Source: Microlunatus sagamiharensis (GTDB taxonomy: Bacteria; Actinomycetota; Actinomycetes; Propionibacteriales; Propionibacteriaceae). Taken from it: a DNA stretch of 64,000 nt. The stretch spans positions 3,162,001 through 3,226,000 of the forward strand of contig NZ_LT629799.1 in the NCBI RefSeq assembly GCF_900105785.1. Direction: 5' to 3'. The translations under genes were made by a program, and so were the position numbers. Positions 1 through 64,000 of this stretch are shown in pieces (the stretch's first letter is position 1; every line of letters starts with the position of its first letter). The notes beneath the pieces are model-generated. The model did no database searches and was not told where the DNA came from. It saw nothing but the letters and a program-made list of their open reading frames with translations.

Positions 1-128
1 AGGACAACGCCGGCGCCAGCGGTGTGAAGCTCGAGGCCGACGTGCTGTCCCGCATCGACGAGGTCCTCGGCGACCTCCCCGAGACCGACGCGAGCAAGAC
101 CCAGTCGCCGGAGTCGCGCCCCAGCTGA
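1..128 (+). CDS. Aldo/keto reductase, C-terminal end (partial)
   Basis: Only the last 41 codons lie in the window, read in the frame beginning at base 3 and ending with TGA at 126-128. The tail reads LSRIDEVLGDLPETD followed by TQSPESRP. This resembles the C-terminus of actinobacterial aldo/keto reductases, NADPH-dependent oxidoreductases with a TIM barrel, in which a 'xxIDxxLGD...SPxxRP' ending is common. The catalytic Asp/Tyr/Lys/His residues lie upstream, outside the window, so substrate and activity cannot be judged. The gene converges on the ABC importer operon, with a long palindrome between them. Confidence 0.6.
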   Translation, partial: DNAGASGVKLEADVLSRIDEVLGDLPETDASKTQSPESRPS

Positions 129-141
129 GCGGTGCTCCGCT

Positions 142-192
142 GAACTTCTCGCCTTCTGTGCACCGCAGCGGTGCACAGAAGGCGAGAAGTTC
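142..192. terminator. 51-bp perfect palindrome, probable bidirectional terminator
   Basis: Two 25-nt arms (142-166 and 168-192) are exact reverse complements around a single central base at 167. The left arm begins GAACTTCTCGCC. It lies between the end of the reductase gene (128) and the end of the convergent ABC permease gene (225), where a bidirectional terminator is expected. There is no T-tract on either side, which is usual for high-GC actinobacteria. Confidence 0.7.
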
Positions 193-224
193 GAGGCGGC
201 TGACCTGGGTACGGGCGAAGCCGC

Positions 225-1130
225 TCAGCGACGCGCGGAGCGGCCCGCCTCGGGGCCCCAGGCGGCCAGGGCGGCGGCCTCGACGACCGCGGCGACCGCG
301 TAGCCGACGATCGAGGTGACGACGGAGACGACGACGATCGCCCAGACGCCGGAGAAGTTGCCGCGGCCCTTGTAGGCGTTGAGGATCCCGCCCAGCCCGG
401 TGAACCCCGACAGCCACTCGGCGAGCATCGCGCCGACGATCGCGCCGGGCACGGAGATCCGTACGGAGGCGAAGAACGCGGGCAGCGCCGAGGGGACCCG
501 CACCAGCAGCAGGGCCTTCAGCTCCCCGCCGCCGTTGACCTTGACCAGGTCGAGCGCCAGCGGCGAGGCCGAGCGCAGCCCGAGCACGATGTTCACCAGC
601 GCAGGGAAGAGCACGACGATCGCCCCGATCGTGGCCACGCCGAGCCGGCCCTGGCCGAAGATCAGCAGAAGCACCGGCGCCATCGCGACCAGCGGGACCG
701 AGCGCAGCAGCATCGCGATCGGCATGAACGCGAACTCGAAGGGCCGCACGACGACGAAGAGCGCCGCGACGACGCTCGCCACGAGCAGGCCGGTCGCGAA
801 GCCGATCGCCGCGTCGGCCAGCGTCACCAGCCACGCCCCGAGGAGCTGGGACCGGGCGGCCTCGGCGGTGATCGACGAGGCCCGCACGGCCCGCGGCGGC
901 GTCTCGGCGACGAGGTAGGACCACACGTCGAAGGGCGTCTTGCCGACGAACGTCGACACGTCGAGCAGCCGCAGGAGCGCGACCCAGAGCACGGCCAGGA
1001 CGACGAGGGCGACGACGACCACGAGCAGGGAGGCCCCGAGCCGACGGAGCGCCGCGGCGGCGACGCCGGCCCCCGAGGTCTGCGACGTGGCGCCCGTCTC
1101 CCCGACCGTGGGCACGGCCGCGGCGGTCAC
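225..1130 (-). CDS. ABC transporter permease (NitT/TauT type), second permease
   Basis: Predicted 301-residue inner-membrane permease of the binding-protein-dependent (BPD) type. About six hydrophobic segments follow a 30-residue polar N-terminus. The first is near residues 30-55, and the EAA-loop region falls around residues 180-230. The GTG start at 1130 overlaps the TGA of the preceding permease gene (GTGA), so this frame is translationally coupled. It is the last gene of a four-gene importer operon (binding protein, ATPase, permease, permease). Two different permease genes suggest a heterodimeric channel. The substrate is unknown; related NMT1/THI5-type systems import pyrimidine precursors, flavins, sulfonates or nitrate. 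Confidence 0.85.
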   Translation of the reverse strand: MTAAAVPTVGETGATSQTSGAGVAAAALRRLGASLLVVVVALVVLAVLWVALLRLLDVSTFVGKTPFDVWSYLVAETPPRAVRASSITAEAARSQLLGAWLVTLADAAIGFATGLLVASVVAALFVVVRPFEFAFMPIAMLLRSVPLVAMAPVLLLIFGQGRLGVATIGAIVVLFPALVNIVLGLRSASPLALDLVKVNGGGELKALLLVRVPSALPAFFASVRISVPGAIVGAMLAEWLSGFTGLGGILNAYKGRGNFSGVWAIVVVSVVTSIVGYAVAAVVEAAALAAWGPEAGRSARR

Positions 1131-1957
1131 GGGCGGCTCCCGTCGGAGCCGGAGGACCACGGCGTGACGAGGCGGCCGACCAGGCCGATCAGCGCGTACG
1201 CCAGCCCCGCGACCCCACCGGACACCAGGGCCAGGAACCACAGCTGCGGGGCGTCGGAGTTGCTCTGCGCCGCGATGAGCGCGCGGCCGAGACTCTTGTC
1301 CCCGCCGCTGCCGAGGTACTCCGCCAGCACCGCCCCGAGGAAGGCCGCCGGCGCGGCGATCTTCAGCGCGCCGAAGAGGTTGGGCAGCGCCGCGACGAGG
1401 CGGACCATCCGCAGCTGGGTCAGCCGGGAGCCGCCGTACGCCGCGACGACGTCGAGGGTGGTCGTCGGCGCCGCGCGCAGCCCGAGCAGCGCGCCGACGA
1501 CGGTGGTGAAGAAGACGCTCAGCGCGGCCAGGGCGACGGACGCGCCCGAGGGGGCGTCCCGCCCGGCGACGATGACCAGGATCGGGCCGATGGCCACGAG
1601 CGGCAGGCAGTAGGTGACGATCGCGACCTGGGTGACGACCTGCTCCAGGCGCGGCACGAGCAGCACGAGTGCGGCGAGGACGAGCGCGACGACGTTCCCG
1701 ACCAGGTAGCCCTCGGCGGCCGCGACCAGCGTGCCCGACAGGTTGGCCAGGGTGTCGGACCAGGTGACCGGCGCGACGACCTTGGCCAGCACGGCGGCCG
1801 GGTGCGGGATGGCGCCGCTGGCGGTGAAGAGGGTCTGGGACGCGACCCACCAGACGACGACGATGGCGACGACGCCGATGACCCCGCCGACCCAGCCGGG
1901 GACCGCGGTGGGTCGCGCGACACCCGCTGCGGGAGCGGCGGCCTGGTCGGTGCTCAC
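1127..1957 (-). CDS. ABC transporter permease (NitT/TauT type), first permease
   Basis: Predicted 276-residue BPD-type inner-membrane permease. A polar N-terminus precedes a first helix around residues 25-42, with further helices to about residue 260. The conserved 'GAxLAEYLG' segment resembles the EAA-loop region that contacts the ATPase. The GTG start at 1957 overlaps the stop of the upstream ATPase gene (GTGA), and its own stop overlaps the next permease start. It works with the neighbouring ATPase and the Tat/lipobox binding protein as one importer. Substrate is not deducible from this subunit. Confidence 0.87.
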
Positions 1958-2802
1958 CCGTCCGCCCCGGCCCGGCCGAACAGGACCTCCGAGAGCCGGT
2001 CGTGGTAGGCGTGGAACTCGGGCGTGCGCATCAGGTCGGGTGTGCGCGGGCGCGGCAGGTCGATCTCCACGACCTCCACGACCCGGCCGGGGCGCGGGCT
2101 CATCACGGCGACGACGTCGGAGAGGAAGACCGCCTCGGCGATCCCGTGCGTCACCATGAGCGTGGTCGCGGGCTTCTCGGTCCAGATGCGCAGCAGCTCG
2201 ACGTTCAGCCGCTGCCGGGTCATGTCGTCGAGCGCGCCGAAGGGCTCGTCGAGCAGCATCACCGACGGCTTGACCACCAGGCAGCGGGCGATGGCGACGC
2301 GCTGCCGCATGCCGCCGGAGAGCTGCGCCGGCTTGGCCTTCTCGAAGCCCTGCAGCCCGACGAGGGCGATGAGGTCCTCCACCAGGCCGGGCTCGGGCCG
2401 GATCCCGGCCACCTCGAGCGGCACCCGGATGTTGCTCTCCACGGTCCGCCAGGGCAGCAGGGCGGCGTCCTGGAAGGCGATGCCGAGGTGGTGCTCGCGC
2501 TGCACCTGTCCCGTCGACATCCCGTTGATCAGCGCCTTCCCCGAGGTCGGCCTCTCGAGGCCGGCGAGGATGCGCAGGATCGTCGACTTGCCGCAGCCCG
2601 ACGGCCCGAGCAGCGACAGGAAGGTGCCCTCCGCCGTGCCGAGGTCCGTCGGCGCCAGCGCGTGGACCTGGGTGCGGCCGAGCGCGAAGGTCTTGCTCAG
2701 CCCCTGCAGGTTGAGCCCCGTCGCCGCACCGGGCTCCCCGGACGGGTCCCGGGTCGCGAGCGGTGCGGGCTCCACCAGGCCGTCCGCGGGCAGCACCTCC
2801 AC
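1954..2802 (-). CDS. ABC transporter ATP-binding protein (NitT/TauT type)
   Basis: Predicted 282-residue cytoplasmic ATPase energising the importer. Walker A is GPSGCGKST, the signature is LSGGM, and Walker B is [12 protein letters not shown] with the D-loop, followed by the H-loop histidine in MVTHG. The C-terminus ends with [10 protein letters not shown], typical of SsuB/TauB-like ATPases. I chose the GTG at 2802, just after the binding-protein stop (2811); the in-frame GTG at 2796 is an alternative, and neither has a strong ribosome binding site, consistent with coupling. Its stop overlaps the first permease start. Confidence 0.87.
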
Positions 2803-2810
2803 CGCGGCGC

Positions 2811-3911
2811 TCAGGCCTTCAGGCTCGCGTCGGCGGCGTAGACCTCGTCGAGCAGGCTCATGTCGAAGAGGTCCGCCGCGGTGATCGTCGTGCCGAGGGC
2901 ACCGATGGCCGCGACGATCTTCTCCTGGAAGTCCGGCGTGAGCGTGAAGAGCCCGTTCGCCTTCGTGTCGTCGGAGACGATCAGCTTCAGCTGCGCCTCG
3001 AGCTGCTCGGTCTGCCCGGCCACGTCGAGCCCGAGGCCCTTGCCGTACGTCTCGGCGGCCAGCTTGGCGCCGGCGGCCGGGTCGGCGACCGCGTCCTTCC
3101 AGCCCTTGATCTCGGCGGTCAGGAAGGCCTTGAGCTTGTCGCGGTCCTCCTCGATCGTCTGCTGGAGCACCACGAAGGTCTCCGAGGCGAGCGGCAGGCC
3201 GTTGTCGGCGAAGCTGAGCGTGACCGGGGTGAAGCCCTTGGACTTGACGATGAACGGCTCGTTGGTCAGGTAGGCCATGAAGCCGTCGATCTTCTTCTCG
3301 GTCAGCGGCGTCGGCTCGTACTGGACGACCGTGGTCTTGATCGTCGACGGGTCGACGTTGTTCGCCTTGAGCAGGCCCTCGAAGATCGACTGGTTGGTGC
3401 CCGCCTGGATGCCGATGGTCTTGCCGGCGAGGTCGGCGATCGTGCGGATCGGCTTGCCCTCCTCCAGCGAGAGGATGCAGAAGGGGTTCTTCTGGAACGT
3501 GGCACCGATGATCTTGAGCGGGGCGCCTTGCTCGGCGACCAGGCGGGCGGTGGCGTCCGGCGCGGACAGGCCGACGTCGACGGTGCCTGCCACGACGAGG
3601 GCGTCGGCGCTGTCCACGGGCCCGGTCACCAGGTCGACGCTCTCGAAGCCGGCGTCGGTGTAGTAGCCCTTCGAGTCGGCGAAGAACTCGCCCGCGAACT
3701 CGATGTTCTTGATCCAGGACAGCTGGAGCGAGAGCTTGCCGTACGTGCCGGGGGCGACCGAGCTCGGTGCGGCGGCGGCGCTGCTGCTCGCCGAGCCGGC
3801 GGGCGCGGCGCTGCCGCCCCCGCAGGCGGCGAGGGCGCCGAGCGCGAGCGCTCCCAGGCCGCTGCTGGCCAGGAAGCGGCGGCGGGTGGACGTCGGCTCG
3901 AACCAGGTCAC
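2811..3911 (-). CDS. ABC transporter substrate-binding lipoprotein, NMT1/THI5 family
   Basis: Predicted 366-residue extracytoplasmic binding protein. The N-terminus has a twin-arginine motif (STRRRFLA) and a lipobox (ALAAC), so it is probably Tat-exported and lipid-anchored. The mature start '[21 protein letters not shown]' region matches the NMT1/THI5-like fold used by ThiY, RibY, SsuA and TauA. I placed the start at GTG 3911 because GGAGG lies five bases upstream; the GTG at 3923 has no such site. First gene of the importer operon, with an unusually structured leader. Ligand unknown; pyrimidine, flavin and sulfonate are candidates. Confidence 0.83.
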
Positions 3912-3953
3912 GGGTGCCTCCACGGGCGGTGCTCGGCGGTGCGGTGCAAGAGT

Positions 3954-4063
3954 GCGGGCCCTCCCCTGAGAGGCCCGCGCACAACCTCTCAGCCGGTCTT
4001 GGCGGTGCGGTTCCAGCCGTGTGACGGCCAGGTTTCTGCGGCGCGGGTGACTTTGCTGAGAGG
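3954..4063 (-). promoter_or_regulatory. Structured mRNA leader with mutually exclusive hairpins
   Basis: On the minus strand the octamer CCTCTCAG (4056-4063), its complement CTGAGAGG (3985-3992) and CCTCTCAG again (3966-3973) occur in order. The middle copy can pair with either neighbour. A separate 7-bp hairpin, GCGGGCC/GGCCCGC (3972-3978 with 3954-3960), encloses the third copy, so the 2:3 pairing excludes it. It ends about 40 bases before the binding-protein start. The arrangement is attenuator-like, but no known riboswitch consensus was recognised. Confidence 0.4.
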
Positions 4064-4098
4064 CCGCCGAACTCGCCGCCCACGGACCCCCGGACCGT

Positions 4099-4104
4099 TA
4101 GGGT
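4099..4104 (+). promoter_or_regulatory. Putative -10 element (TAGGGT)
   Basis: TAGGGT fits the actinobacterial TANNNT -10 pattern. A transcript starting near 4111 would have a leader of about 44 bases before the ATG at 4155. No convincing -35 was seen. Confidence 0.35.
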
Positions 4105-4154
4105 GTCGCGCGCCGAGCACCCGCACGCACAGCCAGCACGAAAGAGCACGAGCC

Positions 4155-5501
4155 ATGAGCCAACCGCCGCAGGACCGCCCGCAGGACCAGCCCGAGGGGC
4201 GCCCGCAGGGCGGCCCGGGTGCTCAGCAGCCCGGGCAGGGCGGGCCGCAGGGCGGCTACCCGCCGGCTCCCGGTGGCGGCTACCCGCAGGGACCTCAGGG
4301 GTACCCCCAGGGCGGCTACCCGCAGCAGGGGCCCCAGGGCTACCCGCAGCAGGGCGGCTACCCCGGGCAGCCGGGCCGACCCGGTCCGCAGGGGTACGCC
4401 GGCGGACCGTACGGCCCCGGGCAGCCGGGTGGCCCGTACGGCCCCGGGGCGCAGCCGCCGTCCGGCCGGCCCCCGTACGGCCAGCCCCCGCAGCCGCAGG
4501 GTCCCAAGAAGCGGACCGGGCTCCTCGTGCTCATCGGCGCCGGGGCGCTCGCCCTGGTCCTCGCCGTGGTCGCGGTCGCGGTGAACCTCGGTGGTCGCGA
4601 CGACAGCGCGGGCGGTTCGTCGACGAGCCAGGCGCCCGAGGCGAGCAAGCCCTCCGACGCCGTCCGGGGGTTCCTCGAGGCGGTCGCCGCCAACGACTCC
4701 GCCCGCGCGCTGGGCTACGTCTACAAGCCGCCGTCCGACACCACCTTCCTGACCGACGTGGCCCTGCAGGCGTCGTCGAAGATCGCCCCGATGACGGACA
4801 TCTCGGTGCCCGAGGTGGACCAGATGACCGCCGCCACCGTCCCGGCGACCTTCTCGCTCGGCGGCAAGTCCTACACCCGCGAGTTCACCCCCTTCCGCGA
4901 CGGCGACAACTGGAAGGTCTACGACGGGGTGAGCGAGGTCAGCGTGGGTTACCGCCGTGCGCAGACGCTGCCGATGCTGGTCAACGGGACCAAGGTGGAG
5001 GCCGACAGCGTGTTCCTCGTCCCCGGGACGTACGTCTTCACCACCGGCTCCAAGTGGGTCTCCTACGGCTCGTCGAACAAGCTCGTGGCGACCGAGCAGT
5101 ACGTCTCGCTCCCCCAGGAGCTCCAGCCGACGCTGACGAAGGACGGGTCGAAGGCCGTGCTGTCGAAGACGAAGTCGGCCTTCGAGTCCTGCCTGAAGCA
5201 GCACAAGCTCAAGCCGAAGGGCTGCCCCAACCGGATCGACGACACGCGGGGCATCAAGGTCGACGAGAGCACCGTGCGGTGGCGGGTGACGAAGGACCCG
5301 TTCCGCAACGCGAAGCTCCGGCTCGACAGCACCGACCCCACCGTGGCGGAGGGCACCTTCTACCCCGAGTACCGGATCAAGTTCCGCGGTTCGCAGAACG
5401 GCCGGACCGGGACCGTGGACAGCGACGTCACCGGGCTGTACTCGTTCAGCGCGGTGGCCGACCTGTCGAAGTCGAGCGTGAGCGTCAAGCTCGAGGGCTG
5501 A
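4155..5501 (+). CDS. Pro/Gly/Gln/Tyr-rich single-pass membrane protein
   Basis: Predicted 448-residue protein. Residues 1 to about 118 are a low-complexity PQG/GGYP-rich cytoplasmic tail with repeated GGYPQ/QGYPQ units. A single membrane helix ([18 protein letters not shown]) follows near residues 122-145, then an extracytoplasmic domain of about 300 residues. The early part of that domain ([18 protein letters not shown]) resembles the NTF2/DUF4878-type folds that often follow such helices in actinobacteria. The architecture is common in secreted or signalling-associated proteins, but no function can be assigned. ATG at 4155 chosen as the first methionine before the low-complexity region. Confidence 0.8.
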
Positions 5502-5528
5502 GCACCCCGGGGCGTCGGAGCCCGTCAG

Positions 5529-5534
5529 TAGCAT
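5529..5534 (+). promoter_or_regulatory. Leaderless -10 element (TAGCAT) of M13 peptidase
   Basis: TAGCAT ends seven bases before the GTG start at 5542, placing the expected transcription start at or next to the start codon. There is no Shine-Dalgarno sequence. The same geometry recurs at several genes in the window. Confidence 0.55.
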
Positions 5535-5541
5535 CGCAGCC

Positions 5542-7527
5542 GTGACGCAGACCGCTGACGAGACCGTGCCCACCCCCGACGTCCCGGCGCTCGACGTGTC
5601 CGACCTCGACCCCGCGGTCCGCCCCCAGGACGACCTCTACCGCCACGTCAACGGGGCCTGGATCGCGCGCACGCCGATCCCGGAGGACAAGCCGATGACG
5701 GGCGCGTTCGTGCAGCTGCGCGACGCCTCCGAGCAGGCCGTGCGCGACATCATCACGACGATCGAGCCGGGTGCGGTGGGCAGCGAGGCCCAGCAGATCG
5801 CCGACCTCTACGCGAGCTTCATGGACGCCGACGCGGTCGAGGCGGCGGGCGCCTCGCCGCTCGCCGAGCCGCTCGCCGCGATCGCGGCGGTGGGCTCGGC
5901 CGAGGAGCTCCTCGGCCTGGTCGGGCGCCACACCCGCCGCGGCGTCCGGGGCCTGCTCGACCTCGAGGCCGAGTCCGACCCGGGCGACCCGTCCCGCTCG
6001 GTGATGTTCGTCGGCCAGGGCGGCCTCGGGCTGCCCGACGAGGAGTACTACCGCCTCGAGGACTACGCCGACATCCGCCGGGCGTACCGCGACCACGTCG
6101 CCCGCTCGCTGGCCCTCGCCGGCCTCGACGACGCCGAGGCCCGGGCCGACGCGGTCCTCGCGCTCGAGACCGATGTGGCGGCCTGCCACTGGGACAAGGT
6201 CCGCACGCGCGACCTGCGCGAGATGTACAACCTGATGACCCTGCGCCAGCTCGAGGAGTCCGCGCCCGGGCTGCCCTTCGTCGCCTGGCTCGACGGGCTC
6301 GGGGTGCCGCACGAGGCCGTCGCCGAGCTCGTCGTGACCCAGCCGTCGTTCTTCTCCGACGTCGCGGGGCTGCTGACGCCCGAGCGGCTGCCGGACTGGC
6401 GCTCGTGGGCGGCCTGGAGCCTGGTCTCGTCGCGCTCGCCCTACCTCGCCTCCGCCTTCGTGCAGGAGCGCTTCGGCTTCTACGGCACCGTCCTGTCCGG
6501 CACGCCGGTGCTCAAGGAGCGCTGGAAGCGCGGTGTCGACCTGGTCGAGGGCGCGCTCGGCGAGGCCGTCGGCCGGGTGTACGTCGAGCGGCACTTCTCC
6601 CCCGTCGCCAAGGAGCGGATGGACACCCTGGTCGCCAACCTCATCGAGGCGTACCGGCGCTCCATCACCGGCCTGGAGTGGATGACCGACGAGACCCGCG
6701 AGCGAGCGCTCGACAAGCTGGGCAAGTTCCGGAGCAAGATCGGCTACCCCACGCGCTGGCGCGACTACAGCAGCCTCGAGATCGTCCCCGGCGACCTGAT
6801 CGGCAACGTGGAGCGCGCCACGGCCTTCTCCGTCGAGCGCGACATCGCCAAGATCGGCGCGCCGGTCGACCGCGAGGAGTGGCTGATGACGCCGCAGACG
6901 GTCAACGCCTACTACCACCCGCTGCGCAACGAGATCGTCTTCCCCGCGGCCATCCTGCAGCCGCCGTTCTTCAGCGAGACCGCCGATGACGCGGTCAACT
7001 ACGGCGGCATCGGCGCGGTCATCGGCCACGAGATCGGGCACGGCTTCGACGACCAGGGCTCGACCTGCGACGGCGACGGCCGCCTGCAGAACTGGTGGAC
7101 CGACGCCGACCGCACCGCCTTCGAGGAGCTCACCAAGGTGCTCGTCGAGCAGTACGACGCCCTCAGCCCGCAGCAGGCGCCGGACCTGCACGTCAACGGT
7201 TCGCTGACCATCGGCGAGAACATCGGCGACCTCGGCGGCCTGGCCATCGCCCACCTCGCCCACGCGATCGCCCAGGAGGGCGCGGAGGCGGGCGAGATCG
7301 ACGGCTACACCCCCGACCAGCGGCTGTTCCTGTCCTGGGCGACGGTCTGGCAGACCAAGAGCCGCGACGAGCTGGTCCGCCAGCGCCTGGCGACCGACCC
7401 GCACTCGCCGCCGGAGTTCCGCTGCAACCAGATCGTCCGCAACCTCGACCCCTTCTACGCGGCGTTCGACCTGGCCCCGGGCGACGGCCTGTGGCTCGAC
7501 CCGGAGCAGCGCGTCAGCATCTGGTGA
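5542..7527 (+). CDS. M13 (neprilysin/PepO) family zinc endopeptidase
   Basis: Predicted 661-residue metallopeptidase. The zinc motif HEIGH lies at residues 496-500 within GHEIGHGFDDQG, and the third-ligand motif ENIGD is at 559-563, both diagnostic of M13. The C-terminus 'FRCNQIVRNLDPFYAAFDL' also fits the family. Full length for bacterial PepO-like enzymes. No signal peptide or membrane anchor is visible, so a cytoplasmic oligopeptidase is likely, as for many actinobacterial members. GTG start supported by the -10 element seven bases upstream. Stands alone between the membrane protein and an SDR gene. Confidence 0.93.
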   Translation: MTQTADETVPTPDVPALDVSDLDPAVRPQDDLYRHVNGAWIARTPIPEDKPMTGAFVQLRDASEQAVRDIITTIEPGAVGSEAQQIADLYASFMDADAVEAAGASPLAEPLAAIAAVGSAEELLGLVGRHTRRGVRGLLDLEAESDPGDPSRSVMFVGQGGLGLPDEEYYRLEDYADIRRAYRDHVARSLALAGLDDAEARADAVLALETDVAACHWDKVRTRDLREMYNLMTLRQLEESAPGLPFVAWLDGLGVPHEAVAELVVTQPSFFSDVAGLLTPERLPDWRSWAAWSLVSSRSPYLASAFVQERFGFYGTVLSGTPVLKERWKRGVDLVEGALGEAVGRVYVERHFSPVAKERMDTLVANLIEAYRRSITGLEWMTDETRERALDKLGKFRSKIGYPTRWRDYSSLEIVPGDLIGNVERATAFSVERDIAKIGAPVDREEWLMTPQTVNAYYHPLRNEIVFPAAILQPPFFSETADDAVNYGGIGAVIGHEIGHGFDDQGSTCDGDGRLQNWWTDADRTAFEELTKVLVEQYDALSPQQAPDLHVNGSLTIGENIGDLGGLAIAHLAHAIAQEGAEAGEIDGYTPDQRLFLSWATVWQTKSRDELVRQRLATDPHSPPEFRCNQIVRNLDPFYAAFDLAPGDGLWLDPEQRVSIW

Positions 7528-7585
7528 CGTCGTCCGCCGACGACCCGGCCCCGCGTCCCGCCGCCACGGTCGCGAGGATGAGGTC

Positions 7586-8392
7586 GTGAGCACCGAGCAG
7601 AGCACCGACGCCGCCGAGACCTCCGAGACCGCCGAGCCCCGGGTCGACCTGACCTTCCGGCTGGACGGGCGCGTCGCGCTCGTCACCGGCGGGGCGTCCG
7701 GCATCGGGGCGGCGGTGGCCGACGTCTTCGCCGACGCGGGCGCACGGGTGGTGGTCGTGGACCTCGACGGCGACGCCGCGGAACGGCGCGCCGCCGAGCT
7801 CGGCCGGGACGCCCTCGGGCTGCGCGCCGACGTCTCCGACCCCGCCTCCGCCGCCGCGGCCGCCGACCGGGCGGTCGAGGTCTGCGGCCGGGTGGACGTC
7901 CTCGTCAACAGCGCCGGCATCGTCGACCTCGCGCCGGCCGAGGAGCTCGGCCAGCGCGCCTGGGAGCGCACCCTCGCCGTGAACCTCAGCGGCACCTTCT
8001 ACATGAGCCAAGCCATCGGCCGGCACATGCTCGAGGCCGGCCGGGGCAAGATCATCAACCTCGCCTCGCAGGCGGCGACCGTCGGCCTGCTCGAGCACGC
8101 GGCGTACTGCGCCTCCAAGGCCGGCGTGCTCGGCCTGACCCGCGTGCTCGCCACCGAGTGGGCGGGCCGCGGCGTGACCGCGAACAGCATCTCGCCGACC
8201 GTCGTGCTCACCGAGCTCGGGCGCAAGGCGTGGTCGGGCCCCAAGGGCGACGCCGCGATGAAGGAGATCCCGGTCGGCCGCTTCGCGCTGCCGCGCGAGA
8301 TCGCGGGAGCGGCGCTGTTCCTGGCCTGCGGCGCGTCCGACATGGTCAACGGCGCCGACCTCGTCGTCGACGGGGGCTACACCATCCGCTGA
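7586..8392 (+). CDS. SDR family NAD(P)-dependent oxidoreductase
   Basis: Predicted 268-residue short-chain dehydrogenase. The nucleotide-binding motif TGGASGIGAAV lies near residues 33-43, a cofactor-selecting aspartate (VVVVDLDGD) follows beta-2, NSAG marks beta-4, and the catalytic Ser and YCASK tetrad elements are present. The acidic beta-2 end suggests NAD preference. The sequence resembles sugar-alcohol (GolD/threitol-type) dehydrogenases, but the substrate is not certain. GTG start at 7586. A weak GAGGAT lies six bases upstream in the leaderless geometry. Confidence 0.88.
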   Translation: MSTEQSTDAAETSETAEPRVDLTFRLDGRVALVTGGASGIGAAVADVFADAGARVVVVDLDGDAAERRAAELGRDALGLRADVSDPASAAAAADRAVEVCGRVDVLVNSAGIVDLAPAEELGQRAWERTLAVNLSGTFYMSQAIGRHMLEAGRGKIINLASQAATVGLLEHAAYCASKAGVLGLTRVLATEWAGRGVTANSISPTVVLTELGRKAWSGPKGDAAMKEIPVGRFALPREIAGAALFLACGASDMVNGADLVVDGGYTIR

Positions 8393-8415
8393 TCCCTCCC
8401 GCCGGCGCGTACCTC

Positions 8416-8421
8416 TAGATT
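8416..8421 (+). promoter_or_regulatory. Leaderless -10 element (TAGATT) of the nucleoside transporter
   Basis: TAGATT is separated by exactly six bases from the ATG at 8428 and no ribosome binding site is present, indicating a leaderless transcript. Confidence 0.6.
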
Positions 8422-8427
8422 GCGGCC

Positions 8428-9741
8428 ATGGACGCGCTGCGTGGTCTGCTCGGGTTGGTCCTGCTGCTCGGGATCGCGGTGCTCGCCTCGCGCGACCGCC
8501 GGGGCATCCGCTGGCGCACGGTCGGCGTCGCGCTCGCCGTGCAGGTCGTCTTCGCCTTCCTCGTGCTCCGGACGAGGCCCGGGCAGGCGGTGCTGGACTT
8601 CCTGTCGCGCCGGGTCGAGACGCTGATCGGCTACACCCAGAGCGGCACCGACTTCGTCTTCGGGCCCCTGGCCCAGGTCGGGGCGCCCAACGGCGTCGCG
8701 TTCGCCCTCCAGGTGCTCCCGGTGATCATCTTCCTCGGCGCCCTGATCTACCTGCTGCTGTACCTCCGCGTCATCCAGCTCGCGACGCACTACGTCGGCG
8801 GCGCCATCGGCAGGCTCCTGCGGGTCAGCAAGGTCGAGTCGATGTACGCCGCGGTCGTGGTGTTCCTCGGCATGTCCGAGGCGCCGCTGCTGATCAGCCC
8901 GTACCTCAAGCGCCTCACCTCGGCCCAGCTCTTCACCGTCGTCGTCGCGGGCCTCACCGCCGCCTCCGGCTCGACCTTGATCGGCTACGCGCTGCTCGGG
9001 GCGCCGCTGCCGTACCTGCTCGCGGCCACCGTGATGAACGCGCCCGCCGCACTCGTCATGGCCAAGATCATGTGGCCGGACTCGGTCCGCGAGCCCGTCG
9101 AGGCCGTCGAGGGGTCCGGGTCCTCGACCGCGGCACCCGCGGAGGAGCCGGAGCCCGCCGCGGCGCCGCGCGCCACGGGTGCGGACGACGACTTCGACGT
9201 GCGCGACGTCCGCGACACCGAGTCGGCGAACGCCATCGACGCCCTCGCCCGCGGCGCCCTGGCCGGCGGCCGGGTGGCCGTCACCATCGCCGCGCTGCTC
9301 GTGGCCTTCGTGGCCCTCATCGCGCTGGCCAACGGGATCATCGGCGGGATCGCCGGGTGGTTCGGCGTGGAGGGCCTGACGTTCCAGCAGCTCCTCGGCT
9401 ACGTGATGGCGCCGGTCGCCTGGCTGCTCGGCGTGCCGTGGTCGGAGTCGGTCCGGGCCGGTCAGTTCATCGGCATCAAGACGGTGCTGAACGAGTTCGT
9501 CGCGTACGGGGAGTTCGGCGCGCAGGTGGGTTCGCTGAGCCCGGTCACCGTCGTCGTGGTCAGCTTCGCCCTCGCCGGCTTCGCGAACTTCGGCTCCATC
9601 GCCATCGCCATCGGCGCGCTCGGCTCGCTGCGGGCGCAGATCCGCGGGTTCGTCGCCCGGGTCGGCGTCCGCGCCCTCCTCGCCGCCACCCTGGCCAACC
9701 TCGCCAACGCCGCCATCGCGGGCCTGGTCTTCGCCCGCTGA
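8428..9741 (+). CDS. nupC: Concentrative nucleoside transporter, NupC/CNT family
   Basis: Predicted 437-residue polytopic inner-membrane symporter taking up nucleosides with H+ or Na+. The N-terminal helices, the 'VVFLGMSEAPLLISPYL' segment and the C-terminal 'FALAGFANFGSIAIAIGALGSL' segment match CNT signature regions. A hydrophilic, acidic and Ala/Pro-rich loop of about 50 residues (roughly 220-270) interrupts the core, longer than in E. coli NupC. ATG start supported by the leaderless -10. No nucleoside-catabolic genes flank it. Confidence 0.9.
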   Translation: MDALRGLLGLVLLLGIAVLASRDRRGIRWRTVGVALAVQVVFAFLVLRTRPGQAVLDFLSRRVETLIGYTQSGTDFVFGPLAQVGAPNGVAFALQVLPVIIFLGALIYLLLYLRVIQLATHYVGGAIGRLLRVSKVESMYAAVVVFLGMSEAPLLISPYLKRLTSAQLFTVVVAGLTAASGSTLIGYALLGAPLPYLLAATVMNAPAALVMAKIMWPDSVREPVEAVEGSGSSTAAPAEEPEPAAAPRATGADDDFDVRDVRDTESANAIDALARGALAGGRVAVTIAALLVAFVALIALANGIIGGIAGWFGVEGLTFQQLLGYVMAPVAWLLGVPWSESVRAGQFIGIKTVLNEFVAYGEFGAQVGSLSPVTVVVVSFALAGFANFGSIAIAIGALGSLRAQIRGFVARVGVRALLAATLANLANAAIAGLVFAR

Positions 9742-9753
9742 GCCGGCCCGCGG

Positions 9754-9885
9754 TCACGGGGTGCGTCGCCGGTTCTCCGCGATCAGACCCACGCCCAGGA
9801 CCAGGAGCGCCACGAACACGGCGATCCAGGAAGCGGTCGAGGAGCGACGGCTCATCTCGCGGTGACGGCGCGAGACCAGCGCCAT
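9754..9885 (-). CDS. Small single-pass membrane protein, 43 residues
   Basis: A 43-codon frame with GAGG five bases before its ATG (9885), located 46 bases downstream of the polyprenyl synthase gene and co-oriented with it. A basic N-terminus (MALVSRRHREMSRRSS) precedes one hydrophobic helix, WIAVFVALLVLGVGLIA, and a basic tail ENRRRTP. Not recognised as a named family. The position suggests co-transcription with the prenyl synthase. An internal ATG (MSRRSS) at 9855 is an alternative start. Confidence 0.55.
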   Translation of the reverse strand: MALVSRRHREMSRRSSTASWIAVFVALLVLGVGLIAENRRRTP

Positions 9886-9931
9886 GGTCGCCTCGGTCCG
9901 GTCGGACGAGGAGACCCAGGACCCGCAGCGA

Positions 9932-10912
9932 TCAGACCGTACGGCTCACGACGCTGTCGCAGAGCTCCTCGAGGGAGGTGCGGGCGGGGCCGGCCGGGAG
10001 GCCGTCCAGGAGGAGGCGGGCGGACTCGGCCCGCCGGCGTACCTCGGCGCGGGCCTCGTCGATGCTCCGGTGGCGCCGGAGGAGGCCGAGCACCTCGGCG
10101 AGGTCGGCGTCGGAGGACAGGTCGGAATCGAGCAGGGTGAGCAGGCGGGCGTCGGCCGGGTCGGTCGAGGTGCGCGCGAGCAGCGTCGGGAGCGTGGGGA
10201 TGCCCTCGCGCAGGTCGGTGCCCGGCGTCTTGCCCGTCTCGTCGCTGGTGATGTCGATGATGTCGTCGCTCAGCTGGAAGACGACGCCGACCTGCTCGCC
10301 GAACTCGGCCATCGTCCGCTGCTGCTCGGCGGTCGCGCCGGCGAGCTTGGCCCCGAACAGCGCCGAGGTCGCGATCAGCGAACCCGTCTTGTCGGCCACG
10401 ACCTGCAGGTAGTGGCGCAGCCGGTCCTGACCCGGCGTCGGGCCCACGGTCTCGGCGAGCTGGCCCTGCACGAGACGGGCGAAGGTCCGCGCCTGGAGGC
10501 GGACGAACTCGGGACCGAGGTCGGCCACCAGGTCGGACGCGCGGGCGAAGAGCAGGTCGCCGACGAGGATGGCGACCGTGTTGCCCCAGCGGGAGTTGGC
10601 GCTGACCGAGCCGCGGCGCAGCCCGGCCTCGTCCATGACGTCGTCGTGGTAGAGGCTCGCGACGTGGGTCAGCTCGACGACCACCGCGGCCCGCTCCACG
10701 TCGGCGTCGACCGCGGCCGGGCCCAGGTGGGAGGCGAGGACCACGAGCAGGGGACGGAACCGCTTGCCGCCGGCCAGGATCACGTGCTGGGCGGCCTCGC
10801 GCACCATCGGGCTGTCGGCGTCCGCCGCCTTCACCAACGCCGACTCGATGCGGTCGAGCTGGTCGCGCACCGCGGTCTCGAAGACCGGGTCGCGCGTCTG
10901 GCTGGCGAGCAC
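9932..10912 (-). CDS. Long-chain polyprenyl diphosphate synthase
   Basis: Predicted 326-residue trans-isoprenyl diphosphate synthase. The first aspartate-rich motif DDVMD is at residues 90-94, the second is DDIID in FQLSDDIIDIT, and GGKRFRP sits near residues 48-54. These bind the Mg-diphosphates of the allylic substrate and IPP. Residues before the first motif (S-L-Y-H) lack the bulky stop pattern of short-chain enzymes, fitting a long-chain (hepta- to nonaprenyl) product. It lies just after nuoN and near the men genes, so it probably makes the menaquinone side chain (GrcC/HepT role). GTG start with AAGGAG upstream. Confidence 0.9.
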   Translation of the reverse strand: MLASQTRDPVFETAVRDQLDRIESALVKAADADSPMVREAAQHVILAGGKRFRPLLVVLASHLGPAAVDADVERAAVVVELTHVASLYHDDVMDEAGLRRGSVSANSRWGNTVAILVGDLLFARASDLVADLGPEFVRLQARTFARLVQGQLAETVGPTPGQDRLRHYLQVVADKTGSLIATSALFGAKLAGATAEQQRTMAEFGEQVGVVFQLSDDIIDITSDETGKTPGTDLREGIPTLPTLLARTSTDPADARLLTLLDSDLSSDADLAEVLGLLRRHRSIDEARAEVRRRAESARLLLDGLPAGPARTSLEELCDSVVSRTV

Positions 10913-10955
10913 GTCACTCCTTCACGGCGGCGCCGTCTCGGCCGGCCTCACCTGC

Positions 10956-10961
10956 AGGATA
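10956..10961 (-). promoter_or_regulatory. Putative -10 (TATCCT) for the polyprenyl synthase gene
   Basis: On the minus strand TATCCT fits TANNNT and would give a leader of about 37 bases before the GTG at 10912. A 13-nt palindrome GCTGGTGACCAGC at 10998-11010, between nuoN and this promoter, may help to end the nuo transcript. Confidence 0.4.
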
Positions 10962-11038
10962 TCGGCCCGGCCAACGGCCCCGCGCCTCTCAGCCGCTGCT
11001 GGTGACCAGCGACACCGAGATGTTCGCGGCCAGGCCGT

Positions 11039-12643
11039 TCAGCGGATGAACTCTCCCGCCGCCTGCGCCAGGTCGAGCAGCGGGCCGGGGTAGATGCCGA
11101 ACACCACGGTCGCCGCGACGCCCACGCCGACGGCCAGGAGCGTCGTCCAGCCCGGCCGCACGACCGCGGCCGTGCTGATGCCGGAGGCCTGACCCTTCGG
11201 CTCGTCGGTGAAGAACATCATGACGATCACACGGATGTAGAAGAACGCGGCGACGACGCTGATCACCACGGCGACCACGACGAGCCAGTGCATGCCGCCG
11301 CTCCACGCGGCGGCGAACACCGACCACTTGCCGATGAACCCGCTGGTCAGCGGGATGCCGGCGAAGCTCAGCAGGAAGACCGAGAAGACGAGGGCGACCA
11401 GCGGCGACCGCTTGCCCAGCCCGACCCAGCTCGACAGCTGCGTGGCCTCGCCGGTGGAGTCGCGCACCATCGTCACGAGGGCGAAGGAGCCGATCGTCGC
11501 CGCGCCGTACGCGACGAGGTAGAACATCACCGACGAGACGCTCGTCAGCGAACCCTCCCGGGCCCCGGTGCTCGCCTGCGAGGCGCCGACGAAGGCGGTG
11601 AGGATGAAGCCGGCGTGGGCGATCGAGCTGTACGCGAGCATCCGCTTCACGTCGGTCTGGGTGATCGCGAGGACCGAGCCGACGGCCATGGTCGCGATGG
11701 CGACGACGGCCATCATCGGCTGCCAGTCCCAGCGGTCCGAGCCGAGGGCGACGTAGAAGACCCGCATCAGGGCGCCGATGGCGGCGATCTTGGTGCAGGC
11801 CGCCATGAACGCGGTGACCGGCGTCGGCGCCCCGGTGTAGACGTCGGGGGTCCAGGAGTGGAAGGGCACGGCGCCGAACTTGAACAGCAGCCCGACCGCC
11901 ATCAGGCCCATGCCGGCGAGCAGCAGCCCGGTGCCCTGCGGACCGGTGCCGGCGACGCCGTTGCGGATGGCGTCGTCGATGCCCGAGAGCAGGAACGAGC
12001 CGGAGTAGCCGTAGAGCAGCGCCGCGCCGTAGAGGAAGAACGCCGAGGACAGCGCGCCGAGGAGGAAGTACTTCATCGCCGCCTCCTGCGAGAGCAGGCG
12101 CCGGCGGCGGGCGAGCCCGCAGAGCAGGTAGAGCGGCAGGGACAGGATCTCCAGCGCCACGAACATGGTGATGAGGTCGTTCGCGGCGGGGAAGAGCATC
12201 ATCCCCGACAGCGCGAACAGCGCCAGCGGCAGCACCTCGGTGTGCTCGCGACGCGCCTCGATGGCCTCGCGCTCGGCCTCCGTCCCCGGCACGGCAGCGG
12301 CCATGGGCGCGAAGGCGCTCACGCCCGCCGTCACCTTGCGCTCGGCGAACATCCCGAACGAGACCGCGCCGAAGACCAGCAGGATGGTCCAGATGAACGA
12401 CGTCGGCCCGTCGACCGCGACCGAGGCGACGCCGACGACGACGTCGCCGCCCGCGGCCCAGTTGGACACCGTGACGACGAGCGCGACGGCGACGGCGACG
12501 AAGGCCAGCAGCAGCTGGGCTGCCCGGCGCAGGTCGCGCGGCACCACGGCCTCGAGGAGGATGCCGACGCAGGCGGCGGCGAAGATGACGATGAACGGCA
12601 GCAGCAGCGCATAACCGATCGTCGGTGCGGCGATGGTGCCCAC
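11039..12643 (-). CDS. nuoN: NADH-quinone oxidoreductase subunit N
   Basis: Predicted 534-residue antiporter-like subunit of Complex I. It is highly hydrophobic, with about 14 helices, and carries the conserved 'KFGAVPFHSWTPDVYTGAPTPVTAF' proton-channel segment including the lysine and histidine used in proton translocation. The GTG start at 12643 shares a base with the nuoM TAG stop (TAGTG), implying coupling. Last of fourteen consecutive nuo genes. It pumps protons with NuoL and NuoM as menaquinone is reduced. Confidence 0.95.
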   Translation of the reverse strand: MGTIAAPTIGYALLLPFIVIFAAACVGILLEAVVPRDLRRAAQLLLAFVAVAVALVVTVSNWAAGGDVVVGVASVAVDGPTSFIWTILLVFGAVSFGMFAERKVTAGVSAFAPMAAAVPGTEAEREAIEARREHTEVLPLALFALSGMMLFPAANDLITMFVALEILSLPLYLLCGLARRRRLLSQEAAMKYFLLGALSSAFFLYGAALLYGYSGSFLLSGIDDAIRNGVAGTGPQGTGLLLAGMGLMAVGLLFKFGAVPFHSWTPDVYTGAPTPVTAFMAACTKIAAIGALMRVFYVALGSDRWDWQPMMAVVAIATMAVGSVLAITQTDVKRMLAYSSIAHAGFILTAFVGASQASTGAREGSLTSVSSVMFYLVAYGAATIGSFALVTMVRDSTGEATQLSSWVGLGKRSPLVALVFSVFLLSFAGIPLTSGFIGKWSVFAAAWSGGMHWLVVVAVVISVVAAFFYIRVIVMMFFTDEPKGQASGISTAAVVRPGWTTLLAVGVGVAATVVFGIYPGPLLDLAQAAGEFIR

Positions 12644-14208
12644 TACCGGGTCCCTTCCACGACGGGGGCGGGGTCGCTGACGCCCACCGAGGTCTGCAGC
12701 AGCGTGGTCGACTCCTCGATCATCGACAGCACGGGCTTGGGGTAGACCCCGAGCACGAGGATCAGCACGACCAGCGGGGCGATGGCCACCCGCTCGCGGA
12801 CGCTCACGTCGGTGACGCGCTCGGCGACCGCCGGCTTCACGGGCCCGGTCATCGTGCGCTGGTACATCAGGAGGATGTAGAGCGCGGCGAGCACGATGGC
12901 GAGCGTGGCGGCGCCCGCGTACACGGGGTGCTTGCCGAAGGTGCCGGCCAGCACCATGAACTCGCTGACGAAGCTCGACAGCCCCGGCAGCGACAGCGTC
13001 GACAGGCCGGCGAACAGCAGCAGCCCGGCCGCGACGGGCGCGACCTTCTGCACCCCGCCGAAGTCGTCGATGTTCGCCGAGCCGCGCCGCTTCACCAGGT
13101 AGCCCGCGACGAGGAACAGCGCGGCCGTGGACAGCCCGTGGTTGAGCATGTAGAAGGTCGAGCCGGTCAGCGTCTGACGGGTGAGCACGAAGATGCCGAG
13201 CACGATGAAGCCGAAGTGGCTGATCGAGGTGTACGCGACGAAGCGCATGAGGTTCTTCGAGCCGATCGCCAGGATCGCGCCGTAGAGGATCGAGACCACG
13301 GCGAGCACCATGACGACCGGCGTCGCCCACTGGCTCGCCTCGGGGAACAGCCCCAGGCAGAACCTGATCATGCCGAAGGTGCCGATCTTGTCCATGATCC
13401 CGACCATCATCGTGGCGCCGCCGGGGCTGGACTGCTCGGCCGCGTCCGGCAGCCACGAGTGCAGCGGGACCAGGGGCGCCTTGATCGCGAACGCGAATAT
13501 GAAGCCCAGGAACAGCCAGCGCTCCTGGCCGGTACCCAGCGTCAGACCGGACAGGTCGGAGAGCAGGTAGCTCGGGTTGCCCGCGTCGGCCGAGGCGACG
13601 TAGAGCCCGATGACCGAGGCCAGCATGACGAACCCGCCGAGCAGGCCGAAGATCAGGAACTTCGCCGCCGCGTACGAGCGCCGCGCCCCGGGGCCGAAGC
13701 CGCCGATGAGGAAGTACATCGGGACGAGGATGACCTCGAAGAAGACGTAGAAGAGGAAGACGTCGGTGGCGAGGAAGAGGTAGAGCGCACAGGTCTGCAC
13801 GGCCAGCACGAGCGCGTAGAAGACCTTGCTGTCGTAGCGCGCGGTCTCCCCCTCGGCGATCGCCGAGAGCGACCCGTCGGGCGCCCGGTCGTAGTCCGAC
13901 CACGTCGCGAGGACGACCACCGGCGTGACGATCGAGGCGAGCAGCACCAGCGTCGCGCCGATCCCGTCGAGCCCGAGCGCGTAGTGGGCGCCCAGCGGGC
14001 GGATCCACACCGCGTCCTCGACGAGCTGCATCGCGCCGCCACCACGCAGGCCGACGGTCAGCACGACCGCGAGCACGACGGTGACCAGCGAGGTGGCCAG
14101 GGCCACGACCTTGGCGGCCCGGCTGCTGCCGAGCAGCACCACGGTCGCCCCGACCGTGGGCAGCAGGGCCAGGACGGTGAGCCAGGGGACTCCGGACGAG
14201 TAGTTCAT
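12643..14208 (-). CDS. nuoM: NADH-quinone oxidoreductase subunit M
   Basis: Predicted 521-residue antiporter-like subunit of the Complex I membrane arm. It contains the family segment 'AIKAPLVPLHSWLPDA' with the conserved Lys and His, and the glutamate-bearing helix 'FFEVILVPMYFLIG'. Starts with ATG 11 bases after the nuoL stop. Length is normal for NuoM. Order L-M-N is the canonical one. Confidence 0.95.
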   Translation of the reverse strand: MNYSSGVPWLTVLALLPTVGATVVLLGSSRAAKVVALATSLVTVVLAVVLTVGLRGGGAMQLVEDAVWIRPLGAHYALGLDGIGATLVLLASIVTPVVVLATWSDYDRAPDGSLSAIAEGETARYDSKVFYALVLAVQTCALYLFLATDVFLFYVFFEVILVPMYFLIGGFGPGARRSYAAAKFLIFGLLGGFVMLASVIGLYVASADAGNPSYLLSDLSGLTLGTGQERWLFLGFIFAFAIKAPLVPLHSWLPDAAEQSSPGGATMMVGIMDKIGTFGMIRFCLGLFPEASQWATPVVMVLAVVSILYGAILAIGSKNLMRFVAYTSISHFGFIVLGIFVLTRQTLTGSTFYMLNHGLSTAALFLVAGYLVKRRGSANIDDFGGVQKVAPVAAGLLLFAGLSTLSLPGLSSFVSEFMVLAGTFGKHPVYAGAATLAIVLAALYILLMYQRTMTGPVKPAVAERVTDVSVRERVAIAPLVVLILVLGVYPKPVLSMIEESTTLLQTSVGVSDPAPVVEGTR

Positions 14209-14218
14209 GTCGCCTCCC

Positions 14219-16123
14219 TCAGCCCAGCCGACCGAGCAGGATGATCGCGCCGACGACGGCCGCGCCCGCGGTCATGGTCAGCGCGTACGAGCGGACGAAG
14301 CCGTTCTGCACGCGGCGCAGCCGGCTCGAGAAGCCGTGGATCACCGTCCCCGTCCCGTCGGCGACGCCGTCGACGACCGCGCCGTCGAAGCGGAGGAGGT
14401 CGTTCGTCATCCTCAGGCCGGGCCTCATGAACACCGCCTCGTTGAACGCGTCGCCGTACAGGTCGCGACGCCCGGCGCGCACGAAGGGCGAGCGGGTGGC
14501 GGGCTGGACGTCGGCGATGGCCTTCTGCGGGCCGAAGAAGAGGAAGCCGACGCCCACCCCGGCGAGCACGACGACCATCGTCACGATGCCGACGGGGGTG
14601 ACGTGGACGAGCCCCTCGGTCTCGGCCTCGCCGGCGACCGCCGGGTTGAGCCACCCGGTGATCCAGCCGTTGAGCAGCAGGCCGCCGACGACGGACGCGG
14701 CGCCGAGGATGATCAGCGGGATCGCCATCACGAGCGGCGACTCGTGGGGGTGGACGCCTTCCCGCCAGCGCTTGCGCCCGGCGAAGGTCATCAGCATCAG
14801 CCGCGTCATGTAGAAGGCGGTGACACCGGCGCCGACCAGCGCGCAGACACCCGCCACCGGGCTCGCGTGGAACGCGGCCTCGATGATGTGGTCCTTGGAG
14901 TAGAAGCCGGCGAAGAACGGGAAGCCGATGATCGCCAGGTAGCCGGCGGCGAAGGTCACGAAGGTGATCGGCAGCGCCCGGGCCAGCGCGCCGTAGTGGC
15001 GCATGTCGACGTCGTCGTCCATCGCGTGCATCACCGAACCCGCACCGAGGAACATGTTGGCCTTGAAGAAGCCGTGGGTGACGAGGTGGAAGATCGCGAA
15101 GGCGTAGCCGACCGGGCCGATGCCCGCGGCCAGCATCATGTAGCCGATCTGGCTCATCGTCGAGCCGGCGAGCACCTTCTTGATGTCGTCCTTCGAGCAC
15201 CCGATGTAGGCACCGAAGAGCAGGGTGACCGTCCCGACCACGACGACGGCGACGCTGGCCGCCGGTGCCGCGGTGAAGATCGCGTGGCTGCGGACGACGA
15301 GGTAGACCCCGGCGGTGACCATCGTCGCCGCGTGGATGAGCGCCGACACCGGGGTCGGGCCCTCCATGGCGTCGAGCAGCCACGACTGCAGCGGCACCTG
15401 GGCGGACTTGCCGCAGGCGCCGAGGAGCAGCAGCAGCCCGAGGGTCGTGGCGAGCGTCGGGCTCACCCCCGCGATGCCCTCGTTCACGTCGGTGAAGGAG
15501 GACGAGGAGAAGGCCGCGAGCATCAGCATGATCGCGAGGGACATCCCGAGGTCGCCGACGCGGTTGACCACGAACGCCTTCTTGGCCGCGGTCGCCGCGC
15601 TCGGGCGCTCCTGCCAGAAGCCGATCAGCAGGTACGACGCGAGGCCCACGCCCTCCCAGCCGACGAAGAGGACCAGGTAGTTGTCGGCCAGGACCAGCAG
15701 CAGCATGGCCGCCACGAACAGGTTGAGGAAGCCGAAGAAGCGGCGCCGGCGCGGGTCGTGCGCCATGTAGCCGATGGAGTAGACGTGGATCAGGCTGCCG
15801 ACGCCGGTGATCAGCAGCACGAAGACGATCGAGAGCTGGTCGAGCTGCAGGCCGACCCGGATGTTCCAGCTGCCCGAGCTGATCCAGTCGTAGAGCGGCA
15901 CGCTGACGGAGCGCGACGCCTCGTCACGCCCCAGCAGCTGGACGAAGTAGCAGAGCCCGATGGCGAAGGAGGCGATCGGCGCCAGGGTGCCGAGGAGGTG
16001 GCCCCAGCGGTCCCCCGCGCGTCCGACCAGCAGCAGCACCGCTGCGCTCGCGGCCGGCACGGCGACCAGCAGCCAGGCCAGGGTGAAGAAGCCCGTCCCG
16101 AGGACGGGCGTCACGGTTTCCAC
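14219..16123 (-). CDS. nuoL: NADH-quinone oxidoreductase subunit L
   Basis: Predicted 634-residue distal antiporter-like subunit. Core motifs 'CGKSAQVPLQSWLLDAMEGPTPVSALIHAATMV' match NuoL. A long lateral helix region and extra C-terminal helices are expected and present (residues about 500-634). The GTG start at 16123 lies 17 bases after the nuoK stop. The protein caps the Complex I membrane arm and forms a proton channel. Confidence 0.95.
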   Translation of the reverse strand: METVTPVLGTGFFTLAWLLVAVPAASAAVLLLVGRAGDRWGHLLGTLAPIASFAIGLCYFVQLLGRDEASRSVSVPLYDWISSGSWNIRVGLQLDQLSIVFVLLITGVGSLIHVYSIGYMAHDPRRRRFFGFLNLFVAAMLLLVLADNYLVLFVGWEGVGLASYLLIGFWQERPSAATAAKKAFVVNRVGDLGMSLAIMLMLAAFSSSSFTDVNEGIAGVSPTLATTLGLLLLLGACGKSAQVPLQSWLLDAMEGPTPVSALIHAATMVTAGVYLVVRSHAIFTAAPAASVAVVVVGTVTLLFGAYIGCSKDDIKKVLAGSTMSQIGYMMLAAGIGPVGYAFAIFHLVTHGFFKANMFLGAGSVMHAMDDDVDMRHYGALARALPITFVTFAAGYLAIIGFPFFAGFYSKDHIIEAAFHASPVAGVCALVGAGVTAFYMTRLMLMTFAGRKRWREGVHPHESPLVMAIPLIILGAASVVGGLLLNGWITGWLNPAVAGEAETEGLVHVTPVGIVTMVVVLAGVGVGFLFFGPQKAIADVQPATRSPFVRAGRRDLYGDAFNEAVFMRPGLRMTNDLLRFDGAVVDGVADGTGTVIHGFSSRLRRVQNGFVRSYALTMTAGAAVVGAIILLGRLG

Positions 16124-16139
16124 GAAGATCCAGGCCTTT

Positions 16140-16436
16140 CTAGAACTTCAGGAGGTTGGCGTCGTCGATCGAGGCCGACCGTCGGGTGCGGAAGATGGTC
16201 ACGATGATCGCGAGCCCGACCACGACCTCGGCGGCCGCGACCACCATGACGAAGAAGGCCGCGATCTGCCCGTCCAGCGCACCGTTCTTGTGCGAGAAGG
16301 CGACGAGCGCGAGGTTCGACGCGTTGAGCATCAGCTCGACGCACATGAAGGCGACGATCGCGTTGCGCCGCGTCATGAAGCCGATCGTGCCGATGGCGAA
16401 GAGGATCGCCGACAGGACGATGTAGTGGTCGGTCAT
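16140..16436 (-). CDS. nuoK: NADH-quinone oxidoreductase subunit K
   Basis: Predicted 98-residue, three-helix subunit with the conserved membrane glutamates in '[12 protein letters not shown]' and '[13 protein letters not shown]'. The ATG at 16436 is preceded by GGAGGAG at ideal spacing; a GTG two codons upstream is possible. The 130-base gap to nuoJ, unusual in this tightly overlapped operon, is filled by palindromic repeat copies. The strong own ribosome binding site may compensate for lost coupling. Confidence 0.95.
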
Positions 16437-16473
16437 GCCCACGCTCCTCCGTCGATCGGCCTGACCACGATCC

Positions 16474-16534
16474 GTGAGCCTGTCGAAGCGGTGTCCTGAG
16501 CCTGTCGAAGGGGGCGCCCTTCGACAGGCTCGGG
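16474..16534. repeat. Three copies of the CCTGAGCCTGTCGAAGG repeat between nuoJ and nuoK
   Basis: Two direct copies (16474-16491, imperfect, and 16495-16512) are followed by an inverted copy (16517-16534). The second and third form a hairpin with a 15-bp stem, GAGCCTGTCGAAGGG against its complement. The inverted copy continues into GGGGAACGTGG, matching the sequence beyond the copy at the start of nuoC. Confidence 0.85.
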
Positions 16535-16566
16535 GAACGTGGCTGGGTGTGCTGTGTCCCCGATGG

Positions 16567-17460
16567 TCACTCGGTGCCTCCGTCCGGCTCGGAGCCCGGG
16601 CCGCGGGTCTCGTCGTGGTGCCTGTCGTCGGTCGGGACGAGGTCGTCACGCCGGGTGAGCGCGGCGCCGGGCCGGGTCACCTGCGGCAGCTCGCCGTCGC
16701 CCTGGAGCTCGGCGACGGTGCGCTGGATCGGGCGTACGAGGTCGCGCCGGTCGGCCTGGCCGCTGCGGTTGCGCAGGGTCGCCGACACCGAGAGCTCCGA
16801 CAGCGAGCCGTCGGGGAGCATCGCCGGGGTGTCGACGGCGTTGTGCCGCGCGTACACGCCGGGGGTCGGCAGCGGGCCCGGGTGCTCGCCGGTCTCGGCG
16901 TAGCGGCGCATCCGCTCCCCCACCAGGTCGCCCTGCGTCTTGCGCTTGGTCAGCCGCTCCCGGTGCGCCAGGACCATCGCCCCGACGGCCGCGGTGATCA
17001 GCAGCGCCGAGGTGGCCTCGAAGGCGACGACGTACTTGGTGAAGATCAGGTTCGCCAGGCCCTGGACGTTGCCGCCGTACGCCTGGTTGTCGGCCGCCAG
17101 CCCGATGTCGGTGCCCTGCACGGCGTTGCCCACCGCGAAGACCAGCAGCAGGCCGAAGCCCACCCCGGCCAGCACAGCCAGCGGCCGCTGCCCCCGGATC
17201 GTCTCCACGAGCGAGTCGGCGGCGTCGACGCCGACGAGCATCAGCACGAAGAGGAACAGCATGAGGATCGCACCGGTGTAGACGATGATCTGCACCGCGA
17301 AGAGGAAGGGTGCGTCCAGCGCCGCGTACTGCACGGCGAGCGAGATCATCACCGCCGCCAGGCACAGCGCGGAGTGCACCGGCTTGCGCGACAGGATCAT
17401 GCCGAGGGCTCCGAGCACCATCACGGGAGCGAGAAGCCAGAACGCGATCTGAGCGCCCAT
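16567..17460 (-). CDS. nuoJ: NADH-quinone oxidoreductase subunit J
   Basis: Predicted 297-residue subunit. The first 170 residues hold five helices including '[20 protein letters not shown]', the NuoJ hallmark with the functionally important pi-bulge/tyrosine region. A polar tail of about 110 residues, ending near EPDGGTE, extends beyond the usual bacterial length, as is common in actinobacteria. The ATG at 17460 overlaps the nuoI stop (TGATG). Confidence 0.93.
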
Positions 17461-18125
17461 CAGCGCAGCCTCCCGTTGCTCTCGTTCGCCTGCACGCTGG
17501 ACACCGAGTCCTGCGGCTTCGGCTTGCCACCGAGCTTCTTGTGCTTCCGACGGTTCTCGTAGCCCGCGTTGACCGGCTCGGGCTCGTAGCGGGCGATCGA
17601 CCCGGCGCGCTCGTCCGGCGTGCCCATCGCGGGCAGCCCGAGGAAGTAGACCTGCTCGTCGTCTCCGAGGCGGCGCGGGTGCGGCGGCTGCTCCATGCCC
17701 GGCAGCAGCGGCGCCAGCAGCTTGTCCTTGTCGTAGATCAGGTCGCCACGGCTGTCGTCGGCCAGCTCGAACTCGTTGGTCATCGTCAGCGCGCGGGTGG
17801 GGCAGGCCTCGATGCAGAGCCCGCACAGGATGCAGCGCAGGTAGTTGATCTGGTAGACGCGGCCGTAGCGCTCGCCCGGGGAGAAGCGCTCCTCCTCGGT
17901 GTTCTGCGCGCCCTCGACGTAGATCGCGTCGGCCGGGCACGCCCAGGCGCACAGCTCGCAGCCGACGCACTTCTCGAGGCCGTCGGGCCACCGGTTGAGC
18001 TGGTGGCGGCCGTGGAAGCGCGGCGCCGTCACCTTCGGCTTGTTCGGGTACTCCTCGGTGAAGGTCTTGCGGAACATCGTCCTGAAGGTGACGCCGAAGC
18101 CGGCCACCGGGTCGAAGAGGCCCAT
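17460..18125 (-). CDS. nuoI: NADH-quinone oxidoreductase subunit I
   Basis: Predicted 221-residue ferredoxin-like peripheral-arm subunit. Two [4Fe-4S] motifs, [12 protein letters not shown] and [12 protein letters not shown], bind clusters N6a and N6b, which pass electrons toward NuoB. A polar C-terminal extension follows. The ATG at 18125 overlaps the nuoH stop (TGATG). Confidence 0.96.
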
Positions 18126-19456
18126 CAGGCACGTCCTGTCTCGGAGTCGTCGGGCACGCGCTCACGTCGAGGTGTCGGTGGTCCCCCACCGCCGTCGCCG
18201 GGCACCACCTGGGCCAGCTCGGGCAGCACCTGGTCGCCCTGCGGCGGCACGGGGTAGCCGCCGGCGAAGGCGTCGAACTCGCCCGGCTCGTCCGGCTCCT
18301 GGTCCTTGTCGTCGCCCTTGGCGAAGAAGGTCGCCGCGAGCAGGACCACCACGACCACGCCGATCCCGCCGAGCAGGAAGTTCCGGTTCACCCGGAGGGC
18401 CGCGATGAGGACGATCCAGACGAGCGAGACCGGGATCAGCCACTTCCACCCGAAGCGCATGAACTGGTCGTAGCGCAGGCGGGGCAGCGTGCCGCGCAGC
18501 CACACGAAGACGAACAGCAGCACGAGCATCTTGACCAGGAACCAGATGATGCCGAGGTAGCCGGCGTCCGCGCCCGGGATGAGGTTGAACGGGAAGATCG
18601 CGTGCCAGCCGCCGAGGAACAGCGTCGTGGCCAGGGCGGAGACCGTGATCATGTTCATGTACTCGGCCATGAAGAACATGGCGAAGCGCATCGAGGAGTA
18701 CTCGGTGTGGAAGCCGCCGACGAGCTCGCCCTCGGCCTCCGGCAGGTCGAACGGGGCCCGGTTCGTCTCGCCCACCATGGAGATCAGGTAGATCGCGAAG
18801 GACGGCAGCAGCTGCAGCGCGAACCAGATCGGCATCTCGTGGCCGAGGACGTTCACCGGCCGGTCCTGGGCGGCGACGATCTCCGAGGTGGACAGCGAAC
18901 CGGCGTAGAGGAAGACCCCGACCAGGGCGAGGCCCATGGCGACCTCGTAGCTGATCACCTGCGCGCTGGAGCGCAGCGAGCCGAGCAGCGCGTACGTCGA
19001 GCCCGACGACCAGCCGGCGAGCACGATCCCGTAGACCCCGACCGAGGCCAGCGCCACGACGAAGAGGACCGAGACCGGGATGTCGGTGACCTGGAGCGGC
19101 GTGGTGATGTCGGTGAAGGGCACCTTCACCTCGCCGGCGATCGGGATGACCGAGATCGCGACGACGGCCGGGATCGCCGAGACGAAGGGCGCGATGGTGA
19201 AGACGACGCGCTCGGCGGCCTTCGGGGTGAAGTCCTCCTTGAACATCAGCTTCATGCCGTCGGCGAGCGACTGCAGGGAGCCGAAGGGGCCGTTCATGGT
19301 CGGGCCCTTGCGGTGCTGCATCAGCCCCACGACCTTGCGCTCGTAGACGATGGTGAACAGCGTCAGCACCATCAGCAGGACGAAGGCGAAGAGCGCCTTG
19401 ACCAGCACGAGCCACCAGGGGTCGTTGAAGAAGGGCGTGAGGTCCAACGGGCTCAC
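18125..19456 (-). CDS. nuoH: NADH-quinone oxidoreductase subunit H
   Basis: Predicted 443-residue membrane subunit forming part of the quinone site. It contains '[19 protein letters not shown]', '[27 protein letters not shown]' and '[26 protein letters not shown]', all diagnostic. About 65 residues of Pro/Asp/Gly-rich tail follow the last helix. The GTG start at 19456 overlaps the nuoG TGA (GTGA). Canonical position between G and I. Confidence 0.95.
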
Positions 19457-21990
19457 GATGCGGCCTCCTCCTCGTCGATGCCGGTGACCGGCTCGGTCCT
19501 CAGCGCTCGTCGCGGGACGCTCTCGACGACGCGCGGCTCGATCGCCGCGGTCACGAGGTCGCCCGGCAGCAGGGCCAGGTGCTCGGCGACCGCGAGGCCC
19601 GGCGGCTTGGCCGGCACCCAGACGACGCCGTCGACCATGCCGGGCTCGATCACCAGCGGCAGCGTGAGCTCGCCGCGGTCGTTGGTCAGGACCACGTCCG
19701 CACCGGCGTCGTCGACCGGGTCGTCGGCGGGTCCGATCCCGTACGCGGCCGCCGTCGCCGGGCTCACCCGGGCCACGGCCGGGCGGGCCGTGGCGGCCAG
19801 GTAGGGCTCGTGGGCGAGCGCCCGGCTGTCGTCGAGGCCCATCCGCCACGTGGCCAGCACCAGCGCGTCGCGCGCGGGCCCGGCCGGCTCGGCCGCGCCG
19901 AAGTCGGGCGCCGCCGCCGGCGTCCCGTCCCAGGGACCCAGCTCGTCGAGCTCGGCCAGGGCGGCCTCCGGCCTGCGGAAGCCGAGGGGCTTGCCGAGGG
20001 CGTCGGCCAGGGCCGCGAGGATCCGCAGGTCGGACATGGCGTTCGGGCTCTCGAGCACCGCGGGGAACGGGCGTCGACGCCCCTCCCAGTCCACGAACGT
20101 CCCGGACCGCTCGGCCACCAGCGACACCGGCAGGACCACGTCGGCGCGCTCGGTGACGAGCGACGCGCGGGTCTCCAGGCTCACGACGAAGCCGACCCGC
20201 TCCAGGCCGTCGAGCGCGGCGGCCGGGTCCGCGAGGTCGGTCGGGTCGATCCCGCCCACGACCAGGGCGGCGAGGTCGCCGTCGGCGGCGGCGACGAGCA
20301 TCTCGTCCCCGTCGGCCCCCTCGGTGCGCGGCATCGACCCGGTGCCCCAGGTCGAGGCGACGTCCACGCGGGCCGACGGGTCGGCGACCGGACGGCCGCC
20401 GGGCAGCAGGTTGGGCAGGCAGCCGGCCTCGACCGCACCGCGGTCGCCGGCCCGGCGCGGCACCCAGGCGACGCGGGCACCCGTGCGGGCGGCGAGCCGC
20501 AGGACGGCGCTGAGCGTGCCGGAGAGGGCCGCCGCCCGCTCGCCGACGAGGACGACCGAGCCGGGCCCGAGGTCCACCCCGCTCGCCGCCGTCCAGCCGT
20601 CGAGCCATGCGGCCTCCGCCCCGGGGACGGTGGGCACGAGGGTCGTGCCGGACTTGGCCGCACCACGGCTGCGGTACGGGGCGAGCGTCCACGACGCGAG
20701 GCTCTTCTTGCGCCACGCCTTGCGCAGCCGCAGGAAGATCGCGCCGGCCTCCTCCTCGGGCTCGAGGCAGACCAGCAGCACCGACGAGGCCGACTCGAGG
20801 TCGGCGTAGGTGACGCCGCGGCCCGTGCCCGCCACTGCGGCGGCCAGGAAGTCGGCCTCCTCCGCGCTGTGCGGGCGGGCGCGGAAGTCGATCGAGTTGG
20901 TCCCGAGGACCCCGCGCGCGAACTTGCTGTACGCGTACGCGTCCTCGAGCGTCAGCCGACCGCCGACGAGCACGCCGACCTTCTCGCCGCGCGTGCCGGC
21001 CATGGCCCGCTCGAGGCCCTCGGCCGCGACGTCGAGCGCCTCGGGCCAGGACGCCGGGCGCAGCACGCCGTCCTCGCGGACCAGCGGGTGCGTCAGCCGG
21101 TCGTCGCCGCGCCCGTACGCGAAGGCGAAGCGGTCCTTGTCGGTGATCCACTCCTCGTTGACCTCGGGGTCGTCGCCGGCCTGGCGCCGCATCACCTTGC
21201 CGCGGCGGTGGTCGACCCGGATCGCCGAGCCGCACGCGTCGTGCTCGGCGACCGACGGGGTGGAGACGAGGTCGAAGGGGCGCGAGCGGAAGCGGTACTC
21301 GGCGCTGGTCAGCGCGCCGACCGGGCAGATCTGGATCGTGTTGCCCGAGAAGTAGGACTGGAACGGCTCGCGCTCGTAGATGCCGACCTGCTGGAGCGCG
21401 CCGCGCTCGATGAGGCTGATGAAGGGGTCGCCCGCGACCTGCTCGGAGAAGCGGGTGCACCGCGCGCAGAGCACGCAGCGCTCGCGGTCGAGGAGCACGT
21501 TCGGCGAGATCGCGACCGGCTTGGGGTAGGTCCGCTTGACGTCGGTGAAGCGGCTCTCGCCGTAGCCGTTGCTCATCGACTGGTTCTGCAGGGGGCACTC
21601 GCCGCCCTTGTCGCAGATCGGGCAGTCGAGCGGGTGGTTGACGAGCAGGAACTCCATGTTCCCGTGCTGCGCCTTGTCGGCCACGGGCGAGGTGACCTGG
21701 GTCTTGACGACCATCCCGGCCGCGACCTCGAGCGTGCAGGAGGCCTGCGGCTTGGGGATGCCGCGGCCGTTGCCGGCGTCGGGCACCTCGACCAGGCACT
21801 GGCGGCACGCGCCGACGGGGTCGAGCAGCGGGTGGTCGCAGAAGCGCGGGATCGCGACGCCGATCAGCTCGGCGGCGCGGATGACGAGCGTGCCCTTGGG
21901 CACGGACACCTCGACGTCGTCGATGGTCAGCGTGACCAGGTCCTCGCGCGTGGCCAGGTCGCCCGTCGAGGGCTTGGCGGTGACGGTCAT
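19453..21990 (-). CDS. nuoG: NADH-quinone oxidoreductase subunit G
   Basis: Predicted 845-residue iron-sulfur subunit. N-terminal [2Fe-2S] ligands occur in [15 protein letters not shown], with further cluster motifs in [10 protein letters not shown] and CVLCARC, then a molybdopterin-oxidoreductase-like domain. ATG at 21990 chosen because GAGGAG precedes it by five bases. The usual overlap with nuoF is absent here: a 140-base offset separates two identical 12-mers ATGACCGTCACC, the upstream one overlapping the nuoF stop. Confidence 0.94.
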
Positions 21991-22130
21991 CGACGCTCCT
22001 CGGTCGGGTCGACGAGGGGACGCTCCCTGAGCCTGTCGAAGGGCCTCGAAGAGGTCGGCGTCCCCGTTGTGGCGACGCAAGCCCTGACGAGCCCTTCGAG
22101 GGCCCCGGGCCGCGTGCTGGTGACGGTCAT
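21987..22130 (-). CDS. 47-codon linker ORF between nuoF and nuoG
   Basis: The ATG at 22130 overlaps the nuoF TGA and the TGA at 21987-21989 overlaps the nuoG ATG, so ribosomes could pass from nuoF through this frame to nuoG without release. The first four codons (MTVT) repeat the nuoG start. The middle includes the palindromic repeat, read as [12 protein letters not shown]. It looks like an accidental frame created by insertion of a repeat element, not a conserved protein. Confidence 0.4.
22018..22045. repeat. Palindromic repeat copy between nuoF and nuoG
   Basis: The 19-mer CCCTGAGCCTGTCGAAGGG at 22025-22043 sits in a 28-bp stretch (22018-22045) identical to 52582-52609, with weaker similarity continuing about 20 bases further. 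The surrounding segment 21991-22118 is bounded by the 12-bp direct repeat at 21979-21990 and 22119-22130. Confidence 0.85.
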
Positions 22131-23446
22131 GCCTGCGCTCCTGCCGGCTCGCGGACGAAGACGGTGCTGCGCTCGTAGGGGAAGAGCTCCCACGCCGGGG
22201 TGTGCATCCCCTGCTCGAACTCGTCGCGGAAGTACTTGATCGCCGAGCTGATCGGGCTGGTCGCGCCGTCGCCGAGCGCGCAGAACGAGCGGCCGAGGAT
22301 GTTCTCGCAGAGGTCGAGCAGCTTGTCGATGTCGCCCTCCTGGCCCTGGCCGGCCTCGAGCCGGTGGAGGATCTGGACGAGCCACCAGGTGCCCTCGCGA
22401 CACGGCGTGCACTTGCCGCAGGACTCGTGCTTGTAGAACTCGGTCCAGCGCAGCACGACGCGCACGACCGAGGTCGTCTCGTCGAAGCACTGCAGGGCCT
22501 TGGTGCCGAGCATCGACTTCTGCGCCGCCACGCCCTCGTAGTCGAGCGGCACGTCGAGGTGCTCGGGCATGAGGATCGGCGTCGACGATCCGCCCGGGGT
22601 CCAGAACTTCAGCTCGTGGCCCTCGCGGATCCCGCCGGCCAGGCCGAGCAGCTCGCGCAGCGTGATGCCCAGCGGCGCCTCGAACTGGCCCGGGTGGGTC
22701 ACGTGGCCCGAGAGCGAGTAGATCGTCATGCCCTTGGACTTCTCGGTGCCCATCGAGGAGAACCAGGCCGCACCGTTGCGGACGATGCTCGGGACCGAGG
22801 CGATCGACTCGACGTTGTTGATCACGGTCGGGCTCGCGTACAGGCCGGCGACGGCGGGGAAGGGCGGCCGCAGCCGCGGCTGACCCCGGCGCCCCTCGAG
22901 GGAGTCGAGCAGCGCCGTCTCCTCGCCGCAGATGTACGCCCCTGCGCCCGCGTGCACGATGATGTCGAGGTCGTAGCCGGTGCCGAGGACGTTCTTGCCG
23001 ACGTAGCCCGCCGAGTACGCCTCGCGCACGGCCTGCTGCAGGCGGCGGACGACGTGCAGGACCTCGCCGCGGACGTAGATGAAGGCCGTGCTCGCGCGGA
23101 TCGCGTACGCCGAGATGATCACGCCCTCGACCAGCGTGTGCGGCGAGGCCATCATCAGCGGGATGTCCTTGCACGTGCCCGGCTCGGACTCGTCGGCGTT
23201 GACCACGAGGTACTTGGGCTTGGGGTTGTCCTGCGGGATGAACGACCACTTCATGCCGGTCGGGAAGCCCGCTCCCCCGCGCCCGCGCAGCCCGGAGTCC
23301 TTGACGAGGGAGACGACCTCGGAGGGTTCCATCCGCAGCGCCGTGCGCAGGCCCTCGTAGCCGCCGCGACGCTCGTAGTTGCCGATCTTCCAGGCCCGCT
23401 CGTCGCCCCAGTTGGCGGTGAGGACGGGGGTCAGCGTGTCGGTCAC
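22127..23446 (-). CDS. nuoF: NADH-quinone oxidoreductase subunit F
   Basis: Predicted 439-residue flavoprotein holding FMN, the NADH site and a [4Fe-4S] cluster. The glycine-rich [13 protein letters not shown] binds NADH/FMN, and [10 protein letters not shown] plus the later Cys (RSFCALGDG) ligate the cluster. It accepts hydride from NADH and passes electrons to NuoE and NuoG clusters. The GTG start at 23446 overlaps the nuoE stop (GTGA). Confidence 0.96.
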
Positions 23447-24264
23447 TTCGTCTCCTCCGAGGAGTCGTCAGTGGTGCGGACGTCGGCCGGGTCGGGCGCG
23501 GACCACCCGCGCTCGCCGGCGATGCGCAGCCCGAGCTGCGAGGTGGGGCCCGACGTCGGGCCCTCGTCGGCGCGGCCGTCCGGGAAGCCGGCGAGCACGC
23601 GCTCGGCCTGCTGCCAGGTGACGACGCGCGCCCCGCGGGTGGCGCTGACCTCCTCGCCGGCGCGCAGCGCGTCGACGACCTCGCAGGCCCGGCGCGGGGT
23701 GGTCTGGTCGAAGAACTCCCAGTTGACCATCATGACCGGGGCCATGTCGCAGGCCGCGTTGCACTCGAGGTGCTCGAGGGTGATGGCCCCGTCCTCGGTG
23801 GTCTCGTCGTTGCCGATGCCGAGGTGCTCCTGCAGGCGGGAGTAGACCTCGTCGCCGCCCATCACCGCGCAGAGCGAGGTGGTGCAGACCCCGACGTGGT
23901 ACTTCCCGACAGGGCGCCGCTTGTACATCGTGTAGAAGGTCGCGACGCCCGAGACGTCGGCCGTGCTGAGCCCGAGCAGGTCGGCGCAGGCCTCGATGCC
24001 GGCCGGCGTCACCCGCCCCTCGACGCTCTGCACCAGGTGCAGCATCGGCAGCAGCGCCGAGCGCGGCTGCGGGTAGCGCGCCGCGATGCTCGCGAGCTCC
24101 TCCCGGACGCCGTCGTCGATGAGCGTCTCGGTCACCTCGTACTCGAGGCTCGGCTCGTCGAAGTAAGTCTTCATCTCGCCGTGACCGACGAGCTCCTCGC
24201 TGCCGACGTCGCCGCCGGCGTGCCCGCCCGGGGTCTGCGGGCGCGGTTCCAACAGCTCAGCCAC
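23443..24264 (-). CDS. nuoE: NADH-quinone oxidoreductase subunit E
   Basis: Predicted 273-residue thioredoxin-like subunit with a [2Fe-2S] cluster. Ligands are CTTSLC (Cx4C) and CNAAC (Cx3C). GTG at 24264 chosen because GGAGG lies six bases upstream; an internal ATG (MKTYFDE) at 24172 is a weaker alternative. The C-terminus carries an acidic tail of about 60 residues. It starts 112 bases after the nuoD stop, a gap containing a strong inverted repeat. Confidence 0.94.
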   Translation of the reverse strand: MAELLEPRPQTPGGHAGGDVGSEELVGHGEMKTYFDEPSLEYEVTETLIDDGVREELASIAARYPQPRSALLPMLHLVQSVEGRVTPAGIEACADLLGLSTADVSGVATFYTMYKRRPVGKYHVGVCTTSLCAVMGGDEVYSRLQEHLGIGNDETTEDGAITLEHLECNAACDMAPVMMVNWEFFDQTTPRRACEVVDALRAGEEVSATRGARVVTWQQAERVLAGFPDGRADEGPTSGPTSQLGLRIAGERGWSAPDPADVRTTDDSSEETK

Positions 24265-24275
24265 GTGCGACCTCC

Positions 24276-24336
24276 GACCACTGGTCAGTAGGGGGCGAAA
24301 AGAGGGGGCTAAAGCGACCACAAGTGACCAGTGGTC
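24276..24336. repeat. Inverted repeat GACCACTGGTC / GACCAGTGGTC in the nuoD-nuoE gap
   Basis: The 11-mer at 24276-24286 and its exact reverse complement at 24326-24336 are separated by 39 bases. Each is itself a near-palindrome (GACCA-N-TGGTC). The downstream end sits 11 bases from the nuoE start. It could be an mRNA hairpin setting nuoE stability, or paired operators. Confidence 0.6.
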
Positions 24337-24375
24337 GACCCGGGGCCAAGGACGGGACGGAGGTAGGAGCTCTCA

Positions 24376-25782
24376 TCAGCGGTCGACACCTCCCATGACG
24401 GGGTCGAGGCTGGCCACGGCCACCACGACGTCCGACACCATCGAGCCCTCGCAGAGCGCGGGCATGGCCTGCAGGTTGCTGAAGCTGGGGTCGCGGAAGT
24501 GCGCCCGGAAGGGGCGCGTGCCGCCGTCGCTCACCACGTGGGCGCCGAGCTCGCCGCGGGGGGACTCGACCGGCACGTACGCCTGCCCCGGCGGCACCCG
24601 GAACCCCTCGGTGACGAGCTTGAAGTGGTGGATCAGCGCCTCCATGGACTGGCCCATGATGTGGCGGATGTGCTCGTTGGAGTTGCCCATGCCGTCGCTG
24701 CCGACGGCCAGCTGCGCCGGCCAGGCGATCTTGTTGTCGGCGACCATGACGGGCTGGCCCTCGGTGCGCTCGAGCCGCTCGACGCACTGCTCGATGATCT
24801 TGAGGCTCTCCCACATCTCGTTGACGCGGATTCGGAACCGCCCGTACGCGTCGGCGGTGTCCCAGGTCTGCACGTCGAAGTCGTAGGTCTCGTAGCCGCA
24901 GTACGGCTGCTTCTTGCGCAGGTCCCAGTCGTAGCCGGTCGCGCGCAGCGGCGGGCCGGTGACGCCGAGTGCGAGGCAGCCGGCGAGGTCCAGCTCGCCG
25001 ACGCCGACGAGGCGGCCCTTGAAGATCGGGTTCTCGTTGCAGAAGGCCGCGTACTCGGGCAGGTGCTTGCGCATCCAGGCGACGAGGTCGCGGACCTTGT
25101 CCAGGCCGCCCTTGGGCAGGTCCTGGGCGACGCCGCCGGGACGGATGTACGCGTGGTTCATGCGCAGGCCGGTGATCGTCTCGAAGACGTCGAGGACCAT
25201 CTCGCGCTCGCGGAAGCCGATCGTCATGACCGTCAGCGCGCCGATCTCCATCCCGCCGGTGGCCAGGCACACGAGGTGGGAGGAGATGCGGTTGAGCTCG
25301 AGCATCATCACGCGGATGACGCTGGCCCGCTCGGGGACCTGGTCCTCGATGTCGAGCAGCCGCTCGACGCCGAGGCAGTAGCTCGTCTCCTGGCTAAACG
25401 GCGACAGGTAGTCCATCCGGGTGCAGAACGTGACGCCCTGCGTCCAGGAGCGGAACTCCATGTTCTTCTCGATGCCGGTGTGCAGGTAGCCGATGCCGCA
25501 GCGGGCCTCGGTGACCGACTCGCCCTCCATCTCGAGGATGAGGCGGAGCACGCCGTGGGTCGACGGGTGCTGCGGGCCCATGTTCACGACGATGCGCTCG
25601 TCGCCGCGCTCGGCCTGGTCGTCGGCGATCGTGTCCCAGTCCTGGCCGGTGACGGTGTAGACGTGACCCTCGGCCGCCCCGGGCGCCTCGCTCGGACCCG
25701 CCTGGAAGGGGTCCTCGACGGCTTCGGCCGGGTCGAACCTGGCCTTGCCCTCGGCGAAGGGTCCGGTCGTCTGGGTGCTCAT
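24376..25782 (-). CDS. nuoD: NADH-quinone oxidoreductase subunit D
   Basis: Predicted 468-residue 49-kDa-type subunit that, with NuoB and NuoH, forms the quinone-reduction site. '[15 protein letters not shown]' supplies the conserved quinone-site histidines and '[11 protein letters not shown]'-like and '[16 protein letters not shown]' segments are typical. A 45-residue polar N-terminus precedes the core. The start lies 10 bases after the nuoC stop; C and D are separate genes, not fused. Confidence 0.95.
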
Positions 25783-25792
25783 GCTGCGGCCC

Positions 25793-26728
25793 TCACGTGT
25801 AGCTCCTGCGCTGGTCCGGCGGGGGCACGGAGGCGCCGTGGTACTCCACGTCGATGCCTCCGAGCGGGTAGTCCTTGCGCTGCGGGTGCCCGGGCCAGTC
25901 GTCGGGCATCAGGATGCGCGTCAGAGCGGGATGGCCGTCGAAGACGATCCCGAACATGTCGTACGTCTCCCGCTCGTGCCAGTCCGCACCCGGGTAGGTG
26001 GGGACGACCGAGGGGATGTGCGGGTCGGCGTCGGGGACGCTGACCTCGAGCCGGATGCGGCGGTTGTAGGTCATCGACTGCAGGTGGTAGACCGCGTGCA
26101 GCTCACGCCCGGCGTCGCCCGGGTAGTGCACGCCCGACACGCTGCTGCAGAGCTCGAAGCGCAGGTGCGGGTCGTCGCGCAGGTGCCGGGCGAGCGTCGC
26201 GATCTGGCTGCGGACCACGTGGAAGGTGATCTCGCCACGGTGGACGACCACCTTCTCGATGATGTCGCTGCTGTTGGTGGCCAGCGACGTCATCCGCTCG
26301 TGCACGTCGTCCCACCAGCCCCCGTACGGCGGCTGGCCGGCGGCCGGGAAGTCGATGACGCGCGAGAGGCCGCCGTAGCCGGAGGTGTCGCCGCTGCCCT
26401 TGACCCCGAACATGCCGTGCTGGACACGCAGCACCTCCGTGTCGGCCTGCGTCGTCGCGATCGCCGTCTCGCCCTCGGCGACCTGGTCGGTCTCGGCCCG
26501 GTCCTCGGCGGCCTCGGTGGAGGCCGTGCTGACGGGCGCGGCGGAGCCCGTCCTCGAGCCGGCCTCTGTGCCGCGGTCGGGGGCCGACTCGCCCTCGGCG
26601 ACCGCGCCCTTGACCGGGGCGTTCGCGTCGGACTCGCCCGTGACGCGCTCGGCCTGGGCCGCGTCCGCGGTGGCCTTGGCGTTGTCCTCGTTGCCGTCCA
26701 CGTTCCCTGAGCCTGTCGAAGGGGTCAC
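25793..26728 (-). CDS. nuoC: NADH-quinone oxidoreductase subunit C with long acidic N-terminus
   Basis: Predicted 311-residue 30-kDa-type subunit. Its C-terminal 200 residues match NuoC, including '[29 protein letters not shown]' and '[17 protein letters not shown]'. About 100 N-terminal residues are a low-complexity Ala/Glu/Asp/Thr-rich extension. The GTG at 26728 overlaps the nuoB stop (GTGA); codons 2-8 are read through a copy of the palindromic repeat (TPSTGSG). A later start is possible, but the overlap and open frame favour this one. Confidence 0.9.
26705..26723. repeat. Palindromic repeat copy inside the start of nuoC
   Basis: CCCTGAGCCTGTCGAAGGG lies between the nuoB stop and the body of nuoC and is translated as the first residues of NuoC on the minus strand. 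The minus-strand sequence beyond it, GGGAACGTGG, matches the inverted copy in the nuoJ-nuoK gap. Confidence 0.85.
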
Positions 26729-27279
26729 CGCAGGAGCCCGGTGCGCTCGAGGTTGGCGGGCGCCTCCAGCGCCTGCTGCTCGGCGGTCTCCGCGGCCTCG
26801 ACCGCGTGGTGGCCGATGGGGGTGTTGCGGACCTTGTCGCGCAGCTTGAACATCGCGTCGATGAGCATCTCCGGGCGCGGCGGGCAGCCCGGCAGGTACA
26901 TGTCGACGGGCACGACGTGGTCGACGCCCTGGACGATCGCGTAGTTGTTGAACATCCCGCCCGTGCTGGCGCAGACGCCCATCGCGAGCACCCACTTGGG
27001 GTTGGGCATCTGGTCGTAGATCTGGCGCAGGACGGGCGCCATCTTCTGGCTCACCCGGCCCGCCACGATCATCAGGTCGGCCTGGCGCGGCGAGGCGCGG
27101 AAGACCTCCTGGCCCCACCGGCCGGAGTCGTAGCGGGGCGCGCCGTAGGTCATCATCTCGATCGCGCAGCAGGCGAGCCCGAACGTCGCCGGCCAGAAGG
27201 ACGCGCTGCGCATGTAGCCGAAGATGTTCTCGACGCTGGTCAGCAGCACGCCGGTCGGCAGCTGTTCCTCGACACCCAT
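26725..27279 (-). CDS. nuoB: NADH-quinone oxidoreductase subunit B
   Basis: Predicted 184-residue subunit carrying cluster N2, the last electron donor to quinone. The ligands appear in '[10 protein letters not shown]' (adjacent cysteines), '[10 protein letters not shown]' and 'GCPPRPEML'. The ATG at 27279 ([10 protein letters not shown]) gives the family's normal length; GGGAAGAAG lies upstream. About 100 bases separate it from nuoA. That gap holds a G6/C6 hairpin with a TCGT loop near 27356-27371. Confidence 0.95.
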
Positions 27280-27378
27280 AGCTACTTCTTCCCAGGTTGG
27301 TGAGCGGGCAGACCGGGAATTCCGAGCGCCAGCGAGGAGCTCCCAGCGGGGGTGTGGGGGGTCGTCCCCCCTCATGAG

Positions 27379-27741
27379 TCAGTCCCACTCGAGTCCCCCG
27401 CGGCGGAGCACGTAGAAGTACGCGACGAAGACGGTGACGATGAAGAGCACCATCTCGACCAGCGCGAACGTCCCCATCAGGTCGAAGCTCACTGCCCACG
27501 GGTAGAGGAAGACGATCTCGATGTCGAAGACGATGAAGAGCATCGCGGTGATGTAGTACTTCACCGGGAAGCGGCCGCCGCCCACCGGCTGCGGCGTCGG
27601 CTCGATGCCGCACTCGTACGAGTCGTACTTGGCCCGGTTGTAGCGGCTCGGGCCGACGAGCAGGCTCGTCACGACGGTGAGGGCCACGAACCCGGTCGAG
27701 ATGATCAGCAGGATGACGATGCCGAGGTAGCCGCTGCTCAC
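27379..27741 (-). CDS. nuoA: NADH-quinone oxidoreductase subunit A
   Basis: Predicted 120-residue three-helix membrane subunit at the junction of the two Complex I arms. The conserved loop '[46 protein letters not shown]' is present. I chose GTG 27741 because it overlaps the TGA of a short upstream leader frame (GTGA), so it can be reached by coupling. A GTG at 27765 would add eight residues but has no ribosome binding site. First structural gene of the nuo operon. Confidence 0.9.
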
Positions 27742-27803
27742 GAGCGCACCCCGTCTCCCGGGCACGGCGTCGCCGCACCCTGTCGGGTCGTCAGAACGGC
27801 CAT
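27738..27803 (-). CDS. 21-residue nuo leader ORF
   Basis: The ATG at 27803 is preceded by GGAGGAG at four bases, the best ribosome binding site at the head of the operon. The frame ([21 protein letters not shown]) ends in TGA overlapping the nuoA GTG. nuoA itself lacks a strong site, so translation of nuoA probably depends on reading this leader. Peptide function is unknown and it may serve only coupling. Confidence 0.55.
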
Positions 27804-27837
27804 CGTTCTCCTCCTGCGCTGGAGTCCCGGACTGCGC

Positions 27838-27855
27838 TCGTGAATTTCTTCACGA
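27838..27855. promoter_or_regulatory. Rex-type redox operator upstream of nuo
   Basis: TCGTGAATTTCTTCACGA is a perfect 7-bp inverted repeat with a 4-base spacer. It matches the actinobacterial Rex operator TTGTGAANNNNTTCACAA at all positions except the flanking T/A pair next to GTGAA. In Streptomyces coelicolor, Rex, which senses NADH/NAD+, controls the nuo operon. Here the site lies just downstream of the predicted transcription start, a repressing position. Confidence 0.75.
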
Positions 27856-27866
27856 AGTCCGCCGTC

Positions 27867-27872
27867 ACTGTA
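27867..27872 (-). promoter_or_regulatory. Putative nuo -10 element (TACAGT)
   Basis: TACAGT on the minus strand fits TANNNT. Transcription would begin near 27860, so the Rex-type site would cover about +5 to +22. No clear -35 was identified. Confidence 0.45.
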
Positions 27873-28007
27873 CGACGACCGCGCCGACAAGGGAACAGCG
27901 CCACGACCAGGGCAAATGCCCTCAATTTCGCAACGCGCGCCGCGCGAAAAACCGACGCGGTTCGGGCCTGGTGCCCGCTGGCACACTTCTCGCGTGGAGG
28001 CAGCGTC

Positions 28008-29243
28008 GTGAGCGAGCAGCCGCTCTCGGCCGAGGTGCTGGTGGTCGGGGCCGGTCCGGCCGGTTCGGCGGCGGCGGCCTGGGCCGCCCGACGAGGGCTC
28101 GACGTGCTCGTGGCCGACGCGGCCCACTTCCCCCGCGACAAGGCGTGCGGCGACGGCCTGACGCCCCGCGCCATGGCCGAGCTCGACCGGCTCGGGCTCG
28201 GCGACTGGGCGCGCGGGCGCGTGACCAACCGCGGCCTGCGCGCGCACGGCTTCGGCCAGGTCCTCGAGCTGCCCTGGCCCGGCGGCCACCTCCCCGACCA
28301 CGGCTCCGCCGTGCCGCGCACCGAGCTCGACGACCGCGTCCGCCGGACGGCCGAGGAGTCGGGCGCCCGGATGCTGCTCGGCGCCCGCGCCGTCGACGTG
28401 GTCCGCGAGGGTGCCCGCGTCGTCGCGGTCGTCCTCGACACCGCCGACGGACGGGTGGAGGTCCGCTGCCGGCGGCTCGTCGTCGCCGACGGCGTCCGGT
28501 CCCCGCTGGGGCGCCTACTCGGGCGGACGTGGCACCGCGAGACCGCGTACGGGGTCGCCGCCCGCGGCTACGTCGAGACCGGTCGCGACGACGACTGGAT
28601 CTCCTCCCACCTCGAGCTGCGCGGCGAGCAGGGCGAGCTGCTGTCCGGCTACGGCTGGCTGTTCCCGCTCGGGGCGGGGCGCATGAACGTCGGGGTCGGC
28701 ACGCTGGCCACCGCCAGGCGGCCGGCGAACGTCTCGCTCAAGCCCCTGATGCGCTACTACGCCGACGGCCGGCGCGCGGAGTTCGCGCTGGAGGGCGACG
28801 TGCAGGACCCGTCGTCGGCGCTGCTGCCCATGGGCGGCGCGGTGAGCGGGGTGTCCGGACCCAACTGGCTGCTGGTCGGCGACGCCGCCGCGTGCGTGAA
28901 CCCGCTCAACGGCGAGGGCATCGACTACGGGCTGGAGACGGGGCGGTTCGCTGCCGACCTGCTCGCCGGCGACAAGGACCTCGAGCGCGCCTGGCCGACG
29001 CTGCTGCGGAGCCACTACGGGACGTCGTTCGCCGTCGCGCGGCGCCTCGCCGGGCTGATCACGGTGCCCGGCCTGCTGTCGACGCTCGGGCCGGTCGGGA
29101 TGCGGTCGCGGCTGCTGATGACGGTCGCGCTGCGGGTGATGGGCAACCTCGTGACCGAGGAGGACCGTGACGTCGTGGCGCGTACCTGGCGCACGGCCGG
29201 TCGGGTGACGGCCGCGTTCGAGGACCGCCCGCCCTTCTCCTGA
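28008..29243 (+). CDS. Geranylgeranyl reductase family FAD-dependent oxidoreductase (MenJ type)
   Basis: Predicted 411-residue flavoprotein. The dinucleotide motif [12 protein letters not shown] lies near residues 14-25, and ACGDGLTPRAM and GDAAACVNPLNGEGIDYGLETG are hallmarks of geranylgeranyl/prenyl reductases. In mycobacteria the related MenJ saturates one isoprene unit of the menaquinone tail. Divergence from nuo and proximity to men genes support that role here, although archaeal-type lipid or chlorophyll-type substrates are formal alternatives. GTG at 28008 has GGAGG seven bases upstream. Confidence 0.82.
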   Translation: MSEQPLSAEVLVVGAGPAGSAAAAWAARRGLDVLVADAAHFPRDKACGDGLTPRAMAELDRLGLGDWARGRVTNRGLRAHGFGQVLELPWPGGHLPDHGSAVPRTELDDRVRRTAEESGARMLLGARAVDVVREGARVVAVVLDTADGRVEVRCRRLVVADGVRSPLGRLLGRTWHRETAYGVAARGYVETGRDDDWISSHLELRGEQGELLSGYGWLFPLGAGRMNVGVGTLATARRPANVSLKPLMRYYADGRRAEFALEGDVQDPSSALLPMGGAVSGVSGPNWLLVGDAAACVNPLNGEGIDYGLETGRFAADLLAGDKDLERAWPTLLRSHYGTSFAVARRLAGLITVPGLLSTLGPVGMRSRLLMTVALRVMGNLVTEEDRDVVARTWRTAGRVTAAFEDRPPFS

Positions 29244-29281
29244 GCGCCATCGCCGCGGCGCGGAAGCGGCTCCAGACGTGA

Positions 29282-29331
29282 CGAGAGTCAGCGACTGCCT
29301 GCTCGGGGGTTCAGGTAGTCGCTGACTCTCG
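29282..29331. terminator. Hairpin, 20-bp stem, after the prenyl reductase gene
   Basis: Arms 29282-29301 and 29312-29331 (CGAGAGTCAGCGACT with its complement) pair over 20 positions with one G-T wobble and a 10-base loop. It begins 39 bases after the reductase stop, suitable for a terminator. No T-tract. Confidence 0.6.
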
Positions 29332-29373
29332 ACACTCCTATCGCCGCGCCGGTGTGCGGCGTTACCGATCCGG

Positions 29374-29449
29374 GACGGTTTTCTGCGGCTCGTTCACGCC
29401 CGGCTGCTCCCTGAACCCCTCGACGACCGACGAGCCGCAGAGAACCGTC
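29374..29449. repeat. Second hairpin, 20-bp stem with 36-base loop
   Basis: GACGGTTTTCTGCGGCTCGT (29374-29393) pairs with 29430-29449 over 20 positions with a single wobble. It lies between the reductase terminator and the padR promoter. Function unclear: second terminator, regulatory RNA structure or relic repeat. Confidence 0.5.
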
Positions 29450-29503
29450 CTCGAGAGGTCTGCGGGAGCGTCAGCCCGGCCCATCGGCGCCTTTTACAAC
29501 GAA

Positions 29504-29527
29504 CGACTACTCATGCGAGAGTAGTCG
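29504..29527. promoter_or_regulatory. Putative PadR operator
   Basis: A perfect 9-bp inverted repeat, CGACTACTC - 6 bases - GAGTAGTCG, ends one base before the padR start at 29529. Such placement fits autorepression and control of the co-transcribed exporter. Confidence 0.6.
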
Positions 29528-29528
29528 C

Positions 29529-30143
29529 GTGTCCTCGATCCGGCTCTACATCCTCGACGCGCTCGCGCGCCGCGGTGAGATGCACGGTCACCAGCTGCGG
29601 TTGCTGGCCGAGCAGGAGCACGTGCACCTCTGGACCGACTTCTCCGTCGGTGCGCTCTACGGAGCGCTCAAGCGGCTCGCCGCGGAGGGCCTGCTGGCTG
29701 AGGTCCGCACCGAGCGCGAGGGCGGCTACCCCGAGCGGCAGGTGTACGGCATAACCGACGCCGGCCGCACCGTGCTCGACGGGCTGCACCGCGAGCACCT
29801 CGAGCACGTCGCCTTCAAGCCCGACCCGTTCGACCTCGCGCTCAGCCGGCCGGACCCGACCCGGCTCGACGAGCTGCCCGACGCCCTCGCCGCGCGGCTG
29901 GCCGCGCTGCGCCGGCTGCTCGAGGACACCGAGCGGCAGAACGCCCACGCCCGCCCCTACCTCTCCCTCGGCGAGACCCACGCCCTCCTGCACCGTGAGC
30001 ACCGGCTGCGCGCCGAGCTCGCGTGGCACGAGGCGCTCGCCGAGGCCCTGCCCGACGTCATCGCCGACGAGCGCACCCGGGCGCTGACGCCCGAGCCGCT
30101 GCCCACCGCTGCACCCGCTCACCCGAAGGACCCGCATGACTGA
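29529..30143 (+). CDS. PadR family transcriptional regulator
   Basis: Predicted 204-residue repressor. The N-terminal winged helix (IRLYILDALARRGEMHGHQL... then SVGALYGALKRLAAEGLL and RQVYGITDAGR) is typical PadR, followed by a helical C-terminal dimerisation domain rich in Leu/Arg/Glu. PadR proteins sense small molecules and often control drug pumps. Here the stop overlaps the start of an MFS exporter gene by eight bases, so the two form a regulator-pump operon. GTG start; a GAGAGT lies six bases upstream in the leaderless geometry. Confidence 0.9.
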   Translation: MSSIRLYILDALARRGEMHGHQLRLLAEQEHVHLWTDFSVGALYGALKRLAAEGLLAEVRTEREGGYPERQVYGITDAGRTVLDGLHREHLEHVAFKPDPFDLALSRPDPTRLDELPDALAARLAALRRLLEDTERQNAHARPYLSLGETHALLHREHRLRAELAWHEALAEALPDVIADERTRALTPEPLPTAAPAHPKDPHD

Positions 30144-31668
30144 GCAGACCGCCGCCCGCGCGGCCACCACCCTCGCGGGCGGCCCGCCGCCCGCCACCGT
30201 CCCTCCCGAGGCCTGGCGCGCCCTGGTCGTGCTCCTCGCGGGCATGTTCATCGCCCTGCTGGACACCACGATCGTCAACGTCGCGCTGCCCACCATCCGC
30301 ACCAGCCTCGACGCGTCGGAGTCGACGCTGTCGTGGATCATCTCCGGCTACGCGCTCGCCTTCGGCCTGGCGCTGATCCCCGCCGGCCGCATCGGCGACC
30401 GCTTCGGCCACAAGTGGGTGTTCTTCACCGGCATCGCGCTGTTCACGCTCGCCAGCGCCGCGTGCGGGCTGGCGCAATCCGACACCCAGCTCGTCGTCTT
30501 CCGGGTCGTCCAGGGCCTCGCCGGCGGCATCTTCGTGCCGGCCGTCACCGCGTACATCCAGCTGCTCTTCCCGGGCCGGGCCCGCGGCAAGGCGTTCGCG
30601 GTGATGGGCGCCGTCATCGGCGTCTCCTCCGCCCTCGGCCCGATCGTCGGCGGCCTGATCATCCAGGCCTTCGGCGAGACCAGCGGCTGGCGCCTCGTCT
30701 TCGGCGTCAACCTCCCGATCGGCGTCGCGACGCTGATCGCCGCCGCCCTGCTCCTGCCGGCCCAGCGCGAGCGCGCCGGCCGCGCCGGGATCGACTTCGT
30801 CGGGCTGCTGCTGCTGACCGCCGGGCTGGTCGCGGTGCTCGTCCCCCTCATCGAGGGCCAGGACAAGGGCTGGCCGGCCTGGACCTACGTCACCCTCGCC
30901 GCCGGCGTGGTCGTGCTCGTGGTCTTCGCCCTGTGGGAGATCGTCCACACCCGTCGCGGCGCCAGCCCCCTCGTGCCGCCGCACCTGTTCAGCCACGCCT
31001 CCTTCACCGGTGGCGTCGTGCTGGCGCTGGTCTACTTCGCGGCCTTCACCAGCATCTTCTTCACCCTCTCGATCCTGTGGCAGACCGGCCTGGGCCACAC
31101 CGCGCTCGAGTCCGGGGTCGTCTCGATCCCCTTCGCGATCGGCAGCATCATCGCCTCGTCGCAGAGCAACCGGCTCGCGCAGCGACTGGGCCGTACGGTC
31201 CTCGTCATCGGCACCGCGCTGGTCACCGTCGGCCTGGTCTGGGTGTGGCTGCTGCTGCGCTCGGCCGACCCCGCCACGCTGACGCACTGGGACCTGCTGC
31301 TGCCGCTGTTCATCGCCGGCCTCGGTAACGGGGCCTTCATCGCCCCGAACGCGCAGTTCATCATCGCCACGGTCGACCGGGCCGAGGCCGGCGCCGCGAG
31401 CGGCGTCGTCTCCACCGTCCAGCGGGTCGGCAGCGCCGTGGGCATCGCGATCATCGGCAGCGTGCTCTTCGGCTCGCTGGAGATCACCGGTCCGGACACC
31501 GTCGCGTCGGGGTTCACCCGCGCGGCGGGTGACGCCATGGCCGTCAGCGCAGCGTTCAGCGTCGTGGCCCTGCTGCTCGTCTTCGTGCTCCCGAAGCGGA
31601 CCGGTGGACCGGCCGCGCCGGCCCCCCGGCGGGCGGCCGACCCCGAGGTGGCCCAGACGACCGCCTGA
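30136..31668 (+). CDS. MFS drug/H+ antiporter, DHA2 (EmrB/QacA) type
   Basis: Predicted 510-residue inner-membrane exporter with about 14 helices. The DHA2 motif 'LLDTTIVNVALPTIRTSL' is in the first helix, 'IGDRFGHKW' is motif A and 'AVIGVSSALGPIVGGLI' is motif C of antiporters. Likely expels lipophilic toxic compounds or an endogenous metabolite using the proton gradient. The ATG lies inside the end of padR, so expression follows that regulator. Confidence 0.92.
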   Translation: MTEQTAARAATTLAGGPPPATVPPEAWRALVVLLAGMFIALLDTTIVNVALPTIRTSLDASESTLSWIISGYALAFGLALIPAGRIGDRFGHKWVFFTGIALFTLASAACGLAQSDTQLVVFRVVQGLAGGIFVPAVTAYIQLLFPGRARGKAFAVMGAVIGVSSALGPIVGGLIIQAFGETSGWRLVFGVNLPIGVATLIAAALLLPAQRERAGRAGIDFVGLLLLTAGLVAVLVPLIEGQDKGWPAWTYVTLAAGVVVLVVFALWEIVHTRRGASPLVPPHLFSHASFTGGVVLALVYFAAFTSIFFTLSILWQTGLGHTALESGVVSIPFAIGSIIASSQSNRLAQRLGRTVLVIGTALVTVGLVWVWLLLRSADPATLTHWDLLLPLFIAGLGNGAFIAPNAQFIIATVDRAEAGAASGVVSTVQRVGSAVGIAIIGSVLFGSLEITGPDTVASGFTRAAGDAMAVSAAFSVVALLLVFVLPKRTGGPAAPAPRRAADPEVAQTTA

Positions 31669-31686
31669 GGCGGTGCTGGCAGCCTG

Positions 31687-32046
31687 GTGCCCGTGGAACG
31701 GGTGCTGGGCGTCGGCGGCTACTTCCTGCGTGCGCAGGACCCCGAGCGGCTGCGGGCCTGGTACCGCGACGCCCTCGGGATCGAGGACGGCGACGACGGG
31801 CTGTGGCCGGCTGCGGCCGGCCCGCTCGTCTTCGCCACCTTCGAGGCCGGCACGGACTACCTCGGCTCCCCCGACCAGCGCACCATGCTGAACCTGCGGG
31901 TCGCCGACCTCGACGCCATGCTCGCCCAGCTGCGGTCGCTCGGCGCCGAGGTCGACGCCGGGACGCAGGAGCTGGACGGGGTCGGCCGGTTCGGCTGGGT
32001 GCGGGACCCGGAGGGCAACCGGGTCGAGCTCTGGCAGCCCGCCTGA
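31687..32046 (+). CDS. VOC (glyoxalase/bleomycin-resistance) family protein
   Basis: Predicted 119-residue single vicinal-oxygen-chelate domain with two beta-alpha-beta-beta-beta modules. It ends with WVRDPEGNRVELWQP, where the final Glu is a usual metal ligand. The first module is 'GGYFLRAQDPERLRAWYRDALGI'. Specific reaction unknown: lyase, dioxygenase or antibiotic-binding roles exist in the family. GTG start 18 bases after the exporter stop, so possibly the third gene of that operon. Confidence 0.85.
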   Translation: MPVERVLGVGGYFLRAQDPERLRAWYRDALGIEDGDDGLWPAAAGPLVFATFEAGTDYLGSPDQRTMLNLRVADLDAMLAQLRSLGAEVDAGTQELDGVGRFGWVRDPEGNRVELWQPA

Positions 32047-32053
32047 CCCGGGC

Positions 32054-32623
32054 CTAGGCGGTCCACTGGTCCCGGACCGCGCCGAGGTCCTCGGGACGGT
32101 CCACGTCGCGCAGCGCCGACGGACCAACCTCCACCCGGACCGGGTCTAGCGGCGCGAGCAGGCGACGTGGGGACAGCCCGGCGCCGTCCCCGGCCGCCGC
32201 GAGGAACCGGGCGGCCCCGCCCCGGGTGCACGCCAGCTGCAGGGGGAACACCTGGCCGTCGTCACCGACGGCCACCGCGAGGTCGTGGTCGGCGAGCGCG
32301 GCGAGCAGGAGGCCGGTCCCGCCGCCGGCGCCCGGCGCGTCACCGGGCAGCGTCGTGACCTGCTCCGCCCCGGCGTCGAGCGCGGCGCGCAGCCCCGTCA
32401 CCAGGCCCGCGGCCGGTCCGCCGCCCGGGGGGTCCTCACGGACGAAGTCGACCGAGCGCCCGACCGGGCGCTCCGGGCCGACCACGACGACGGGCAGGCC
32501 GTCGGGGACCGAGGACAAGGTGGCGTCGAGCAGCGTGCGGCCGTCCAGGTCGGCGGCGAGCTTGTCGCTGCCGAAGCGGCGCGAGGCCCCGCCGGCGAGG
32601 ACGACGACCCAGGTGCCGGGCAC
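32054..32623 (-). CDS. Molybdenum cofactor guanylyltransferase-like protein
   Basis: Predicted 189-residue nucleotidyltransferase. The N-terminal motif LAGGASRRFGSDKLAADLDG matches the MobA GTP-binding signature (GGxSxRxGxDK). Mid-protein GDAPG replaces the more common CDMP/ADMP metal-binding tetrapeptide but keeps the aspartate. It would attach GMP to molybdopterin, or act on a related substrate. GTG at 32623 lies six bases after the isochorismate synthase stop, so the two are probably co-transcribed. No other Mo-cofactor genes are nearby. Confidence 0.75.
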   Translation of the reverse strand: MPGTWVVVLAGGASRRFGSDKLAADLDGRTLLDATLSSVPDGLPVVVVGPERPVGRSVDFVREDPPGGGPAAGLVTGLRAALDAGAEQVTTLPGDAPGAGGGTGLLLAALADHDLAVAVGDDGQVFPLQLACTRGGAARFLAAAGDGAGLSPRRLLAPLDPVRVEVGPSALRDVDRPEDLGAVRDQWTA

Positions 32624-32628
32624 GGCGC

Positions 32629-33909
32629 TCAGCGGGTCGTGGTCAGCGCGCCGATCATCGGCGCGAGCTTGGCCTGCGCCTCGGCCCACTCGGCCTCCGG
32701 GTCGGAGCCGGCGACGATGCCGCAGCCGGCGAAGAGCCGGATCCGGCGGGGGTCGGTCTCGTCGAGGATCCCGCAGCGCAGGGCGATGCCCCACTCCCCC
32801 GCCCCGCTCGCGTCGGTCCAGCCCACCGGGCCGGCGTAGCGCTCGCGGTCCAGGTGCTCGAGCGCGGCGATGAGGTCGCGCGCCGTGCCGGTCGGGGTCC
32901 CGCAGACGGCGGCGCTCGGGTGCAGCGCGGCGGCCAGGCCCAGCGCGGTGACCCCCGGCTCGACGGCGGCGGTCACGTCGCTGGCCAGGTGCAGGACGTT
33001 GGGGAGCTCGAGGACGTACGGGTTCTCGGGCACGTTCAGCGCCGAGCAGAAGGGCGCCAGCGCCGCGGCGACCGAGGCGACCGCGTACTCGTGCTCCTCC
33101 AGGTCCTTGCTGCTGCGCGACAGCGCCGCGGCGAGGGCGAGGTCCACCTGGTCGTCGCCGGTGCGCTGGATCGTGCCGGCGAGCACGCGGGAGGTCGCGA
33201 GCCCGGCCTCGAGGCGCACGAGCATCTCCGGCGTCGAGCCCACGAGGCCGTCGACGAGGTAGGTCCAGCAGCGGGGGTAGGTCTCGCCGAGGCGGCCCAC
33301 CAGCCAGCGCGGGTCGAGGCGCGACTCGGCCGTGGCGACGAGGTCGCGGGCGAGCACCACCTTGTCGAGGTCCCCGGCGGCGATCGTGCCGACCGCCCGG
33401 GAGACCGCGGCGCGCCACTGGTCCGACGTCAGCGAACCCCCCTCGAAGCGCACGCCGCGCGGTGCGGGCGGAACCGGCCCCGCGCACGGGGCGGGCCGCT
33501 GCTCGCCGGCCTCGAGGCCGATCTCGGTGAGCCAGGCCCGGCCGCCCCGGCGGCCGAGCACGGTGCGCGGCACGACCAGGCCCGAGGAGGCCGAGGTGTT
33601 GTCGGGGTCGAAGACGAAGCTGCCGAAGGCCACGAGGCCGCTGCCCGGGAGGGCGACGTCGAGGTCGGAGACCTCGTCGCTCGAGGCGACGAGCGTGGTC
33701 CACCACTCCTCGGCCTCGGCGGGAGAGGTGGCCTTGTGCCGCACGACCTCGCCCCAGGCGACCATGCCGTCGCCGCCGCGGACCCAGGCCAGCGCGTCGG
33801 TCTCCGGGAGCAGCGCGACGAGTGGTCCGGGATCGGGCACCGCCACCGTGCGCACCCGCAGGCGCGGGGCGGTCGGGGTCACTTCACCGAGCACGGGATG
33901 CTCACGCAC
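32629..33909 (-). CDS. menF: Isochorismate synthase (menaquinone entry step)
   Basis: Predicted 426-residue chorismate-utilising enzyme converting chorismate to isochorismate. The C-terminal catalytic half carries 'KVVLARD', 'STPEMLVRLEAGLATSRVLAGTIQRT', 'HPSAAVCGTPTGTARDLI' and the final 'RLFAGCGIVAGSDPEAEWAE', matching MenF/EntC. With menD, menC, menE, menA and menG nearby, a menaquinone role is likelier than a siderophore role. Start uncertain: a -10-like TACCCT (33912-33917) ends only two bases before GTG 33909, so GTG 33894 may be the true start. Confidence 0.88.
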   Translation of the reverse strand: MREHPVLGEVTPTAPRLRVRTVAVPDPGPLVALLPETDALAWVRGGDGMVAWGEVVRHKATSPAEAEEWWTTLVASSDEVSDLDVALPGSGLVAFGSFVFDPDNTSASSGLVVPRTVLGRRGGRAWLTEIGLEAGEQRPAPCAGPVPPAPRGVRFEGGSLTSDQWRAAVSRAVGTIAAGDLDKVVLARDLVATAESRLDPRWLVGRLGETYPRCWTYLVDGLVGSTPEMLVRLEAGLATSRVLAGTIQRTGDDQVDLALAAALSRSSKDLEEHEYAVASVAAALAPFCSALNVPENPYVLELPNVLHLASDVTAAVEPGVTALGLAAALHPSAAVCGTPTGTARDLIAALEHLDRERYAGPVGWTDASGAGEWGIALRCGILDETDPRRIRLFAGCGIVAGSDPEAEWAEAQAKLAPMIGALTTTR

Positions 33910-33911
33910 CC

Positions 33912-33933
33912 AGGGTAGTGCTCCCCCTAGGCT
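33912..33933. promoter_or_regulatory. Back-to-back -10 elements between menF and the aldolase gene
   Basis: On the minus strand TACCCT (33912-33917) faces menF; on the plus strand TAGGCT (33928-33933) faces the aldolase. The two are ten bases apart, so RNA polymerases at the two promoters would exclude one another. Confidence 0.5.
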
Positions 33934-33941
33934 GGCGAGCC

Positions 33942-33995
33942 GTGATCAATCCCACGGGCCCGCACACCTCCCGCCGCATCCGGACGAGCCGATGA
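33942..33995 (+). CDS. 17-residue leader ORF before the aldolase gene
   Basis: GTG at 33942 follows TAGGCT by eight bases and reads 17 codons (VINPTGPHTSRRIRTSR) to a TGA overlapping the aldolase ATG (ATGA). The aldolase has only a weak ribosome binding site, so coupling to this possibly leaderless frame is plausible. No peptide function is apparent. Confidence 0.35.
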   Translation: MINPTGPHTSRRIRTSR

Positions 33996-34858
33996 CCCTG
34001 GTCAGCACGGCCACCCTGCTCCAGGACGCGTACGCGCGGGGCACGGGCGTCGCCGCCCTCAACGTCATCACCCTCGAGCAGGCCGAGGGCACCGTCCTCG
34101 GGGCCGAGCAGGCCGGGCTGCCGGTGATCCTGCAGGTCAGCGAGAACGCCGCCAAGTTCCACCTCGACGACCCGGGCCCGCTGGCCGCGGCGCTCGCGGT
34201 GCTGGCGCGCACGAGCCAGGTCGACGTGTCGCTGCACCTCGACCACGTCACCCGGACCACCCTGCTGCACCGGGCGGCGGAGTGCGGGTTCAGCTCGGTG
34301 ATGTTCGACGCCGGCCCCCTGCCGTACGAGGAGAACGTCGCGACCACGCGCGAGGCCGCATGGTGGGGCCACGAGCACGGCCTGCTCGTCGAGGCCGAGC
34401 TCGGCTACGTCGGCGGCAAGGCGAGCCAGGTCGAGTCGGCCCACGGCGACGGCGTTCGCACCGACCCCGACCAGGCGCGCGAGTACGTCGCCGAGACCGG
34501 CGTGGACGCGCTGGCGGTGGCGGTGGGCAGCAAGCACGCCATGACCACGGCCGAGGCCGAGCTCGACCTCGACCTGGTCGCCCGGCTCCGGGAGGCGGTC
34601 TCCGTGCCGCTGGTGCTGCACGGCTCCTCCGGCGTCCCCCAGCCGACGATCGCCGCGGCGATCCGGGCGGGCATCACCAAGGTCAACATCGGCACGATCA
34701 CGACGATCGCCTTCACCCGCCCGATCCGGCAGAAGCTCGCCGACCTGCCCGCGCTCAACGACCCGCGCCAGTACCTGGAGCCGGCACGCACGTCGGTCAG
34801 CGCGGTCGTCGCCGAGATGGTGGCGACGGTGGGGCTGGCGGGTACGCAGCGCTCCTGA
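33992..34858 (+). CDS. Class II fructose-bisphosphate-type aldolase
   Basis: Predicted 288-residue zinc aldolase. 'VSLHLDHVTR' supplies the zinc histidine and catalytic Asp, 'AELGYVGG' the Glu, 'GSKHAM' and 'VLHGSSGVP' further zinc histidine sites. The length and sequence fit the FbaA/KbaY/GatY family, which cleaves fructose- or tagatose-1,6-bisphosphate. Which sugar cannot be told from sequence alone. ATG at 33992 overlaps the stop of a short upstream frame. Not linked to other glycolytic genes here. Confidence 0.85.
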   Translation: MTLVSTATLLQDAYARGTGVAALNVITLEQAEGTVLGAEQAGLPVILQVSENAAKFHLDDPGPLAAALAVLARTSQVDVSLHLDHVTRTTLLHRAAECGFSSVMFDAGPLPYEENVATTREAAWWGHEHGLLVEAELGYVGGKASQVESAHGDGVRTDPDQAREYVAETGVDALAVAVGSKHAMTTAEAELDLDLVARLREAVSVPLVLHGSSGVPQPTIAAAIRAGITKVNIGTITTIAFTRPIRQKLADLPALNDPRQYLEPARTSVSAVVAEMVATVGLAGTQRS

Positions 34859-34873
34859 GCGCCGTGCGCGGTG

Positions 34874-34897
34874 GGCCGTCCGCCCGGGCGGACAGCC
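34874..34897. terminator. Palindrome between convergent genes
   Basis: GTCCGCCCGGGCGGAC (34878-34893) is a perfect 16-bp palindrome, extending to 24 bp with one mismatch. It lies between the convergent aldolase and ABC-permease genes and probably ends both transcripts. Confidence 0.6.
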
Positions 34898-34909
34898 TGA
34901 CCGCGGGCC

Positions 34910-36727
34910 TCAGCGCTTGCGCTGGCGCGCCATCGCGGCCTGCGACTCGCGCTCGCGCTTCTGCAGGTCCATCTGCCGCTGCGCCTCCTTCTGCTTGGCC
35001 TGCATCGACTCCGCGTCGAAGGAGTTGAAGAGCACGATCGCGGTGATCGCCTCGATGGCCAGCGACCACAGGGGGGAGAACCCGAGCAGCATCGGCGCCG
35101 TGGCCAGCAGGCAGACGTCGAAGCCGCGGAAGAGGTTCGTGACGAGACCGGGCGGCAGGGCGCCGGCCTGGGTCGAGACCATCGGCTTGCTGAAGTCGAC
35201 GCCCTTGGCCTGGGTCCAGCGGATCGCCGCCAGCAGGCCCGCCGCGGCGGTGGCCACGGCCATCAGCGAGGCCTCGCCGAAGGTCCGTCCCGCCGCACCG
35301 CCGGCCACCCCGGCGAACGCCGGCCCGACGGCCACGGCCCAGACGGCGGCCAGGATGGCCGGCGCGGTGACGACCGCTAGCTTGATCTGCGCCATGGAGA
35401 AGGGCAGGCAGCGCGCGAGCCCGCCGGTGCGGGTCAGGACGCGGAGCCCGTTGAGCATCGGCACCGTCGCGCCGAAGAGCGCGAGCGCGCCGAACACCGG
35501 CGTCACCGCGCTCAGGCCGAGGGCCTCGGACGCGTACGGGACGACGATCGTGCCCGCCCAGGCGACGAGCGGCTGCGGGAAGCGGCGCAGGCGCTGCCAC
35601 TCCCGCCAGGTCAGGGCCTGCAGGCCCTCGCCGTGGCCCCGCCTGGGCGTCACGTGCCCGACCTCCATCGTGCGGCGCTGCACGACGATGTCGCGCGCCA
35701 GCCCGATGTCGAGGGCGAAGAAGGCGCCGGAGATGCCCTTGACCAGCGACCCGCCGCTGACCAGCCGCGTACGGCGGATCGACGAGAGCCGGGAGGCGGC
35801 CAGGACGGTCCCGCCGAGCAGGAGGACGACGGCGAGCCCGGCGACGACGGCGCCGATCTCGGTGCCGAGCGTCGTGGACAGGCGCAGCGTGAACCAGTCG
35901 GCGGCGACACCCACCACGCCGAGCAGCGCGACGACGCCGAGGAGGCCGAAGACGAAGGAGGCCGCCCGGCTGAGGCGGTGGCGCTCCCGGCCCTGCTGGG
36001 CGGCGGACGCCGCGACCGCGGCGGAGGCCGACAGCCCGGTCGCGACGGCCCACACGGCCGACTCGGGCCCGCCCGAGCCGGTCAGCAGGGAGATCAGGCC
36101 GCCGATCACCGCGCCCCCGACGAGCGCGCCGACCAGCGCCGCGACGAGGCGCGAGCGCAGCAGCTTGGACCGCGAGACCGGCGCGTCGAGCAACCAGAAG
36201 CCCTCGGCCGCGGAGGCCAGGACCGGGCCGAAGAGCCGGGCGACCGCGAGCGCGGTCGCGACGGCGGCCAGCACCGCGGCCCAGGGCAGCAGCGCCCGGG
36301 CCGACAGGCAGGAGGCGCTCGAGCAGTCGGCGACGACGCGCTGGGCCTTGATGATGACGTTGACGGTCATCGCGCCGAGCATCAGCGCGGCGATGACCGC
36401 GACGTACGCGTCGCTGAGCGCCTGCCCCAGGTTGCGGGTGGCGCGGCCGCGGCGCCAGTCCTTCATCAGGCCGCGCAGCTCCCGAGGCGAGGCCGCGGGG
36501 AGCGCCGGGGAGGGCGTCGGCTCGACGTCGGGGCCGTCGTCGGAGTCGTCGGGGGGACGGACGTCCTCCCGGGCCTCGAGACGGTGCTCCTCCGCCGGGG
36601 CGGCGTGCAGGCCGGTCGACGGCTGCTCGACGACCTCGTCCGTCGTCGCGTAGACCGGCGTCCCGGTTTCGCCCCGGGGACCGACCTCGAACCCGCGGGT
36701 GGCCTGCTGCCCCCTGCGCCGGCTCAT
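34910..36727 (-). CDS. Large multi-helix ABC permease-like protein (DUF6297 type)
   Basis: Predicted 605-residue membrane protein. A polar N-terminus of about 90 residues precedes roughly a dozen hydrophobic segments, and it ends in a basic/glutamine-rich coiled tail (QKEAQRQMDLQKRERESQ). The ATG at 36727 overlaps the stop of an ABC ATPase gene (ATGA), so it is almost certainly the membrane partner. It resembles the actinobacterial DUF6297 permeases of unknown cargo. Export of a peptide or lipid is possible but nothing in the sequence shows it. Confidence 0.75.
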   Translation of the reverse strand: MSRRRGQQATRGFEVGPRGETGTPVYATTDEVVEQPSTGLHAAPAEEHRLEAREDVRPPDDSDDGPDVEPTPSPALPAASPRELRGLMKDWRRGRATRNLGQALSDAYVAVIAALMLGAMTVNVIIKAQRVVADCSSASCLSARALLPWAAVLAAVATALAVARLFGPVLASAAEGFWLLDAPVSRSKLLRSRLVAALVGALVGGAVIGGLISLLTGSGGPESAVWAVATGLSASAAVAASAAQQGRERHRLSRAASFVFGLLGVVALLGVVGVAADWFTLRLSTTLGTEIGAVVAGLAVVLLLGGTVLAASRLSSIRRTRLVSGGSLVKGISGAFFALDIGLARDIVVQRRTMEVGHVTPRRGHGEGLQALTWREWQRLRRFPQPLVAWAGTIVVPYASEALGLSAVTPVFGALALFGATVPMLNGLRVLTRTGGLARCLPFSMAQIKLAVVTAPAILAAVWAVAVGPAFAGVAGGAAGRTFGEASLMAVATAAAGLLAAIRWTQAKGVDFSKPMVSTQAGALPPGLVTNLFRGFDVCLLATAPMLLGFSPLWSLAIEAITAIVLFNSFDAESMQAKQKEAQRQMDLQKRERESQAAMARQRKR

Positions 36728-37368
36728 CCGCGCGGCGCCCCGAGCGTGACGACGCGGGTCGCCACGCTCTCGACCAGGGTCGGCTCGTGGCTGGCGAAGA
36801 CGATGGCCAGGCCCTGCTGGCGCTCGGCCTGCAGGCGGCGCGACAGCCAGCCGACGCCCTCGACGTCGAGGCGCTGCTCGGGCTCGTCGAGGATCAGCAG
36901 CCGCCGCGGGCGCACGAAGGCCGTCGCCAGCGCGAGGCGGCGTCGCTGCCCGGAGGACAGCGTGCCGGGCAGCTGGCCCGACTGCGGCACCAGCTGCACC
37001 TCCTCGAGGACCTCGTCGACCTGGGCGTCGGGGTCGGTGATCCCGTGCGCGCGGGCCAGGAGGTCGAGGTGCTCGACCACCGACAGGTCGGGGAAGAAGT
37101 CGAGGTCGTCGATCACGGTCGCCACGTCGCGGCGCACCTGCGGGTTGGTCTCCGACATCGGGTTGCCGCAGACCTCGATGGTGCCGTCGTCGGGCCGGTC
37201 GGCCCCGACCAGGCAGCGCAGCAGCGTCGACTTGCCGGCGCCGTTGCGGCCCGTCAGCGCGATCGCCTCGCCGGCGCGCACCTCGAGGTTGAACTTCTCG
37301 AAGATGGTGTTGGGGCCGAAGGCACGGCGCAGCCCGGACACCTTGAGCACGGTCGCGCGTTTCGCCAC
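36724..37368 (-). CDS. ABC transporter ATP-binding protein
   Basis: Predicted 214-residue ATPase. Walker A is GRNGAGKST, the signature LSSGQ, Walker B LLILDEPEQRLD, and the switch histidine lies in ASHEPTL. The motif DEPEQRLD has Gln-Arg in place of the usual Gly-Ala/Leu, as in ATPases of CcmA/bacteriocin-export type. Forms a two-gene operon with the overlapping permease gene. A CACACT lies six bases upstream of the GTG start in the leaderless geometry. Confidence 0.88.
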   Translation of the reverse strand: MAKRATVLKVSGLRRAFGPNTIFEKFNLEVRAGEAIALTGRNGAGKSTLLRCLVGADRPDDGTIEVCGNPMSETNPQVRRDVATVIDDLDFFPDLSVVEHLDLLARAHGITDPDAQVDEVLEEVQLVPQSGQLPGTLSSGQRRRLALATAFVRPRRLLILDEPEQRLDVEGVGWLSRRLQAERQQGLAIVFASHEPTLVESVATRVVTLGAPRG

Positions 37369-37555
37369 CGGAGAAGTGTGCCTCAGCGCCGGCCACGACC
37401 GGTCTCGCCGGCGGGACCAAACCTTCTGCCCGAGGCTTCCGAACCCTGTGCTGACGGCCGTCCGGCTCGTCGTCCCCAGCCCGAGGTCGGGAGGTCTCCG
37501 CGTGTCCGCACTCCTGCTCGCGCCGCCGCTGCGGCCGCTGGGCGTGAGCAGCAGG

Positions 37556-37561
37556 TACCGT
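37556..37561 (+). promoter_or_regulatory. Leaderless -10 element (TACCGT) of the ECF sigma gene
   Basis: TACCGT, six bases, then ATG at 37568; no Shine-Dalgarno. This supports the ATG over an in-frame GTG at 37449 that would add 40 residues. Confidence 0.55.
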
Positions 37562-37567
37562 CGCCGG

Positions 37568-38206
37568 ATGAACGTCCAGGTCGTGCCCGACGAGCCGGAG
37601 CCCTCCGGCCTGTCCGCGGACGCCCTGACCGAGCAGCACCGCGTGGAGCGTGCCCGCGAGGCCGCCCAGCTGTCGGCCCTGATGCTCGAGGTCGCGACCG
37701 GCGACCAGGACGCCTTCGCCCGTCTCTACGACGCCACCTCCGCACGGACGTACGCCGTCGTCTGGCGGGTGCTGCGCTCCAGCGACCACGCGGCCGAGGT
37801 GACCCAGGAGGTCTACACCGAGGTGTGGCGCCAGGCGGCGCGCTTCGACCCCGCCAAGGGATCGGTGAACGGCTGGATCACCACCATGGCCCACCGCCGG
37901 GCGATCGACCGCGTGCGGTCGGTCAGCAGCGAGGTCGCCCGCGACGAGCACTACGCCGTCAGCGAGGCCGGCCGCGAGGTCGACCAGGTCTGGGAGGGCG
38001 TCTCCCAGCAGCTCGACGCCGAGCGCGTCCGCAAGGGCCTGGCCGCGCTCACCCCGATCCAGCGCGAGGCGCTCACCCTCGCCTACTACGGCGGCTTCAG
38101 CCAGAGCCAGGTCGCCGAACGGCTCAAGCTCCCCCTGGGCACCGTGAAGACGCGCATCCGCGACGGTCTTGCCAACCTGCGCACCGTGCTGGGGGTGGAG
38201 GCATGA
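37568..38206 (+). CDS. sigK: ECF RNA polymerase sigma factor, SigK-like
   Basis: Predicted 212-residue extracytoplasmic-function sigma factor. Region 2 ('FARLYDATSARTYAVVWRVLRSSDHAAEVTQEVYTEVWRQAARFDP') binds core polymerase and the -10; region 4 ('LTPIQREALTLAYYGGFSQSQVAERLKLPLGTVKTRIRDGL') binds the -35. The match is closest to the SigK/ECF19 group, controlled by RskA-type membrane anti-sigma factors. The next gene overlaps by four bases (ATGA) and is such a factor. Confidence 0.9.
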   Translation: MNVQVVPDEPEPSGLSADALTEQHRVERAREAAQLSALMLEVATGDQDAFARLYDATSARTYAVVWRVLRSSDHAAEVTQEVYTEVWRQAARFDPAKGSVNGWITTMAHRRAIDRVRSVSSEVARDEHYAVSEAGREVDQVWEGVSQQLDAERVRKGLAALTPIQREALTLAYYGGFSQSQVAERLKLPLGTVKTRIRDGLANLRTVLGVEA

Positions 38207-39030
38207 GCGGGCTGCACGACGACGCGGCGGCGTACGCGCTCGACGCGCTGGACGCCGCCGAGCTGGAGAGGTTCGAGGAGCACCTGGCCACGTGCGAGGC
38301 CTGCCGTCAGGAGGTCGCCGCGCTGCAGGACGTCGTGTCCGGCCTGGCGATGGCCGAGCCGGCACCCCTGCCGCCGTCCTCGCTCCGCGCCTCCGTGCTC
38401 GGAGCCGTCGCCGGCGTCGAGCAGCTCCCGCCCCTCGAGGAGCGGTCCGCACCGGCACCGACCCTGACCCCCGTCCCGGCTGCGCCTGCCGCTCCCGTGG
38501 TGGCCGCCGCGCCCGACCCGGTCGTCGACGAGCTCGCCCTGCGCCGGGCCAGCCGACGCACCCGCCTGCTGTCCGTGGCCGTCGCCGCGGTCACGGTGGT
38601 CGCGCTCGCCCTCGGCGGCACCGTCTGGGGCCTCGTGCGCCAGCAGCAGGACCAGCCGCCCGTGGCCGGTCCGGCGCCGACCGTGACGGTCCCGCAGGTC
38701 GACCCGTCCCTCCTCGCGGCCCCGGACGCACGGATCTACAACGTTAGGCTGAGCGGGACCGACGCCTCCTTCGTGGTCTCCAAGAGCCTGAACCGGGCCG
38801 CCTTCGTCAGCACGAACCTCCCGGCCCCGCCCGCCGGGGACGTTTACCACCTGTGGCTCGTGAACGGGGTCACGCCCGCGCCCGACAACACCTTCGCGGC
38901 CAGCGGGCAGACGGCTCAGTCGTTCTCCGGACCGGTGGCGTCTGCGGACGGCCTGGCGATCAACCTCGAGCCGGCGGGCACCTCACCGCAGCTCCCGACG
39001 ACGCCCGTCCTCGGGATCGCCACCTTCTGA
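38203..39030 (+). CDS. rskA: Membrane anti-sigma factor, RskA-like with zinc motif
   Basis: Predicted 275-residue single-pass protein. The cytoplasmic N-terminus holds the ZAS motif H27-x3-C31-x2-C34 (HLATCEAC), a Pro/Ala linker follows, then a helix near residues 126-148 and an extracytoplasmic RskA-type C-terminal domain ('[23 protein letters not shown]'). It holds the cognate sigma factor at the membrane until regulated proteolysis releases it. The overlap with sigK supports coordinated synthesis. Confidence 0.9.
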
Positions 39031-39097
39031 GCGTCCGACCTCCGGGCCCGGACGCGGGCGTGCGTTTCTGTCGGTGGGCCGTGGAAGAGTTCTGCCC

Positions 39098-39823
39098 ATG
39101 GTCGACGACGTAGACGCACCCAGAGGCCGGGCCGGAGCCCGGGCGACCCTGGCCAAGCGCCGGGCCGACGTCGCGGTCATGTTCGACCACGTGGCAGCGC
39201 GCTACGACCTCGCCAACGACGTGCTCTCGCTCGGCCAGGACCGGGCCTGGCGCCGGGCCGTGCTCGAGGCCGTGGGCGCACGGGCCGGCGAGCGCGTGCT
39301 CGACCTCGCCGCCGGCACGGGCACCTCGAGCGAACCCTTCGCCGCCGCCGGCGCCACCGTCGTCCCCACCGACCTGTCGCTGGGCATGCTCACCGTCGGC
39401 AAGCAGCGACGGCCCTCGCTGTCCTTCGTCGCCGCCGACGCGCTGCAGCTGCCGTACGCGGACGCGTCCTTCGACGCGGTCACCATCTCCTTCGGCCTGC
39501 GCAACGTCGAGGACACCCACGCCGCCCTGAGCGAGATGCGGCGCGTGACCCGGCCCGGCGGCCGGCTGGTCGTGTGCGAGTTCTCCTCACCGACCTGGGC
39601 ACCCTTCCGCGTCGTCTACACCGAGTACCTGATGGCCGCGCTCCCCCGGATCGCCCGTGCGGTCTCGTCCAACCCGGTCGCGTACACCTACCTCGCCGAG
39701 TCGATCCGCGCCTGGCCCGACCAGGAGCAGCTGGCGGGGCGGATCAGCGCCGCCGGGTGGCGCGACGTCGCCTGGCGCAACCTCTCGGGCGGGGTCGTCG
39801 CCCTCCACCGGGCCGTGCGGTGA
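39098..39823 (+). CDS. menG: Demethylmenaquinone methyltransferase
   Basis: Predicted 241-residue SAM-dependent methyltransferase of the UbiE/MenG family, catalysing the last methylation to menaquinone. The motifs '[25 protein letters not shown]', '[12 protein letters not shown]' (SAM-binding motif I), '[15 protein letters not shown]' and '[12 protein letters not shown]' are family signatures. The ATG at 39098 lacks a good ribosome binding site; AAGAGT lies seven bases upstream. The gene overlaps the following nuclease gene by GTGA. Confidence 0.92.
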
Positions 39824-41652
39824 CCGCGTACGCGGAGCCGTCCCCGGTGACGACGGAGCCGGCCGACGAGGCGGTGGCCGGCACCGTCGCGGAGCCGGCC
39901 GTGACGAGGGGCGGGCCGCTGCTGCTCGACGCCCGCGCGGCGCGCAGCTGCCCGGTGAAGACGCAGCGCCGCTTCGACGGGACGAGCGTGCTCCCGCCGG
40001 CCCAGCCGCAGGCGTTCGACGACCCCCTCGCGCTGCGCGCCGAGGCCGGGCGCCGGCACCGCCAGGTCGTGCTCGAGGAGCTCATCGACCGCTGCCGCGG
40101 CCGGGTCGTCGACCTGCGGCTGCTGGCCGCCGACGGGTCCGACGTCCAGGTGGCGGCGACGCGACGCGCGCTGGCCGACGGCGTCGACGTGGTCGTCGGC
40201 GGCGTGCTCCCGCCCGACCACGACGGGCACCGCACCGGCACGCCCGACCTGCTCGTCCGGGGCGCCGACGGCCCGCAGGGCCCGACCTACCACCCGGCGC
40301 TCGTCGTCTGGCACCACGTGCTGGCGCTCCAGACCCCGCGCACCGGCCAGGACCCCGTCGAGGAGGGCGCGCCCGGGCTGGCCTGGACCTCCTTCGAGGA
40401 GCCGGCGCCGGTCGAACCCCGCCGCCGGCGCGACGCGGCCCTCCGGCTGCGCTCCGAGGAGCGCGACCTGCGCGAGCTCGCCCACCACCACCGGCTGCTC
40501 GAGGCGGCGGGCTTCGGCGGTGGCCCGGCGTGGGGCGGCCTGGTGGGCACCGACGTGCCGACCGGGACGGGACGGGCGCTGGTGTGGGCCGACCTGGCCG
40601 AGCCGCTGCTGCGGACGTACGACGCCGAGGTCGCCGGCGGCTACCGGCTCGAGACCGTGCTCGAGCGCTACGACGGCGCCTTCGCGCGGCGGCTGGCGGT
40701 GGCGCAGGCCGCCCGGCGCGGGGAGCCGCTGCTGGCCCCGGTCGTGGTCCGCGAGTGCGCGACCTGCCGCTGGTGGCCCGTCTGCCGCGCCGAGCTCGAC
40801 GACGACGACGTGAGCGTGCGCATCGACCGGGGCGCGCTCGACCGCCTCGAGGTCGAGGCGCTGCGCGGGCTCGACGCCGGCACCGTGACGGCGCTGGCGC
40901 ACGCCGACACCGACGCGCTGCTCGAGCGCTACCTGCCCCTCGTGCCGCACCGCAGCCACGCCGAGTCCCGGCTCCGCACGGCCGTGCGCCGGGCCCGCCT
41001 CCTCGAGGGCGGCGTGCCCTTCGTGCGCGAGACGTCGGGCCCGATCGAGGTCCGCGCCGGCTCGCTCGAGGTCGACCTCGACATCGAGAGCTCGGCCGAC
41101 GGCCGGGTCTACCTCTGGGGCTTCTGGGTGGAGCGTCCGGACCGGCCGGACGAGGGCTCCTACCGCGCGTTCGCCGCGTTCCGCGACCTCGACTCGGAGG
41201 CCGAGACCGCGCTCGCGGTCGAGGCGTTCACCTGGCTCCGCGCTCTCGTCGAGGGCGAGCAGGAGGCCGGCTCCGGTCCGGGCGTCGCGGTCTACCACTA
41301 CAGCGGCTACGAGCCGAGCACGATTGACGCGCTCGCCCGGCGCTCCGGGCACCCCGTGCTCGCGTGGGCGTCGGCGTACGCGCGGGAGGGCTTCGTCGAC
41401 CTGCTCGACGTGGTCAAGGAGCACTGGTTCGGGGTGAGCGGCCTGGGGCTCAAGCTGGTCGCGACGCACGCCGGCTTCGCCTGGCGCGACGAGGACCCGG
41501 GCGGCCTCAACTCCCAGCGCTGGTTCGCCGACGCCGTGCACGCGCCCGAGCCGGAGGCCCGGGCGGCCGCCGAGGCGCGCGTGCTCGCCTACAACGAGGA
41601 CGACGTCCTGGCCACGCGGCATGTGCGGGCCTGGCTGCGCGCCGCGGGCTGA
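39820..41652 (+). CDS. TM0106-family RecB-like nuclease (Cas4-like plus RNase H-like domains)
   Basis: Predicted 610-residue protein. The N-terminal half looks like a PD-(D/E)XK nuclease of the Cas4/AddB kind: a lone Cys44 (ARSCPVKTQ) plus C313-x2-C316-x5-C322 could hold an iron-sulfur cluster, and 'GTPDLLVR' supplies the active-site aspartate. The C-terminal half has an RNase H-like exonuclease signature, D-L-D421-I-E423-S and [10 protein letters not shown]. The GTG start overlaps the menG stop. Substrate unknown; DNA repair is the usual inference. Why it is coupled to menG is unclear. Confidence 0.8.
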
Positions 41653-41661
41653 CGCCCGAGC

Positions 41662-41680
41662 GGCCTGCCCCGGGCGGGCC
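41662..41680. terminator. Near-palindrome between convergent nuclease and menD genes
   Basis: GGCCTGCCC (41662-41670) pairs with GGGCGGGCC (41672-41680) with one wobble around a single central base. Its position between convergent genes suggests a bidirectional terminator. Confidence 0.45.
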
Positions 41681-41701
41681 ACGACGACGGCGAGAGCGGG
41701 C

Positions 41702-43333
41702 TCAGACCCGGGTGCCGAGCGCCCTGACCGCCTCGTCGAGGGCGCGCCGGTCGGTCCGGCCGAGCGCGACCTCCAGCAGCTCGACGCCGCGCGGCGGCCG
41801 GCCGAGCGCGTCGTCGAGGGCGTCCAGGTCGTCGACCCGCCGGTACGCGGCGCCGGCGGCCGCGGCGAAGCCCGCGAAGCGCACCCCCTGCGGGGTCCCG
41901 AAGACCCGCTCGAACGCCGCCTCGTGCTCGGGCCCGCCCTGCTCGAGGGTGGAGAAGATGCTGCCGCCGTCGTCGTTCACCACGACCAGGCGCAGGTCGG
42001 GACGCACCTCGAGGGCACCGACGACCAGGGCGTTCGCGTCGTGGAGCAGCGACAGGTCGCCGAGCAGGGCGGTCACCGGACCGCCCGAGCCCCGGGCGAG
42101 ACCCAGGGCCGTCGACACCAGCCCGTCGATCCCGGCGAGGCCGCGGTTGGCGTGCACGGCGGGCGGGCGGGCGGCGACGGGCGCGAGGTCGAGGTCGCGG
42201 ACCGGGTTCGACGAGCCGACGAGCAGGACGTCGTCCTCGCCCAGCGCGGCCAGGACGTGCCGCGCCACCTCGGCCCCCGTCAGCGCCGGCCAGCCGTCGA
42301 GCAGCTGGTCCAGCCGTCCCCGCGTCCGCGACTCGGCGTCCTGCCACCGCGCGAACCACGCCCGCTCGGCCGGTCCTGGTGCGGGCAGCGCCACGTCGTC
42401 GACGACCGTCGTCGCCGCGCGACCCGGGTCGGGCCAGTCGGCGTACGGGGTGGTCACGACGAGCTCGACGTCGGCGCGGGAGAGCAGCTGCTGCACCGGG
42501 CGCGAGAGCGTCGGGTGGCCGACCACGACCACCCGCTCGACGTCCGGGGCGAGCGCGGTGAGCAGCAGCCGGTAGGTGCTGAGCGCGGCCGGTCCGGAGC
42601 GGGCGTTGCTCGAGGGCTCGGCCAGCAGCGGCACGGACGCCACGGCGGCGCGGTCCGCCCAGACGCGCCCGAGCGCGGGCGGGGCGTCGCCGGCGACGAC
42701 GACCGTCCGCCGTCCCGGGGCCAGCGCGAGCGGTTCCGCGGCGGGGGCCGGCCGGACCTCGGGCAGCCGGACCTCCGGCAGCGGCCGCGCGAGCGCGGCC
42801 GGGTCGGGCACGAGCGGGTCGACGAGCTCGACGTCGAGGTGGACGGGTCCGGGCAGCCGGCTGCGGACGCCGGTCGCGGCGGCCAGCAGCCGCGCCACCT
42901 CGAAGGACGCGTCCCGGGGCTCGGCGAGCGTGGCCGCGGCACGGACGTGGCCGGCGAAGAGGTCCTGCTGGTGCGTCGTCTGGTTGGCGCCGGTCCAGCG
43001 CAGCGCCGCCGGGCGGTCCGCGCTCACCACGACGAGCGGCACGTGGGCGTGCCAGGCCTCGAGGACGGCCGGGTGCAGGTTCGCGACGGCGGTGCCGGAC
43101 GTGGTCACGACGGCCACGGGCCGCCCGGTCGCCTTGGCCAGGCCGAGCGCGAGGAACCCGGCGCCGCGCTCGTCGACCCGGACGTGCAGCCGGAGCGTTC
43201 CGTCACGGTCGGCCGCCCAGAGCACGAGGGCCAGGGGCGCGCTGCGCGACCCGGGGGCCAGGACGACGTCGCGCACCCCGGCCTGCCGCAGCGCGGCGAC
43301 GACGATGGCGGCCAGCGCGCCCGCGTCAGCCAC
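41702..43333 (-). CDS. menD: SEPHCHC synthase (MenD)
   Basis: Predicted 543-residue ThDP- and Mg-dependent enzyme joining isochorismate and 2-oxoglutarate in menaquinone synthesis. The early 'APGSRSAPLAL' and 'VDERGAGFLALGLAKATGRPV' (with the ThDP-activating Glu) and the late 'GDLSLLHDANAL' ThDP-binding motif match MenD. The GTG start at 43333 overlaps the menC stop by eight bases (GTGGCTGA), so MenC and MenD are coupled. Confidence 0.93.
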   Translation of the reverse strand: MADAGALAAIVVAALRQAGVRDVVLAPGSRSAPLALVLWAADRDGTLRLHVRVDERGAGFLALGLAKATGRPVAVVTTSGTAVANLHPAVLEAWHAHVPLVVVSADRPAALRWTGANQTTHQQDLFAGHVRAAATLAEPRDASFEVARLLAAATGVRSRLPGPVHLDVELVDPLVPDPAALARPLPEVRLPEVRPAPAAEPLALAPGRRTVVVAGDAPPALGRVWADRAAVASVPLLAEPSSNARSGPAALSTYRLLLTALAPDVERVVVVGHPTLSRPVQQLLSRADVELVVTTPYADWPDPGRAATTVVDDVALPAPGPAERAWFARWQDAESRTRGRLDQLLDGWPALTGAEVARHVLAALGEDDVLLVGSSNPVRDLDLAPVAARPPAVHANRGLAGIDGLVSTALGLARGSGGPVTALLGDLSLLHDANALVVGALEVRPDLRLVVVNDDGGSIFSTLEQGGPEHEAAFERVFGTPQGVRFAGFAAAAGAAYRRVDDLDALDDALGRPPRGVELLEVALGRTDRRALDEAVRALGTRV

Positions 43334-44336
43334 GCCCGCTCCCGGCGGCCTCGTCCAGCGCACGCGTCCGCGCCAGCCTCTCCGACCACGACGCCTCGTC
43401 CGCCGTCGCCATCCGGTGCTGCGCGAGCCGTCCCTCGTCGACCTCGACCGCCCGGACGGGCAGGGCCCCGTCGGCCGGGACGAGCGGGTCGATGACGACG
43501 TCACCGTCGAGCAGGGAGGTCGTCGCGAGGCCGCAGGCGTACGGCAGCGCGGACAGGGCGGCGGCGAGGGCGACGCCGGCGGCGAGACCGACGGAGGTCT
43601 CCACCGCGCTCGACACGACGACGGGCAGGCCGATCCGCTCGGCCACCTCGAGCGCGGCGTGGACCCCACCCAGGGGCGCGACCTTGAGCACGGCGACGTC
43701 GGCGGCGTCGAGGGCGACGACGCGGTAGGGGTCGTCGGCGCGGCGGATCGACTCGTCGGCGGCGACGGGCACGGGCGCACCGGCCCGCGCCAGCCGGACC
43801 CGGAGCGCGGCCAGGTCCTCGACGGCCCAGCAGGGCTGCTCGACGTACTCGAGCCCGTAGCGGTCGAGGGCCCGGACGGCGGCCTCGGCGGCGTCGAGCT
43901 CCCAGCCGCCGTTGGCGTCGACGCGCAGGTGGCCGTCCGGGCCGAGCGCGTCGCGCACCGCCTCGCAGCGGGCGAGGTCGTCGGCGAGCGCCTGGCCCCG
44001 CTCGGCGACCTTGACCTTCGCCGTGCGGCACCCCCAGCCGGAGACGGCACGGGAGACGATCGCGTGGGCCTGCTCCGGGCCGACGGCCGGCACCGTGCAG
44101 TTCACGGGGACGGCGTCGCGGACCGGCGCCGGCCAGCCGCGGTCGGCCGCCTCATCGGCTGCGCGCAGCCACGGCACGAGCTCGGCGCCGGAGTAGTCGA
44201 GGAACGGGCTCCACTCCGCCCAGCCGGCCGCGCCGCGCCAGAGCAGGCCCTCGCGCCGGGTCAGCCCCCGGAACCGCACGGGCATCGCCAGGGCGTAGCC
44301 GCGCACCTCAGCCCGCCGCTGCCCACCGCCCGTCAC
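43326..44336 (-). CDS. menC: o-Succinylbenzoate synthase
   Basis: Predicted 336-residue enolase-superfamily dehydratase. The catalytic KxK is in 'TAKVKVAERG'; metal ligands are the Asp of LRVDANGG, the Glu of YVEQP and the Asp of VAADES, with the second catalytic Lys in VLKVAPLGG. It follows MenD in the pathway. The start is uncertain: GTG 44336 has GAGACT six bases upstream (leaderless pattern); ATG 44354 has AGGTGGGG; GTG 44306 gives the 326 residues seen in mycobacterial MenC. Divergent from menE. Confidence 0.9.
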   Translation of the reverse strand: MTGGGQRRAEVRGYALAMPVRFRGLTRREGLLWRGAAGWAEWSPFLDYSGAELVPWLRAADEAADRGWPAPVRDAVPVNCTVPAVGPEQAHAIVSRAVSGWGCRTAKVKVAERGQALADDLARCEAVRDALGPDGHLRVDANGGWELDAAEAAVRALDRYGLEYVEQPCWAVEDLAALRVRLARAGAPVPVAADESIRRADDPYRVVALDAADVAVLKVAPLGGVHAALEVAERIGLPVVVSSAVETSVGLAAGVALAAALSALPYACGLATTSLLDGDVVIDPLVPADGALPVRAVEVDEGRLAQHRMATADEASWSERLARTRALDEAAGSGRG

Positions 44337-44363
44337 GCCGCGAGTCTCCCCCATGACCCCACC

Positions 44364-44369
44364 TAGGCT
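44364..44369 (+). promoter_or_regulatory. Leaderless -10 element (TAGGCT) of menE
   Basis: TAGGCT, six bases, then GTG at 44376, with no Shine-Dalgarno. The promoter sits in the short gap between divergent menC and menE. Confidence 0.6.
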
Positions 44370-44375
44370 GACGAG

Positions 44376-45563
44376 GTGACCTCCGGCAGCGCCCCCTCGC
44401 GGCTGCGCGGGGTCGACGAGAGCGGGCTGGTCGCCGCGCTGGCCAGCGCCCTCGAGGGCGGTCCGCCGGTGGCCCCGCTCCCCCACGACGCGGTCGAGCG
44501 GGCCCGCGCCGTCTCCGCCCTGCACCTCGACGGGTCCGGCGAGGCGTCGGCCGACCCGCTCGACGAGGAGGCCGCGGTCGTCGTGCTCAGCTCGGGCTCG
44601 ACCGCCGAGCCCAAGGGCGTCGTGCTGTCCGCCGCCGCCCTGCGCGCCGGGGCCGAGGCGACCCACGCCCGGCTCGGCGGGCCCGGGCACTGGCTGCTGC
44701 CCCTGCCGCCCCACCACGTGGCCGGGCTGATGGTGCTCGCGCGCGCGCACCTGGCCGGCACGTCGGTGCTGCCCCTCGCCCGCGACCTCGCCGACCTGCC
44801 CGACGCCGCGCTTACGCAGGGGCGGCGCTACCTCTCCCTCGTCCCGACGCAGCTCGTCCGGGCCATGGCCCAGCCCCGCCTGGTCGACGCGCTCGCCGGG
44901 CTCGACGCGGTGCTGGTCGGCGGCGGCGCGACGGACCCGGGGCTGCTGCGCCGGGCGCGCGACGCGGGCGTCAGCTGCGTGACCACGTACGGGATGAGCG
45001 AGACGTGCGGGGGCTGCGTCTACGACGGCGTGCCCCTCGACGGCGTGGACGTGCGGCTCGAGCAGGACGGCGGGCGGATCAGCATCGCCGGGCCCGTCCT
45101 CTTCTCCGGCTACCGCGGGCGGCCCGACCTGACCGCCGAGGCCGTCGTGGACGGCCGCCTGCGCTCCGCCGACCGCGGCCGCTGGGTCGACGGACCCGAC
45201 GGCACGCGGCGCCTCGAGGTCCTCGGGCGCACCGACGACGTGGTCGTCAGCGGCGGCCACAACGTCGACCTCGGCGCGGTCGAGGCGCGGGCGCACGCCT
45301 GGCCGGGGCGCGGCACCGCCGAGCTCGCCGTCGTCGGGGTCCCGGACCCGGACTGGGGCACCGCGGTCGTGGCGGTGACCGACGACCCGGGCCTCACCCT
45401 CACCGCCCTGCAGGGCTGGGTGCGCGACGCGCTCCCGGCCTACGCCGCCCCCCGCCGGCTGGCCGTCCGGGTGCCGCTGCCCCGTACGCCGAGCGGCAAG
45501 GTCGACCGCCGCCGGCTGCAGACCGAGCTGGCCGGCCCGAGCACCGAGAAGGAGCCGACATGA
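44376..45563 (+). CDS. menE: o-Succinylbenzoate-CoA ligase
   Basis: Predicted 395-residue ANL-superfamily ligase, shorter than E. coli MenE as usual in actinobacteria. The AMP-binding motif LSSGSTAEPKGVVLS, 'TTYGMSETCGG' (A5) and 'GRTDDVVVSGGHNVDLGAVE' (A8 hinge) are present, and PSGKVDRR contains the catalytic C-terminal Lys. It activates succinylbenzoate with ATP and CoA. Its stop overlaps the menA start. Confidence 0.92.
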   Translation: MTSGSAPSRLRGVDESGLVAALASALEGGPPVAPLPHDAVERARAVSALHLDGSGEASADPLDEEAAVVVLSSGSTAEPKGVVLSAAALRAGAEATHARLGGPGHWLLPLPPHHVAGLMVLARAHLAGTSVLPLARDLADLPDAALTQGRRYLSLVPTQLVRAMAQPRLVDALAGLDAVLVGGGATDPGLLRRARDAGVSCVTTYGMSETCGGCVYDGVPLDGVDVRLEQDGGRISIAGPVLFSGYRGRPDLTAEAVVDGRLRSADRGRWVDGPDGTRRLEVLGRTDDVVVSGGHNVDLGAVEARAHAWPGRGTAELAVVGVPDPDWGTAVVAVTDDPGLTLTALQGWVRDALPAYAAPRRLAVRVPLPRTPSGKVDRRRLQTELAGPSTEKEPT

Positions 45564-46465
45564 GCGCACCCGTCGAGGGCGCCGCACCGCGGGCCACCCC
45601 CGCCCAGTGGGTCGAGGGCGCTCGCCCCCGCACGCTGCCGGCGGCGGTCAGCCCCGTCGTCGCCGCGACCGGCGTCGCCGCGTACACCGGCGGGGCCGAC
45701 CTCCCGGTCGCGCTGCTCGCCCTGCTGGTCAGCCTCGCGCTGCAGGTCGGCGTGAACTTCGCCAACGACTACTCCGACGGGATCCGCGGCACCGACGCGG
45801 TCCGGGTGGGCCCGCTGCGCCTCGTCGGGAGCGGCCTCGCCCGGCCGGCCACCGTGCGCGCGGCGGCGTTCGCCTGCTTCGCGCTCGCCGGCGTCGCGGG
45901 GCTCGCCCTGGTCGTGCTCACCGGCCACTGGTGGCTCCTCGCCGTCGGCGTCGCCTGTGTGCTCGCGGCCTGGTACTACACCGGTGGGCGGCGCCCGTAC
46001 GGCTACGCGGGCCTCGGCGAGGTTTTCGTCTTCGTCTTCTTCGGCCTGGTCGCGGTGTGCGGCACCGGCTACGTCCAGACCGGCCACGTCGACGCGGCGC
46101 TGCTGCTGACCGCCGTCTGGGTCGGCTGCCTGACCACCGCCGTCCTCGTGGCCAACAACCTCCGCGACCTCGCCGGCGACGCCGCCGTGGGCAAGCGAAC
46201 CCTCGCCACGCGGCTGGGCGACCGCGGCACCCGGCTCTTCTACGTCGGCCTGGTCGTCGTCGCGGCCCTGGCGCTGGTCGGCGTCGCGGCGCTGACCACC
46301 GCCTGGGTGCTGCTGGCGCTGCTGGCGCTGCTCCTGCTGGCCGGCCCGGTCCGCGCCGTGCTCGGCGGTGCGCGCGGTCGCGACCTCATCGCGGTGCTCA
46401 AGGCGACGGGCCTGGCCGGCCTGGCCGCGTCCCTCGTCAGCGCCCTCGCCCTCGTCCTCGCCTGA
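45560..46465 (+). CDS. menA: 1,4-Dihydroxy-2-naphthoate polyprenyltransferase
   Basis: Predicted 301-residue membrane prenyltransferase with about eight helices. The two aspartate-rich motifs are NFANDYSDGIRGTD and NNLRDLAGDAAVGKRTLA. It joins the naphthoate ring to the polyprenyl diphosphate, the probable product of the synthase at 9.9 kb. The ATG at 45560 has GGAG upstream and overlaps the menE TGA. Confidence 0.93.
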   Translation: MSAPVEGAAPRATPAQWVEGARPRTLPAAVSPVVAATGVAAYTGGADLPVALLALLVSLALQVGVNFANDYSDGIRGTDAVRVGPLRLVGSGLARPATVRAAAFACFALAGVAGLALVVLTGHWWLLAVGVACVLAAWYYTGGRRPYGYAGLGEVFVFVFFGLVAVCGTGYVQTGHVDAALLLTAVWVGCLTTAVLVANNLRDLAGDAAVGKRTLATRLGDRGTRLFYVGLVVVAALALVGVAALTTAWVLLALLALLLLAGPVRAVLGGARGRDLIAVLKATGLAGLAASLVSALALVLA

Positions 46466-46893
46466 CCCGTCCGGCACGCCCGACCATCCGACGGTCCTGC
46501 TTCCTGAACCGACCCTGGGCACGTCCGCAGCCGCACCGCCGGGCCCTACGCCGCAGCCAGCGGTCAGCGCCACCGCGAGACCCGGGTGGCCCACGGGGAC
46601 GGACCCCTCGACCGGTCGCGCACACCGGACCGGGCGTCATCCGCACGCTGGCTGGGGTCCAGGAGCCGGGGCGTCAGCCGCCTCCGGGACCCGACACCGG
46701 TGTCAGAGGTGGCGTTGACGACTTCCTGCGGTACCTCAAGGAACTCTCAGGAGCCTCAGGACGGTTGAGCCGTCGAGAGTCGATGCTGAGGAAGACCTGG
46801 TTGTCTCTCGCAGCTCTCTGAGTAGGACCTGAAGGTTGAAACCTGAACCTTGTTGATGTCAGCACACGGCTGGCGGACACGAGGAGAACCCCG
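46466..46893 (+). other. 428-base intergenic region / long leader before a glycosyltransferase gene
   Basis: No gene is supported here. It contains a palindrome GACACCGGTGTC at 46693-46704, a small hairpin GACGG-N5-CCGTC near 46760, facing CCTCAG/CTGAGG arms around it, and near 46828-46850 the direct repeat ACCTGAA twice with an AAGGTT/AACCTT hairpin. GAGGAGAACC precedes the ATG. A structured or regulated leader is likely; no known riboswitch class was recognised. Confidence 0.4.
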
Positions 46894-48462
46894 ATGAGCA
46901 TCAACTTCGACCTCCCGCAGGGCGGCGCCGACGCCGAGCACACCGCCGCGCACGCCGCCGAGCGCACCGTCGAGACCGTCGAGCTGGCCGACCTCGCGGA
47001 GGTGACGCCCGTCGCCACGGCTGCTGCCGCCGACGAGCAGGAGCAGGCCACCGGCGGCTCCCTCTCGCGCTACCTGCACCAGCACCTGGCCGACATCGAG
47101 GCGCTGCCCACCTACCGGCCCAGGATCGGCGTGATCATCCCGGCGTACAACGAGGCCGAGTCCATCGAGGACGTGCTGCGCGGCCTGCTGGCCCAGACGC
47201 GGCTGCCCGACGAGATCCACGTGATCATCAACAACACCAAGGACAACTCCTTCGAGCTGGCCGCGGCCTTCGCCGGCCCGCACAAGGGCGCCAAGGTCAA
47301 GGGCCAGAAGCGCCAGCGCACCGAGGTCTTCGTCCACGACATCGGAGAGAACCCCGACAAGAAGGTCGGCGCGCTCAACTACGGCTTCAACCTCATCCAG
47401 GACGCCGAGTACCTGCTGGGCGTCGACGGCGACACCGTCCTCGCGCCGAACGCGGTCGAGAAGCTCGAGCAGGAGATCGTGTCCGACACCCGCATCGGCG
47501 GGATCTCGGCGATCTACTCGATCGACGACACCTTGATCAAGGGCCCGGTCGCCAAGCTCCTCATCGCCGGCCAGCGCACCCAGTTCGCCGCCTTCAACAT
47601 GCAGAACATGCTCCGCGGCCGCAACATGGCGGTCCTCGGCGGCCAGTGCTCGATCTTCTCGATGAAGGCGCTCCGCGCGGTCATGGTCGAGAACCACCAG
47701 CAGACCCCGTGGGTCAACGACTCCGAGGTCGAGGACTCGCTCCTCAGCCTCCAGATCAAGTCGGCCGGCTACCTGACCAAGATCTCGGCGCAGGCCCGCG
47801 CCGACGTCGGCGGCATGACCACGGTCCGCTCGCTCGACGGCCAGCAGGTCAAGTGGAACTACGGCGCCATCGACCTGATGTGGCCGGGGCAGCGCGGCGA
47901 CACCAAGGGCCAGCCCTTCCACCCGAACCTGCGGCTGCGCTGGGCCGAGAACTTCGGCATGGCGACCAACATCTTCACCCGCATCATGTTCGTGCTGCTG
48001 CTCGCCGCGTCGCTCAGCATCAACGCCTTCGTGTTCAGCCCCATCTGGCTGATCCCGCCGGTCGTCGCCATCCTGCTGAACGTCCGCATCGCCTTCTCGA
48101 TGAAGAACCGCAACGCCCGCGACGTGCTCTTCGCGGCCACGGGTATCCCGGCGGAGATCTACATGTGGCTGCGCGCCGGGCACTTCGTGCGCGCCTGGGC
48201 CAAGTTCCTCTCCCGCGTCAAGGTCGACAACTGGGCCGAGCAGGCCAAGGCCGAGCGCGGCTCGGGCAAGGCGTACCTCACGCCCCTGATCGTCCTCGGC
48301 GTCTCCTTCCTCGTGCTCGGCTACACCTGGTTCCATCTGCCGATCCTGATCCAGACCTCGATCCTCTGGCTCGGCTGGCCCGTCCTCTACGTCGTGACGA
48401 TCGCCCAGACGGTGGTCATGATCAGCAAGCTCTTCCGCCGGCAGCGCGGATACAAGGTCTGA
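46894..48462 (+). CDS. Processive family 2 glycosyltransferase (membrane)
   Basis: Predicted 522-residue inner-membrane GT2. After about 70 polar, acidic N-terminal residues comes the GT-A domain: IGVIIPAYNEAESI, the UDP/metal motif D178-G-D180, the catalytic base in E278-V-E-D281, and QQVKW in place of the classic Q(Q/R)xRW. Several helices follow (residues about 345-400 and 460-510). This resembles cellulose/hyaluronan/poly-GlcNAc synthases, so it probably makes an extracellular polysaccharide. Sugar and partner proteins unknown. It stands alone with its own terminator. Confidence 0.85.
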   Translation: MSINFDLPQGGADAEHTAAHAAERTVETVELADLAEVTPVATAAAADEQEQATGGSLSRYLHQHLADIEALPTYRPRIGVIIPAYNEAESIEDVLRGLLAQTRLPDEIHVIINNTKDNSFELAAAFAGPHKGAKVKGQKRQRTEVFVHDIGENPDKKVGALNYGFNLIQDAEYLLGVDGDTVLAPNAVEKLEQEIVSDTRIGGISAIYSIDDTLIKGPVAKLLIAGQRTQFAAFNMQNMLRGRNMAVLGGQCSIFSMKALRAVMVENHQQTPWVNDSEVEDSLLSLQIKSAGYLTKISAQARADVGGMTTVRSLDGQQVKWNYGAIDLMWPGQRGDTKGQPFHPNLRLRWAENFGMATNIFTRIMFVLLLAASLSINAFVFSPIWLIPPVVAILLNVRIAFSMKNRNARDVLFAATGIPAEIYMWLRAGHFVRAWAKFLSRVKVDNWAEQAKAERGSGKAYLTPLIVLGVSFLVLGYTWFHLPILIQTSILWLGWPVLYVVTIAQTVVMISKLFRRQRGYKV

Positions 48463-48490
48463 GCCCTCCCCCTCGGCTCGGAAGCCGCTC

Positions 48491-48519
48491 CGCCTCGCCG
48501 GATCCAGGCCGGCGAGGCG
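48491..48519 (+). terminator. Terminator hairpin after the glycosyltransferase gene
   Basis: CGCCTCGCCGG (48491-48501) and CCGGCGAGGCG (48509-48519) form a perfect 11-bp stem with a 7-base loop, 29 bases after the stop. Downstream, TATCTT (48530-48535) may be the -10 of the lipoprotein gene. Confidence 0.75.
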
Positions 48520-48588
48520 TGAGCGGTGTTATCTTGCGGCTCTCGGACGATCCGACGGCCGTTCCACCTCCCCCGACAGGAACCCCCG

Positions 48589-49212
48589 ATGAAGCTCCGT
48601 CGCGCTCTCTCCGCCGCCGCCGCGGTGTCCGCCCTGCTCGTCGCGGCCGGCTGCAGCACCCCGCCGTGGGAGGCCGCCCAGGTCAGCGCGAAGCCGTCGG
48701 CCGCCCCGACGCCCACCGTCGTGGCCACCCCGACCCCCACGCCGGTCAAGGCCCGGGTCAAGAACGACCTGAGCAAGGGCGTCGCCAAGCACACGCTCAA
48801 CGCGGGCGCGATCGAGCTCAAGACCGTCTACTACTCGACGATGCCGATGGCCCAGTGGACGCCCGAGGAGGCGAGCAAGCCCCTGACGCTGTCGCTCACC
48901 GCCGGCTTCCCGGGCGGCTACAAGCAGGACATCTACCTCGCCGAGCTCGACGTGCGGATGGACGTCACCGGACCGGACGGGCCGCTCGCCGCCCCGGCGC
49001 CGATCGTCGACAGCGCGACGGTCTCGCCCGGCTACCTGATCAAGAAGCCCAACTCGTACGGCAACGTCTTCACCGTGCCGGAGCTCCCGGCCGGCGCGCA
49101 GTCGGTGACGCTGACCTTCACCTACCAGCTGCTGTCGCCGAACAAGCCGAAGTCGAAGGTCTACACCAAGCAGGTCGCCACCGACACGGTCACCGTCGCC
49201 ATCGCCTCCTGA
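48589..49212 (+). CDS. Secreted lipoprotein of unknown function
   Basis: Predicted 207 residues. A basic n-region (MKLRRALS), a hydrophobic stretch and the lipobox VAAGC make a type II signal peptide with Cys22 as the anchor. A Pro/Thr/Ala-rich linker follows (APTPTVVATPTPTPV), then a beta-rich domain of about 140 residues. No enzyme motif recognised. ATG at 48589 is the only start giving the signal peptide at the N-terminus. Flanked by a polysaccharide synthase upstream, which could hint at an envelope role. Confidence 0.8.
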   Translation: MKLRRALSAAAAVSALLVAAGCSTPPWEAAQVSAKPSAAPTPTVVATPTPTPVKARVKNDLSKGVAKHTLNAGAIELKTVYYSTMPMAQWTPEEASKPLTLSLTAGFPGGYKQDIYLAELDVRMDVTGPDGPLAAPAPIVDSATVSPGYLIKKPNSYGNVFTVPELPAGAQSVTLTFTYQLLSPNKPKSKVYTKQVATDTVTVAIAS

Positions 49213-49249
49213 CCCACGCAGCCGCGGGCCCGGTGACCGGGGCAGGAGG

Positions 49250-50341
49250 TCAGACGGGGTCGGACCACTCACCGGTGGCCAGGAAGTGCTCGAGCGTCCG
49301 CGTCGGCGGCGCGAGGTCCCAGCCGCGCGAGGCGACCCAGGCGTCGTCGTAGTAGCTGTTCGCGTAGCGGCGGCCGTCGTCGCACAGCAGGGTGACGACG
49401 CTGCCCCGCCGGCCCTCGGCCACGAGCTCGGCGACGAGCTGGCAGGCGCCCCAGAGGTTCGTCCCGGTCGAGCCGCCGACGACCCGGCCGAGGTGCCGTG
49501 TGCCCCAGCGCATCGCGGCGACCGACGCGGCGTCGGGCACCGCGACCATCCGGTCGACGACCTCGGGGACGAAGCTCGGCTCGACCCGGGGGCGGCCGAT
49601 GCCCTCGATCCGCGAGCCGCGGGCCGTCACGTCGAGCTCCCCCGTGCGCCACGAGCGCTCGAACGCCGAGCCCTCCGGGTCGACCACGCACAGCGAGGCC
49701 GGCAGCTGGTTGAGCCGGAGGTAGCGCCCGATGGTGGCGCTGGTCCCGCCGGTCCCGGCACCGACCACGACCCACGCGGGCACCGGGTGCGGCTCGCGCC
49801 GGAGCTGGGCGAACATCGACTCCGCGATGTTGTTGTTGCCGCGCCAGTCGGTCGCCCGCTCGGCGTAGGTGAACTGGTCGAGGTAGTGCCCGCCGGTCTC
49901 GGCGGCGAGCCGCTCGGCCTCGGCGTAGATGGTGCCCGGGTCGTCGACGAGGTGGCAGCGCCCGCCGTAGAACTCGATGAGCTCGCACTTCTCGCGCACC
50001 GTGGTCGCCGGCATCACCGCGACGAAGGGCAGCCCGAGCAGTCGGGCGAAGTAGGCCTCGCTGACCGCCGTCGAGCCCGACGATGCCTCGACCAGCGTCG
50101 TGCCCTCCTCGATCCAGCCGTTGCACAGCCCGTAGAGCACGAGCGAGCGCGCGAGCCGGTGCTTGAGGCTGCCGGTCGGGTGCACCGACTCGTCCTTGAC
50201 GTAGAGCGAGACGCCCCACTCCGGCGGCAGCGGGAAGACGTGCAGGTGGGTGTCGGCGCTGCGGTTGCTGTCGGCCTCCACCTGCGTCAGCGCCCAGTCG
50301 AGCCAGCGGCGGTCCTGGCGGCCCCCGGGGTCACCGCGCAC
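49250..50341 (-). CDS. PLP-dependent cysteine synthase/cysteine desulfhydrase-like enzyme
   Basis: Predicted 363-residue fold-type II PLP enzyme. The PLP lysine is K60 in PTGSLKHR, the substrate loop is [10 protein letters not shown], and [12 protein letters not shown] binds the cofactor phosphate. The sequence resembles actinobacterial Cds1-like proteins, which degrade cysteine to H2S, pyruvate and ammonia, more than classical CysK. GTG at 50341 chosen because GGAGG lies six bases upstream; it overlaps the end of the RNase HI gene by 11 bases. Converges on the lipoprotein gene across a CCCGGT-G-ACCGGG palindrome (49229-49241). Confidence 0.83.
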
Positions 50342-51290
50342 GGCCGGCCTCCGGCGTGCCCTGGTGGAAGCGCTGGCGCCAGCGTCCGCCCGAGCGCACC
50401 CAGAGCGAGCTGCGCAGCACCGAGCGGTCACCCGTACGGCTGCGCCAGACCAGCAGCACCAGGTCGGCCGCGAGCCGGTCGACGCTCACGACCTCGAGCT
50501 CGACGTCGTCGAGCGGGGCGATCACGTCGAGCATCGCCTCGCGCGTCCAGAGCCGCCCCGACGCCCCGATCTCGGTCCAGGCCGGGTCCAGCAGCGCGTC
50601 GACGGCCCTGCGCTCGGAGCGGACCCGGTCGCTGAGCAGGGCGCGCTCGAGGGCGACCACCTCGTCGAGGTCGTCCCCGGTCGAGATCACGACCGCCGGG
50701 GCCGCGGCGGAGCTCCCCGCGGCCCGTGCGGGGGTGTCGCCGGAGACCGAGAACAGGTCGTCGTCGGCCGGCAGCGCCTCGGGCCCGGGGTCCGGCGCGG
50801 AGCCAGGAGCGCCGGCCGCGCCCTCGAAGCCCGGCCCGGGCTCGGGCTCGCGCCGCTCGCGGAACGCGGTGGAGGCGGCCACGGCCAGGCGGTCGGCGGC
50901 CTCGTTGAGCGGGTGGCCGGCGTGGCCCTTGACCCACTCGAAGCGCACGTCGGTGTTGACCCGGTCGTCCAGGGCCTGGTCGAGCGCCTTGACCAGCTCG
51001 ACGTTCAGGACCGGCTTGCCGTCCTTCTTGCGCCAGCCCTTGCGCTTCCAGCCCTTCATCCACTGCGTGACGGTGTTGATCACGTAGAGGCTGTCGCAGT
51101 AGACGAGCAGGTCGTCGTCGAGGTGGGCCGTCTGGTGGAGCAGGTCGAGCACGGCCTTGAGCTCGCCCATGTTGTTGGTGCCCCGCGGCCAGCCGCCGCT
51201 CGCCCAGTGCTCGTCGTCGACGTACCAGGCCCAGCCCGCCGGTCCGGGGTTGCCCAGCGCCGATCCGTCCGCCGCCGCCGTGATCGTCAC
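50331..51290 (-). CDS. rnhA: Ribonuclease HI fused to a SnoaL/DUF4440-like domain
   Basis: Predicted 319 residues. The first 140 form RNase HI with catalytic D8, E43, D66 and D133 ([32 protein letters not shown]), removing RNA from RNA-DNA hybrids. A Pro/Gly/Ala-rich linker leads to a C-terminal domain of about 120 residues resembling DUF4440/SnoaL-like proteins ('[21 protein letters not shown]'). GTG at 51290 has CACGAT six bases upstream in the leaderless geometry. Followed by a coupled cysteine-synthase-like gene. Confidence 0.88.
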
Positions 51291-51350
51291 CGCGCGATCG
51301 TGCCACGTCGCGCGCACGCGGCCCGACCGTTCCTGCCCTCGCACGCCCCC

Positions 51351-51412
51351 TCGAGGACGCAGCAGGCGACCCCCACCCCCCGGTGAGAGCCGCCTGCGCG
51401 AACCGTCCTCGA
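51351..51412. terminator. Two-tier hairpin downstream of the stress membrane protein gene
   Basis: Outer arms TCGAGGACG (51351-51359) with 51404-51412 and inner arms GCAGGCG (51362-51368) with 51391-51397 stack into a long imperfect stem. It lies between the membrane-protein stop and the RNase HI start, both on the minus strand. Confidence 0.5.
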
Positions 51413-51492
51413 CGCTCCGGGCGCGTCCACGCCGCGCCGGCCCCTGCCTCACGACCCCCCACGGACCGTCGACCCAGGGGCGGAGGCACGTC

Positions 51493-51768
51493 TCAGACGG
51501 TCGTCCTGGTGCGCGACCGGCCCGTGAGCGCGGAGGCGATGACGACCAGCACGGCCGCGACCAGCACGGCGACGAGCCAGCGGGTCCAGTCGATGCCGGG
51601 GCTGCCGTTGCCGCCGAAGGCGACGTAGACGTACCAGCCGATGACCACACCGCCGATGCCGCACAGGATGGTCAGCCAGAGCGGGATGTTGTCCCGGTTG
51701 CCGGGGGCCACGAACTTGCCCAGCAGGCCGATGACGATGCCGGCCACGATGACGCCGATGATCTCCAC
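51493..51768 (-). CDS. GlsB/YeaQ/YmgE family stress-response membrane protein
   Basis: Predicted 91-residue protein with three hydrophobic segments. The N-terminus 'VEIIGVIVAGIVIGLLGKFVAPG' and the later 'LWLTILCGIGGVVIGWYV' are typical of the family, small membrane proteins often induced by stress. GTG at 51768 has AGGAGG six bases upstream; an upstream in-frame start at 51834 would add 22 polar residues without such a site. Divergent from the response-regulator gene. Confidence 0.88.
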   Translation of the reverse strand: MEIIGVIVAGIVIGLLGKFVAPGNRDNIPLWLTILCGIGGVVIGWYVYVAFGGNGSPGIDWTRWLVAVLVAAVLVVIASALTGRSRTRTTV

Positions 51769-51880
51769 GATGTTCCTCCTCGAGATCTGCCGTTGCGAGC
51801 GGCTCGGGCCGGAGACGTTCCGGCCCTCCGTCATCGATCAGACCACCGGTGAACCCGGGGCTGGTACATCCCTGCGGGTG

Positions 51881-51886
51881 TACGGT
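51881..51886 (+). promoter_or_regulatory. Leaderless -10 element (TACGGT) of the response regulator gene
   Basis: TACGGT, six bases, then ATG at 51893; no ribosome binding site. Confidence 0.6.
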
Positions 51887-51892
51887 CGGCGC

Positions 51893-52570
51893 ATGACGAG
51901 CGCGACGACGACGAGGACGCGACCCATCACGGTCGCCCTCGTGAACGACTACGACGTCGTCGTGCTGGGGGTCGCGAACATCCTCGGGCAGTTCCCGGAA
52001 CGGGTCGTCATCGCCGAGATCGACACCAACCGTGGGCTGCACGACGAGGTCGACGTCGTCCTCTACGACTCCTTCGGCCAGCCGGAGTCCGACCGCGACG
52101 AGGTCCGCGTGCTCGTCGAGAACCCGAACGCGCGCCGCGTGGTCGTCTACACCTGGAACTTCCACCCCGACCTCGTCGAGCGCGCCCGCAAGCAGGGCGT
52201 GCACGGCTACCTGTCGAAGTCGCTGTCCGCCGCCGGGCTCGTCTCGGCGCTCGAGGCGGTGCACGCCGGGGAGATGGTCGTCAGCGAACCTCCACCGCGC
52301 GCCCGCCCGGCTAGCGGCTCGGACTGGCCCGGTCGCAGCCGCGGCCTCAGCGACCGGGAGTCGGAGGTCCTGGCCCTCATCACCCAGGGCCACAGCAACG
52401 AGGAGGTCGCCGGCCTGACCTACCTCAGCATCAACACGGTCAAGTCCTACATCCGGTCGGCCTACCGCAAGATCGGCGCCGTCAACCGTACGCAGGCCGT
52501 CCTCTGGGGCGTCGAGAACGGCTTCAAGCCCGACCACCGCCGCATCGACCACTGGCGCGGCGGCCCCTAG
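51893..52570 (+). CDS. NarL/LuxR-type response regulator (orphan)
   Basis: Predicted 225 residues. The receiver domain has acidic N-D near residues 18-19, probable phospho-acceptor D59 (VVLYDSFGQ) and the switch Lys in GYLSKSLS. The C-terminal GerE/LuxR helix-turn-helix (LSDRESEVLALITQGHSNEEV, INTVKSYIRSAYRKIG) binds DNA. No histidine kinase gene is adjacent. Divergent from the stress membrane protein, which it could control, though no operator evidence was found. Confidence 0.88.
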   Translation: MTSATTTRTRPITVALVNDYDVVVLGVANILGQFPERVVIAEIDTNRGLHDEVDVVLYDSFGQPESDRDEVRVLVENPNARRVVVYTWNFHPDLVERARKQGVHGYLSKSLSAAGLVSALEAVHAGEMVVSEPPPRARPASGSDWPGRSRGLSDRESEVLALITQGHSNEEVAGLTYLSINTVKSYIRSAYRKIGAVNRTQAVLWGVENGFKPDHRRIDHWRGGP

Positions 52571-52581
52571 GCGTAGTGCGC

Positions 52582-52740
52582 GGACGCTCCCTGAGCCTGT
52601 CGAAGGGCCACGAAGTGGTTGGCGTTGCCGTGGGGTGGCGGGGGGAGACAGCCCCGCTCGAGCCAGGGACGCCGACCGCTTCGCGGCCCTTCGACAAGCT
52701 CAGGGGGCGTTGGCCGCGGGGCCCTTCGTCAGGCTCAGGG
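52582..52740. repeat. Composite repeat element with three CCCTGAGCCTGTCGAAGGG-type cores
   Basis: Cores lie at 52589-52607 (direct), 52687-52705 (inverted, CCCTTCGACAAGCTCAGGG) and 52722-52740 (inverted, one further change). The first two are embedded in imperfect inverted arms of about 48 bases. The first arm shares 28 identical bases with the copy between nuoF and nuoG. No gene is seen in 52571-52748. Confidence 0.85.
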
Positions 52741-52748
52741 GGCGTCGG

Positions 52749-53645
52749 TCAGAGGACGGGCGGGTGCCCGGCCCTCGTCATGCGCCAGACGGTGCGCCAG
52801 GACATGGGGCGGCGCTCCCCGCCGTCGTCGCGCAGGCCGATGCGGTAGCCGCGCAGCGTCTCGCGCACCGCCTCGGAAGTCCGCAGCCGGCTGCCGCCGA
52901 TCGCGGCCCACGCGGCGACGTACGCGACCCCGACTGGCGCGGGCAGGTTGCGGCGCGCGAGCCAGACCCGGTTGCGGGCCTGATAGCGGTAGAACTCGGC
53001 GTGCCGGGTCGGCTGGATCGCCGGGTGGTGGACCTCGATGCTGCCGTCGTAGCGCACGTGGAAGCCCGCGTCCCACACCCGCCAGGCCAGCTCGACGCCC
53101 TCGTGGGCGTACCAGAAGGGCTCGGGCCAGCCGCCGGCGTAGTCGAAGGCGCTGCGCCGCATCGCGACCGCGCCCTCCCAGACGTTCATGGCCGGGCTGC
53201 TGCGACCGGGATCGCCGACCCGGACGCGCGGGGTCCAGCGACGCGGTGCCTCGCGGCCCTCGGGGTCGACCACCCGCGGCTGGATCAGCCCGAGCGTCGG
53301 GTCGGCGGCGAACTGGGCCGCCATCCGCGAGAGGACGTCGTCGCGGGGCAGCTCCGCGTCGTCGTCGAGGAAGAAGAGCAGGTCACCGGCCACCTCGGGC
53401 ACACCGGCGTTGCGCCCGGCGGGGATGCCGAGGTTGCGGGGCAGGCCGAGCGCGCGGACGCCGTCGGGCAGGTCGACCGGCTGCCAGCCGTTGCCCACGA
53501 CGACCACGTCGAGCTCGACGTCGCGCTGGGCCAGCAGCGACTCCAGCCCGGCGCGCAGGTCGTCGGGCCGGTTGCCCATCGTCAGCACCACGACGCCGAA
53601 GCGGGTCGGCCCCGAACCCACCCCGGCGCTCCCCGCGGCGCTCAC
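52749..53645 (-). CDS. Family 2 glycosyltransferase
   Basis: Predicted 298-residue soluble GT-A enzyme. 'GVVVLTMGNRPDDLRAGLESLLAQ' opens the nucleotide-sugar-binding fold, FLDDDAE is the DxD motif, and 'EGAVAMRRSAFDYAGGWPEPFWYAHEGVELAWRVWDAGF' contains the acceptor-site and catalytic acidic region. The GTG start at 53645 overlaps the stop of the CDP-alcohol phosphotransferase gene, so the two probably act in the same envelope-glycolipid pathway. Sugar unknown. Confidence 0.87.
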   Translation of the reverse strand: MSAAGSAGVGSGPTRFGVVVLTMGNRPDDLRAGLESLLAQRDVELDVVVVGNGWQPVDLPDGVRALGLPRNLGIPAGRNAGVPEVAGDLLFFLDDDAELPRDDVLSRMAAQFAADPTLGLIQPRVVDPEGREAPRRWTPRVRVGDPGRSSPAMNVWEGAVAMRRSAFDYAGGWPEPFWYAHEGVELAWRVWDAGFHVRYDGSIEVHHPAIQPTRHAEFYRYQARNRVWLARRNLPAPVGVAYVAAWAAIGGSRLRTSEAVRETLRGYRIGLRDDGGERRPMSWRTVWRMTRAGHPPVL

Positions 53646-54430
53646 CGCAGCCTCGACGAGCCGAGCACGGCGGCGAGGTGGCCGACCACGGTGACGACGG
53701 CCGAGACGAGCATCGCGACCAGCAGCACCTTGGTGGCCCAGCCGTCGACGAAGAGGTCGACCACGGCCGCCAGGAGGATCAGCAGCGACATCTCGATGGA
53801 GTGGAAGATCCGGTGGAAGGGCACCAGCCTCGCGGCCCGGCGGGCGGTGCGCAGCAGGCCCGCCTGCGGCACGCGGACGCTCTCGACGTCGGCCATCTGC
53901 GTCATGCCCGCGTAGTGCCGCGCGACGTGGACGAGGTCGTTCTCGACCTTGTTGAGGCAGACGAGCAGGCCCAGCGCGAGGCCCGCGCTGATCCACACTC
54001 CGTCCAGCGCGGGGCCGCCGTTGGCCCGCACGCCGAGCGCGACGGCGATCCCGCACTCGGCCGTGTAGTGCCCGACCCGGTCGAGGTAGACGCCGCGGGG
54101 CGAGGAGGTCTGGCGCCAGCGGGCGACCTCGCCGTCGCAGCAGTCGAGCAGCTGCTGCAGCTGGGCCAGCACGACGACGCCGATCGCGCCCGCGAGCGTC
54201 GGCCAGCCGGTGGAGACCGCGGAGAGCGCGGCGCACAGGATCATCAGCCACGTGACGGCGTCGGCGGAGAAGCCGAGCCGCAGCAGCGGCCGGGTCAGGT
54301 AGGGCGACAGGTCGCGCAGGTAGAGGTGCGCGACCCAGTGCTCGGCGCCGGCGCGGGTGCGGACGCTCGGCGGCTGGGTCACCTCGCGCAGCTGCGCGAT
54401 CGTCGGCCGGGCGGGGCGCTCGGTGAGCAT
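53642..54430 (-). CDS. CDP-alcohol phosphatidyltransferase family protein
   Basis: Predicted 262-residue membrane enzyme with about six helices. The family motif reads D96-x2-D99-G-x2-A-R104-x8-G113-x3-D117-x3-H121; the last position is normally Asp, the catalytic base. It would transfer a phospho-alcohol from a CDP-activated donor to an acceptor such as inositol or glycerol phosphate; the His change makes the reaction uncertain. ATG at 54430 has TAGGCT six bases upstream. Coupled to a glycosyltransferase gene. Confidence 0.85.
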   Translation of the reverse strand: MLTERPARPTIAQLREVTQPPSVRTRAGAEHWVAHLYLRDLSPYLTRPLLRLGFSADAVTWLMILCAALSAVSTGWPTLAGAIGVVVLAQLQQLLDCCDGEVARWRQTSSPRGVYLDRVGHYTAECGIAVALGVRANGGPALDGVWISAGLALGLLVCLNKVENDLVHVARHYAGMTQMADVESVRVPQAGLLRTARRAARLVPFHRIFHSIEMSLLILLAAVVDLFVDGWATKVLLVAMLVSAVVTVVGHLAAVLGSSRLR

Positions 54431-54436
54431 CGGACC

Positions 54437-54442
54437 AGCCTA
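54437..54442 (-). promoter_or_regulatory. Leaderless -10 element (TAGGCT) of the CDP-alcohol phosphotransferase gene
   Basis: On the minus strand TAGGCT, six bases (GGTCCG), then ATG at 54430, with no ribosome binding site. Confidence 0.6.
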
Positions 54443-54520
54443 GGACGGCCGGGCCGGGGCTCCGACGAGCCGCGCGGGACGGCCTCCGACGACTCTTGCC
54501 CACGGTTGGGACCCCACGCA

Positions 54521-54526
54521 TACTCT
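54521..54526 (+). promoter_or_regulatory. Leaderless -10 element (TACTCT) of the PLDc_N protein gene
   Basis: TACTCT, six bases (TGGGCC), then ATG at 54533, with no ribosome binding site. Confidence 0.6.
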
Positions 54527-54532
54527 TGGGCC

Positions 54533-54793
54533 ATGGGGCGTTTCCTCCCGCTGGTGATCGTGGCTCTGCTCACGATCTACTGCGTGGTCGAGGTCGCCCA
54601 GGCCCCTCCGTACGCCGTCCGCCGCGCCCCGCGCTGGCTCTGGGCGGTCGCGGTGATCTGCCTGCCGCTCGCCGGTTCGCTGGGCTGGCTGTTCTTCGGG
54701 CGCCCGACCGCTGCCTCCCGCGGCGAGGCCGCCGGGGAGCTGCGTCGCCCGAAGGCGCCGGACGACGACGTGGACTTCCTCCGCGGGCTCTGA
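54533..54793 (+). CDS. Small two-helix membrane protein, PLDc_N domain type
   Basis: Predicted 86 residues. Two hydrophobic helices (FLPLVIVALLTIYCVVEV and WLWAVAVICLPLAGSLGWLFFG) flank RRAPRW, the pattern of the phospholipase D N-terminal (PLDc_N) membrane module; the following GRP fits too. An acidic tail ends in DDDVDFLRGL. These small proteins lack the phospholipase domain, and their role is unknown. Start supported by the leaderless -10. Confidence 0.83.
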   Translation: MGRFLPLVIVALLTIYCVVEVAQAPPYAVRRAPRWLWAVAVICLPLAGSLGWLFFGRPTAASRGEAAGELRRPKAPDDDVDFLRGL

Positions 54794-54800
54794 GCCCCGC

Positions 54801-56039
54801 TCAGCGCGCGGCCAGGGCCAGCGCGTCGGCCACGGCGGCCTCGAAGCGCCGGGTGCTCGCCCCGTCCGCGGTCTCGCCGAAGTAGTACGCGGCGAGGTCG
54901 CGCAGCAGGGCTGCTGCCGGACCCTCACCCGCGGCGCCGGCGCCCAGCCCGCGCTCCCGGAGCAGCGCGAGCGCCGAGCCGGCGTCGACGGCGGGGAGCA
55001 GCGGCAGCTCGTCGAGCAGGCGTGAGGCCGGCCGGTACGCGGCCGCCGCGGTCGGCTCGGTGACCACGAGCGGCTTGCCCGTGGCCAGCCAGTCGTAGGC
55101 CACCGAGGAGACGTCGGTGACGCAGGCGTCGGCGAAGTCCCACTGCCAGCCGTACGGGCCGTCGTCGACCAGGTGGCGCTCCCCGTCGCGGCGGAGCACC
55201 TCGCGGACGGCGCGGTCCGCGGCCGCGTGGGCCGGCGAGGACAGGCCGGTGCGCGGGTGCGGCCGGTAGACGACACGGACCTCCGGGTCGGACATAAGCG
55301 ACTCGACGACGGCGACGCCGTGGCTGACCAGCGAGCCGTACGCGACGCTCGGCCGGTCGCCCTCCCAGGTCGGCGCGTACCAGACCCGCAGCCCGCTGCC
55401 GCGTGACCAGTCCGGCGCACCGGGGTAGGCGTGGTCGAGCTGCGGGCGTCCGACCCCGACCGTGCGCTCCTCCGCGTCGAAGCCCCGCAGGGCCGCGCCC
55501 AGCCGGTCGCGCCCGGCGGCCCCGCCGACGAAGGTGAGGTCGTACGCCTTGTGCTGGTTGGAGACGCTGTAGGCCTTGTCGCTCTCCCCGTGGCCGAGCT
55601 GGACGTGCACGGGCCCGGGGAAGCGCAGCATCCGGAAGTTCCGCTCGACCTGGTTGACGTAGAGCGCCACGGCGACGTCGTGCTCCTCGACGAGCCGCTC
55701 GAGCGCACCGCTGCCCGCCGCGAAGGCGACGGGCAGGGTGCTGCGGGCCAGCACGGCCTCCCCGGTGTCGGGGCGGTCCACGACGACGAAGACGCCGTGC
55801 GTGCGCGCGAGGTGCTCCAGCGGCAGGCGCCACTGCTCGAGCTGGAAGAGGTTCTCCGGCCCGGTGCAGAAGAAGACCGCGACGCCGCCGTCCGGCACCT
55901 CGCCGCCCCGGCGCGCGCGCTCGGCGAAGCCGCGCGACGACGCGGCGTTGCGGATGCGTCGCAGCGCCTCCGCACCGAGCCCGTGGACGCGGGCGGCGCG
56001 CCGCGCGCCGGGCAGCTCTGGCAGGCGGGTCGACCTCAC
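54801..56039 (-). CDS. CDP-glycerol glycerophosphotransferase family protein
   Basis: Predicted 412 residues with a GT-B-like fold, similar to TagB/TagF teichoic-acid polymerases. Recognisable segments are 'VWYAPTWEGDRPSVAYGS', 'VVYRPHPRTG' and 'DACVTDVSSVAYDWLATGKPLVVTEP', which contain the conserved His and Asp/Ser residues that bind CDP-glycerol. It would extend a polyol-phosphate chain on the cell surface. The GTG at 56039 overlaps the gnd stop (GTGA). The link to gnd looks like shared transcription more than shared pathway. Confidence 0.82.
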   Translation of the reverse strand: MRSTRLPELPGARRAARVHGLGAEALRRIRNAASSRGFAERARRGGEVPDGGVAVFFCTGPENLFQLEQWRLPLEHLARTHGVFVVVDRPDTGEAVLARSTLPVAFAAGSGALERLVEEHDVAVALYVNQVERNFRMLRFPGPVHVQLGHGESDKAYSVSNQHKAYDLTFVGGAAGRDRLGAALRGFDAEERTVGVGRPQLDHAYPGAPDWSRGSGLRVWYAPTWEGDRPSVAYGSLVSHGVAVVESLMSDPEVRVVYRPHPRTGLSSPAHAAADRAVREVLRRDGERHLVDDGPYGWQWDFADACVTDVSSVAYDWLATGKPLVVTEPTAAAAYRPASRLLDELPLLPAVDAGSALALLRERGLGAGAAGEGPAAALLRDLAAYYFGETADGASTRRFEAAVADALALAAR

Positions 56040-57538
56040 GAGATCGGCTGGTCGACCTTCTTCTCGTCGGTGTGCGCGCTCTTGTCCTCGGTGAAGCCGC
56101 CGTCGACCGCGGTCTCGGAGCGGTCGGCACCCCACTCGGTGTGGAAGGTGCCGTCGGCGTCGGTGCGCCGGTAGGTGTGCGCGCCGAAGAAGTCGCGGAG
56201 TCCCTGGATCAGCGCCGCCGGCAGCCGGTCGGCGCGGACGCCGTCGTAGTAGGCGAGCGAGGAGGAGAACGCCGGGGTCGGGATGCCGTTCTGCGCGGCC
56301 CCCGCGACCACCCGCCGCCACGCCTCGAGGCACTGGGAGACGACGTCGACGAAGAAGTCGTCGGCCAGCAGCAGCGGCAGCTGCTCGTCGCGCTCGTAGG
56401 CCTCGGTGATGCGGTTCAGGAAGCGCGCGCGGATGATGCAGCCGCCCCGCCAGATCCGCGCCATCGCGCCGCGGTCGACGCCCCAGCCGTACTCCTGGCT
56501 CGCGGCGGCGATCTGGTCGAAGCCCTGGGAGTAGGCGACGACCTTGGAGGCGTACAGCGCGCGGCGGACGTCCTCCACGAACGCGTCGGGGTCGTCCACG
56601 TGCCACTCGACGGTGCCGGCGGGCAGGGCCGCGCGGGCGGCCTCGCGCTGCGGGACGCCGCCGGAGAGCGCCCGGGCGAAGGTGGCCTCGGCGATGCCGG
56701 TGATCGGCACGCCCAGGTCGAGCGCGTTCTGCACCGTCCAGCGGCCGGTGCCCTTCTGCTCGGCCTGGTCGAGGATCACGTCGACCAGGGCCTTGCCGGT
56801 GCGGGCGTCGTCCTGGGCGAGCACCTCGGCGGTGATCTCGATGAGGAAGCTCTCGAGCTCCCCGGAGTTCCACTCGCGGAAGATCGCGGCGATCTCGGCC
56901 GGGGACTTGCCGGTGCCCCGGCGGATGAGGTCGTAGGCCTCGGCGATCAGCTGCATGTCGGCGTACTCGATGCCGTTGTGCACCATCTTGACGAAGTGGC
57001 CGGCGCCGTCGGGGCCGACGTAGGTGCAGCAGGGGACGCCGTCGACCTTGGCCGAGATGTCCTCCAGCAGCGGGCCGAGGGACTCGTAGGACTCCCGCGA
57101 GCCGCCCGGCATGATCGAGGGGCCGTTGAGCGCGCCCTCCTCGCCGCCGGAGACGCCGCTGCCGACGAAGTGCAGGCCGCGCTCGGCGAGCTCCTTCTCG
57201 CGGCGCACGGTGTCGGGGAAGTGGGCGTTGCCCGCGTCGACGATGATGTCGCCCTCCTCGAGCAGCCCGGCGAGCTCCTCGATGACGGCGTCCGTGCCCG
57301 GGCCGGCCTTGACCATGATGATCACCTTGCGCGGCCGCTCGAGCGTGGCCACGAAGTCGGCCATGCTCTCCGACGCGATGAAGGTGCCCTCGTCGCCCGC
57401 CTCGTCCAGGAGCGCCTGGGTCTTGGCGTAGGTGCGGTTGTGGATCGCCACCACGTGCCCGTGCCTGGCGAAGTTCCGCGCCAGGTTGCGTCCCATCACC
57501 GCGAGCCCGGTCACGCCGATCTCGGCACGCTGCTCCAC
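56036..57538 (-). CDS. gnd: 6-Phosphogluconate dehydrogenase, decarboxylating
   Basis: Predicted 500-residue oxidative pentose-phosphate enzyme making ribulose 5-phosphate, CO2 and NADPH. The nucleotide motif is GVTGLAVMGRNLARN, with NRT after beta-2 fitting NADP. The 'GSGVSGGEEGALNGPSIMPGG' loop, catalytic Lys-Asn in 'FVKMVHNGIEYADMQ' and the C-terminal 'SSLAYYDGVRADRLPAALIQGLRDFFGAHTYRR' all match GndA of the long, dimeric type. GTG start with AGGAG six bases upstream. Divergent from a LuxR-type regulator. Confidence 0.96.
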   Translation of the reverse strand: MEQRAEIGVTGLAVMGRNLARNFARHGHVVAIHNRTYAKTQALLDEAGDEGTFIASESMADFVATLERPRKVIIMVKAGPGTDAVIEELAGLLEEGDIIVDAGNAHFPDTVRREKELAERGLHFVGSGVSGGEEGALNGPSIMPGGSRESYESLGPLLEDISAKVDGVPCCTYVGPDGAGHFVKMVHNGIEYADMQLIAEAYDLIRRGTGKSPAEIAAIFREWNSGELESFLIEITAEVLAQDDARTGKALVDVILDQAEQKGTGRWTVQNALDLGVPITGIAEATFARALSGGVPQREAARAALPAGTVEWHVDDPDAFVEDVRRALYASKVVAYSQGFDQIAAASQEYGWGVDRGAMARIWRGGCIIRARFLNRITEAYERDEQLPLLLADDFFVDVVSQCLEAWRRVVAGAAQNGIPTPAFSSSLAYYDGVRADRLPAALIQGLRDFFGAHTYRRTDADGTFHTEWGADRSETAVDGGFTEDKSAHTDEKKVDQPIS

Positions 57539-57665
57539 GCCGCTCTCCTGTCCTCTTTATGACATGATCTGCGCAGCGTCGCCACGCCGTTGCGAGCGTA
57601 GCCGCACGCGTCGGTCCGGAGATCCCTCCCCCAGACCCTGGTCGCCGACGCGGGAGGGCCGACCC

Positions 57666-58631
57666 GTGCTGGAGCCGTTGGGCATCCCCGCTGATGCCGA
57701 GGCGCTGTACGTCGTGCTCGCAGCCCTGGAGGACACCTCGCCCGAGGAGCTGGCGGTGCGCACCTCGCTGAGCGCGCACCAGGTCGGCACCCACCTCGAC
57801 ACCCTCGCCGACCTCGGGCTCGCGGTCGCCCTCGGCCGCGGCCGGTGGAAGGCCCTCCCCCTCACCGACGTGGTCAAGGGCCTCAAGGCACGCCGCGTGG
57901 CCGAGATCGAGGCGGCGGCCATCGCCGCGGACACCCTCCACAACCAGATCCTGGCCGCCTCGCACAGCACCGAGGACGACGTGCAGGTCTTCGTCGGCCA
58001 GACGTCGTACGCCGAGTACACGCGGCTGTGCAACGAGACCGTCGACGAGATCTGCCTGTTCGACAAACCCCCGTACGTCGGCGGGCCCTCGATGCTGTCG
58101 ATCGAGGAGCTGCGGGAGCAGTCCGGGGAGTGGCGGGCGCTGGAGCGCGGCGTCTCCCAGCGCAGCGTCTACCACCCGGGCTTCGACCCCGAGCGGCTCA
58201 AGGAGATGGCGCTCTTCGCGCAGGTCGGGGAGAAGTCGCGGACCGCGCCCGTCCCGATGAAGCTCGTGCTCTTCGACGCGAAGATCGCCTGGATCCCCTC
58301 GATGCCGTCCTACATGCCCGGGCACGAGCGGCGGGCGAGCTTCGTGCGGCACCCGCTGATCGTGGAGTCGCTCGTCTGGCTCTTCAACGCGGTGTGGGAC
58401 ACGGCCATCCCGATCACGGCGGGCACCTACCTGAACGGCGACCCGCGCCGGCAGATGCTGATCTCGCTGATGATGAGCGGCTCCACCGACGACGCGATCG
58501 CCAACCAGCTGGGCATCAACGTCCGCTCGGTGCGGCGCTGGATCGCCGAGCTGATGGACGAGCTCGGGGTGACCACCCGCCTGCAGCTCGGCGCCGCCCT
58601 CGTGCGCGCGGACTCGATGCGCAACCCCTAG
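57666..58631 (+). CDS. LuxR-type HTH regulator with N-terminal winged-helix domain
   Basis: Predicted 321 residues. The N-terminus (residues about 10-70) is a TrmB-like winged helix ('AYVVLAALEDTSPEELAVRTSLSAHQVGTHLDTLADLGL'-like), followed by a sensor-like middle (residues 100-240). The C-terminal GerE/LuxR helix-turn-helix ends it (TDDAIANQLGINVRSVRRWI). No receiver domain, so control by ligand or protein is likely. GTG start at 57666. It faces a 48-residue secreted-peptide gene across a shared terminator; the peptide promoter has direct repeats suited to such a regulator. Confidence 0.82.
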   Translation: MLEPLGIPADAEALYVVLAALEDTSPEELAVRTSLSAHQVGTHLDTLADLGLAVALGRGRWKALPLTDVVKGLKARRVAEIEAAAIAADTLHNQILAASHSTEDDVQVFVGQTSYAEYTRLCNETVDEICLFDKPPYVGGPSMLSIEELREQSGEWRALERGVSQRSVYHPGFDPERLKEMALFAQVGEKSRTAPVPMKLVLFDAKIAWIPSMPSYMPGHERRASFVRHPLIVESLVWLFNAVWDTAIPITAGTYLNGDPRRQMLISLMMSGSTDDAIANQLGINVRSVRRWIAELMDELGVTTRLQLGAALVRADSMRNP

Positions 58632-58657
58632 CGGGAGACGCCCGAGCCCGGGCAGCA

Positions 58658-58689
58658 CGAAGGGCACCTCCCGGAGGAGGTGCCCTTCG
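58658..58689. terminator. Strong hairpin between the regulator and peptide genes
   Basis: CGAAGGGCACCTCC (58658-58671) and its exact complement (58676-58689) make a perfect 14-bp stem with a CGGA loop. It lies between convergent genes and probably terminates both. Confidence 0.8.
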
Positions 58690-58753
58690 CGTACCGACGT
58701 CGAGGCTCCCGCTCAGGGGGCCTTCGCCGGCCGGAGCCGGCCGGCCGGGTGGA

Positions 58754-58900
58754 TCAGTAGCCGCGGCCCTGGAAGACGGCCTTCGCCACGGTGGCCGCGT
58801 CGGCCGGCGCGCCCAGGAAGACCAGCGCCAGCGCCGCACCGGCGACGGTGGAGGTGGCGGCGACGCGGACGGCCTTGCGGGCGTTGAAGGAGGAGAACAT
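58754..58900 (-). CDS. Small secreted peptide precursor, 48 residues
   Basis: A 49-codon frame with AAGGAA before its ATG at 58900. The n-region is basic (FNARKAVR), the h-region is VAATSTVAGAALALVFLG, and A33-D34-A35 is a good signal-peptidase I site, leaving a 13-residue basic peptide, ATVAKAVFQGRGY. The transcript unit is unusually well defined: promoter, 13-bp leader hairpin, strong ribosome binding site and terminator. No family recognised. A secreted signal or antimicrobial peptide is possible; a structural or stray secreted peptide cannot be excluded. Confidence 0.65.
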   Translation of the reverse strand: MFSSFNARKAVRVAATSTVAGAALALVFLGAPADAATVAKAVFQGRGY

Positions 58901-58918
58901 GAGAATTCCTTTCGCTTT

Positions 58919-58955
58919 CGGCCGTCAGTGCGAGATTTTTTTGCACTGACGGCCG
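58919..58955 (-). promoter_or_regulatory. Leader hairpin of the secreted-peptide mRNA
   Basis: CGGCCGTCAGTGC (58919-58931) and its exact complement (58943-58955) form a 13-bp stem; the loop is A-rich in the minus-strand mRNA (AAAAAAATCTC). It ends just upstream of the ribosome binding site, so it may stabilise the mRNA or gate translation. Confidence 0.65.
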
Positions 58956-58974
58956 TGTTGGGGGGTCGTTCTGA

Positions 58975-59003
58975 ACGCTATGCGAATCGGGCACGCTCGT
59001 CAC
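58975..59003 (-). promoter_or_regulatory. Promoter of the secreted-peptide gene (-35 GTGACG, -10 TAGCGT)
   Basis: On the minus strand GTGACG (58998-59003) and TAGCGT (58975-58980) are separated by exactly 17 bases. Transcription would start near 58968, giving a 68-base leader containing the hairpin. Confidence 0.55.
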
Positions 59004-59021
59004 GCCGAGAGACTGTCAGGT

Positions 59022-59050
59022 AGCGGACATGCCATGAAGCGGACATGGCA
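59022..59050. repeat. Direct repeats AGCGGACATGCCA / AGCGGACATGGCA upstream of the peptide promoter
   Basis: Two 13-mers (59022-59034 and 59038-59050) differ at one position and are offset by 16 bases. They lie about 54-82 bases upstream of the predicted transcription start, a typical activator position. Confidence 0.6.
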
Positions 59051-59054
59051 AAAT

Positions 59055-59084
59055 CGCGTTAGGTGCTGTACCTGACCTAACGCG
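59055..59084. repeat. Inverted repeat CGCGTTAGGT / ACCTAACGCG
   Basis: Perfect 10-bp arms (59055-59064 and 59075-59084) around 10 bases that themselves contain ACCT. It is next to the direct repeats, so a second regulator may bind here. The rest of 59085-59409 holds no feature I can support apart from the protease promoter. Confidence 0.5.
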
Positions 59085-59409
59085 TGTGATCGTGCGGTGC
59101 ACGACCGGCTCTCTCGGACCTGGGCGACTCCCTTGCTGCTGCGACCCGGAAACGCTTCGACGACCGAGGGGCGTTCGGCCGAGCTCGACGAGGGTGCGGG
59201 GCGCAGCACGGCGGGGGCACGCCTGACACGCGACCCGCTGTTGTGTGACAGACTTCACCCGCCGCGACCGGAGGTCAAGCACCTCCGTACGCGTCCACGC
59301 CTCCGGCGAGGGGCACCGCCGGACCCGGGTCCGCCGGCGGGCGGAGCCGCCACCACCGGGCGAGCGGGCTCGCCCCAGGACTGTCGGACCCGGGTGTCAC
59401 TGTAGTGCC

Positions 59410-60903
59410 ATGACGCCCACCGCAGACGCTGATCGTCGAAGCCCGCAAGCGATCCGCTGCAGCTTCGTCCCGCCCTACCTGCTGCGACGCCTCGCCGAGA
59501 GCGACCCCGGCAGACGCCTGCTGGCCGACGGCCGCGACACGCTCGCCGTGGACGAGCGGATGCGCTCGCGCCGCGAGGCGGCCACCGCGACCACGGCCCC
59601 GGCGGTCCCGGACACGGGCGGCAACCGCGTGGTCTACGACGCCGGCGGCGCCGAGGAGCTGCCCGGGCGCCGGGCGCGCGACGAGGACGACCCAGCCACG
59701 GGGGACGCGGCCGTCGACGAGGCGCACGCGCACTCCGGCGTCTCGTGGGACCTCTTCGCGGAGGTCTTCGACCGTCCGTCGGTCGACGGCCGGGGCACGC
59801 CGCTGACGGTGACCGTGCACTACGGCCGCGACTACGACAACGCGTTCTGGGACGGCGAGCAGCTCGTGTTCGGCGACGGCGACGGCGAGGTCTTCGACCG
59901 CTTCACCAAGCCGCTCGACGTGACGGCGCACGAGTTCACCCACGGGGTCACGCAGTTCAGCGCCGGCCTGACCTACCAGGGCCAGTCCGGCGCGCTGAAC
60001 GAGAGCGTGAGCGACGTCTTCGCCTCGCTGGCCAAGCAGCGCTCCCTCGGACAGGACGCCTCGCAGGCCGACTGGCTGATCGGGCAGGGGCTCTTCATGC
60101 CCGACGTCAAGGCCACCGCGCTGCGCTCGATGCTCGAGCCGGGCACCGCGTACGACGACCCCCGCCTGGGGCGCGACCCGCAGGTCGGCAGCATGGACGA
60201 CTACGTCGACACCGAGGAGGACAACGGCGGGGTCCACCTCAACTCGGGCATCCCCAACCGCGCCTTCGCCCTCGCGGCGCGCGCGATCGGCGGACCGAGC
60301 TGGGAGAAGGCCGGCCAGGTCTGGTACGCGGCGCTGACCGGCGGGGCGGTGACGCCCTCGACCGACTTCGAGGGGTTCGCGGCCGCGACCGTGGACGCGG
60401 CCGCCCGGCTCTACCCCGAGGACACCTCGGTGGCCGACCACGTCCGGGAGGCCTGGCAGCAGGTCGGGCTCGCGCGCGGCACCCAGGCGGTCGCGGCCCA
60501 GACCCCGCCGAGCGGTGGTCCGGCTCCCGCGGGCCCGGGGGGCGGCAGCCCGTCGGCGAAGCCGCAGGCTCCGGCCGGTGCGCCCGACCCGGTGGGATCG
60601 GCCGGCGTCCCGTCGCTGCCCGGCCAGCCGGGGGACGACGTCGTCGCCGTGCGGCGCTCGGGCGGCTTCACGGGCGCCTCGCAGTTCGCCCAGCTCAGCC
60701 TCACCGACGACCCGGCCGGGACCGAGCTGCGGCGCCTCCTGGACCAGATCAGCGTGTCCGACCTGGGCCGCTCGGAGCCGCAGCCCGACCGGTTCACCTA
60801 CACCGTCGCGTGCCGGTCCTTCGAGCTCACCGTGCCCGAGCAGGACCTGACGCCCGAGCTCACCCGGGTCGTGCAGATCGTGCTCGACCAGCGCGCACGG
60901 TGA
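59410..60903 (+). CDS. M4 (protealysin-like) metallopeptidase with C-terminal emfourin-type inhibitor domain
   Basis: Predicted 497 residues. There is no signal peptide; the N-terminus has CSFVPPYLLRRLAES, like the short propeptide of protealysin-type enzymes. The thermolysin zinc motif is H174-E-F-T-H178, with third ligand E198 in GALNESVSDVF. After a Pro/Gly/Ala linker (about 355-408), residues 411-497 (VVAVRRSGGFTG ... PDRFTYTV) resemble emfourin, the protein inhibitor of protealysin, usually a separate gene. ATG at 59410 follows CACTGT by six bases (leaderless pattern). Confidence 0.85.
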   Translation: MTPTADADRRSPQAIRCSFVPPYLLRRLAESDPGRRLLADGRDTLAVDERMRSRREAATATTAPAVPDTGGNRVVYDAGGAEELPGRRARDEDDPATGDAAVDEAHAHSGVSWDLFAEVFDRPSVDGRGTPLTVTVHYGRDYDNAFWDGEQLVFGDGDGEVFDRFTKPLDVTAHEFTHGVTQFSAGLTYQGQSGALNESVSDVFASLAKQRSLGQDASQADWLIGQGLFMPDVKATALRSMLEPGTAYDDPRLGRDPQVGSMDDYVDTEEDNGGVHLNSGIPNRAFALAARAIGGPSWEKAGQVWYAALTGGAVTPSTDFEGFAAATVDAAARLYPEDTSVADHVREAWQQVGLARGTQAVAAQTPPSGGPAPAGPGGGSPSAKPQAPAGAPDPVGSAGVPSLPGQPGDDVVAVRRSGGFTGASQFAQLSLTDDPAGTELRRLLDQISVSDLGRSEPQPDRFTYTVACRSFELTVPEQDLTPELTRVVQIVLDQRAR

Positions 60904-61078
60904 GCAGCAGCGCGCCGAGCTAGGTCGTTTCTCTCAGTTCCGGCAGGTGGTGGCGCGGCAGCCGCGCCCGGTCCGGCCATCCGGAGGAGCGAGATCGCAG
61001 CGGGCTGCGCCGAGCGAGGCCGGCACCGCCCGGTCGGGCGCGGGCCGCGCCAGCACCCGTCGGAATGGGAGACGCGGC

Positions 61079-61159
61079 CTAGGTCAGCTGCAGGATCACG
61101 ATCACGAGGATGATGATCACCAGGATGCCGATGATCGTTCCGATGAGACCTCTGTTCAC
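61079..61159 (-). CDS. Small hydrophobic membrane peptide, 26 residues
   Basis: The frame starts at GTG 61159 with AAGGAG five bases upstream and reads VNRGLIGTIIGILVII followed by ILVIVILQLT, a single transmembrane helix occupying nearly all of the peptide. A -10-like TAGGTT lies at 61194-61199 on the minus strand. Its clean ribosome binding site and extreme hydrophobicity argue that it is real. No named family recognised. Bases 60904-61078 downstream show nothing I can support. Confidence 0.55.
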   Translation of the reverse strand: MNRGLIGTIIGILVIIILVIVILQLT

Positions 61160-61193
61160 GACTGCTCCTTGGGTGGTGCGGATGGTGACGAGA

Positions 61194-61199
61194 AACCTA
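61194..61199 (-). promoter_or_regulatory. Putative -10 (TAGGTT) for the 26-residue membrane peptide
   Basis: TAGGTT on the minus strand fits TANNNT and would give a leader of about 28 bases carrying AAGGAG before the GTG at 61159. Confidence 0.4.
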
Positions 61200-61236
61200 G
61201 ACCACTGGCACTGCTGGTCTGCACCCGGTCGGAGGC

Positions 61237-62112
61237 GTGTCGGCGGGGGGATTTGTGCCTGACCGGGGGAAACGTAGGACGGTCGGCTACCGCGGCGACG
61301 GCAGCGACCGGCCCGACGACCTACCGCTGCCGCCCCGCACCGCGCCGCTGCTAGACCGCTGGCGGCTGCGCAAGCACTGGCGCTACGTCGGCTTCTTCAG
61401 CGCCGACCACCTGGTCTGCGCGGCCCGCGTGCACGTCGGGCCGGTGGCCCAGGAGTTCTGGGGCGTGTGGGACCGGGACGGCCGCGTGCTCCACGAGCAC
61501 ACGCGCCTGCGGGCGGGACGGGTGCACCTGCCGCCCGGCCGGGTGCTCGTGGCCGACCGCGGCGCCGAGCTCGACCTCGCGCTCGACGAGAGCCCGTCGA
61601 GCGCCGTCGAGGTCGTCACGCCGGTCGGGCACGCCTGGACCTGGACCCGCAAGCAGCTCGTGCCGGCCCGCGGGACCTTCCGCCTCGGCGGGCGCGAGCA
61701 CCACCTGGACGGGCACGCGCTCGTCGACGACAACGACGGCTACCACCCGCGGCTCACCCGGTGGTGGTGGAGCGGTGGGACGGCGGTGGTGGACGACGGT
61801 CGCACGGTGTCGTGGAGCGTCATCGTCGGCCTCAACGACACGCTGCCCGACGTGGAGAACACCCTGTGGGTCGACGGTGTGCCCCGCCCGCTCGGCCCGG
61901 TCGTGTTCGCCCCCGACCTGGCGTGGGTGCGCTTCGCCGACGGTCGTGAGCTGCGCTTCCACGCCGAGGCCGAGCGCGCCAAGGTGGTGGACCTCCTGGT
62001 GATCAGGTCGGCCTACCGCCAGCCCTTCGGGACCTTCACGGGCACCCTCCCCGGCGGCCTGGTGGTCCAGCATGCCTGGGGCGTCATGGAGCAGCACCGC
62101 GCCCTGTGGTGA
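61237..62112 (+). CDS. DUF2804 family protein
   Basis: Predicted 291 residues (285 if GTG 61255, with G-rich sequence four bases upstream, is the start). Segments such as 'LRKHWRYVGFFSADHLVCAARVHVGP', 'TWTRKQLVPARGTF', 'DDNDGYHPRLTRWWWSGG' and the ending 'YRQPFGTFTGTLPGGL' with GVMEQH match the DUF2804 family, beta-rich proteins of unknown biochemistry that resemble hydroxyneurosporene-synthase-type lipocalin-like folds. No signal peptide or membrane segment. It converges on the ZIP-like transporter gene. Confidence 0.82.
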   Translation: MSAGGFVPDRGKRRTVGYRGDGSDRPDDLPLPPRTAPLLDRWRLRKHWRYVGFFSADHLVCAARVHVGPVAQEFWGVWDRDGRVLHEHTRLRAGRVHLPPGRVLVADRGAELDLALDESPSSAVEVVTPVGHAWTWTRKQLVPARGTFRLGGREHHLDGHALVDDNDGYHPRLTRWWWSGGTAVVDDGRTVSWSVIVGLNDTLPDVENTLWVDGVPRPLGPVVFAPDLAWVRFADGRELRFHAEAERAKVVDLLVIRSAYRQPFGTFTGTLPGGLVVQHAWGVMEQHRALW

Positions 62113-62125
62113 GCGGGCGGGCGGG

Positions 62126-62839
62126 TCAGACGAGCTCGGAGAGCACGAGGTAGATCAGGAAGCCGACGAAGAACCCGACGCTGCCGATGCTCGTCTCGCC
62201 CTTGGCGTGGGCCTCGACGAGCAGCTCCTCGGTCGCGAGGTACATGAAGGCGACCGCGCCGAAGGCGAGGACGCCGGCCAGGACGGACGGGCTCGCGGAG
62301 GCGAGCAGCACCACGCCCAGCGCGGTCCCGACGACGGTCAGCAGCGCGAGCACGACCGGGGCGAGCGCCACGAAGCGCCGAGTGACCGAGCCGGCCAGGC
62401 TCGCCGACAGCGACAGACCGACGAACAGGTACTCCACGGCCAGCGCGACCGTGAGCAGGACCCCGACCCGCTGCTCGGCCGCGAAGCCGGCACCGAGGAT
62501 CAGCCCGTCGATGAAGAAGTCGACGCCGATCGCGACGGCGAGCCCGATCGGCAGCCCGGCGCGCCCGGAGGTCGCACGCCGCTCCTCGAGCCGCTCGCCG
62601 ACCGCACGGAAGCCGAACATCACCGCGATGCCCACCGCGAAGCCGACGACGGCGACGAGGGGCGAGCGCTCCAGCACCCCGGGCAGCAGCTCGATCGCCG
62701 CGGCCGCGAAGACCACGCCGGCGGCGAAGTGCTGCAGCCCGCTGGTGAGCCGGACCCCGGGTGGCCGCAGCGCCGCGACCGCGCCCGACACCGCCGCCGC
62801 GAGCACCGGGACGAGGGCGAGCAGCAGCACGACTCCCAC
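62126..62839 (-). CDS. ZIP-like metal permease lacking canonical histidines
   Basis: Predicted 237-residue protein with about eight helices. The overall pattern (LQHFAAGVVFAAAAIELLP, then helices 4 and 5) is that of ZIP permeases. The metal-site motifs HNxxEG and HExPEG are replaced by VDFFIDG and VEYLFVG, with acidic residues but no histidine. Either transport chemistry is altered or function is non-transport. GTG start at 62839; the ankyrin gene ends ten bases upstream on the same strand. Confidence 0.75.
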   Translation of the reverse strand: MGVVLLLALVPVLAAAVSGAVAALRPPGVRLTSGLQHFAAGVVFAAAAIELLPGVLERSPLVAVVGFAVGIAVMFGFRAVGERLEERRATSGRAGLPIGLAVAIGVDFFIDGLILGAGFAAEQRVGVLLTVALAVEYLFVGLSLSASLAGSVTRRFVALAPVVLALLTVVGTALGVVLLASASPSVLAGVLAFGAVAFMYLATEELLVEAHAKGETSIGSVGFFVGFLIYLVLSELV

Positions 62840-62848
62840 GGCCGGCGC

Positions 62849-63865
62849 CTACCCCGTCCCGGCGCGCGTCACCGGCCGCAGCAGGGCGGCGGTGGCGTCC
62901 GCGTACGCCCACTCCGCCCACCCCAGCGGGGTCGCGTCGTGCGCGTCGTCGCGCACCTGAGGGTCGGCGCCGACCTCGAGCAGCGCGGACACCAGCTCGA
63001 CGTCGCCGATCCAGGCCGCGTGGTGGAGCAGGGTGCGCCCGTGGGCCCGGGCGTCGGGGTCGGCCCCCTCGGACACCACCCGCCGCACCCCCAGCGGCGT
63101 CGCGGAGGCGAAGACCGGGGGCAGCGGCTGCCGCTCGCGCCAGGGCGAGGGCTCGTCCGCGGGCGTGCCGTCGGTGAAGCCGTGCGCGGCGAGCAGGGCC
63201 AGCCGGTCGGTGAGCCCGTGCTCGCGCGCCCAGTCCACCTGCAGCGCCACCATGCGCTGCGGGGAGTCCTGCCGCTCCCCCAGCCGCCGGCGCCACGCCC
63301 CGGCGTCCCCGCGCCCGAGCCCGTGCGCGAGCAGCAGGCGGAGGTGGCCGTCGTCGCGGGCGAACATCCGGTCGTAGAGCGCCTGGCCGTCGTGGGGGTC
63401 GGCGCCACGCTCGAGCAGCAGCCCGGCGAGCAGGTCGCCCTGGGGATGGCGCGGCGTCCGGCCCGGGCCCTGCTCGCCCTCGCCGAAGCAGCCCGTGAGC
63501 ACGGTGAACGGCGGCACCCGGCCGCCGAGCTGGACGCCGGCGTCGGGGTCGGCGCCCGCATCGAGCAGCAACCGCGCGGTGGCGTACGGGTCCCGCTGCC
63601 GGACGCGGGCGTAGGCGAGGCACATCAGCGCCGTCCAGCCGTCCTCGCGGCGGGTGGCGGTGGCGAGGCCGGGGTCGCGTCGGAGGTGGCGTCGGACGGC
63701 CTCGGCGTCCCCGACGGCCGCGGCCACGAAGGGGTCCTCCGCGACCAGGCCGGGGTGCTCGGCGAGCAGCGCCTCGGCGCGCGCCCAGCGGTCGGGACCG
63801 TCGTCGAGGTAGGTGAGCCGGGCGAGCGCGAGGACGTCCTCGCCCGCACCCGGCCCCGCGGTCAT
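62849..63865 (-). CDS. Ankyrin-repeat protein
   Basis: Predicted 338 residues. Ankyrin-type repeats are visible near residues 45-75, 75-110 ([15 protein letters not shown]... [12 protein letters not shown]), 150-185 ([12 protein letters not shown]) and 275-325 ([31 protein letters not shown]). These form a protein-binding surface; no catalytic domain is seen. The ATG at 63865 overlaps the stop of the universal-stress-protein gene (ATGA), so the two are coupled. Partner unknown. Confidence 0.85.
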
Positions 63866-64000
63866 GCCTTGACGGCCAGGACCGCGTGCTGCGCCGTGAG
63901 GAGGATCCGGCTGGCCGCGCTGCCGAGGATGAGCTTGCCGACGGGGGAACGCCGCCGCAGCCCGATGACGATGAGGTCGGCGTCGAGCTCCTCGGCCACG
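63862..64000 (-). CDS. Universal stress protein (UspA) family, C-terminal part (partial)
   Basis: Only the last 45 codons are in the window. They read [21 protein letters not shown] then [20 protein letters not shown]. The G-x2-G-x9-G-(S/T) ATP-binding signature of UspA proteins is recognisable in a slightly altered form ([17 protein letters not shown]). The protein is cytoplasmic and nucleotide-binding in related cases. Its stop overlaps the ankyrin gene start. Confidence 0.85.

Follow-up and report, generated by a model that had tools for sequence, protein, structure and literature searches.

What is the function of a gene for a 48-residue, secreted-looking peptide that faces a LuxR-type regulator in Microlunatus sagamiharensis? 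The pair lies near the end of the 64,000-nucleotide stretch analysed here (the window), which belongs to a 4.4-Mb single-contig genome (G000; G-numbers denote genomes and L-numbers loci) of a soil actinobacterium. The initial annotation proposed that the regulator senses the peptide or controls its gene, as part of a pheromone-like or antimicrobial system. The locus comprises the following elements, with the basis for each call in brackets.

57549..57564, no strand assigned: half-operator TGTCC-N6-TGACA (one copy), 117 nt before the start of the regulator gene
57666..58631, plus strand: TrmB-type regulator with a C-terminal LuxR-type helix-turn-helix (HTH) (translation, orthologues, profile and fold matches)
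58658..58689, no strand assigned: perfect 14-bp inverted repeat with a 4-nt loop, between the convergent genes (inverted-repeat check)
58754..58900, minus strand: gene for the 48-aa peptide precursor (translation, conservation at the same site, family comparison, codon analysis)
58757..58795, minus strand: predicted mature 13-mer ATVAKAVFQGRGY (cut placed by inspection)
58906..58912, minus strand: plausible ribosome-binding site AAAGGAA (sequence)
58919..58955, minus strand: mRNA leader hairpin, perfect 13 bp with an 11-nt loop (inverted-repeat check)
58975..58980, minus strand: predicted -10 box TAGCGT (TANNNT), 33 nt from the operator
59014..59045, no strand assigned: tandem operator of two abutting 16-bp dyads TGTCC-N6-GGACA, 3/20 mismatches (comparison of upstream regions)
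59055..59084, no strand assigned: 10-bp inverted repeat CGCGTTAGGT/ACCTAACGCG, adjoining the operator (inverted-repeat check)
59410..60903, plus strand: divergently oriented neighbour, an M4 (protealysin-type) metalloprotease-emfourin fusion (Pfam)

Translation of the minus strand yields the 48-residue frame as it had been described, MFSSFNARKAVRVAATSTVAGAALALVFLGAPADA followed by ATVAKAVFQGRGY, where the signal-peptide character and the predicted cut between the two parts are assigned by inspection. The perfect leader hairpin, the 14-bp repeat and the 10-bp inverted repeat of the initial annotation are likewise confirmed, and its ribosome-binding site is plausible. The test it set for the frame, conservation together with a signal-like N-terminus in relatives, is passed in the two closest: the same-position frame is 81% identical in G094 (E 6.6e-18) and 65% identical in G090 (E 2.2e-13). 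The predicted 13-residue mature parts of these relatives end ATVTGAIFAGRGY and AQVVRVVQLGRGY, with the C-terminal GRGY identical in all three nearest species (G000, G094, G090). Codon position 3 is the commonest site of difference in each of the three pairwise comparisons, with 10/9, 11/17 and 12/16 synonymous/non-synonymous codon changes, and constraint on the frame across these genomes is modest. The leader hairpin keeps its pairing despite changed bases in G090 and G094. The 14-bp repeat between the genes, which had been called a terminator, likely serves as one for both convergent genes. M. flavus (L021) shows a comparable intergenic inverted repeat. Family-wide, 16 of 198 genomes match the window peptide at E ≤ 0.1, and the match is strong only in G000, G094 and G090; the remaining 13 (E 0.01-0.1) and a second match in G090 were weak and were dropped. 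No further copies were found elsewhere in G000.

The positional search across the genus gave a wider picture. In 20 Microlunatus genomes (G000, G090-G108), we translated the strand facing each regulator orthologue and found a convergent peptide frame in 19, its stop codon 28-377 nt from that of the regulator; this is the co-occurrence on which the initial annotation had staked its reading. In the twentieth genome, G097, no facing peptide gene was found. The 19 peptides diverge widely in sequence, apart from a tetrapeptide motif (picked by eye, species by species) that is repeated in 16 of them. The motif is also the exact C-terminus in 16 of the 19, the exceptions being G092, G100 and G101. 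Motifs, copy numbers and genomes are listed here.

GRGY, one copy: G000, G094, G090
GRGI, 2 copies: G091
GRGV, 2 copies: G096
VNGV, 6 copies: G105
VNGV, 7 copies: G107
VNSI, 2 copies: G098
VNSL, 3 copies: G108
AHNL, 20 copies: G104
GHTL, 8 copies: G102
GHSL, 8 copies: G103
GNSL, 12 copies: G099
ANGL, 7 copies: G106 (frame ends at the contig end)
INGV, 23 copies: G095
VNGL, 16 copies: G093
LNGA, 27 copies: G092
INGS, repeats spread across two frames: G100
VNGF, 20 copies: G101

A signal peptide is evident by inspection in 15 of 18 visible N-termini (that of G106 lies off its contig), and none is obvious in G095, G102 and G103. At the DNA level the copies are often distinct: all six differ in G105, as do 9/12 in G099, 17 of 23 counted in G092, 10/16 in G093 and 7/8 in G102, with fewer versions in G104 (5/20), G095 (5/23), G107 (3/7) and G103 (3/8). 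Such synonymous diversification would be hard to explain otherwise, and the amino acids of the tetrapeptide therefore look selected. Between sister species the motif changes only among similar last residues (GRGI/GRGV, VNSI/VNSL). The long forms (up to 27 copies) look like low-complexity proteins of the cell surface, and a structural or adhesive role there could be considered on that ground; we regard it as improbable, as only one 13-mer makes up the window form, 16/19 peptides retain the motif at their free C-terminus and three forms have no signal peptide.

Paralogous loci served as controls. For 28 in other genera (L085-L093 and L094-L112) our filters printed no repeat peptide; the listing for L085-L093 was restricted to short frames containing a hydrophobic stretch and would miss a signal-less peptide, and that for L094-L112 contained one 387-aa frame with the word VAVD four times and no tandem repeat. 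Within the family, 13 paralogue loci (L054-L066) were screened for words with N or GRG. A GRG-containing frame was printed at L061, and at L063 (Microlunatus, G093) an oxidoreductase-like 349-aa frame starts with a short TTNPD tandem repeat, which is a partial counter-example to this control. In the open-access literature, the scope of our survey (subscription papers lie outside it), we came across no account of either this peptide family or the regulator-peptide pairing.

Control of the peptide gene by the regulator, one of the two options proposed at the outset, is supported by a common operator and a fixed promoter geometry. The operator TGTCC-N6-GGACATGTCC-N6-GGACA is present in all 18 available peptide upstream regions (that of G106 is off its contig) with 0-5 mismatches of 20, and lies 107-129 nt before the peptide start codon. 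None of 3600 Markov shuffles matched this operator quality. The 13-mer direct repeats described earlier are present in the window and are corrected here to the two abutting 16-bp dyads of this operator. As simple sigma-70 and intrinsic-terminator scans of the window locus found neither a consensus promoter nor a terminator, we used comparative promoter evidence. All 18 peptide promoters examined have TANNNT at a distance of 33-35 nt past the operator (in G102, whose best-scoring register was one 16-bp dyad off, the spacing is from the corrected register). The promoter of the initial annotation thus holds in part: it has no sigma-70 consensus, while the predicted transcription start near 58968 agrees with the comparative -10 box. 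This start would place the operator centre about 61.5 nt upstream of it, a classical activator position. The sequence CCTAACGCGATTT is found in 9 of the 18 promoters.

At up to 3 mismatches, the genus has 63 operator sites (reversed pattern: 3), and none of the 20 genomes is without one. Among other genomes of the family, 5/177 have an operator (one site each, 2-3 mismatches), which is chance level because the reversed pattern matches 4 of those 177; G047 and G048, which belong to a sister genus, are included in this 177, since their sites show 4 mismatches. From this co-occurrence and from the neighbourhood, we infer that the regulator binds the tandem operator. The same conservation bears on the simplest objection, that so short a gene in GC-rich DNA is a chance open frame or an annotation artefact. 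The frame, its ribosome-binding site, the operator, the -10 spacing and the position are conserved genus-wide, which leaves this explanation barely credible.

Could the regulator also be a receptor? Its predicted domains are a winged HTH (residues ~1-65), a helix, a PLD-like effector domain (~105-250) and a LuxR/GerE-type HTH (~251-321). Profile and fold matches bear out its description as a winged-helix/LuxR-type regulator, and place the PLD-like domain between the two HTHs. The alignment profile matches the GerE chain 1fse over residues 260-317 (E 1.3e-5) and, weakly, TrmBL2 over residues 12-133 (E ~0.008). With the single sequence, every Pfam HTH match is below its cut-off, including GerE at 19.3 bits (cut-off 23.5). 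Foldseek with a structure model (21 sequences, pLDDT 78.8, pTM 0.60) retrieved TrmBL2 (E 6e-13) and the PLD-family nuclease Nuc (3e-7), with TrmB also among the fold matches. The match is domain by domain, with a TM of 0.36 over the whole query, and the arrangement of the domains is unsure because of this low value. The PLD-like domain also matches the sugar-binding domain of TrmB, so that binding of a ligand by this domain is plausible. Orthologues of the regulator occur in 20/20 Microlunatus genomes (the G103 copy is partial, at a contig end) as well as in G047 and G048; 20 orthologues are 44-89% identical, and the window copy shares 89% identity with one in M. flavus. Mean majority identity is 0.57 for the winged HTH, 0.68 for the PLD-like domain and 0.75 for the LuxR-type HTH. 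Upstream of the regulator, a half-operator with one mismatch occurs in 3 of 21 loci (G000, G094 and G090, at -117 to -123; shuffle fraction 0.007-0.010), where the remaining 18 have 2-4 mismatches. Autoregulation through this site is possible in those three, and was rejected as a general feature given its presence in 3/21 loci only.

The regulon extends beyond the peptide gene. Some operator sites are not close to any called gene start, and a few of these even stand between convergent genes. A 13-19-bp hairpin with the loop AACCCCCGAG follows 13 of 45 distinct operator sites, the first one mostly at a distance of 44-47 nt, and three more sites have a AACCCCCGAG-loop hairpin with an imperfect stem. 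For loose comparison, 51/531 random 220-nt stretches of the same loci contain a C-loop hairpin of any kind; the exact loop AACCCCCGAG lies inside a stem in 21/21 occurrences in the examined loci. Covariation is seen in 16/16 pairs among 18 sequences, which had been selected as hairpins, with 95.5% paired versus 38-48% in slid controls. The covariance model matches all 20 Microlunatus genomes (15 matches in G000) and, in an order-wide draw, 19 Microlunatus and 0/372 other genomes. An operator (up to 6 mismatches) stands at a fixed distance from 31 of 70 distinct hairpins, a set partly chosen for the operator, and 39 are without one. In 19/24 operator-linked hairpin promoters TANNNT is found 32-34 nt from the operator, which would start the transcript at the stem. 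Among the five promoters that have no TANNNT is that of the second operator of G000 (2378868-2378920); two further hairpin loci there have weaker operators (L211, 4 mismatches; L208, 5). By eye, many operator-less hairpins have a CRP-like TGTGA-N6-TCACA upstream. Identity with 6C RNA was considered and rejected, as the RF01066 covariance model matched 0/20 Microlunatus genomes at E ≤ 0.001, in a search of limited sensitivity that among 14 control genomes picked up C. glutamicum alone, below the cut-off. Rfam gave nothing on the 64-kb window at gathering thresholds. The loop complement CTCGGGGGTT occurs 16 times in G000, and as 13 of these lie within hairpins, perfect-match targets find no support.

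Gene order at these loci is usually gnd, regulator, peptide, operator and a divergent M4 protease with a C-terminal emfourin domain. PF01447, PF02868 and PF20242 are all above cut-off in the window copy, on which Pfam was run; other M4-like neighbours, called by resemblance, bring the gene to 13 of the 17 Microlunatus loci drawn. G095 has an emfourin-like remnant in its place, and G098, G108 and G099 have other genes. A second operator precedes the M4 gene or the emfourin remnant in G092, G093, G095, G100 and G101, and is absent in G000. In G097, G047 and G048, the operator precedes a secreted TAP-like peptidase (tripeptidyl aminopeptidase; Pfam assignment from the G048 copy) instead of a peptide gene. 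DGQI tandem repeats are present in this enzyme in G047 and G048, and not in G097. Rooted on G047/G048, the regulator tree places G097 as basal, at a fork with support 80/64. Signal sequences of the peptides were scored against the G097 enzyme, with 66 unrelated sequences as background (best score 42). Of 15, five beat the entire background: G105 (73), G099 (64) and G107 (54) clearly, G104 (44) and G090 (43) barely. For G092 (42) one background sequence scores at least as high, for G000 (40) four do, and G091, G093, G096, G098, G101 and G108 show no likeness, with 34-60 of the 66 as good. Sixteen genomes were searched for the G097 enzyme, and none of the 13 peptide-carrying ones has a match above 43% identity, where G047/G048 reach 53-66%. 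We read this as an enzyme gene that may have turned into a precursor gene, for part of the genus.

These observations are the basis of a rival reading, with the peptide as an effector and not a signal. The regulator may sense another ligand (a sugar or a peptide) and switch on extracellular proteolysis, with the peptide as a former peptidase that now acts as protease substrate, decoy or inhibitor. TrmB proteins sense ligands such as sugar, and since G097 and the sister genus have the peptidase and not the peptide, the regulator can work without the latter. The basal position of the peptidase-bearing lineages, the DGQI repeats, the five signal sequences and the M4-like genes with their operators all fit. 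Alone, however, this explanation accounts neither for the exact C-terminal tetrapeptide nor for motif changes restricted to similar residues between sister species, nor for hairpin RNAs in the regulon. We consider it a serious possibility that is nevertheless on the doubtful side. An antimicrobial or bacteriocin-like peptide with a dedicated regulator, the other suggestion of the initial annotation, would suit a product that is small, secreted-looking, hypervariable and tightly controlled, but such action gained no specific support: no conserved immunity or export gene lies beside the peptide among the genes called at the drawn loci (by eye), transporter-like membrane genes a few kb away in some loci (G000 62126-62839, G095, G103) are not common to all, conservation is confined to four C-terminal residues, and the window peptide has no match in Pfam or NCBIfam. 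We judge it very improbable.

Our preferred reading, held tentatively and at somewhat under an even chance, is an autoinducing circuit: the regulator would switch on the peptide gene and would itself sense a processed peptide carrying the C-terminal motif. The regulator would bind the tandem operator and activate the gene; the precursor would be exported, via Sec where a signal peptide is present; extracellular proteases possibly trim it to short peptides ending in the motif; and these would be re-imported and bind the PLD-like domain, giving positive feedback, with hairpin RNAs and, in some species, the M4 protease as output. The G000 precursor would supply one unit, ending GRGY. Activation is suggested by promoter geometry, and the ligand part is conjectural: peptide sensing fits a motif that is C-terminal, repeated and lineage-specific. 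The genus-wide retention of the regulator, its position facing the peptide, the repeated motif and the fixed operator/-10 geometry count in favor. Between the circuit and the proteolysis explanation, it is the exact C-terminal position of the motif that tips our reading to a signal.

Besides the lineages that have a peptidase in place of the peptide, several findings count against the circuit. Three of the 18 visible precursor N-termini (G095, G102, G103) have no obvious signal peptide, and 3/19 precursors end otherwise than in the motif. Two separate clades of the regulator tree include species with GRG-type motifs, so that there is no simple correspondence between motif and regulator. Conservation of the PLD-like domain is middling (0.68), where a receptor for a variable ligand might vary most. 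Neither the two-clade motifs nor this middling variability is predicted by a simple receptor-ligand arms race. The rarity of the half-operator before the regulator (3/21 loci) and the second G000 operator promoter, which has no TANNNT, also weigh against it. The broader proposal is more tentative still, and we put it forward as possible: an Actinobacterial pheromone class in which TrmB/PLD proteins with a LuxR-type HTH would sense approximately tetrapeptides from multi-copy precursors (up to 27), in lineage 'dialects' (GRGY, VNGV, VNSL, AHNL), evolved from a tripeptidyl aminopeptidase gene and with C-loop hairpin RNAs as output.

The closest known parallel is the RRNPPA family (Rap-Phr, PlcR-PapR, NprR, AimR), which has cytosolic receptors in Bacillota, with tandemly duplicated pheromone propeptides, a mostly C-terminal pheromone, several mature copies per propeptide and maturation by extracellular proteases (PMC9765709, PMC11343458). 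Likeness lies in these traits, as proposed for Microlunatus, and in a receptor gene adjoining a small exported propeptide gene (PMC9765709, PMC11343458). Such an adjacent gene is found in 19/20 Microlunatus genomes, where export is judged by inspection and 3/18 N-termini have no signal peptide. The Microlunatus system falls outside RRNPPA because the regulator shows no TPR domain: Pfam and NCBIfam gave no TPR match up to E 1, and the fold matches are TrmB and PLD-like. It also differs in its Actinobacterial host, its convergent genes, its winged HTH, PLD-like and LuxR-type HTH domains, a peptide binding that is only proposed, a motif of about four residues in up to 27 copies, and hairpin RNAs in the regulon. 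If true, this would be an Actinobacterial counterpart of independent origin, with dialects of four residues and a receptor of unrelated fold, and its natural motif variants would lend themselves to tests of specificity. Should the ligand be something other than the peptide, a genus-wide regulon is still defined, with a precise operator and promoter geometry, together with a structured RNA family that has no annotation and what looks like an enzyme gene turned into one for a repeat peptide.

The components have parallels of their own. The regulator shares with archaeal TrmB/TrmBL2 a winged HTH followed by a PLD-like domain, and unlike them has an extra C-terminal LuxR-type HTH and a predicted activator geometry. 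The hairpins of the regulon resemble 6C RNA (RF01066) and the C-rich-loop sRNAs of Streptomyces, which are C-rich-loop stem-loops, sometimes two in tandem, and 6C RNA is reportedly part of the C. glutamicum GlxR network (PMC4046766, PMC3765725); the CRP-like site seen by eye upstream of many operator-less hairpins parallels this placement. Unlike 6C RNA, the Microlunatus hairpins have the invariant 10-nt loop AACCCCCGAG, number up to 15 copies per genome and are limited to Microlunatus in the set searched. Lastly, the neighbouring gene with M4 and emfourin domains recalls protealysin and emfourin: protease and inhibitor domain form one frame in the window, whereas in Serratia they are separate genes in one operon (PMC9505478).

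The loop AACCCCCGAG, together with covarying stems, constitutes the hallmarks of an unannotated hairpin RNA family, which within the set searched turned up in Microlunatus alone. Part of these hairpins stand under the operator (tandem TGTCC-N6-GGACA dyads); many others have a CRP-like sequence (TGTGA-N6-TCACA) upstream.

29280-29333, minus strand: AACCCCCGAG-loop hairpin RNA, window copy
Contig 1 of the same genome (G000:C1), AACCCCCGAG-loop hairpin RNAs: 1572941, 2625869, 2626128, 2626406, 2864907, 1444523, 1440042
Further such hairpin RNAs on this contig: 432056, 939267, 941512, 2581408, 2581460, 2378868, 150111

Beside the peptide gene, the operator is adjoined by an inverted repeat, and CCTAACGCGATTT was found in 9 of the 18 peptide promoters. 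A protease gene also lies in the window; at the corresponding place in G095, another Microlunatus genome, an emfourin-like frame of 125 aa is the sole one called.

59055-59084: inverted repeat ACGCGTTAGG...CCTAACGCGATTTT, adjoining the operator
59410-60903, plus strand: a single frame that joins an M4 metalloprotease to an M4 inhibitor domain (emfourin)

Other operator sites, present in each of the Microlunatus genomes G091 and G096 (loci L162 and L165; L160 and L167), lie near small, mutually similar genes: frames of 74 and 85 aa that both start with MTQH, and an 84-aa membrane-like protein. Tandem repeats were seen in two further settings. Close to a paralogous regulator in Microlunatus G093 (L063), an oxidoreductase-like frame (4731-5780) begins with a short TTNPD repeat, and in the sister genus, tripeptidyl-aminopeptidase-like secreted proteins (L132 in G048, L073 in G047) contain an internal DGQIS/DGQIL repeat preceding the TAP-like C-terminal part.
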